From a virus: a stretch of 30,621 bases of DNA. Below, one piece after another: positions 1 to 30,621 of this stretch; position 1 is the stretch's first letter; every line of letters starts with the position of its first letter. The position numbers and the translations under genes were made by a program. The DNA lies in the IMG/VR virus record IMGVR_UViG_3300012964_000042, positions 1-30,621 of that record. The stretch is one strand, 5' to 3'. The notes beneath the pieces are model-generated. The model did no database searches. It was given only the letters and a program-made list of their open reading frames with translations, and was not told where the DNA came from.

Positions 1-1
1 A

Positions 2-169
2 CCATGGGACGCCATGCAGGTGTGGATGAGCCCGTCCGAGTTCCAAGGCTTCCTGCGCGGCAATGCGCTGAAGTACCTCGCTCGGTGTAATGACAAGGGC
101 GGGAGGCAGGATGTGGAGAAGGCGCAGCACTACATCGAGAAGCTACTTGAAGTGATGAGATCGGCATGA
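2..169 (+). CDS. DUF3310-like protein, C-terminal fragment
   Basis: The reading frame is already open at the left edge and gives 55 residues ending in TGA, so the start lies outside the window. The motif FLRGNALKYLARCNDKGG followed by DVEKA and HYIEKLL matches the end of the DUF3310 (SaV-like) family, where a GNAxKY-W/L-R core precedes a KKA-WYL helix. The family is common in phage replication regions and its biochemical role is not settled. The stop overlaps the next start as ATGA, which points to translational coupling with the nuclease gene. Family call is by motif only. Confidence 0.75.
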   Translation, partial: PWDAMQVWMSPSEFQGFLRGNALKYLARCNDKGGRQDVEKAQHYIEKLLEVMRSA

Positions 170-819
170 CTCTCTCCTACTCCGCCTTAAAGCAATACGA
201 GACCTGCCCGCGCCAGTACCACGAGGTGCGGGTCTTGAAGCTCCACCCGAAGCAGGAGACGGAGGCGACCCGTTGGGGAGCGGCTGTTCACGAGGCCGCA
301 GAGTTCTATGTCCGAGACGGGAAGGAGTTCGAGTTCGATTTCCCCGGCCAGGATATGGTGAAGGCGCTGGCGGCGCTGCAAGGCGACAAGTACTGCGAGC
401 TCGAGATGGCGGTGAACGATCGGTTGGAACCCGTCGAATTTTCTGACCCGACCGCGGTGCTTCGAGGTATCGCCGACTTCGCCCTGATCAAGGGCGCTCG
501 GGCACGAGTAGCCGACTATAAAACTGGCGGAGCGAAATATCCCGATGTTGCGCAGCTGGAGCTGATGTCGCTCATGCTCTTTACCCGATTCCCCGAGGTA
601 GAAACAAGCCATGGAGCGCTTCTGTTTCTTGCGCATGATACAATGGTGCAGAAGATCACGAAGAAGTCGGAAGCAGAGCGGCTGTGGTCTGTGTGGTTCG
701 GCAAGGTAGAGCGGATCGAGCAAGCGCATCGCACCGGCGTATGGAACGCGAAGCCTTCAGGGTTGTGCAATGGCTGGTGTCCTTGCACCCGGTGCGAGCA
801 TTGGAAGGAGCGGAGATGA
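166..819 (+). CDS. PD-(D/E)XK nuclease, RecB/Cas4-like
   Basis: A 217-residue protein with the layout of the PDDEXK_1 superfamily. The N-terminal SYSALKQYETCPRQY segment carries Cys14. It is followed by His42 in the AAVHEAAE helix, Asp104 in GIADFAL, the catalytic pair Asp117/Lys119 in VADYKTG, and the Q-containing helix at Gln130. Cys201, Cys205, Cys207 and Cys210 cluster at the C-terminus. With Cys14 they could bind an iron-sulfur cluster, as in Cas4 and AddB. Such enzymes cut or resect DNA ends, so a role in phage recombination or host DNA degradation is plausible. It overlaps both neighbours by ATGA. Confidence 0.85.
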   Translation: MTLSYSALKQYETCPRQYHEVRVLKLHPKQETEATRWGAAVHEAAEFYVRDGKEFEFDFPGQDMVKALAALQGDKYCELEMAVNDRLEPVEFSDPTAVLRGIADFALIKGARARVADYKTGGAKYPDVAQLELMSLMLFTRFPEVETSHGALLFLAHDTMVQKITKKSEAERLWSVWFGKVERIEQAHRTGVWNAKPSGLCNGWCPCTRCEHWKERR

Positions 820-1160
820 CTACATACGAGCATAAGAGCTACGGCAGAACAGTGCTGACGATTCCTAATCGAGCGGGTAAGACTGTGATGACGAGGATGC
901 GGCGCACGCTAGATGAGATTCTCGCAGAGTGTCTGCGTCTCAGAAATCCCAATCCGCATCCAAACACGTTGGAGCCTCCGAAAAAGTTGTTGGTGCATCC
1001 AGAATACAAGAAGCAGGCACTCGAGATTCTGCGCCGGCAAACGAAGATTCCAGAGAAACGGATTCGTGAAGTCGCTCGAGCCTACTTCGGTTGGGAACTG
1101 ATGAACGGAGCGGACTTGGAAACGCTTAAACTTGATCCATACTGGAAGTACATGGCATGA
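816..1160 (+). CDS. Small protein A of a three-member tandem family
   Basis: I chose the ATG at 816 because it overlaps the nuclease stop (ATGA) and has a GGAAGGAG ribosome site at 803-810. A longer frame from 684 would run inside the nuclease gene. The 114-residue product is basic in its N-terminal half. It contains LLVHPEYKKQALEIL near the middle and ends in ARAYFGWELMNGADLE plus DPYWKYM. That ending recurs in the next two genes. No known domain is recognised. The position in the replication cluster suggests an accessory early protein, but this is inference only. Confidence 0.75.
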   Translation: MTTYEHKSYGRTVLTIPNRAGKTVMTRMRRTLDEILAECLRLRNPNPHPNTLEPPKKLLVHPEYKKQALEILRRQTKIPEKRIREVARAYFGWELMNGADLETLKLDPYWKYMA

Positions 1161-1375
1161 GCGACTTTGGTCTAGCACCTATAAAGCGGGAAGGGTATAA
1201 GGTTTCATATGACCCCGTGCAGACTAATCCATATCTGCATCCGAGGAGCTGCGGCTATGTGAAGTTGCATGACAGGATGGAACATGCCCGCGCTTACTTC
1301 GGTTGGGAGTTGATGAACGGAACGGATATCGAGAAGTTGAAACGTGACCCGTACTGGAAATACATGGAGGACTGA
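1157..1375 (+). CDS. Small protein B of a three-member tandem family
   Basis: A 72-residue protein starting at an ATGA overlap with protein A. It is the shortest of the three and close to a bare version of the shared region: NPYLHPRSCGYVK, then ARAYFGWELMNG, then RDPYWKYMED at the end. The first block resembles one in protein C, and the second is almost identical to protein A. This supports tandem duplication followed by divergence of the N-termini. No catalytic residues or known domain can be seen. The stop overlaps the next start as TGATG. Confidence 0.75.
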   Translation: MSDFGLAPIKREGYKVSYDPVQTNPYLHPRSCGYVKLHDRMEHARAYFGWELMNGTDIEKLKRDPYWKYMED

Positions 1376-1701
1376 TGGACCCGAAACCTGTCGACATCGA
1401 TCAGTTGCCATACTACACTCCTGGGTTAGAAGCGCTTGGAGAGCGCGGCGTGGACATAGAGGATGTGCTGACTACTTCGCTTGATCTATACTCGGTTAAA
1501 CCAACAATGATGTATGTGACCCCTACGATGTACACCGCCGCGCAGCGCCTCATGAATCCCTATCCGCCTCCGAAAAATTGCGGTTGTGTGAAGCAAGATC
1601 TGATCGAAGCCGCGCGGAAGTATTTTGGTTGGGCAATAATGAACGGCGCAGATTTGGAAGCATTGAAACAGGACGCCTATTGGCGTTATATGGAGGACTG
1701 A
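1375..1701 (+). CDS. Small protein C of a three-member tandem family
   Basis: A 108-residue protein beginning in a TGATG overlap with protein B. The first 60 residues are acidic and differ from A and B. The rest carries the shared blocks NPYPPPKNCGCVK, then ARKYFGWAIMNGADLEALK, then YWRYMED. The aromatic and MNG residues are conserved across all three copies even though codons differ, so selection is acting on the protein. Function is unknown. It might form complexes with A and B, but nothing in the sequence proves that. Confidence 0.75.
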   Translation: MDPKPVDIDQLPYYTPGLEALGERGVDIEDVLTTSLDLYSVKPTMMYVTPTMYTAAQRLMNPYPPPKNCGCVKQDLIEAARKYFGWAIMNGADLEALKQDAYWRYMED

Positions 1702-1702
1702 C

Positions 1703-1990
1703 ATGCCAAGGAAAAAGAACATCCCTGCCGGTTCAAAATACTGGCGCGAAAAGTGGGCCTACCAGAAAGCCACCGGTGAAGCCGAGGAAGACAAGAAGCG
1801 CAAGAAGGCCCGGTACGAGTATGACAAGGCGGGCATAGACCGCAAGGGTAAGGATATTGACCATAAAAAGCCGCTCCGCAGCGGCGGGGCAGTCGGCCGG
1901 AGTAACCTCCGGTTACGGGACCCGAGCAAGAATCAAGCGGACAACGGGCACAAGCCCGGAGAAAAAGCCGGGAAGAAGTTTAGAGGTTAG
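1703..1990 (+). CDS. HNH-like basic phage protein
   Basis: A 95-residue, very lysine-rich protein. The core DIDHKKPLRSGG, followed by SNLRLRDPSKN about ten residues later, matches the shortened HNH-like fold found in many small phage proteins: a DH pair, a glycine turn, SNL and a downstream Asn. The usual CxxC zinc knuckles and last His are not evident, so it may be a nucleic-acid-binding derivative and not an active nuclease. The start lies one base after the stop of protein C. A GC-rich hairpin follows the gene. Confidence 0.7.
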   Translation: MPRKKNIPAGSKYWREKWAYQKATGEAEEDKKRKKARYEYDKAGIDRKGKDIDHKKPLRSGGAVGRSNLRLRDPSKNQADNGHKPGEKAGKKFRG

Positions 1991-1996
1991 TTTTAC

Positions 1997-2019
1997 CACC
2001 CCCGGCTACGCCGGGGGTG
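1997..2019 (+). other. Perfect 10-bp hairpin
   Basis: CACCCCCGGC (1997-2006) pairs fully with GCCGGGGGTG (2010-2019) around a TAC loop. No T-run follows on the + strand, so it is not a standard intrinsic terminator. It sits 12 bases ahead of the helicase ribosome site and could protect an mRNA end or tune translation. Confidence 0.65.
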
Positions 2020-2030
2020 AGCGTAACAAC

Positions 2031-2050
2031 AGGAGGTTAAAATCGAAATA
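2031..2050 (+). promoter_or_regulatory. Strong ribosome site without an ATG/GTG/TTG start
   Basis: AGGAGG at 2031-2036 is a consensus Shine-Dalgarno sequence. The helicase frame is open from just after a TAA at 2024-2026, but no ATG, GTG or TTG occurs in it until GTG 2105, which is 68 bases downstream of AGGAGG. The best-spaced in-frame codons are ATC (2042) and ATA (2048). The extra residues, beginning IEIVNGKALRVRVRSPERF, read like genuine protein. Either a rare start codon is used or a base was changed here. Confidence 0.6.
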
Positions 2051-2104
2051 GTCAACGGAAAGGCGCTCCGCGTTCGCGTTCGCTCGCCTGAACGATTTAC
2101 ATCA

Positions 2105-3598
2105 GTGCTCCCAAAGAGCCACTACGAAGGCGAAGTCGCGCCTGGCATTCACGAGGTTTTGGTGCATTGGGGCTACGAAGAAGCCCTGGTCCTCAAGAAC
2201 ATGGGAATCAAAGGGGTCCCATCGCCGATCAACAAGAACTATAACTGGCCGGGGATGTACACGCCGATGGCGCACCAGCGGGAGACCGCTGAGTTCCTGA
2301 CGCTACATAAGCGGGCGTTCTGTTTCGACGAGCAAGGGCTAGGCAAGACCGCGGCGGCTTCGTGGGCGGCAGATTATCTTATGACTTTAGGGCGAGTAAA
2401 ACGAGTCCTGATTATCTGCCCAGTGTCCATCATGCAGGCTGCGTGGCAGCAGGATCTATTCAAGGTGCTCATGCACAGGACGGTGGGTATCGCCCACGGA
2501 ACGAAGGACAAGCGCACTGCCGTAATCAACTCCGGCTGTGAGTTCTGCATTATCAACTACGACGGAGTTTTGGTCGTTGAAGAAGAGCTGCGTGCGGCAA
2601 AGTTCGACCTGATCATCATGGACGAAGGGTCCTATGTGAAATCAGCCGCGGCGAAACGAAGCAAAGCGATCAAGCGGCTGATCGAGTCAGACACCCGAGT
2701 ATGGCTGATGACCGGTACGCCGGCGGCGCAGAGCCCCGAGGACGCTTACGGTTTGGCCAAGCTAGTTTCTCCTGAGCGGGTGCCGAAGTTCTTCGGTTCG
2801 TGGCGCGACATGGTGATGCAGAAGATCAGCATGTACAAATGGATTCCGCGGGCAAGGGCGAAAGACATCGTGCACACGGCGTTGCAGCCAGCAATACGGC
2901 ATACAAAAGAGGAGTGCCTCGACCTGCCCGAGATGGTTGTGATCGACCGGAACATACCGCTGACCGCACAGCAAACGAAGTATTACAAGGCGCTCAAGGA
3001 ACAGATGCTGGCGCGGGCGGCGGGGGAAGAGATCACAGCAGTCAATGCTGCGGCAATGCTGAATAAGCTCTTGCAGCTATCGTGCGGCGCGGTGTACCAC
3101 GATGCCGGGGGCGTAATCGAGTTCGATGTAAAACCACGTCTCGACGCCTTGGACGACATCATCCAGGAGAGTACCGACAAGGTCATCATCTTCGCGCCGT
3201 TCAAGCATACGATCGAGCTGCTGGAGAAAGACCTGGCGGCCAGAGGCTATACCACTGCCGTCATCGACGGAGATGTCGCGCCGACTAAGCGCGGGGTTAT
3301 TTTCTCAGCCTTCCAATACCAGGAAGACCCGAAGGTGATCATCATCCAGCCGCAGGCGGCGGCTCATGGGGTGACGTTGACACGTGCGAGTACCGTGGTG
3401 TGGTTCGGGCCTACGACAAGTCTGGAGATCTACCTGCAGGCCAATGCCCGCGCGCACCGCAACGGGCAGAAGAACAAGGTTGTCGTGTTCCACCTGCAAG
3501 GCAGTCCGGCCGAGGCGAAGTTGTACAAGGCCCTGAGTGTCAGGGGTGCGGCGCATGTGGAGCTGCTTGATCTTTACAAGGAGGTGATGGAAATATGA
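2105..3598 (+). CDS. SNF2-family DNA helicase/ATPase
   Basis: Listed from the first standard start (GTG), giving 497 residues, though translation probably begins about 21 codons upstream near 2042. Helicase motifs appear in order: Walker A DEQGLGKTAA (GLGKT at 78-82), motif II IIMDEGS (173-176, DEGS in place of DEAH), motif III LMTGTPAAQSPEDAY, and the C-terminal lobe ending in QANARAHRNGQ with the arginine finger. These are hallmarks of compact phage SNF2-like superfamily 2 translocases, which remodel or unwind DNA using ATP. It overlaps the next gene by ATGA. The family call is firm; its exact role in replication or recombination is inferred. Confidence 0.93.
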   Translation: MLPKSHYEGEVAPGIHEVLVHWGYEEALVLKNMGIKGVPSPINKNYNWPGMYTPMAHQRETAEFLTLHKRAFCFDEQGLGKTAAASWAADYLMTLGRVKRVLIICPVSIMQAAWQQDLFKVLMHRTVGIAHGTKDKRTAVINSGCEFCIINYDGVLVVEEELRAAKFDLIIMDEGSYVKSAAAKRSKAIKRLIESDTRVWLMTGTPAAQSPEDAYGLAKLVSPERVPKFFGSWRDMVMQKISMYKWIPRARAKDIVHTALQPAIRHTKEECLDLPEMVVIDRNIPLTAQQTKYYKALKEQMLARAAGEEITAVNAAAMLNKLLQLSCGAVYHDAGGVIEFDVKPRLDALDDIIQESTDKVIIFAPFKHTIELLEKDLAARGYTTAVIDGDVAPTKRGVIFSAFQYQEDPKVIIIQPQAAAHGVTLTRASTVVWFGPTTSLEIYLQANARAHRNGQKNKVVVFHLQGSPAEAKLYKALSVRGAAHVELLDLYKEVMEI

Positions 3599-3801
3599 AA
3601 ATCTACATCGTAGTTGGTAGCACTGGGGAATACAGCGAGCGCCGCGAGTGGAATGTCTGCGCTTACAAGGATGAAGATAAAGCAGCAACTAGAATCGAAG
3701 AGCTGAAGGCGCTGATGAAGACGCTCGGGGCAATCACAGGCACATCGCGAGAGGCATATAGAGCACGGACAAAAAGCGGGCGACGCTATACGCAAGCATG
3801 A
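3595..3801 (+). CDS. Small phage protein, apparently frameshifted
   Basis: The frame starts in an ATGA overlap with the helicase and gives 68 residues beginning MKIYIVVGSTGEYSERREW, a start I associate with a small conserved phage protein of unknown function. The end, SGRRYTQA, looks random. A shift of +1 at the A-run 3771-3775 continues the reading into AGDAIRKHERGDPGFACDY and onward to a stop at 3875-3877. The predicted full product is about 92-93 residues. The break could be a sequencing indel, a real mutation or programmed slippage. Confidence 0.6.
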   Translation: MKIYIVVGSTGEYSERREWNVCAYKDEDKAATRIEELKALMKTLGAITGTSREAYRARTKSGRRYTQA

Positions 3802-3877
3802 ACGCGGCGATCCGGGTTTCGCCTGCGACTACACAGGAACTGAATACGGATATGAAGAAGTTGAGTTGTTAGACTAG
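3776..3877 (+). pseudogene. Detached C-terminal part of the preceding gene
   Basis: In the frame beginning GCG at 3776 the sequence encodes GDAIRKHERGDPGFACDYTG, then TEYGYEEVELLD, and ends at TAG 3875-3877. It has no start codon suitable for its own translation. The DPGFxCDYTG segment looks like the conserved end of the same small protein family, so it most likely belongs to the 3595 gene and is out of frame by one base. Confidence 0.55.
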
Positions 3878-3878
3878 C

Positions 3879-3907
3879 TTGACAAAAGGATGTAGTAGCT
3901 TTACAAT
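3879..3907 (+). promoter_or_regulatory. Sigma70-type promoter
   Basis: A consensus -35 TTGACA (3879-3884) is separated by exactly 17 bases from TACAAT (3902-3907), one mismatch from the -10 consensus. It lies in the only sizeable gap between genes on the left arm. Transcription would start near 3913-3916, just before a large inverted repeat. It could drive the structured RNA and the operon starting at 4124 using host RNA polymerase. Confidence 0.8.
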
Positions 3908-3913
3908 AGAGGC

Positions 3914-4107
3914 TCGATAAATCGAAACCCAACAGCGCAGCGCCCCGGCAGGAGCAGGGTCTAGTGTGGTACGGACTGTGCGGTGCTTAACGAAAAGATC
4001 AGGTCGCGAGCCTGATGGAAGTAGAGCGGGCTGTGCAAACGGAGTAGCGGGAGGGGGTCGCGCCCTGATGTGTCTACACCGGCCGGGGCGCTGCGCTGTT
4101 GGGTTTC
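3914..4107 (+). ncRNA. Candidate structured RNA closed by a 26-bp stem
   Basis: The arms 3924-3949 and 4082-4107 are perfect reverse complements over 26 bases. They start GAAACCCAACAGC and end GCTGTTGGGTTTC, and enclose 132 bases. Inside, ATCAGG (3998-4003) pairs with CCTGAT (4011-4016) around TCGCGAG. CAGGG (3955-3959) can pair with CCCTG (4063-4067), nested outside that hairpin. A small TCGAT/ATCGA hairpin precedes the first arm. A near-consensus promoter lies just upstream, and the ribosome site of the next gene begins six bases after the second arm. There is no convincing protein frame inside. It could be a stand-alone RNA or a long 5' leader. It matches no RNA family that I recognise, and no terminator is obvious. 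The stem is seen directly; the RNA identity is inferred. Confidence 0.6.
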
Positions 4108-4123
4108 ATTAGAAAGGAGTGGA

Positions 4124-4528
4124 ATGCCGGACGTACTTACAGCAGTAACCGCAGGCAAGCTCGCCGAGACATACCTGAAGATCAGGGACAAGCGGGCGGA
4201 ACTGAAAAAAGCCTTCGAAGAGGAGGACAAGAAGCTCGAAGACGCGATGGATACCCTGTCCGCCGAGATGCTGGAGAAGTGCAAGGAAGAGGAAGCCGGT
4301 AGTATTCGCACCCCATTCGGCACGATCATCCGATCGGTACGCCGCCGGTTCTGGGCAGCAGACTGGGATGAGCTGAACAAGTTCATTCTCGAAAACAAGG
4401 CGATCGAGCTGCTCGAGAAACGCGTGCACCAGACCAACATGGCTACCTGGATGGAGGAACATCCCGATGCAACACCGCCGGGACTGAACGTGGATAGCAA
4501 GTATGTCTGCAGTGTGAGGAAGAAATAA
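4124..4528 (+). CDS. Conserved phage protein with coiled-coil N-terminus
   Basis: I place the start at ATG 4124, preceded by AAAGGAG (4113-4119). A longer frame from 4070 would read through the second arm of the RNA stem. The 134-residue product begins with a charged helical region (KIRDKRAELKKAFEEEDKKL) likely to form a coiled coil. It then has TPFGTIIRSVRRRFW and a conserved-looking end: LLEKRVHQTNM, PPGLNVDSKY. I recognise the pattern as one seen beside phage single-strand-binding and recombination genes, but it has no assigned function. It is the first gene downstream of the promoter and structured RNA. Confidence 0.8.
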   Translation: MPDVLTAVTAGKLAETYLKIRDKRAELKKAFEEEDKKLEDAMDTLSAEMLEKCKEEEAGSIRTPFGTIIRSVRRRFWAADWDELNKFILENKAIELLEKRVHQTNMATWMEEHPDATPPGLNVDSKYVCSVRKK

Positions 4529-4531
4529 CCG

Positions 4532-4578
4532 GCCGGCTGTGCCGGCGCGAGCCGAAGTAAACAACCGCCCGAAAGGGC
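4532..4578 (+). other. Two short intergenic hairpins
   Basis: GCCGGC (4532-4537) pairs with GCCGGC (4541-4546) around TGT. Then GCCC (4567-4570) pairs with GGGC (4575-4578) around a GAAA tetraloop. No T-run follows either. They lie in the 70-base gap before the next ribosome site and may stabilise or separate transcripts. Confidence 0.5.
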
Positions 4579-4598
4579 ATAACCAAGGAGAAGTGAAG

Positions 4599-4904
4599 AT
4601 GGCAACACAAGTGAAAGTCCCGAAGGAAGTGATGGACGTGGTGTACGAGTGGGAAGCCCTGAAGGAGCTGGCCGCAGCCAGTGGGTTCATCAAGGCGATC
4701 TACTACCGCTCCAAGGCGCAGAAGGCCCACGCGCTGATCCATCGTGCGATGCACGCTGCCCACCCGGCAACCAAGCAAGGCAAGTGGTCGCTGAACATCG
4801 CCGAGGGCATCATGGTGAAGCATGAGGACGCAGCGGCGGTCAAAAAGCCGCGTAAACCTCGCACGCCGAAACAATCCGCAACACAACAAGGAGACGCAGC
4901 ATGA
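4599..4904 (+). CDS. Uncharacterised early protein with Lys/Pro-rich tail
   Basis: The start at ATG 4599 follows AAGGAG (4585-4590). An in-frame ATG at 4539 lies in the hairpin region and lacks a ribosome site. The 101-residue product has a mostly helical body containing VVYEWEALKELAAASGF and a basic tail, KKPRKPRTPKQ, that could contact nucleic acid. It ends in QGDAA within a 28-base sequence repeated at the end of the next gene. No domain is recognised. The ATGA junction couples it to the RyR gene. Confidence 0.75.
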   Translation: MATQVKVPKEVMDVVYEWEALKELAAASGFIKAIYYRSKAQKAHALIHRAMHAAHPATKQGKWSLNIAEGIMVKHEDAAAVKKPRKPRTPKQSATQQGDAA

Positions 4905-4916
4905 GCAATGAAATGA
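4889..4916 (+). repeat. 28-bp direct repeat, copy 1
   Basis: This stretch is identical to 5245-5272. It covers the last codons of one gene (GDAA, stop), its ribosome site AGGAG and the first codons of the next gene (MSNEM). The flanking bases differ at both ends. Confidence 0.9.
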
Positions 4917-5260
4917 AGCGAGAACAGATAGCAAGAGTCTGCCACGAGGTGAATCGTGCCTACTGCCAAGCACTCGGAGATACTAGCCAGCCGACATGGG
5001 AAGAAGCACCGGAGTGGCAGCGCAGCAGCGCTCGCATGGGAGTTGACCTGCACACCATGGGCGACTTCGGCCCGGAAGCATCACACATAAGCTGGATGAA
5101 ACAAAAAGTCGAGGACGGATGGACGTACGGTGAGGTAAAAGACGCCGAAGCAAAGACGCATCCATGCATCGTTCCTTTCGGCCAATTGCCGAAAGAGCAG
5201 CAGGCCAAGGACTATATTTTCCGTGCAGTTGTGCACGCTTTGAGAGGAGACGCAGCATGA
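4901..5260 (+). CDS. RyR-domain protein
   Basis: A 119-residue protein consisting almost wholly of one RyR (ryanodine-receptor-type, PF02026) domain. The matching blocks are IARVCHEVNRAYCQALGD, then a PEASHISWMKQKVEDGW stretch, then YGEVKDAEAKTHPCIVPF, and finally LPKEQQAKDYIFRAVV. Single RyR domains occur in bacterial and phage proteins, where they are thought to bind nucleotide-like or protein ligands, but a phage function is not established. Both ends of the gene lie in copies of a 28-bp repeat, and it overlaps its neighbours by ATGA. The family call is strong; the role is unknown. Confidence 0.9.
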   Translation: MSNEMKREQIARVCHEVNRAYCQALGDTSQPTWEEAPEWQRSSARMGVDLHTMGDFGPEASHISWMKQKVEDGWTYGEVKDAEAKTHPCIVPFGQLPKEQQAKDYIFRAVVHALRGDAA

Positions 5261-5272
5261 GCAATGAAATGA
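5245..5272 (+). repeat. 28-bp direct repeat, copy 2
   Basis: Identical to 4889-4916. It again spans a GDAA ending, a ribosome site and an MSNEM start. Recombination between the copies would remove the RyR gene cleanly while leaving an intact gene junction. Confidence 0.9.
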
Positions 5273-6153
5273 CACTTTTCGGGGGCGCAGCCCTTCCTTC
5301 CTACCTGCAAGGCGCAGAACTGGATGCAACAACAAAGGCCCTGGCCGGTTCCGGCGGTGGCGGACGCCGTATCAGTATCAAGGGCGGTATCTTCCGCATG
5401 GTCGTGGATGGCAAGCAGGTGGCCGAGAACGAAGATCGCGCCATGAATGTCGTGGTGGTCGCAGCTGCACCTCATATCAACCGCCAGTGGCACGAGAAGG
5501 CATACGTCGAGGGCGGCGAGGCTACCGCAGCTGATTGTATGTCCGAAGATGGCAAGACGCCATCCAAGGATTCGGCGAAGCCGCAGAGCACTTCCTGCGA
5601 CACCTGCCCGCAAAACATCGCCGGCTCCGGTCAGGGTGATTCCCGCGCATGCCGTTACCAGCAACGCCTCGCCGTTGTCCTGGAAGGTGAAATGGACGGC
5701 CCGGTGTACCAGCTCCCGCTGCCCGCAGCATCCCTGTTCGGCAAAGGCGAAGCTAACGGCAAGAAGCTCCCGCTGCAAGCCTACGCTCGCCTGCTGGCCC
5801 AGAACGGTGTGCCGATCACGGCGGTTGTCACCGAGATGCGTTTCGATACGGCGGTCTCTACGCCGAAGCTGACGTTCTCTCCTGTGCGCCCGTTGACTCA
5901 GGCCGAGTTCGAGACGATCAAGGAGCAAGGCGCCAGCAGCGATGCGCAGCAAGCGATCAAGCTGACGGTATTCAAACAGGACGGCGGCAAGCCCGCGGCG
6001 AAGGTCGAGACCAAGCCCGCAGCGCCGGTGACGGAAGATGGCTCTCCGGCCGAAGCCGAGCCAGCCGAACCGAAGGTCGCATCGAAGGCCAAGCCGGCGG
6101 CACCCGCGGGTAAGCGCCCAGTCAGCGAAGTCATCGCGGCGTGGGATGAGTAA
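5257..6153 (+). CDS. Probable single-stranded DNA-binding protein
   Basis: The start at 5257 sits in an ATGA overlap behind AGGAG, giving 298 residues. A longer frame from 5164 would run through the RyR gene. The central part has a cysteine group, CDTCPQN and SRACRYQQRLAV, and beta-rich segments such as GPVYQLPLPAASLFG and TPKLTFSPVRPL. The last 75 residues are low-complexity Ala/Pro/Lys/Glu and end in VIAAWDE, like the flexible acidic-tipped tail of SSB proteins. I associate this layout with phage SSB-like proteins. The neighbouring helicase, nuclease and primase fit that role. The assignment is inference, not proof. Confidence 0.65.
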   Translation: MSNEMTLFGGAALPSYLQGAELDATTKALAGSGGGGRRISIKGGIFRMVVDGKQVAENEDRAMNVVVVAAAPHINRQWHEKAYVEGGEATAADCMSEDGKTPSKDSAKPQSTSCDTCPQNIAGSGQGDSRACRYQQRLAVVLEGEMDGPVYQLPLPAASLFGKGEANGKKLPLQAYARLLAQNGVPITAVVTEMRFDTAVSTPKLTFSPVRPLTQAEFETIKEQGASSDAQQAIKLTVFKQDGGKPAAKVETKPAAPVTEDGSPAEAEPAEPKVASKAKPAAPAGKRPVSEVIAAWDE

Positions 6154-6161
6154 TTAACCAC

Positions 6162-6179
6162 GGCCCCCGAAAGGGGGCC
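6162..6179 (+). terminator. Strong hairpin, terminator-like without T-run
   Basis: GGCCCCC (6162-6168) and GGGGGCC (6173-6179) form a 7-bp all-GC stem capped by a GAAA tetraloop. It lies eight bases after the SSB-like stop. No T-rich tract follows, so it may be a transcript-stabilising or pausing element and not a true terminator. Confidence 0.45.
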
Positions 6180-6191
6180 TCAGAGGCAATC

Positions 6192-6503
6192 ATGACCTGT
6201 AAGTATTCCAAACGTGTCTACAACGCTGTAGCCAAGGCTGACCAGAATCTGCTGGGCGTGCGCCTCGGCGCTGCCTGTATCGATGCCCAGATCCCTGCAC
6301 AAGTCGTGGCCAAGTGGTTCGGCATCAGCCGCCAAGGCGTCTACTACTGGTTCAAGGGCGTCTACGATGTGGATGAGAGGCATCGAGAAAAAGCGAACAG
6401 CATTATCGGGACGCTGTTGCGGGCTCTTGACGACCGGGCTTTGCCGGCGAAAGATCTGGAGACAGCAATGGCGATCGTGAAACAATATCGGGAGAAAAAA
6501 TGA
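6192..6503 (+). CDS. Helix-turn-helix DNA-binding protein
   Basis: A 103-residue protein with a probable helix-turn-helix near residues 32-55. AQVVAKWFGISRQGVYYWF fits a helix, a GIS turn and a recognition helix. A helical C-terminal half follows (LLRALDDRALPAKDLETAM). This resembles small phage regulators of the early region. It starts after GAGG at 6182-6185 and ends in an ATGA overlap with a membrane protein gene. Target sites cannot be identified from the sequence. Confidence 0.75.
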   Translation: MTCKYSKRVYNAVAKADQNLLGVRLGAACIDAQIPAQVVAKWFGISRQGVYYWFKGVYDVDERHREKANSIIGTLLRALDDRALPAKDLETAMAIVKQYREKK

Positions 6504-6667
6504 AAACCAAAACTTTACTCATGCTCGCAATTTACATCCTCCCATTTATCCTCGGGGCTATCACCCACTTCTTCGATGTTTGGATTTACATCCCGTCGTT
6601 GATCATAGGCGTGTTGTACTGGGTGGGGTGCTGTATTGAAGTCGTGAAAGCGGAGAAGACAAAATGA
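6500..6667 (+). CDS. Small two-helix membrane protein
   Basis: A 55-residue frame with ATGA overlaps at both ends. The product has a short basic start (MKTKT) and two hydrophobic stretches, LLMLAIYILPFILGAI and VWIYIPSLIIGVLYWVG. It ends in a charged tail, EVVKAEKTK. It probably forms an inner-membrane hairpin. The location in the replication region, far from the lysis genes, argues against a holin. Roles such as membrane anchoring or host interference are possible but unsupported. Confidence 0.7.
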   Translation: MKTKTLLMLAIYILPFILGAITHFFDVWIYIPSLIIGVLYWVGCCIEVVKAEKTK

Positions 6668-6846
6668 GAATTTTCCACACAAAGTACGCCAGTATGCCAC
6701 TGAAAACATTCCTCGGCTTTGCGAATCAAAACATTGATTCACTGACAGAAGTTGGCCGAGAGATGCTGTACCGCCTCGAAGAGATTCACGAAGAACTTGA
6801 GTCCGGCGCATTGGTATGCGAGGACGGCTCGACCAAGACGTATTGA
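6664..6846 (+). CDS. Unrecognised 60-aa protein
   Basis: A 60-residue frame starting in an ATGA overlap with the membrane protein. It has an aromatic, basic start (MRIFHTKYASMPLKTFLGF) and an acidic helical middle (REMLYRLEEIHEELESG). No known domain is recognised. Tight coupling to the preceding genes supports that it is real. A hairpin begins immediately after its stop codon. Confidence 0.65.
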   Translation: MRIFHTKYASMPLKTFLGFANQNIDSLTEVGREMLYRLEEIHEELESGALVCEDGSTKTY

Positions 6847-6864
6847 CCCTGCCATGAGGCAGGG
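6847..6864 (+). terminator. Hairpin after 60-aa gene, possible terminator
   Basis: CCCTGCC (6847-6853) pairs with GGCAGGG (6858-6864) around ATGA. TTTT follows at 6871-6874, six bases past the stem, which is later than in a typical intrinsic terminator. A second weak hairpin, GCTGG/CCAGC (6880-6895), lies just downstream before the primase gene. Confidence 0.5.
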
Positions 6865-6918
6865 GTAGACTTTTAAGACGCTGGGCTGAACCAGCGCCCC
6901 ATCGAACGCTCAAGGTCA

Positions 6919-9819
6919 ATGACAATGAAACCATTTGAGTTTCTCAGGGTGATCCTTCCAACGGAGGGGCACTATGCGGTTGTAGGAATCAAGAACAAGA
7001 AGGTGAAGCAGAAGCTGATCAACAGCCTGAGCGAGATGGCCCCGCTGGTGCGCGGCGCCCTGGCCAATGACGAGGACATCTACTTCGGCTGCTCGTCGTA
7101 CGCTACCCCGGATGGTAGGACCAAGGCCAACGTCTTGCATGTTCAGTCTTTCTGGTTGGATCTTGATTGCAACTGGATTGACCCGATCACGAAGAATGTG
7201 ATTTATCCAACGCAACAGGACGGCTTCACCGCGCTCCGCGCGCTGTGCAAGAGCAAGGGGCTACCCAAGCCGTTCGTCGTGAACTCAGGCCGCGGCCTGC
7301 ATGTGTACTGGCCGCTGACAGCCCCGCTACTGGTCGACGTGTGGTTGCTGTATTCAAAGCGGTTAGTCGAACTCTGCGCCGCCGCTGGGTTGAAGATCAA
7401 GGACCCTGGCTGCAGCACCGACCCCGCGCGCATCCTGCGCATACCCGGCACGCTGAACTTCAAGAATCCCGAAGAGCCGCTGGAAGTCGGTATCATCTGC
7501 GAAGGCACCCCGACCGATTGGCCAGTATTGAAAGACATCATCGAGACCGCATGCGGCGAGCACGGCATCAACGGCTTCCACCCGCATCCGGAAGTACCTC
7601 AAAAAAAGTACGCACCGCGCCAGCTCGACCCGCTTACAGCGGCTTTGGCCGGCAATATCGTTGCCAAGTTCAGAACCATCGCCCGGCTAAGTCTAGCTGG
7701 CGCAGGCTGTAACCAGATCCGTTACGCCCTGGAGCACCCAGCCGATGTGAGTGAGCCCTTGTGGCGCTGCGTCCTGTCCGTTGCTCAGGTCTGCGAAGAC
7801 CGCGATATGGCGATTCACAAGGTATCCGAAGGCCATCCGGAGTATTCCCACGAGGCGACGGAGCGCAAGGCTAACGAGACCCACGGCCCATGCCGGTGCG
7901 AGACATTTGAGAAGGCAGGCCCTGAACTATGCGAGGGATGCCCCCTGAAGGGTAAGATGGCTGGCCCAATCGCGCTCGGGCGCGAGCTGGCAAAACCGAA
8001 AACCCCACCCGCCCCGGCGCCGGTGGAACCGTCACCCGTACTGACAATCAGAAACATCAACATCCCGGATCTTCCTTTCCCGTATTCGCGGGGGGAGCAT
8101 GGGGGCATCTACCTGCCCGCACCACCAAGACTGGAAGGCCAGCCACCGGAGGGTCCGCAGCTCGTGTACGAGCATGAGCTCGACGTCGTCCGTCGCATCA
8201 AGGACCCCGAGAAGGGTGAAGTCATCATCGTGCAACACAAACGGCCGAAGGACGGGATCGAGGAGATCGTGATACCGCTGGCCGATGCGCAGTCGATCGA
8301 GCGCATGAAGGACAAGCTGGGCTTCCATGGTGTAGCTGCCGGCAAGGAGCAGATGAACAAGATCGCGAACTACATGGTTCGCGCTGTGAAGAACATGCAG
8401 CAGCAGACTTCCGCCGAGCCTGCGCACTGTCAGATGGGATGGACCGCCGATCGCAAGGGGATAGTCTGGGGCCGCACAATGTTCACTAAGGAAGGACGCG
8501 TGTACTGCCCGCCGGCGGGCAAGTCGACGACGGTAGCCAATATGATGACCAACTCCGGGTCATTCGAAGTCTGGGAGTCCATCGCATCGCGCTACGCCGA
8601 GCCAGGATTCGAGCTGTACGCTTGCTGTGTGCTCATGGCCTTTGGCTCGATGCTGAATCACTACACCTACGAAGATCCGGTCTGGGTGCATATGGTCAGC
8701 TCCGAGTCAGGCACTGGTAAAACGACTTTGACCAACGTGATCAACAGTATCTGGGGCGACCCGTTTGCGATGAAGCTGACCGTGATGGACACAGTTAATG
8801 CGCTGGAAAAGCGCCGGGTGATCTTCAACAGCATGGCCATCTGCCAGGATGAGATCACGAACCTGGCCCCGGAGAAGTTGAGCCAGCTGGCCTACGCGCA
8901 ATCCCAAGGACGCGAGAAGCTGCGGCTGACCAGCGGCGCGCAGGAGATCAATAACACCGAACGAAGGAACAACACGTTCTTCACCAACGGCAACCGGCAT
9001 ATCAGTGATGTACTGGGCGCGTTCAAGACCAACGCCGCTGGCGAGTACGCCCGCCTTGTCGAGATCCCCTTTGCCCCGTTGAAGAATGTGGTGAGTGGTG
9101 ACGATCACTTCGGCAAGATCCTGAAGAACTACGGCCATGCAGGTCCTATCTTCGCGAAATGGTTGGTCGAACACGAGACCGAATTGGAAGGCCGCGTAGC
9201 CGCCGAGCGCCGGAAGTTTGAGCGAGAGTTCAATAGTGTGAGTAGCGAGCGCAACTGGGTTGGTCTGACTGCAACGGGCTTCGCTGCGGGGCGCATCCTG
9301 CAGAATGAACTGGGCCTCCTGAAGGCGTACAACCTCGACCGGCTGTACAAGGTCTGGTTGAAGCACATGCTGCGCATCCGCAGCGTGACCCAAGAGAGCA
9401 TCGTCTCGCATGAGCACGTCCTGGGCGATTTTATAAATGAGAACTATTCCAACATCCTGATACCGGACGCCCACCCAGTGACGGAGGACGCGACGACGGC
9501 GAACCTGTTCGGGCGCAAGACTGAGCGGGAGTCGAGAAACAAGCTGGTTATCCGCTGGGAGAAGGACACGCGCATGCTGTTCATCGCGCAGAGCGAACTG
9601 AAGGCATACTGCATCAAGCGCTCACATTCGTTCGTGGACATGCTGGCCTACTACAACGGCAATCAGCAGTTTGCAGGGATGACAACAAAACGTCTAGGCG
9701 CAGGGACAAGCGTCATGACCAGCCCGGTGAAGTGCTTGGCGTTCCATGTGACGGACGAGCTGGGGACGATGCTGGAAGAAGGAGGTTCTGATGCCAGTGA
9801 CCCAGCCAGCGTCGATTAG
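6919..9819 (+). CDS. Primase-helicase (AEP primase plus SF3/DUF927-like ATPase)
   Basis: A 966-residue replication protein. The N-terminal third is an archaeo-eukaryotic-type primase: FWLDLDCN carries the acidic pair Asp81/Asp83, SGRGLHVYW carries His128, and STDPARILRIPGT supplies the third acid, Asp168. A cysteine knuckle follows near 325-341 (CRCETF then CEGC). The C-terminal half has Walker A SESGTGKTT (598-602) and a Walker B-like Asp644-Glu645 in CQDEITN. This matches DUF927/D5-like helicases. It would make primers and unwind the fork. An ATG two codons downstream (6925) is an alternative start. The last 29 bases overlap the next gene. Confidence 0.9.
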   Translation: MTMKPFEFLRVILPTEGHYAVVGIKNKKVKQKLINSLSEMAPLVRGALANDEDIYFGCSSYATPDGRTKANVLHVQSFWLDLDCNWIDPITKNVIYPTQQDGFTALRALCKSKGLPKPFVVNSGRGLHVYWPLTAPLLVDVWLLYSKRLVELCAAAGLKIKDPGCSTDPARILRIPGTLNFKNPEEPLEVGIICEGTPTDWPVLKDIIETACGEHGINGFHPHPEVPQKKYAPRQLDPLTAALAGNIVAKFRTIARLSLAGAGCNQIRYALEHPADVSEPLWRCVLSVAQVCEDRDMAIHKVSEGHPEYSHEATERKANETHGPCRCETFEKAGPELCEGCPLKGKMAGPIALGRELAKPKTPPAPAPVEPSPVLTIRNINIPDLPFPYSRGEHGGIYLPAPPRLEGQPPEGPQLVYEHELDVVRRIKDPEKGEVIIVQHKRPKDGIEEIVIPLADAQSIERMKDKLGFHGVAAGKEQMNKIANYMVRAVKNMQQQTSAEPAHCQMGWTADRKGIVWGRTMFTKEGRVYCPPAGKSTTVANMMTNSGSFEVWESIASRYAEPGFELYACCVLMAFGSMLNHYTYEDPVWVHMVSSESGTGKTTLTNVINSIWGDPFAMKLTVMDTVNALEKRRVIFNSMAICQDEITNLAPEKLSQLAYAQSQGREKLRLTSGAQEINNTERRNNTFFTNGNRHISDVLGAFKTNAAGEYARLVEIPFAPLKNVVSGDDHFGKILKNYGHAGPIFAKWLVEHETELEGRVAAERRKFEREFNSVSSERNWVGLTATGFAAGRILQNELGLLKAYNLDRLYKVWLKHMLRIRSVTQESIVSHEHVLGDFINENYSNILIPDAHPVTEDATTANLFGRKTERESRNKLVIRWEKDTRMLFIAQSELKAYCIKRSHSFVDMLAYYNGNQQFAGMTTKRLGAGTSVMTSPVKCLAFHVTDELGTMLEEGGSDASDPASVD

Positions 9820-9997
9820 TTATCCCATCGGGTTGCTCGATGTCGGAGACTCGTTCTTCATCCCGGCGCTTACGGCGCAGGAACATATCGGCAAGTTGCG
9901 TAGGATGGCCGAGGCCCTCGAGATCGAGATCGACTACCGGATGGGGATAGACACGACGACGGGGCTGTATGGGATCAGGGTATTCAGGACCAGGTAG
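9791..9997 (+). CDS. Unrecognised 68-aa protein
   Basis: A 68-residue frame overlapping the primase end by 29 bases, with GGAGG at 9781-9785 as a good ribosome site. It reads as a compact alpha/beta protein: YPIGLLDVGDSFFIP, then a helix KLRRMAEALEIEI, then a final strand YGIRVFRTR. No family is recognised. It is the last rightward gene. Its stop is only four bases from the end of the convergent 1795-aa gene, with no terminator between. Confidence 0.7.
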   Translation: MPVTQPASISYPIGLLDVGDSFFIPALTAQEHIGKLRRMAEALEIEIDYRMGIDTTTGLYGIRVFRTR

Positions 9998-10001
9998 GGC
10001 G

Positions 10002-13000
10002 TTAACCCATCGTAAACTCCGCCTGCGCCCGGCGCTCGCGTAGCGCCGCGTTGCGGGGTACGCTGATCAGCGTCGACAATGGCTGCATGTTCAGCTCCCG
10101 CGGGGGTTGTTTGAAGTGCTCCCGCTCTGCGGCTTTGCTCTTCTGCAGCTCCATCCATTTCTGGTGGAGCTCGGCCATGGCTTCACGATCGCCGGCCTTG
10201 GAGGCGCGCAGGTACACCTGCTCGATCTCGCGGGTGCGGTCGGCATAGTACTTCTTGATCTGGTACTGCACCTGGGCGTTGCGGGTGATCTCCTTGATCT
10301 GGGTAGGCGGCAGACCCATGGCTTGCAGCACCGTGGCGTAGGTCGAGATATCCTCGGGCTTTACCAGCACATCGCCGTTCTTCATCGTGAAGCCTTCATT
10401 GGCCATACGGAACGCCTGCATGGCGGACTCCAGCCCCTTCGGCATGAACTTCTCGGCGCCTTTATACATATCGCCCTGCTGAATAAGACCAATGCCGGAG
10501 GCAAAACGCCCTGCTTGGGATAGCGCCGGGCCGCCGGCGATGCCACCGATTGTGGCTGCCATGCCTTTCGCACTTGAAAGATCGACCGTTGTATATGGCG
10601 CAATGCTGAAGACGTTGCTGTCGCTCAGTTTGGCAGACATGTCCAAGCCGGCCAGCGACATCGGTCCATGGGTCAGGAGGTCGGCCAGGTCCTTGCTACC
10701 GATCTGCTCGCGCACCTTCGTCTCCAAGTCGTCCGGGCTGTCACTCAGCATGTTGTATGCGAGCGAGGCGAGGTTCATCAGGGGCAGGCCGAGCAGGCCA
10801 CTAGCTACTGCGGTGTGGAACAGTTTGAAACTCAACATGCGCTGGCCGATTGCGCGCTCTTCCGGAGTAGCCCCCTTGAACGCTGCGTGCGCCGCCTTGG
10901 CGTAGAACGCCATCATCATGAACTGATACTTGCGATACTGCACTACAACCTTCGGCAGCTTCTTCAGGATCAATGGCGCACCGGTGCGCGAGAAGTCGCC
11001 TTGTGTCGTCTGCAGGACGTCAGTCACGTAGCGCTGGGCTTCGGCCACGCTGCGCCCGTTGGCGCGGGCCATATTGTAGGCAGCCACGCTGGATGATACT
11101 CGGTTCCATTGCTCAACTGCACGAGCAACCTGCCTCAGTTTATGCAGCGCACGGCTCGCCACGGCGCTTGTTCCGTCGATGGCCTTATGCCCGGTGCGGA
11201 AGCGGTCGAAGTGCCCCAAGTCTTCCTCGATACCAACATCCAGCAGTCCTTGGTTGGCGGCCTTCTCCAGCGCTTCGCAGAGCGCAGGGTCCTTGACCTT
11301 GGAGAGATCCGTGTTCATACCTTTGGTTATGCTGTGCATGACCCTGTAGCCGTCCATCGCGTGGCGCCATGCCTCGCCGTACTTGCCCGAGCCGAAGTCG
11401 GCCGCCAGTTTGGGGATCGTGACCATGGCAACCTGCGAGAAGTTGGCCAAGTGGTAGCCAAGGCTGGTAGAGAGCTGCCAAGCCGACGTCGCCGCCACAA
11501 TGCCATCCTGCACCGGCGTTGGTTCGTACTTCAGGTTCTCGGCATAATGCTCGGCCAGCAAGTTGAAGTCGTCTTGGTTCACACGCTTCTTGGTCTCCGG
11601 GTCCTTGATCTCGTTCTTCATGCGGTAGAACGCCTCGTTGATGTCCGGACCATGCTCGAGATTCGAGATGTACGCTGCCTGCGCACGGGAGTCAGCCAGC
11701 ATGGACTTGATCATATCCTTGTCATAGCCCGCGATGCCTTTGCGCTGCTGCGCAGCGTGCCGGGCGTTATGTTGGTCCACTGCCGACATGTACATCGCTT
11801 TGACCGTATCTTCCATCGCCTTGCGGGCTTCCGGAGGCATCTCGGTATTGACCTTGACGGCGGCCAGCACACGCTGCAGGACACGGTGGCTCATCGTGTA
11901 TTTATCCTCGATCTGCTTGGATTTGGCCGCTGCATCGGTGAAGGCGTATTTGCTCTCATTCTCCTTGGCAAACTGCTGGGCCTGGCCAAGCGTATCGAAC
12001 ATCGCCACCTGGAAGTTGCCCTCGTCCGCCTTGAGAGTCTCGACCCGATCTTGATTCGCCTTGGAGGGGTCACCCTCGACAGCTTTCTCTGCATCGAGCA
12101 GTTTCTGCGACTTCAGGACAGTGACGAAATTGCCAAAGCGCTTCAGTGGTGCGTAGGGGCCTTCCAGCATTCCCTTCTGGGTAAACACATCATCAACGCC
12201 GAGGCGGCTGAACAGTTCCTGCTTCATGAGGCGCGTATCCTCGCCGTGTTTGAACACAGCATCGACGACTGCCTGTTCTTCTGGTGTGAGCCGATCGAAC
12301 TCAGCCTTGAACGCCGGATCGATCTGCACCGTCCTTCCGAATCCTTCCGGCTGATGGCCCCACTTCTGTTGGATCGTAGAACGCCCGATGAAGTCGTTGA
12401 CCTTGGTATAGCTCTTGTCGTTCAGCTTGCTGGCCATCGTCGCAACAACCTCTCCGCGACGCTCCAGCTGGAACCGGGTAGTCTGCGCAGCGATCACGCC
12501 GTCATACCAAGCCTTTGCCGAAGGCAGGCCGGTCTCCATGCGCCGAACCAGGTCATGCAGATAAGTCATGGACCCCAGCGCCCGCTTTGCGATATGCCCG
12601 GCGTCCGCGACGATTTTGTCCCCTGTAGGCCCGAGGTATTTATCCGCCATCTCACGGACCACGCCTTGCTCTGTTCTTGGCACGGCTTCTTCCACGCGTG
12701 GCGCGCGCCGGCCGCCCAACGGCCCGGATGGTGGTTCCCCTTTCTCGACGATGTCATGCGCCTGGCGCAGGATGGCGACCACATCATTTTTCGTGTAGTT
12801 CGATACTAGACCGTGCCGGCGCATGAAATCGCGGACGAAGGCGACTATCTGGTTCAACAAGCTCTGGTGCACCTTGCCGTCGATCTGCCGCTCGGCCAGC
12901 ACTTCCTCGACTGCTTCCTCGAGACTCAGCCCCTTGTCCATACCACGGATCTTATCGGCGGCGGTGCGCAGGCCTTCATGAGTGTCATACATCTGGCGCA

Positions 13001-15389
13001 GCATGCCGTTCAGCTCTTTGCCGAACTTGGCGCGCAGGCCGTAGTGCCCGAGTGCTTCATGGAATAGAGTCGCCTTCACGTCGGCCAGGTCAGTATGCCG
13101 ATCGGACACGATCACCGTATCCCCGCTGCGCTCGCGAATAAAGCCCTTGGCCTTGGTCTGCTCCACCCACGCGCGGTCTTCCGGCGCGAGTTCTGCGGTA
13201 TCGAGCACCGATACTCGAGGTGCGTTGGTCCACTTGCTCGTGATGTTCTTCACCATCTGCGCAGCTTGCTCGCGGGTGTGCTCGGGTTCACCGGCTTCGC
13301 CAATACGCTTGGCCTCCGGCCCGTTCCGCGCCGCCCGGCGCTCCGCCTTGTTCTTCTCGGCAATGGTCCGGGTATGCGTCACCCACACATCCGCCAGCTG
13401 GCGCCCGGTGAATGGTTTCCCGGTTCGTGCGTTCTCAGCAACCACCTGTTGCAGATGCGCCTTGGCCTCCGGCTGCAGATCTTTGTACGGCACGCCGTAC
13501 TCATCAGATTCAACGGCTCCGCTGTCCGCCCATTCGCGCTTCGCCGCGCGCTCCAAGGCTTTGCCGGCCACGCCTGTTTCTTCTGGCTTGACCTCGACCT
13601 TTGGCGCGACTTCGCGCACGGGCTCCGCGGCGGCCCGCTCCACAGGCTTCTCTTCCGCCCCACGAGCTGGCTCCTCGGCAGCCCGTTCTGTGGGCGCGGC
13701 TCTTTCGGCGGGTTCCGTGGGCGTTACTTCCGGCTTTTTCCGCGCCTGGGCTACTAGCTCTTGAATCTGCTTCTCATCTCCGGCTTTGATAGCCTCCAGC
13801 AGCTGCGCATGGAGGTCGGCTTCGGTCGGTTTAGCGGCTTCCACCGGCCTCGGCGGCTCAACAGGAGCGGCTTCGATCGGCTTCGGCGGCTCGAACTCGA
13901 GCCCGCGCTGCTCATAGAACATCGGGTCTTTCAGCGCGCGTTCAATCGCCGTGGCCCGTTCAGGATACTGCTCCGCATGAGTCGTCAATGCTTCTTTCAG
14001 CTCTGCGCGTGCCGCGGGATCGGTCATATCCCGGCCTTCAAACTGCTGACGAAGTTCACGCCCGGCTCCCTTGTTCGAAACACCAAGCCGATTGAAATAC
14101 GCCCGGGTGATAGTAGGTGCAGCTACTTCTTCATTCGCCGCCTCCGGCTGCGGGCCGCGCTCCTTCAGCTGCTGAACGACTTCCTGCTGGGCCTTGATAT
14201 CCTCTCTCGGAGCCTTCTGCTCCTTCAGATACTTAACGGCCGCCTGCGCCTGGGCTAGTTCGGGAAACATCGGTTTACCTTCGGGAACCCCCAGATCCAT
14301 CTGGACGGTCTCGCCCTCTGGTGTAGCTTCTACCGCTGCGGCGCGTTGCGCCTGCTCCGCTTCGATTGCTTTCGCTTGTTCTTCGGCTCCTGCATATTTT
14401 CTCCCGGCTTCCTCGATTGGCTGGCGCTGCGCGCGGCGCATACCCATGGCGCCAAGAGCGCCGAATACCGGGGCTCCAGCCAAAGCCGCTCCCGCGGCTT
14501 CCTTATACCTCGCCATCGCCTCGGGGCTTGTTACATCCTCGCCGGCCTGCGCCATGCGCAGTGCCTCGGTTCCGGTCATCATCGGCACACCGATCGCCGC
14601 CATCTCACCGGTCTTGACGGCTACATTCTTGGCGGTGCTCTGAAGGGCGGCTACGGCCGCCTCCTGTGACAACTCTCCGCGCTCGACGGCGCGCGCCGTA
14701 GCCGCAAGATCCGGACCCATGGCCTTAAATGCAGCACGCGAAGCCGCACCGCCAAGAGCGCCGAAAACGGGCAGTAGAGCGGCCTGAGCCAAGGATGCAG
14801 CGATTGTTTCTGTCTGACTGAATTGTGCCGGGGCCTGACCGACGGCCGCCCGCTGGGCGTTTACTGCTTCCTGCTCCTGGATATTTCTACCCTGTTCCGC
14901 CGGCACATCAGCACCGATGAACGCCGCGCCGCGCGCGAGCGCTGCAGGAATAGCCGCACCCGGAGCCAAGAAACCCGCCGCGCCGGCGGCGGCCGTCGGG
15001 ATAGCGTAACTTCCGATCGCCCCCATCAGGGGCTCAGTCGCGTAGCGTGAGACCGCCGCACCTACGCCGGGAAATACCCCCCGGCTGAACGCCTTTGTCA
15101 CGTCTTCCGATGACGTCGGCCGATACGCCCCCGGCTCTTCGCTCGGCTGGGCCAGTGCTCTACCCCATTGCCCAAGCGTTTCACTGCCGGTGAAACTACC
15201 GAGGCCGCTCAGGCTTGACGCTGCGCCTTCCTTGAGTCCTGCTTTCAGGGCTTCGTACCCACCGTGTTTCTGCTGGATGCCGTAGGCTTCGGGCACCATG
15301 CGCGCGGCGCGACGATCCGCCTCCTCCGGAGGCATGTCATCTGGGATGAGAACATAACGCCCGTCGGGTAGATAGTGCGGTTTACTCAT
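10002..15389 (-). CDS. Giant polyvalent/ejection protein (PLxRFG, metallopeptidase-like)
   Basis: A 1795-residue protein at the end of the virion gene line. Ala/Gly-rich hydrophobic stretches occur around residues 105-165, 200-230 and 265-320, and a Pro/Glu/Ala-rich linker at about 515-640. A zinc-peptidase-like HEALGHYGL lies at 777-785, in the HExxGH form seen in phage polyvalent proteins. PLKRFG occurs near 1081-1086, the signature of PLxRFG-domain proteins. The C-terminal third is helical. Such proteins are usually packaged and injected with the DNA. Its size and place next to other probable ejection proteins agree. Which target the peptidase would cut is unknown, and activity is not shown. 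Confidence 0.8.
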   Translation of the reverse strand: MSKPHYLPDGRYVLIPDDMPPEEADRRAARMVPEAYGIQQKHGGYEALKAGLKEGAASSLSGLGSFTGSETLGQWGRALAQPSEEPGAYRPTSSEDVTKAFSRGVFPGVGAAVSRYATEPLMGAIGSYAIPTAAAGAAGFLAPGAAIPAALARGAAFIGADVPAEQGRNIQEQEAVNAQRAAVGQAPAQFSQTETIAASLAQAALLPVFGALGGAASRAAFKAMGPDLAATARAVERGELSQEAAVAALQSTAKNVAVKTGEMAAIGVPMMTGTEALRMAQAGEDVTSPEAMARYKEAAGAALAGAPVFGALGAMGMRRAQRQPIEEAGRKYAGAEEQAKAIEAEQAQRAAAVEATPEGETVQMDLGVPEGKPMFPELAQAQAAVKYLKEQKAPREDIKAQQEVVQQLKERGPQPEAANEEVAAPTITRAYFNRLGVSNKGAGRELRQQFEGRDMTDPAARAELKEALTTHAEQYPERATAIERALKDPMFYEQRGLEFEPPKPIEAAPVEPPRPVEAAKPTEADLHAQLLEAIKAGDEKQIQELVAQARKKPEVTPTEPAERAAPTERAAEEPARGAEEKPVERAAAEPVREVAPKVEVKPEETGVAGKALERAAKREWADSGAVESDEYGVPYKDLQPEAKAHLQQVVAENARTGKPFTGRQLADVWVTHTRTIAEKNKAERRAARNGPEAKRIGEAGEPEHTREQAAQMVKNITSKWTNAPRVSVLDTAELAPEDRAWVEQTKAKGFIRERSGDTVIVSDRHTDLADVKATLFHEALGHYGLRAKFGKELNGMLRQMYDTHEGLRTAADKIRGMDKGLSLEEAVEEVLAERQIDGKVHQSLLNQIVAFVRDFMRRHGLVSNYTKNDVVAILRQAHDIVEKGEPPSGPLGGRRAPRVEEAVPRTEQGVVREMADKYLGPTGDKIVADAGHIAKRALGSMTYLHDLVRRMETGLPSAKAWYDGVIAAQTTRFQLERRGEVVATMASKLNDKSYTKVNDFIGRSTIQQKWGHQPEGFGRTVQIDPAFKAEFDRLTPEEQAVVDAVFKHGEDTRLMKQELFSRLGVDDVFTQKGMLEGPYAPLKRFGNFVTVLKSQKLLDAEKAVEGDPSKANQDRVETLKADEGNFQVAMFDTLGQAQQFAKENESKYAFTDAAAKSKQIEDKYTMSHRVLQRVLAAVKVNTEMPPEARKAMEDTVKAMYMSAVDQHNARHAAQQRKGIAGYDKDMIKSMLADSRAQAAYISNLEHGPDINEAFYRMKNEIKDPETKKRVNQDDFNLLAEHYAENLKYEPTPVQDGIVAATSAWQLSTSLGYHLANFSQVAMVTIPKLAADFGSGKYGEAWRHAMDGYRVMHSITKGMNTDLSKVKDPALCEALEKAANQGLLDVGIEEDLGHFDRFRTGHKAIDGTSAVASRALHKLRQVARAVEQWNRVSSSVAAYNMARANGRSVAEAQRYVTDVLQTTQGDFSRTGAPLILKKLPKVVVQYRKYQFMMMAFYAKAAHAAFKGATPEERAIGQRMLSFKLFHTAVASGLLGLPLMNLASLAYNMLSDSPDDLETKVREQIGSKDLADLLTHGPMSLAGLDMSAKLSDSNVFSIAPYTTVDLSSAKGMAATIGGIAGGPALSQAGRFASGIGLIQQGDMYKGAEKFMPKGLESAMQAFRMANEGFTMKNGDVLVKPEDISTYATVLQAMGLPPTQIKEITRNAQVQYQIKKYYADRTREIEQVYLRASKAGDREAMAELHQKWMELQKSKAAEREHFKQPPRELNMQPLSTLISVPRNAALRERRAQAEFTMG

Positions 15390-15398
15390 ACCGGCAGT

Positions 15399-16715
15399 TT
15401 ACCACTCAATCGTAGCGACTGGACCCGAAGCGTCGGGAGGCGGAGCCCCATGTTTTGCGACGTAGTTATCGTAGTCCTGTGCAGCGCGCGCCGAATTCGC
15501 ACCGGAAGCAACCGCCTTGGCGACGTAGGCCGCCTTGGAAGCCCCACTTCGCTGCTCGGCCCCGACATTAGCCGCCTGCACCGCTGGCATCAGCGCATTG
15601 TATTCGCGAGTCGCTTGCAGATGGTAATACGAAGGGTCCTTGGCGATACCCATCTTGCGGTCTGCGTTCGCAAGATCCAAGGCCCGCCGACGAATGGCCT
15701 GCTCTCTCAAAGCGGGCTCGCGCAATGCTGCTGCCTGCAGCCCCATACCTTGCCGTGCGAGAGCGGCCTGCTGGTCCGCTCGGATATCCTGACCGCGTTC
15801 TTGTATGGCCATGAGTCCTTTAGATGTGCGTTCCTGTCTCTCCAGTCGGCCGAGGTCTCGCAGCTGGCGCTGACGTTCAGCTTCCTGCTTATCGTAGGTG
15901 GTCAAGCCTTCGGTTCCGCCGTAGGCGAGGTTGCCCAAGAAGCCATAGTGAGGTCGTTCCGATGCGCTGCGCGCCATGCCAAGACCAGCGTACATCAGGG
16001 CATTGCCTAGTGCCTGGCGCTTGTTTTCTGCCAGGTTCGCGCGCTCTTCCGCGGCGGCGGTATTCGGCCCGATGTACTTGTCCAGTTCCTCGGTGTATGC
16101 GCTCAACGGCCGCCCCGGCCGTCCGCCAGCCGTGCGCGTAGAAAAACTATACCCACCGCCAAGACTCGGTAGTCCAAGATCCCGATCAGACAGGGGCGCG
16201 AGAGGCGGCAATGGGGTTGGCCCAGCTTCTGGCTGCGGAATTTCTGGTGCCGCTGTCGGGGGGACGACGGCGGTTGGCGTAGCCTCTGGTCTTTCCGGTG
16301 TCTCCTGCCATGGGCGGGACATGTACTTGTTGTAGAGTTCCTTCGCCCCGGCGGCGAGCGGCGCGATCGATGCTTCGTAGAATACATCTCCGATGGTGTA
16401 CGGATCTTTCTCAACCTCACCGCCTTTGGCGTACCGCTTCACCTTGCCACCATGCCGGAATGCAATAATGCCACCTCGGGCGAAACCCTGTTGCTGTTGC
16501 GGGGGCACCCCGCTCATAGCCTGTTGGGCTACCGTCGGGGCTTGGGGCTGCTGCGCCTGTGCCGCCTGCCGAGTGCGGTTGATTTCCGTAAGTCTTGCGA
16601 TAATCACGGGGGTAAATCCCGCGTACTGCTGGTTACGCATCATCGCCTGAAGTTGCGCAGGGTCTGTGATTTGGCTGATGATCTCCGCGGTACGGCCATA
16701 GTCGCCTCTGTTCAT
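15399..16715 (-). CDS. Probable internal virion (ejection) protein
   Basis: A 438-residue Ala/Gln/Arg-rich protein. Residues 80-99 contain three glycine pairs in GGIIAFRHGG and KRYAKGGE, a motif echoed in other proteins of this module. A proline-rich stretch, about 140-175, leads to a long helical second half (ADQQAALARQGMGLQAAALR). This composition is typical of injected head proteins. It lies between the giant polyvalent gene and another Gln-rich gene on the same strand. No enzymatic motif is visible. The role is inferred from composition and neighbours. Confidence 0.65.
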   Translation of the reverse strand: MNRGDYGRTAEIISQITDPAQLQAMMRNQQYAGFTPVIIARLTEINRTRQAAQAQQPQAPTVAQQAMSGVPPQQQQGFARGGIIAFRHGGKVKRYAKGGEVEKDPYTIGDVFYEASIAPLAAGAKELYNKYMSRPWQETPERPEATPTAVVPPTAAPEIPQPEAGPTPLPPLAPLSDRDLGLPSLGGGYSFSTRTAGGRPGRPLSAYTEELDKYIGPNTAAAEERANLAENKRQALGNALMYAGLGMARSASERPHYGFLGNLAYGGTEGLTTYDKQEAERQRQLRDLGRLERQERTSKGLMAIQERGQDIRADQQAALARQGMGLQAAALREPALREQAIRRRALDLANADRKMGIAKDPSYYHLQATREYNALMPAVQAANVGAEQRSGASKAAYVAKAVASGANSARAAQDYDNYVAKHGAPPPDASGPVATIEW

Positions 16716-16716
16716 A

Positions 16717-17664
16717 TCAACCTCCAGTCCTTGGCGTTTGGCTCGCCTGATACGCGCCCAGCCCAGCGATACCCAATCCTGCCAGCTGCGCGGTTGTATT
16801 CGGGGGTTGTTGATACTGCAGCACGTTCGATTGCGCAGTGACAGGGGTGCCGTGAATGATACCGGCCATCCAGTTCGCTTGCTGCTTCTGGTAGTCCCTC
16901 TGATTGATGAAGTCCTGGTACGCCTGCTCCATCTGTTGCTGGGTCAATGCCTGCTGCTGTGCACCAACTCCCGCCTGCGTCGCATAGCGCTGCAAGTCCG
17001 CCTGCTGTTGCGCAGTTCCAAGCCCCCCGAGCTGCCCGGCCGCCCCCATGAGCTGCTGCTGCTGCTGATTGTATTGCTGCATGCTCTGCTGATACGCCTG
17101 ATTCGCTCCTTGAGCCTGGATATCCTGCATCTGCTGCGCAAGATTGCGCTGCCGCTCGGCTTCGACAACACCTTGACGGGAACCACCAAAAGCTCCAGCT
17201 TTGGCGAACTGCGCGGCTTCACCCACGCCCTGAATATCGGATTGTCTCTGGGCTTCCCGTTTCGCGATATCTGTGACGTTCTGCTGATACGGATTCATGA
17301 ACTGCTGCGCCATACCGGGATCGGTCCAGCTTTTGTTCATCACATCGAGCGTGCCCTGCGTCGCCGGGGCGAATTGCCCCGGAGTCCGCATCCCCATGAT
17401 GTTCGCTTGAGTCGCCGCCTGATTCGGGTTGAACCCTGCAATACGCTGCCCGCCGTACGCTTGATAAGGCGTACCCGCAATCGCTTCCGACGCCGCTACG
17501 TTGCGCGTGACGTAAGGTTCCAGATATGGAGGGAGATTGCTGGTATTCGTCGTAGTCGAAGTGGGTCCTGAGCTGCCGCCGCCCTCTTTCGTCATGTGAC
17601 GCCCCAGTTTCTGGAAGGCGCTCTCCGGCAGGAGGCCGTCGATTCTGCTCTCGTGAATGCTCAT
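16717..17664 (-). CDS. Gln-rich probable ejection/structural protein
   Basis: The start at 17664 is in an ATGA overlap with the GNAT gene and gives 315 residues. A longer frame from 17976 would run through that gene. After a serine/threonine-rich start come helical segments very rich in Gln and Ala, such as QQSMQQYNQQQQQLMGAAGQ near residues 190-210. The protein ends in LAGLGIAGLGAYQAS. Segments resemble virion proteins beside tail genes in podoviruses, including PYLEPYVTRNVAASEAIAG. It may take part in forming the DNA-ejection channel, but this is inference. Confidence 0.65.
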   Translation of the reverse strand: MSIHESRIDGLLPESAFQKLGRHMTKEGGGSSGPTSTTTNTSNLPPYLEPYVTRNVAASEAIAGTPYQAYGGQRIAGFNPNQAATQANIMGMRTPGQFAPATQGTLDVMNKSWTDPGMAQQFMNPYQQNVTDIAKREAQRQSDIQGVGEAAQFAKAGAFGGSRQGVVEAERQRNLAQQMQDIQAQGANQAYQQSMQQYNQQQQQLMGAAGQLGGLGTAQQQADLQRYATQAGVGAQQQALTQQQMEQAYQDFINQRDYQKQQANWMAGIIHGTPVTAQSNVLQYQQPPNTTAQLAGLGIAGLGAYQASQTPRTGG

Positions 17665-18110
17665 GGAAATTCCTTCCGGAAAAGTCGTTCCGCCTCGGTG
17701 TATCCAAGGTGAATCATCAGACTGCTGAAATCTTTGGAGCAGCGCACTCCGGTCGAGATCCATTTGACCCCCCGGCGCCGCATCATATCCTCCGCATACT
17801 GCAGCATCTTCATACTGGTTCGCCCCCTGTGCTCTGGAGCCAGGTAAAGCGTGTCGACGAAACCGGCGAGCACATTGCGGTGCATGTGCGGGCGGATAAT
17901 GGTCACATGATAGCCAACAAGTTCCCCATCGTCCCTCGCTGTTACCACCTGCAGCAGGCCGTTGTCGTCCATCCACTCGAACTGCTTGTGGTCGATCACA
18001 ATAGGGTGAATGCCCCGTGCGACCTCTTCCGCATGTGCCATCGGCAACATCAGCTCCATCGCGTCATCACGCGCCTGTCTATACGTCTCCGTTGCGAATC
18101 TGACTGTCAT
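17661..18110 (-). CDS. GNAT-family N-acetyltransferase
   Basis: A 149-residue protein with GNAT-fold features: the strand ELVGYHVTI, the motif A region VDTLYLAPEHRGRTSMKML (about 86-103) with HRGR in the acetyl-CoA-binding turn, and a final GYTEAERLF strand. These enzymes transfer an acetyl group from acetyl-CoA to an amine. It is coupled by ATGA overlaps to two probable virion genes, so it may modify a virion protein, or a host protein if it is injected. The substrate cannot be told from sequence. Confidence 0.85.
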   Translation of the reverse strand: MTVRFATETYRQARDDAMELMLPMAHAEEVARGIHPIVIDHKQFEWMDDNGLLQVVTARDDGELVGYHVTIIRPHMHRNVLAGFVDTLYLAPEHRGRTSMKMLQYAEDMMRRRGVKWISTGVRCSKDFSSLMIHLGYTEAERLFRKEFP

Positions 18111-19888
18111 GCCGGCATCTTCCTTTCGGCCTTGATTTCCGGCGCCTGCTGGGTTTTTCCTGTCCGCGCCTTACGCACGCGGGAGACCATGGCGTCCAGT
18201 TTCTTCGATCCAGCATTCGAGGAGCCATTACCCAAGTGTGCCACCGCGTCGGCGGGCACAATGTACTCGCCGTCAGCGACCCGGATAGGCTCATCCGGAT
18301 GATGCCCATCACCATCGATCTTTGCCGGCACAGAATCCGTCATGCCATCCCCCGCCCCGCGGATGAACATCGGGTCCATGGATTTACGCTGCGGGCGAAG
18401 ATTTAAAATCCCACCTTTCGCGTAGCCTTGCATTCCGCGTCGTGCTCGGTCTGCTATTTCTTGTTGCTGTTGTAGCTGCTGCTGCTGTTTCAGCTGATCC
18501 AACTGCGTCTGTAACGCCGCCTGCTGTTGAGCTTGATAAGATGGAGCGGACCGCGCGGCTTGAAAATACCAATCCGCCTGTGTGGGGCTCGTCATTGCCG
18601 GTGCCGCCAACGCCGCCTGCTGCCGCTGCAGATCAGCTATCTGGCTTGTGTAGTCGACGGCTGGCCCCGGCGCGTAGGAAGTACCCAAATTGCCTCCGAG
18701 AGCGGCAACTTGTTGAGCGGTTATATCCCCGCCAGATGGCGCTGGGGTCATCCATGGAGTATTACCCCCCGGAATTTCCGCTGTGGCAGCTCGGGCATAC
18801 CAATCTGCGGTACTTGGGCTAGCTTGCGGCTGTGTATACGTAAACGCCGCCTGTGGTGCCGGCGCGTTCGCGGCGGTGAATTCCGGGGTAGTCAGACTGC
18901 CCAATCCGTATCGCGGAGTCGTCGCAGCTGGAGCCTGCGTGGGCGCAGTTACCTGATCCATAGAATACTTCGGTGCCACCGCGCCGCCGTCAGCGTAACG
19001 CTGCACGGTATATCCTGGGTCTTGCGTGTAGTTGTACAGCTGATTCCCGCTGAAATACTGCTGTTCCGGACCGCCGTACTCCGGCACCAATCCTGTCTGC
19101 ATAATCCCTGGGCGAGACACACCGGCCATGTAGACCGGGCGCTTCTGTTGTTGCACTTGCTGCGGACCAGCCACGGCCCTATACGCCCCGGCGCCCAACA
19201 TGTAAGCCTGTAATGGGTTCTTGGCTACCCAGTTGACCAGCGCCGGCGATGCCGACGTGGCGGCCTGCGGGGCGTACCCTGCGGCTATCTGGCCTGTGAG
19301 CGGCGCCGCCGCCTGACCGCCGAAGTATCCTTCAGCAATCTGACCGGTAAGCGGAGTAGCGCTGGGCGCCGCCGCGACGCCTGCAACCGGCGTAGTAGCC
19401 GCCGGCAAAGTCTGTATTCCTGTAGCAGCTGGCGTCGCCGCTGCGCCGGCCCCTTGAGCCGCTGCTTGTTCACCGGCAAGACTAGCCCCTGTAGCCCCAG
19501 TAGCCGCCGGCGCCGACGGCGCACCAAGTCCGCTCGCGCCTGCAGCATAGCCACCAACACCTCCGAGAATGGTGCCTAGATATGGATTCGTGTTGTTGAC
19601 TCTGGACCCGGCGTAGCCCCCCAGCGCACCGCCAATGGCACCGCCAGCTTCAGCCCCCAAGGCCGTTTGTCCGCCAGCGAAAGTACCGACGACGGCCCCT
19701 ACGATCGGCAAGATCGTACCGAGAAGACTCGCCTCGGGCAATCCGGTCGTTGGGTTTGTCGTGAGACTTCCGAGACCGCTCGAGCGAGCGATCTGGTTCA
19801 GGGCAGCCAGTTCTGGCTTCGTGACGTGCAGGAGTTCAGTATCCGGGCCACGCCCCTGTGCCGCTAACGCTTTTGCGATGTGCTTCAT
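18107..19888 (-). CDS. Gly/Ala/Gln-rich virion protein with glycine zipper
   Basis: A 593-residue protein. Residues about 55-110 form glycine-zipper repeats (GAEAGGAIGGALGGYAGS) that can insert in membranes. The middle is Ala/Thr/Pro-rich and contains a repeated PLTGQIA block. A Gln run lies near 465-480. The end has YAKGGIL (about 488), then GAGDGMTDSVPAKIDG and DGEYIVPADAVAHLGNG, a tape-measure-like C-terminal pattern seen in tail and ejection proteins. It ends in a basic tail. GGGAGA precedes the start. It probably contributes to DNA ejection across the cell envelope. Confidence 0.7.
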   Translation of the reverse strand: MKHIAKALAAQGRGPDTELLHVTKPELAALNQIARSSGLGSLTTNPTTGLPEASLLGTILPIVGAVVGTFAGGQTALGAEAGGAIGGALGGYAGSRVNNTNPYLGTILGGVGGYAAGASGLGAPSAPAATGATGASLAGEQAAAQGAGAAATPAATGIQTLPAATTPVAGVAAAPSATPLTGQIAEGYFGGQAAAPLTGQIAAGYAPQAATSASPALVNWVAKNPLQAYMLGAGAYRAVAGPQQVQQQKRPVYMAGVSRPGIMQTGLVPEYGGPEQQYFSGNQLYNYTQDPGYTVQRYADGGAVAPKYSMDQVTAPTQAPAATTPRYGLGSLTTPEFTAANAPAPQAAFTYTQPQASPSTADWYARAATAEIPGGNTPWMTPAPSGGDITAQQVAALGGNLGTSYAPGPAVDYTSQIADLQRQQAALAAPAMTSPTQADWYFQAARSAPSYQAQQQAALQTQLDQLKQQQQLQQQQEIADRARRGMQGYAKGGILNLRPQRKSMDPMFIRGAGDGMTDSVPAKIDGDGHHPDEPIRVADGEYIVPADAVAHLGNGSSNAGSKKLDAMVSRVRKARTGKTQQAPEIKAERKMPA

Positions 19889-19938
19889 GTCAGAATCTCC
19901 CGGTTACGCGCGATTGTAGCCAAATTCGCTTGGTTATG

Positions 19939-20265
19939 CTAGTGGATATGTCCCGGTAGAACGGCGTTCAGAGGAACGCTGAAGGCCCCAGCGACCTTGC
20001 CTTTATACCCTGGCGTCGTCAGGTGGTAGCTGCACCGCTGGCTGAAAGTGAGCCCATGCACGAAGGGCAATTCCCAGAAAATAATGGAGCCCACTACGAC
20101 GTTGAAAGCGATATCGATGACGCCAAACACGCAAAGCGCCGGGGCCACGAGTATCTTGATACCGATCTTCAGCCTATTCCACGCCTGCAGCGCTGCGGCG
20201 TAGAAGAAAAATCCGATGAACAGGACGTAAGTCCAGAAGAAAGCCGCTATAAGAATCTTTACCAT
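19939..20265 (-). CDS. Phage membrane protein, conserved type
   Basis: The start at 20265 gives 108 residues; a frame from 20427 would read inside the upstream gene. The product begins with a transmembrane helix (ILIAAFFWTYVLFIGFFFYA) and has a second long hydrophobic region (about 35-63). After FWELPFVHGLTFSQR comes a polar tail ending in LPGHIH. I have seen the WELP-LTFSxR pattern with a His/Cys end in phage proteins of unknown role. It overlaps the DUF4376 gene by seven bases. A holin-like role is less likely, as a clear holin is present at 23753-24265. Confidence 0.7.
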   Translation of the reverse strand: MVKILIAAFFWTYVLFIGFFFYAAALQAWNRLKIGIKILVAPALCVFGVIDIAFNVVVGSIIFWELPFVHGLTFSQRCSYHLTTPGYKGKVAGAFSVPLNAVLPGHIH

Positions 20266-20789
20266 ACGATGGCTCCTACCTGTTGACTTGTTGTCGCGGA
20301 ACGAATCGACGCCTTCCGCGCGTCGAGAATTTGGAAATTGACCCATAGGCGGGCGGCTATCGCGTCGCCAAGTCCTTGCAGTTGTGTGAGTGTCATCGCC
20401 ACATGATTGTTCGCCACATCCTTCCACCAGAACCCCGTGGGGACTGCGCCTTGTCTCGTGTAAATTGCAAGCGCCTGGTCGAGTAAGATGCAGGATTCAG
20501 GATCTGCCTGAAAGGTCGTGGCTATATAGGTGATGGGGGCGGTGATCGCCGCTTGATATGCTGTTTCCATTATGGCGAGCTGCTCTGCTTGCACCTGCGT
20601 CAGAGTCTTACTTGCCTGTGTGCGCGCCGAGATCAATGCTGCGAGCTGTGTATCGGTGACAGTCTGGATTCGTACATCCACCTGCGGGATCCCCAAAGCA
20701 ACTGCATTTGCGGTCAGCGTTGCATCATCTGCATCGGACTGACTTTCTATCATCAACCCGGTTTGCACATTAATAGAGACTTTCATCAT
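20259..20789 (-). CDS. DUF4376-like tail-associated protein
   Basis: Starting at ATG 20789 in an ATGA overlap with the fibre gene, the product has 176 residues. The second half (about 110-165) matches DUF4376: GFWWKDVANNHVAMTLTQLQ, then GLGDAIAARLW, then a helix ending in IRSA. Members are usually encoded straight after tail-fibre genes and are thought to help fibre assembly or form fibre tips. The order here fits. The first half has a helix ending in AAALISARTQASKTL-type sequence with no known domain. Confidence 0.75.
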   Translation of the reverse strand: MMKVSINVQTGLMIESQSDADDATLTANAVALGIPQVDVRIQTVTDTQLAALISARTQASKTLTQVQAEQLAIMETAYQAAITAPITYIATTFQADPESCILLDQALAIYTRQGAVPTGFWWKDVANNHVAMTLTQLQGLGDAIAARLWVNFQILDARKASIRSATTSQQVGAIVW

Positions 20790-21622
20790 TCCCTCGCCAT
20801 ATAAATGAACGCTCCGGTTCCAGTTGGGGAACCTGTTTTCGTCCACGACAATGTAAAACCGTTTACATCAAGCGATTGCACTATAGCCGTTTTATAATTT
20901 CCAGACCCATCATTGAAACTAATGCAGTTCGATCCATCGACACTATCTGCTGACCCGGCTGCTGCTGCGGTGGTGTAAACGCAGTGATTTGCCGCCCCAT
21001 TGCTCCACCCATCCGAACCAATCAACGTAGCGTTTTTCCGTGCCATGAATTCAATATATTTTGGTTTGAATCCAACGCCAGTTATGGCCTGTGTTCCAGA
21101 AGCCAGAGTCAAATCAATGGTTGCATTACCGATGAATGTCCTCGGAGGCAATTTCAATACTAGAGCCTGTGTTGTACTTACCAGCTTTACCGAGCTTTGC
21201 CATCCAGCCGGGAAATCATTCGCCACAAGGTTTTGATACGAGCCATCCATCAACTGTCGAACCAGATTCGGAGGAGTAGCAACACCACTAATCTGCAGCG
21301 TGGGGGCGGCGCCACAGGCGGCATTGAAGATCACATCGAAGGTCTGATTAGCCGTGTAGGCTGTTATCGCCGGGGAAGGCGTTAACGTGAATGCTGTGCC
21401 AGTGCCGCCAGTGGTAAATGCGGTAAGAGAAGCGCCTTGAATTTGATCCGCCCTTACTGCATGCGCCGCAGCCGTTGCCGGCCCGACAGAAAATACTTGC
21501 GCGGCGTTCCCTGCCTGACTTGCGGCACCTGAAGTTATACCCGTAGCATCAAACGTGACTGCGTCTACCCCACCTACCTGCAATGCTCCGCTCGTCGCCG
21601 CGGCTCTTAATCCGACTGTCAT
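20786..21622 (-). CDS. Tail fibre or appendage protein
   Basis: I prefer the ATG at 21622 (278 residues) because of its ATGA overlap and GGGAG at the right spacing; the frame opens at 21634. The product is rich in Gly, Ala, Thr and Ser. It has TGGTGTAFTLTPSPAITAY and NQTFDVIFNAACGAAPTLQI, a form common in fibre proteins. The C-terminal region, YIEFMARKNATLIGSDGW through AFIYMARE, looks like a globular beta-sandwich tip of the kind that contacts the host surface. It is followed by a DUF4376 gene. Confidence 0.75.
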   Translation of the reverse strand: MTVGLRAAATSGALQVGGVDAVTFDATGITSGAASQAGNAAQVFSVGPATAAAHAVRADQIQGASLTAFTTGGTGTAFTLTPSPAITAYTANQTFDVIFNAACGAAPTLQISGVATPPNLVRQLMDGSYQNLVANDFPAGWQSSVKLVSTTQALVLKLPPRTFIGNATIDLTLASGTQAITGVGFKPKYIEFMARKNATLIGSDGWSNGAANHCVYTTAAAAGSADSVDGSNCISFNDGSGNYKTAIVQSLDVNGFTLSWTKTGSPTGTGAFIYMARE

Positions 21623-21891
21623 ATGATCTCCCAAACGGAACCGTCCGCCACTGTGACGGAGAAGCCATCTAAAATTACGAACGGCGAAATGGTCAAGCCG
21701 TTATGCCCTGAAGCTACCAGCACATTGGATGATATCGCATTTTCGCTCTGGATAACTGCGCTCAGCGATGCCGCCTGCGCTGTTGCCTCCGCATCGAGGG
21801 CGTTGAAGTACTGTGTCAGAATACGCAATAACGCTGCCATCTGTTGCTGGCTGTAATCTGCAGGTGCGTTAGGGAAGACCGGAGGTTTCAT
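21619..21891 (-). CDS. Small conserved virion protein
   Basis: A 90-residue protein coupled to both neighbours by ATGA. It begins MKPPVFPNAPADYSQQQM, followed by a helix with LLRILTQYFNALD. The second half is beta-like: GLTISPFVILDGFSVTV. I have seen similar starts in small phage proteins encoded between stabilisation/tail genes and fibres. It may link the tail hub to the fibre, but that is inferred from position only. Confidence 0.7.
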   Translation of the reverse strand: MKPPVFPNAPADYSQQQMAALLRILTQYFNALDAEATAQAASLSAVIQSENAISSNVLVASGHNGLTISPFVILDGFSVTVADGSVWEII

Positions 21892-23753
21892 CTGCGACCA
21901 TCCTCACGAATCGAGATTCTAGGCGTGCCCAACTGCCAAGCCAGCCCGAGTTGAGTTCCATCAATACGGAAAGAGATCTGCCGGCCACGTATGCGCGTCC
22001 AAGCCTGCTCAGTAAAGATAGAAAACGGTACGGTCGCCGTCTGTCTTGTCGCGATCGCGTCGGTCTGAAGAAAATTGCCCCCAGGCGTATTTCGCGCCTC
22101 AAGGGTCAAAGTTACTTCAGGTGTTGCTGCTGTTGAACCATCGAAGGCGATATCAGGGATGATCCGTTCGATGAATGAGAATGTCTCGCCGTCGCCGATA
22201 TCGAAGTCCGCGGATTCCAGGAACGATACGATCGCCTGCGCAGGTGCAGTTGAGTTATCGTCGCAGCCCACTTCGTGGTAGTACAAACGCCCATCGTTCC
22301 CAGTCGCTACGATGTTGGGGCGCAGTGGGGTATCCAACCAGGTCGTGCGGGTCATCGCGCCGAAAGTCCACAGATTCTCGACGTAGTTGTAGGTAACATA
22401 CCGATCAGGCACGAGCGAAGCCGCAGACGGATAGAACCAAGTTACTTCGTTGTAGGCATTGTTGGCGCCCGCGTAAACCTGAGCAAGCTGGCTCGTATTC
22501 AAATTCTGAAAAACGTATTTACGCACATCGCATGGCAACGTCTGAACTTGCCCGTTGTAGACGAAGAATTTATCCTTACCCATCCAGTACGCGACATTGT
22601 TGGCAACAGCCACGGCATTGACAGACGCAATCGATGTTGTAGTCGCAAGAGTCGTGAAAGAGAAGACCACAGGAGGCCCAACAAACTGCATCGAGATCAG
22701 CGCCGAATCAGTCCAGATCAGATTCTCCTGCCGCATCTTTTTGACGGCGTAGATGTAGCTACCAGCGGTCAACCGCTGGTCTCCGGCCGTATTCGTCACG
22801 AGCGGGGTCCACACTAGAGGGTTGCCTTGTGCGCACCAGCGCACAAGAAGTGGGTCTTCTGTAGCCGTGCCTCTGGCGTTCGTACCGAACACGATGACGT
22901 GCTCATCGTCCGTGACAAGTAAGTTATCCGCAACGGTTGGCGCGTCAGAAGCGCCGACTAGACTCGAGATAGGCACCGCGCGAGTAGCCAAGGCAGTTGT
23001 GATAGCAACCCCGGTGGTCGACCAGTAATAGAGTCCGCCATCGCGTATCGCAAGCACGAGATCTTGACCGAAGTTATCCGCGACCCATTGGCGCACTCCG
23101 GAAGTGACGAGTCCAGAGCCGGAGGCCGCAAGGCCATAGCCGCCAAGCCCGTAACCACCGACACCGTAACCGACACCGACAATAGCCTCTGAAGTTCCTG
23201 TGTTCACCTGGAACGCCGCCGCTACTGTGCCACCTCCTGTGACGCCGCCAGCTGTACACGGCGTAGCCGTGATCGTGAAAGTTGATGTAGTCAACACCGT
23301 GACTTGGAACTCGGCGTTCAGCGTAGCCGCCAAGATACCGTCTACCGTAGATGCGCCAGAGAAGGTGACGAAGTCCCCCGTGATCGCCCCATGATTCACG
23401 ATCGTCACAGTGACGATAGAGGAGCCCGCAGTCCCGGTCGTGAACGGATTGACCAGTCCGGTAAATGTCGCCCTGAGCGGCGTGATGTCGTACAGCGCGG
23501 TGCCGCGCTCGATGTAGAACTTGAGGTTTGTGCCTATGGCAAGAAGGTTCTCACTTCCGATTGTCACCCAGTTATGCAGCAGCCGAGCCACGCCGAGGAA
23601 TAGTTGCTGAGTCAGACGCACCCAGCCGCCGAGCTTTTCTGGCGTGCCACTCCGGAAACGAACGCACGACATATCCCACCAACGTCCTTCACTAGTGTAG
23701 CGGGTCGATTCTCTATTAACCCCTGGCAGGAATTTCAGTTTCTGCAACGGCAT
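21888..23753 (-). CDS. P22 gp10-like tail hub/packaged-DNA stabilisation protein
   Basis: The start at ATG 23753 is chosen from the TAATG overlap with the holin gene and GGAGG six bases upstream, giving 621 residues. The opening MPLQKLKFLPGVNRES, with VRFRSGTPEKLGGW and ARLLHNWVTIGSENLLAIG, is characteristic of a podovirus family annotated as stabilisation or tail-hub proteins. The body is beta-rich, with blocks such as YVTYNYVENLWTFG. A Gly/Tyr-rich loop (GVGYGVGGYGLGGYGL, near 205) and an inserted Ig-like stretch before it stand out. It probably seals the portal after packaging and forms the short tail. Confidence 0.82.
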   Translation of the reverse strand: MPLQKLKFLPGVNRESTRYTSEGRWWDMSCVRFRSGTPEKLGGWVRLTQQLFLGVARLLHNWVTIGSENLLAIGTNLKFYIERGTALYDITPLRATFTGLVNPFTTGTAGSSIVTVTIVNHGAITGDFVTFSGASTVDGILAATLNAEFQVTVLTTSTFTITATPCTAGGVTGGGTVAAAFQVNTGTSEAIVGVGYGVGGYGLGGYGLAASGSGLVTSGVRQWVADNFGQDLVLAIRDGGLYYWSTTGVAITTALATRAVPISSLVGASDAPTVADNLLVTDDEHVIVFGTNARGTATEDPLLVRWCAQGNPLVWTPLVTNTAGDQRLTAGSYIYAVKKMRQENLIWTDSALISMQFVGPPVVFSFTTLATTTSIASVNAVAVANNVAYWMGKDKFFVYNGQVQTLPCDVRKYVFQNLNTSQLAQVYAGANNAYNEVTWFYPSAASLVPDRYVTYNYVENLWTFGAMTRTTWLDTPLRPNIVATGNDGRLYYHEVGCDDNSTAPAQAIVSFLESADFDIGDGETFSFIERIIPDIAFDGSTAATPEVTLTLEARNTPGGNFLQTDAIATRQTATVPFSIFTEQAWTRIRGRQISFRIDGTQLGLAWQLGTPRISIREDGRR

Positions 23754-24265
23754 TATTTGCCTCCGAGCCCCTGTTCGTCTTTGACTTTGCTGCCATGAGA
23801 ACTGCCCAGCCAAAAGCTGACCACGGTCACAATGGAAGCGTCCAGTGTACCCAAGATGCGTCCAGCGACGATATCGCTAACCGTATGCGGAATACCATTG
23901 AACAACACGTATATTTCTGCTCCAAACCCCAGCCCTATGATCAGCCACGATAGCATCTCTGGCGTCTTGCTCCGAGTCTGTGTGAACATTGTCCGGGCAG
24001 AATCTCGGTCTTTGAATGTCAATTCCGAATACTTGAACCCCATCTCAGACTCATGCTTCTGGAAGTCGAGCTCTGCTAACTTGATCGCAGATACCTGCTC
24101 TGGAGTGAGCGTGCCGCTGGTGATAGCGGAAGCGATCTTATCTTGCGTTGGGTTATCCATGCCAAGCGCTTTACCTAACGCCGCCACAGCAGCACCGGCC
24201 AAGGGTCCTCCAAGAGCTGTTGCTACGGTGGGGGCGATAGCGCCAACGGTCTTCATCCAGTCCAT
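23753..24265 (-). CDS. Holin, 3TM (GTA_holin_3TM-like)
   Basis: A 170-residue protein with AGGAGA upstream. An N-terminal Ala/Gly-rich hydrophobic helix (APTVATALGGPLAGAAVAALG) is followed by a charged helical middle (FDFQKHESEM-like). Two C-terminal membrane helices follow, LSWLIIGLGFGAEIYVLF and ASIVTVVSFWLGSSHGSK. The last block, with WLGSSxGSK, is typical of PF11351 3TM holins. It would form lesions in the inner membrane at the time of lysis. The endolysin gene lies just upstream in transcription order. Confidence 0.85.
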   Translation of the reverse strand: MDWMKTVGAIAPTVATALGGPLAGAAVAALGKALGMDNPTQDKIASAITSGTLTPEQVSAIKLAELDFQKHESEMGFKYSELTFKDRDSARTMFTQTRSKTPEMLSWLIIGLGFGAEIYVLFNGIPHTVSDIVAGRILGTLDASIVTVVSFWLGSSHGSKVKDEQGLGGK

Positions 24266-24274
24266 TCAGGTCTC

Positions 24275-24673
24275 CTATGGTAGGAATGTCCTGCACCCAG
24301 ATGCGGGTGCACGAGTAGTTAAGTGGCACCAAGTCGGAGTCGAGTTTGGGTGCTCACGATAGAGATTGTATTTGATCAGAACTGCGCGCGTGACCCAGGC
24401 GTCAATCTCGCCGAGAGGGTCGTAAATGTCGCACGCCTTTGCCTCTTTGTGGCTCGACTTCGCAGCGCCTTCAGGGCAATCAGGTAGACGGAAGCCTCCA
24501 TTACCGGAGCCAGAGATCATCGCGCCTGTCTTCGGGTTTATCGGATTGTCTTTGCCGACAGCGAGGCGATACTCTGCCAGCAACGCGTTTACGCGGCTCA
24601 GAAGTTCGCCCGCGGCAGCCGCTTGCTCCTCGCTATGAGGTTTCGGCCCGAAATACTGCTCTACAGTAATCAT
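24275..24673 (-). CDS. Endolysin, M15-type D,D-peptidase-like
   Basis: A 132-residue protein with the zinc-peptidase signature of the M15 group. SSHKEAKACDIYDP provides His75 and Asp82, and TWCHLTTRAP provides His117. SGSGNGGFRLP lies before them, as expected of the substrate-binding part. M15 lysins cut the stem peptides of peptidoglycan. There is no signal peptide, so export depends on the neighbouring holin. It overlaps the upstream TM/coiled-coil gene by ATGA. Confidence 0.87.
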   Translation of the reverse strand: MITVEQYFGPKPHSEEQAAAAGELLSRVNALLAEYRLAVGKDNPINPKTGAMISGSGNGGFRLPDCPEGAAKSSHKEAKACDIYDPLGEIDAWVTRAVLIKYNLYREHPNSTPTWCHLTTRAPASGCRTFLP

Positions 24674-24918
24674 TTCTCATGCGCTCCTTCCAAACGGCCG
24701 AGGCGGCGGTCGTGTTGTTTCAACTCCGAGCGGATGTCGCGCTCGATCGCCAACCATGTCTCGTTCGTCTCTTTGAAACGGAGATCAATGCTGTCCAGTT
24801 TTGCGCTTACGCGCAATCCGATCCAGACAAGGACTGAGACCAATGCGCCTCCGGCGAGCATGAAGGCCCAGAGCAGGAAATTGATGATGGCTTGCGCGTG
24901 AGGTGCGAGAGAATCCAT
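24670..24918 (-). CDS. Single-TM coiled-coil protein, possible spanin or holin partner
   Basis: The start at ATG 24918 (82 residues) is preferred; the frame opens at 25008 inside the upstream gene. A single membrane helix, IINFLLWAFMLAGGALVSVLVW (22 residues in two halves: IINFLLWAFML and AGGALVSVLVW), is followed by a charged helix with heptad character, AKLDSIDLRFKETNETW and ERDIRSELKQHDRRLGRL. This layout fits an inner-membrane spanin subunit or a holin-associated protein. The position beside endolysin and holin supports a lysis role. Which of these applies is unsettled. Confidence 0.6.
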   Translation of the reverse strand: MDSLAPHAQAIINFLLWAFMLAGGALVSVLVWIGLRVSAKLDSIDLRFKETNETWLAIERDIRSELKQHDRRLGRLEGAHEK

Positions 24919-24928
24919 AGTGCTGGTC

Positions 24929-25897
24929 CTATAGAAGTGAGTATTGATACAACGTGCCGTTGCCGATATTGGCAATGTACATTTTAAGCCCGTCGAGACT
25001 GAACGCAAGCCCGTATGGGCTACTCACTTGCGCCGACGTATTGTAGGTTTTTCCTGAGTAAGCGCCTGTGGAAATATCAAATGCTGTAGCTAGTGTATAC
25101 TGATAGATGGTAGCCGCGGTAGCCTTAACAGCATATACCTTTGTCCCATCCGCACTCATCGATACTCCTGTAAGTGTCCCTACCCCAGTCTGCGCGCTGA
25201 CATTCAGCGATTTAGCCGCATATGAGCCAGTAGAAATATCCCATGGAGTTGAGAGCGTGTATTGATAGATAGTTGTATTGGCGTGCCCCGCCACGTACAT
25301 ATGTACCCCGTCTTGGCTAAAATAAACGCTATACGCTGTTGTATCTTGCGCTGTGATGGAAAGAGTCTTACTAGCATACACCCCAGTAGAAATATCCCAG
25401 GGAGCAGAGAGCGTGTATTGATACACAGTAGACGTACTTGATCCTTGCCCGAGCACATACAATTTCAGCCCGTCAGAACTGAAGGCCAGTCCTATAGGGA
25501 AAGTAACCAATCCCACAACGGCCAAGCTCTTTCCCGAGTACGAACCTGTTGAAAGGTCCCAAGGAGTTGCTAACGTGTACTGACAAACCGCGGTTCCCCC
25601 GCCGACTGTGTATACTTTCGTTCCATCAGTACTAAACGCTGTGCTATTTGGATTAGAAACCTGCGCGTTGACGCTGAGGCTTTTTCCAGAATATGCCGCT
25701 GTTGAGATATCCCAAGTCGCCCCGCTCAACGCCACCATTACTGCTCGTACGCTCATATTAGCTCCTTGACCCGTCTCGCCACATGGCGCCACGATTGGCG
25801 CAGCAGCGTAATTATTGCCCCCAGAATAAACACCCCCGCCTCCGCCACATCCAGCGAATACTACCAGAGCAACAGCGGTGCTGAGTCGTGTGATCAT
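24929..25897 (-). CDS. Five-repeat beta-propeller protein with lipoprotein signal
   Basis: The frame starts at an ATGA overlap at 25897 (322 residues). It begins MITRLSTAVALVVFAGCGG, a basic start, a hydrophobic core and a lipobox-like FAGC (Cys17), followed by a Gly run. From residue about 58 it has five repeats of some 48 residues, each with a WDISTGxY, KSLxVxAQ, DGTKxYV and YQYTL pattern. Such repeats should fold as beta-propeller blades. A second in-frame ATG (25756) has a strong AAGGAG and would give a 275-residue form without signal. The first start has only a weak site. It may be a surface lipoprotein, a virion appendage, or both. Confidence 0.75.
   Translation of the reverse strand: MITRLSTAVALVVFAGCGGGGGVYSGGNNYAAAPIVAPCGETGQGANMSVRAVMVALSGATWDISTAAYSGKSLSVNAQVSNPNSTAFSTDGTKVYTVGGGTAVCQYTLATPWDLSTGSYSGKSLAVVGLVTFPIGLAFSSDGLKLYVLGQGSSTSTVYQYTLSAPWDISTGVYASKTLSITAQDTTAYSVYFSQDGVHMYVAGHANTTIYQYTLSTPWDISTGSYAAKSLNVSAQTGVGTLTGVSMSADGTKVYAVKATAATIYQYTLATAFDISTGAYSGKTYNTSAQVSSPYGLAFSLDGLKMYIANIGNGTLYQYSLL
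25762..25767 (-). promoter_or_regulatory. Strong internal ribosome site in propeller gene
   Basis: On the minus strand this reads AAGGAG, five bases ahead of the in-frame ATG at 25756-25754. It is stronger than anything ahead of the 25897 start. This favours a shorter product beginning MSVRAVMVALSG, or two products from one gene. Confidence 0.6.
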
Positions 25898-26817
25898 GAT
25901 AAGCCTGCGCCTGAGATCATCCATTTCGTAGCTGTAATCTTCACAGCCGTAGCGATGCCGTTTGCCGCAAGAGTCCGGCTTCCAGTAGCCCCACTTGGGG
26001 ACCACATAAGAGTATCGGTATTGATCGCGATCGTCACCGTATTTACCTCATTGATGAAGGTCAGCGTTGTTCCAATCGTGTAGGCCACACTTGCATTCGC
26101 TGCGATGGTGAACACCCGTGCGACGTTATCCGCCACGGGATGCAGGATGTGCTTATTCGCATCAGTCAGCACTGTTGTATACGCCGCGTTCTGGCTATTC
26201 TGTAAGATCGGCAAGTTTATATTCGCCGAGCCGTCAAAACTTGTTCCGTCGATTGTCCTTGATGTAGTTAGCGCAGCCGCCGTTGTAGCCGTCGCCGCAT
26301 TACCCGTGCAAGATCCTGAGCTGCCGCTGACATTTCCTGTCACGTTCCCCGTGACATTACCGGTGACATTCCCCGTCACGTTCCCCGTCAGGGAGCCTAC
26401 GATCGCCCCGACATCACTTCCAGCGCGGACTACGTTTGTTCCGTCGCAATAGAGCCAAGCGGTCTGTCCTTGAGTCACCGCGATGCCGGCGCCAGCCGCG
26501 GTCTTGAAAGTCGTTGTGAATGCCCCGGTGTTGCCGTTGTAGACGAGGTACAGCTTTGATGAAGTTGGGACGATCACTGCGCGGTTACCGGTGAGCACAC
26601 CGGAAGTTCGAACCACTGCGCATCGCGCCTCGTCTGCGGCACCATTGATGGCCGTCAAGGTGTAATCCGCCGTCGTCACCGTCACATTCGCCGTACCGGC
26701 GATCGCGGCCTCCAACAGCGTACCGATGTTGGTATTGTTCGTCGTACCCCAACTACCCGCGAGTTCCCCTGTCGCCGGGAGTTCTGTTCGCAGCAAGGCG
26801 CTATATGTACTTGGCAT
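25894..26817 (-). CDS. Tail fibre-like protein with TGNV repeats
   Basis: A 307-residue protein starting MPSTYSALLRTELPATGELA and GSWGTTNNTNI, a beginning I have seen in fibre-like proteins of environmental phages. The middle has five TGNV units, then a Ser/Gly turn and TGNAATATTAAAL, matching fibre shaft regions that trimerise. The C-terminal part is beta-rich (ILHPVADNVARVFTIAANAS) and ends in TKWMISGAGLS, reminiscent of fibre tip domains. AGGA lies ahead of the start. It ends in an ATGA overlap with the propeller gene, which may encode a partner. Confidence 0.78.
   Translation of the reverse strand: MPSTYSALLRTELPATGELAGSWGTTNNTNIGTLLEAAIAGTANVTVTTADYTLTAINGAADEARCAVVRTSGVLTGNRAVIVPTSSKLYLVYNGNTGAFTTTFKTAAGAGIAVTQGQTAWLYCDGTNVVRAGSDVGAIVGSLTGNVTGNVTGNVTGNVTGNVSGSSGSCTGNAATATTAAALTTSRTIDGTSFDGSANINLPILQNSQNAAYTTVLTDANKHILHPVADNVARVFTIAANASVAYTIGTTLTFINEVNTVTIAINTDTLMWSPSGATGSRTLAANGIATAVKITATKWMISGAGLS
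26329..26388 (-). repeat. Five tandem 12-bp units coding TGNV
   Basis: Five consecutive 12-base units (26329, 26341, 26353, 26365, 26377), such as CACGTTCCCCGT and GACATTCCCCGT on the + strand, each encode TGNV. The units differ at wobble positions, so the repeat is maintained at the protein level. The copy number could vary by slippage. Confidence 0.8.
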
Positions 26818-26825
26818 GGTCTATC

Positions 26826-27428
26826 CTATCTGAAATCGTTCATTCGGTTCTGGGCGGTCACTGCCTTCAACTCTGCGAGCAGCACATCGTATGCGGCCTT
26901 ATAGTACGCCATGATATCGGCGGAGCCTTTCATGAAAATGTAGGCGTGAAGCAGCGAAGCATAAAGCAGCAGGTTCTCGAAGTTGTCACCCAACCAGGTG
27001 TTCGTCGCGGTCACGATCGAGGTCGGCACTGCAAGATAGTGAAACGTCACTGTGTACGCCAGATCGGGCGTCGGGCCAAGAACCAACGTCGTCGCATCCT
27101 GCTGGGCGTAAAACTTTGGCGGCGCCAGCGTGCCGCTTACCGGGTACATCTCAGTGATGTACTCCACCGCCTTTGGCAAAAGATTCACAACACCAGCGGC
27201 CGTCGTGATCTCGACCGCCTTGCCGGCGATATAGTCCGTAGGGAGCGTCAGCGACCGGTTACCAACCGTAGCTGTTCCAGTCGTCGTCTTCCGAGTTGGG
27301 GGCAATTTCGCCTCCATGTAGATCTGCCGTTCCGCTAGTTGGACGAACCTGGGGATCTCCGCGAGAAACACCGGGTCATTGTTCTGGGTCCAGCTCTCGA
27401 TCGCCGCAGCCAGTGTAGCGTAGTTCAC
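26826..27428 (-). CDS. Adaptor-like head-tail protein
   Basis: A 200-residue protein starting with GTG in a GTGA overlap. It begins with a helical part, FVQLAERQIYMEAKLPPTR, followed by strands such as GNRSLTLPTDYI and KAVEITTAAGVV. A final helical block follows, FENLLLYASLLHAYIFMKG. This alternation of helical bundle and beta segment matches phage adaptor proteins of the SU10/HK97 gp6-like group that sit below the portal. A second adaptor-like protein is encoded at 29032-29742, so this may form a different ring of the neck. Confidence 0.7.
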   Translation of the reverse strand: MNYATLAAAIESWTQNNDPVFLAEIPRFVQLAERQIYMEAKLPPTRKTTTGTATVGNRSLTLPTDYIAGKAVEITTAAGVVNLLPKAVEYITEMYPVSGTLAPPKFYAQQDATTLVLGPTPDLAYTVTFHYLAVPTSIVTATNTWLGDNFENLLLYASLLHAYIFMKGSADIMAYYKAAYDVLLAELKAVTAQNRMNDFR

Positions 27429-27607
27429 TTCTTAAACCCTTTCAAGGTCTCCGCAAGCCGGGCGCGTTTACCAGTCACTCCAGGTTTCTTCGCCGCAGCA
27501 GCGAGCTTCTTGGCCGGGATGGTCTTGCCTTCCTTGACCCCTAGACTTTCCCGAAGTTTTCCTTTATTCTTCGGACTAATAGCTTTCTGTATCCATTTCT
27601 CTGCCAT
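27425..27607 (-). CDS. Small Lys-rich protein
   Basis: The start at 27607 follows AGGAG on the minus strand and gives 60 residues; a longer frame from 27673 lies inside the HNH gene. The product, with AEKWIQKAISPKNKGKLRES, then GKTIPAKKLAAAAKK, then RARLAETLKGFKK, matches a highly basic small protein common in phage structural regions. It may be packaged with DNA or bind nucleic acid, but its function is unknown. Its start codon overlaps that of the divergent HNH gene. Confidence 0.75.
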   Translation of the reverse strand: MAEKWIQKAISPKNKGKLRESLGVKEGKTIPAKKLAAAAKKPGVTGKRARLAETLKGFKK

Positions 27608-28154
27608 GTCAAATGCTCCTAGAAAAGTTGAAGGCCGAGGCAAAATAACTCTCATTTGCCCTATTTGCGCCAAAGAGTTTTCTATCTTCCGCTGTCATTA
27701 TAGAGGGAAAACTAATGCTTGCTCCAAGCAATGTTCGAGGCAAATACGGCCTTATCGCCCGCAAACTCGAATCCCGCACACCTGCAAAACATGCGGTAGG
27801 GTATTTACCACTCGTAAAGGATGGGGAGGTACTGGAGATTACTGCTCGGATGCGTGCCGTCATGTGGGGCATGGAGTAGCTACTTCTGGTCCTAATCACC
27901 CTAACTGGAAAGGCGGAAAAAGCAAACGAACGCATACAACCCGCAGAGTAATCAACGACGTTGTTACAGAACGCGGGCGCTGCGAAATCTGCTCCGCCGT
28001 TGCGGATCTTCAGGGGCATCATATCAAATCTCATTCTGCGTACCCTTCGGAAAGAGCTAACCCCGAGAATATACAAGTACTCTGTCGTATATGCCATGCT
28101 AAGAAACACCCAAAATTAGCCAGGTTTATTCTGGCTGGTAGGACACACGCTTGA
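27606..28154 (+). CDS. HNH homing endonuclease
   Basis: A 182-residue protein on the opposite strand from all surrounding genes. Two cysteine knuckles come first: CPIC (18-21) with CSKQC (39-43), and CKTC (60-63) with CSDAC (80-84). PNHPNWKGGKS is a NUMOD-like DNA-binding stretch. The HNH core then has CEIC (126-129), HH (138-139), NPENIQVLC with Asn155, and CHAKKH. The first start codon, 27606, overlaps the start of the divergent 60-aa gene and has no ribosome site. The region looks more A/T-rich than its neighbours. It is probably a selfish free-standing homing gene inserted between structural genes. Confidence 0.87.
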   Translation: MSNAPRKVEGRGKITLICPICAKEFSIFRCHYRGKTNACSKQCSRQIRPYRPQTRIPHTCKTCGRVFTTRKGWGGTGDYCSDACRHVGHGVATSGPNHPNWKGGKSKRTHTTRRVINDVVTERGRCEICSAVADLQGHHIKSHSAYPSERANPENIQVLCRICHAKKHPKLARFILAGRTHA

Positions 28155-28157
28155 TGC

Positions 28158-28502
28158 TCATACCTGCCTCCCTTTGGTCTTGCCGCGCTGCACACAGCCG
28201 TCGCCGCGGGCCTTGGACTTGACCTGACCACCGCGTTTGTAGCCGCCCGCCTCGTCTGCTGCAGTATCGATCCTGCGCGTGCGCTCGGCGATGGTCTTGG
28301 CGATGTTCGGCGTGACCGCCTCTTTTGCACGGGCGCCGAGTTCCTTGATTCGATCTTTCACAGCTTCGCTATACGTGGGGTAGTCCTCGGGAATACCAGC
28401 TTCCCGGCGGGCGATGCGGCGCTTTGTCTCTTCCAGGAGGGCTTGGCCGCCATCAGCGTAACAGCGCTTGCGCGCAACCATGGTTTTCTTCTTGATCGGC
28501 AT
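28158..28502 (-). CDS. Small basic virion-associated protein
   Basis: A 114-residue basic protein. It begins MPIKKKTMVARKRCYADGG, has a helical middle (EAVKDRIKELGARAKEAV), and ends in GGYKRGGQVKSKARGDGC and QRGKTKG. The YADGG and RGGQVKSK parts recall glycine-pair motifs in other virion proteins of this window. The ending matches a group of small structural-region proteins of environmental phages. No enzymatic function can be seen. It lies just upstream of the HNH insertion. Confidence 0.72.
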   Translation of the reverse strand: MPIKKKTMVARKRCYADGGQALLEETKRRIARREAGIPEDYPTYSEAVKDRIKELGARAKEAVTPNIAKTIAERTRRIDTAADEAGGYKRGGQVKSKARGDGCVQRGKTKGRQV

Positions 28503-28512
28503 GATCGTCTCC

Positions 28513-28737
28513 TTATCCGTTGTAGCTGAACTTCTTACCTTTTACGGCAGCACCGGTGCCGCGCATGACGCCTCCGGCGGAACACTTGGCCATGCCGCCT
28601 TTCTTCAGGCCCTTAGCCTTCATCTGCCTGCGGTCGAAGGCTTCCTCTTGCTTCGAGCCTTCTTTTCCTTTGCCTTTCACTTCCTTGTCGTACTTGGATT
28701 TCTCGAACTCTTTCAGTGTCATCTTTTTCTTTGCCAT
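28513..28737 (-). CDS. Small Lys/Gly-rich virion-associated protein
   Basis: A 74-residue basic protein. After a Lys-rich start, MAKKKMTLKEFEKSKYD, it has a glycine-pair end: LKKGGMAKCSAGGVMRGTG and AVKGKKFSYNG. The RGTGAAxKGxKF ending recurs in small phage proteins next to neck genes. It resembles the 28158-28502 product in general form and may come from the same family. The function is unknown. Confidence 0.72.
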   Translation of the reverse strand: MAKKKMTLKEFEKSKYDKEVKGKGKEGSKQEEAFDRRQMKAKGLKKGGMAKCSAGGVMRGTGAAVKGKKFSYNG

Positions 28738-28746
28738 GGGGTTCTC

Positions 28747-29025
28747 CTAGCGGTCGAGGCGGTCACCCGTTGTTGGGCTCACTGCCGGGGTTAGCGTCCT
28801 GTCATCATTGCGGGCCGGGCGCGGGGCCTGTAGAGCTTGAGGATCGAATACCTTAAAGGTTCCCAATTTGTACTGCGGATGATCGGCCTCCCAGCACTCA
28901 GGGCATACGCGCAAGTTCACCCGCTTCATGCGGATCGTCAGGAACTTCAACGTCTTCAGCGGGCGCGTGAACCCGCATCGGTCACAATCGCCGACAGCTT
29001 GCTTTTCCGATGCGAACTGGGCCAT
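28747..29025 (-). CDS. Zinc-ribbon virion-region protein
   Basis: A 92-residue protein with four cysteines in a ribbon arrangement: CDRC (14-17) and CPEC (41-44). ADHPQYKLG and FDPQALQAPRP follow. This order is typical of small zinc-ribbon proteins encoded near phage neck and head genes. They may bind DNA or stabilise a virion joint. There is no catalytic site. It is followed by two small basic genes in the same direction. Confidence 0.75.
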   Translation of the reverse strand: MAQFASEKQAVGDCDRCGFTRPLKTLKFLTIRMKRVNLRVCPECWEADHPQYKLGTFKVFDPQALQAPRPARNDDRTLTPAVSPTTGDRLDR

Positions 29026-29031
29026 ATCAAA

Positions 29032-29742
29032 TCACCTGTAGTAGTGTCTCGGCACCGCGCGGAACGACGCGCGCTCGCGATCTTCCTCGATGAACAACTG
29101 GAACTGCTCGTCGTACACCGCCTTCAGCTCCGGCAGACGCTCCGGTGCCCGCTTCATGCCCAGATAATACGCCAAACCTGAGACAAGTGCAGGGATTGCA
29201 CGGGCGGTAACGTCCATGGTTAGACCGCCGTCAACGCCTGTGTCCTGTATCCGGCGCATGCGCCAATAGACCAAGGTGTACGACGTATCCGGGGGCACTG
29301 GCCACACAGTCACGGTAGGTGCAGCGGCCTGACGGTCAATGTAGAACTGCACCGGACGGCCGGGAGAATCCTTCGAAGGGATCGCGGAATACTCGCCGAG
29401 CGACAATCGGCCGATGGCCAGATCCGTGTTCACCCCCCCAGTGGTAGTCCGGATGACAACGTCGAGGAGATCAATGGTGTCCGCCGGCAGCGTGTAGGTC
29501 TTCGTGTTCGCCAGTAAGGGGATCGACGCTGATGTGATCGTCCAGAGATGCACCTGGCGGTTCGCCCATTCAAGCCCCAGGATGTTGAGGCTCCGGCGCG
29601 CGGTGCGCACGTCGTATCCAGTGGTGCTCTCAATACCAACGCGTTCGTATGCTTCCTCGATGAGCTCGGAGACATCCGGATTGAACCGCGCCGTACCCGA
29701 TGTGGATACGCTGACGCCTGATGGAGTGGTGATTATGGTCAT
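29032..29742 (-). CDS. Head-tail adaptor protein (P22 gp4/SU10-like)
   Basis: A 236-residue protein. It begins with a Ser/Thr-rich stretch, then ELIEEAYERVGIE and YDVRTARRSLNILGLEWANR, the helical core of adaptors that sit on the portal ring. Beta segments follow (YTLPADTIDLLDVVI, PTVTVWPVPPDTSYTLVYW). The end has a helical ALVSGLAYYLGMKRAPER and EEDRERASFR block. This pattern matches podovirus adaptors. It probably extends the portal and takes up the tail hub encoded at 21888-23753. Confidence 0.82.
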   Translation of the reverse strand: MTIITTPSGVSVSTSGTARFNPDVSELIEEAYERVGIESTTGYDVRTARRSLNILGLEWANRQVHLWTITSASIPLLANTKTYTLPADTIDLLDVVIRTTTGGVNTDLAIGRLSLGEYSAIPSKDSPGRPVQFYIDRQAAAPTVTVWPVPPDTSYTLVYWRMRRIQDTGVDGGLTMDVTARAIPALVSGLAYYLGMKRAPERLPELKAVYDEQFQLFIEEDRERASFRAVPRHYYR

Positions 29743-29745
29743 GGG

Positions 29746-29922
29746 TTACTGACCACCAGCGCTACGCATTGCTGCGTCTTGCTTGTCCGCTGCGGCGTCA
29801 AAATTCTTCTGGATCTCAGCGTTTATGTGCGCGATGAGTGGCGCCGCGAGCCGATATGGGAGCTCTTTTACAGCCGCGTCAAGAATAGCCAGCTGTTGTT
29901 TGTCGAATGTCAAAGTAACCAT
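29746..29922 (-). CDS. Small 58-aa protein
   Basis: A 58-residue frame behind a strong AAGGAG (six bases before ATG 29922). The product begins MVTLTFDKQQLAILDAAV, continues with LPYRLAAPLIAHINAEIQK and ends AAMRSAGGQ. It is probably mostly helical. It lies between the fibre-like partial gene and the adaptor gene, with four-base spacing to the latter. No family is recognised. Confidence 0.75.
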   Translation of the reverse strand: MVTLTFDKQQLAILDAAVKELPYRLAAPLIAHINAEIQKNFDAAADKQDAAMRSAGGQ

Positions 29923-29931
29923 TTCGTCTCC

Positions 29932-30621
29932 TTAGTACCCAGTTGCGGTGCAGGCCAAAACAGTTCCTGTCGGCCATGCCAATGCCGCGCCGGTAGATAC
30001 GCTGTAGTTTGTGATCGTGACGGACGTTGCGCTAGTAGCCACAGCTTCGGTTCTAGAATCCGCTTGCGGTGCGCCAGCGGGGCGCACGACTACGTTCCAG
30101 CCGGTCGTGGCGGCGGGCATAGTGATAACACCGCTAGTTGCCGTTCCTCCTGTTCCTACATTGATGTTGAAGGTGGCTGTGCCATTGCTCGATACGATAG
30201 CAGGCGTTGTTCCAAAACCAGAAGCAATGGTTGGAGCAATACCGCTAAATAATATGTTGCCAATGAACCCATAGCTTACAGACGCAGAAATAGAACCTGT
30301 AACATCGACAGTTCTAACTGGCGCGGATGTTCCGCCAAATTTTGTGTTTCCTGCAAAAGCGTTATTGGCTGTTCCGCCAGCAACGAAATTCCACGCTCCT
30401 GCAGCTGACGTAATCGCAGAGTAAAATCCGTAGTTACTGGTTGCGCCAGTTAGCGTAGAAGTAGCTAAAAATCCGTACTGTGTTGTTACGGTAGATCCCG
30501 CACCAAAAGTTCCTTGCGCCGCGCTGAAATGGGTAAGCGAACTCAGCGTAAACGCCGCGGCTTGCGTTGAAGCAAGCGAACTGAAATAGTTTGCCTGCGT
30601 TGTAACGTCTGACAGTATTTG
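29932..30621 (-). CDS. Tail fibre-like protein, C-terminal 229 residues
   Basis: The frame stays open from TAA (29932-29934) to the right edge, so the start lies outside the window. The Gly/Ala/Ser/Thr-rich product contains repeat-like blocks: [40 protein letters not shown], and [15 protein letters not shown], a type seen in fibres of environmental phages. The last 62 residues ([12 protein letters not shown] onward, ending in LACTATGY) look like a small beta-domain tip. Its place at the upstream end of the minus-strand genes suggests an appendage gene near head genes. Confidence 0.8.

Follow-up and report, generated by a model that had tools for sequence, protein, structure and literature searches.

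A lineage-specific insertion bounded by a 26-bp perfect inverted repeat in a conserved phage operon leader

Analysis of a 30,621-base virus record (the window) revealed a real, highly non-random and lineage-specific insertion in the leader of a phage operon. The inserted element is 184 bp in length (3924-4107, + strand), and its exceptional trait is its closing stem, rather than any multi-helix RNA. The explanation that we tentatively favour, with a probability of about 0.45, is that a MITE-like or otherwise acquired insert now acts as a leader hairpin of the RNase III type and leaves the ribosome site outside. If this is correct, a strong double-stranded stem would have entered a conserved phage operon leader naturally and recently, and stem-less close relatives would serve as ready controls. 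The element would then offer a clean case for studying the tolerance or use of leader hairpins by phages, and for asking whether phage genomes take up MITE-like elements.

The inverted repeat consists of a left arm at 3924-3949 and a right arm at 4082-4107, separated by 132 nt, in which all 26 consecutive pairs are Watson-Crick and 19 are G-C. When mismatches are allowed, the arms reach 34 nt (3924-3957 and 4074-4107) with 91% complementarity. An earlier sequence-only reading had placed the perfect arms at exactly these coordinates and had judged that chance does not readily give such an arrangement, and for the repeat the comparison with expectation bears this out: the analytic chance expectation for a 26-bp perfect inverted repeat is ~4e-9, no other perfect inverted repeat spanning up to 300 nt exceeds 12 bp in the 30.6-kb window, and the longest perfect inverted repeats in block-shuffled copies of the window are 10-11 bp. 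The predicted energy of the 26-bp stem alone is -60.7 kcal/mol, and the predicted mean pair probability of its 26 pairs is 0.999. The perfection of the arms points to either a recent arrival or ongoing selection.

Folding of the whole leader gave z = -7.1, while folding of the 132-nt interior alone (3950-4081, + strand) gave z = -0.31, with 74 of 200 shuffles equally stable; the stability of the leader therefore stems from the closing stem. The further helices that had been suggested between the arms do not rise above chance, and the description of the region as a structured RNA, if this means a fold shaped by evolution, is not supported: the interior resembles its shuffles, no homologue of the element was found, and close relatives keep the promoter and the gene without the element. 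Covariance models from Rfam 15 run on the window gave no score at or above the gathering threshold, in agreement with the earlier impression that no known RNA family was recognisable. The top match in the region by E-value scored 19.3 bits against a threshold of 70, and the remaining matches were also far below theirs; the lncRNA, antisense and hairpin-ribozyme matches (E 0.1-5) lie on the minus strand, far below threshold, and were rejected as noise. A new RNA family is likewise not demonstrated. An intrinsic terminator or attenuator was also rejected, since the GC-rich stem is followed by ATTAGAAAGGAG and not by a U run, and no terminator-like site was found on the + strand between 3500 and 4800. 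A GTG ORF inside the element (3966-4112, 48 aa) matches no phage protein family and crosses the right arm, and was regarded as non-coding.

The element is preceded by a sigma-70-type promoter on the + strand (3879-3907), consisting of TTGACA (3879-3884) and TACAAT (3902-3907) separated by 17 nt, with 11 of the 12 consensus positions matched. The sequence-only reading had proposed this promoter from the window, and its conservation in relatives now gives it much greater credibility than the consensus match by itself would. A sigma-70-like promoter, defined as TTGACA-like and TANNNT with a spacing of 16-18 nt, is present in the gap between the helicase and phrog_13900 genes in 56 of 83 non-identical loci (the window included), compared with 3.6 expected from shuffles; the loci are related, and the 56 are thus not independent events. 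The nearest relatives can be aligned to the window across TTGACAAA, the -10 region and CTCRATAA, and the alignment spans CTTGACAAA before reaching the latter two. The start-proximal sequence CTCGATAA (3913-3920, + strand) is the window's version of this last motif, which is conserved as CTCRATAA in L096, L097 and L104. Conservation of the promoter across the relatives assigns it to the downstream operon.

More than 100 related IMG/VR contigs were gathered with the helicase as query, which was chosen because the phrog_13900 family is too diverse for alignment search; the primase as query found no relatives in IMG/VR. The order of the helicase gene followed by the phrog_13900 gene is kept in more than 80 contigs checked, usually with a gap of ~50 nt. 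In the four closest relatives, with helicases 78-82% identical to that of the window (L104, 82%; L096, 79%; L097, 78%; and L102), the promoter is followed by a short, stem-less leader. In L096, L097 and L104, CTCAATAA leads directly into the ribosome site, and L102, which carries a promoter of its own, likewise shows a short leader with no stem. These stem-less leaders identify 3924-4107 as a 184-bp insertion of this lineage; the element was also not found in 20 related virus records. Among 60 distinct leaders of the relatives, the median distance from the -10 to the ribosome site is 21 nt, and no general tendency to form leader hairpins was found, with 5% of the 60 having a stem better than shuffles. 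The row for the window was not used in this survey, its leader having ended early at an internal ribosome-site-like motif. Downstream of the conserved promoter and ahead of phrog_13900, L104, L034, L036 and L063 carry small accessory ORFs, which mark the spot as an insertion hotspot. The comparison thus reveals a conserved promoter and a helicase/phrog_13900 insertion hotspot in a large group of uncultured phages.

The helicase gene of L102 (IMGVR_UViG_3300012964_000131) contains an in-frame intein-like insert (CITGDT...VHNC) at 3978-4920 of that contig. A complete 215-aa HNH endonuclease ORF (phrog_374, 2.7e-59) occupies the +1 frame of the insert at 4211-4855, and the helicase-intein frame is uninterrupted over 2926-5442; both the HNH frame and the helicase-intein frame appear to be coding.

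In the window, the upstream conserved neighbour is an SNF2-type helicase gene (2105-3598, + strand; phrog_62, 9e-112), and a small ORF of 68 aa with no known family (3595-3801, + strand) lies between it and the promoter. Downstream of the element, the ribosome site AAAGGAG (4113-4119, + strand) follows the right arm, which ends at 4107, confirming the earlier placement of the repeat a few bases ahead of the next gene's ribosome site. This gene, a phrog_13900 member with conserved synteny (4124-4528, + strand; ATG at 4124, 134 aa), is the first of the downstream operon, and is followed by a replication module ending in a primase/helicase. The predicted unpaired probability of the ribosome site is 0.63 with the element, 0.58 without it and 0.66 for the 3' fragment. 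Predicted accessibility is hardly altered, and any effect of the element would therefore be on mRNA processing, the 5' end or stability, or else negligible, rather than on unmasking of the ribosome site.

In the mechanism that we favour, transcription of the operon from the conserved promoter would allow the arms to pair as a long hairpin, beginning ~10 nt after the predicted RNA start and stopping 5 nt before the ribosome site. The minimum target size of RNase III is 22 nt (PMC5371410). We infer transcription from the conserved promoter, and in such a transcript the 26 pairs would exceed the double-stranded length of at least 22 nt; cutting by RNase III is considered the likeliest outcome because the perfect 26-bp helix is longer than this minimum. 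In a host with RNase III, the enzyme would most likely cut the arms and free the 132-nt interior, and the processed operon mRNA would acquire a new 5' end a short distance ahead of its ribosome site. Such processing would tune the stability or translation of the replication-gene mRNA. The insert itself probably came as a MITE-like or other foreign piece. Against a function in the leader stands the observation that relatives do without the element. Xanthomonas phage Xp15 (NC_007024) is an exception among the leaders, with a promoter-like TACAAT and a 16-bp hairpin that ends shortly before the ribosome site of its phrog_13900 homologue, which indicates that a stem at this position is compatible with phage function. 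The Xp15 hairpin differs from the present element in its unrelated sequence, its 27-nt loop and its total length of about 60 nt, and the two probably have independent origins.

The known RNase III sites in the lambda N leader and T7 early RNA are shorter, imperfect hairpins, whereas the present element has a 26-bp perfect stem around 132 nt and occurs in one lineage only. They nevertheless provide precedents for RNase III-cut stems in phage early RNA, the lambda N one preceding a ribosome site (cited in PMC5371410). A closer likeness is found in Neisseria, where a Correia MITE lies just downstream of the mtrCDE promoter and RNase III cuts at its terminal inverted repeats (PMC10969869). Like this Correia/nemis element of the mtrCDE leader, the phage element is short, non-coding and bounded by terminal repeats, and sits in a leader just past a promoter. 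Correia elements are present in more than 100 chromosomal copies, whereas here there is a single phage copy, for which neither a parent element nor a clean target duplication was found, and RNase III cuts the stem of the Correia transcript, whereas cleavage of the phage element is what its stem would predict.

An alternative, which we regard as rather unlikely, is that the insert is a non-autonomous MITE-like transposable element, ending in inverted repeats, that reached the leader by chance of insertion and that the phage tolerates without deriving any function from it. MITEs are 50-500 bp in length with repeats of about 4-30 bp (PMC10969869), and the element, at 184 bp, is non-coding and has terminal inverted repeats of 26-34 nt. 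Relatives lack it, and other insertions too have entered at this site. Arms that are perfect and free of G-U pairs, together with an unstructured interior, are more in keeping with a DNA element than with an evolved RNA. When the joined flanks were compared with relatives, however, no clean target-site duplication, a trait of younger MITE copies, was found (AAATC before, ATTAG after); a TA lies a few bases out from the element on both sides, which may be chance. No second copy of the element, and no parent transposon with matching ends, was found in genomes, phages or plasmids. The copy searches detect sequences that are nearly identical to some part of the element, such that a diverged relative could escape them; with this scope, blastn of the element against 50,697 phage records and 72,556 plasmid records returned nothing, as did scans of 84,980 genomes (GTDB representatives) for an exact 22-mer of the arm and of IMG/VR for an inner motif, and there was no second copy within the element's own contig. 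Paired 10-mer ends at the proper spacing in IMG/VR and the genomes gave only three matches, in L129-L131, which have unrelated interiors and were dismissed as chance, and L001, matched by an exact 19-mer of the arm, lacks a second arm and was likewise put down to chance. Because searches for a target-site duplication and for further copies gave negative results, the element is not filed as a MITE, and is described as acting like a Correia-type leader insert.

The remaining alternatives concern the transcript or the DNA itself. The sequence-only reading had left a choice between an independent RNA and an operon leader; the order of conserved promoter, element and phrog_13900 ribosome site fits a leader, and the lack of a + strand terminator after the stem speaks against an independent RNA. 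We accordingly consider it improbable that the element encodes an independent phage RNA, closed by the long stem, which processing would set free to act on the host in trans, perhaps as a decoy for some double-stranded-RNA-binding protein, although it has a promoter of its own with the stem right after the RNA start, and sits where relatives bear small accessory genes, as RNA cargo might. Its interior folds no better than shuffles, no homologue was found, and in relatives the promoter belongs to the downstream operon. The more specific proposal of an undescribed cargo RNA at the accessory hotspot, transcribed from the conserved promoter, processed from the stem and acting in trans, for instance as a double-stranded decoy that occupies RNase III or a defence protein, is judged distinctly improbable. 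Hairpins at the 5' end can stabilise mRNA and impede RppH (PMC3997798), and the stem begins near the RNA start, with the Xp15 hairpin at the same place; nevertheless, a purely protective role, in which the stem escapes cleavage by RNase III and guards the operon mRNA against 5'-end-dependent decay, seems quite doubtful. About 8-11 nt precede the stem, forming only a weak 4-bp hairpin (-2.2 kcal/mol), so the 5' end is probably accessible, and RNase III should cut a 26-bp perfect helix. Very unlikely, finally, is a DNA-level role as a cruciform or a replication or recombination site, to which the occurrence of a long inverted repeat within a replication module might point: GC skew keeps its sign here, and the repeat is missing from relatives that share these replication genes. 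The arm ends do fit the core boxes RYYYAAC / GTTRRRY of integron attC hairpins (ACCCAAC at 3927-3933 and GTTGGGT at 4098-4104), but attC sites require extrahelical bases and an unpaired central spacer (PMC3518468), whereas the 26 bp here are paired without interruption. The outer boxes are 178 bp apart, neither an integrase nor a cassette array or context was seen, and attC identity was rejected because the required unpaired features are missing.

Several genes of the window also merit mention. The phrog_13900 gene (4124-4528) carries the label 'minor head protein' from the Xp15 annotation; its helicase/primase neighbours in more than 80 contigs suggest a role in DNA metabolism, as does a weak Mu Gam-like match (E 0.006, below the Pfam cut-off). 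Within the replication module, 4901-5260 encodes a small protein with a RyR domain (PF02026, 7e-12). On the minus strand, 10002-15389 encodes a 1795-aa protein, the C-terminal part of which (1062-1753) matches phrog_10089 (3e-41), a family with a DarB-like antirestriction label.
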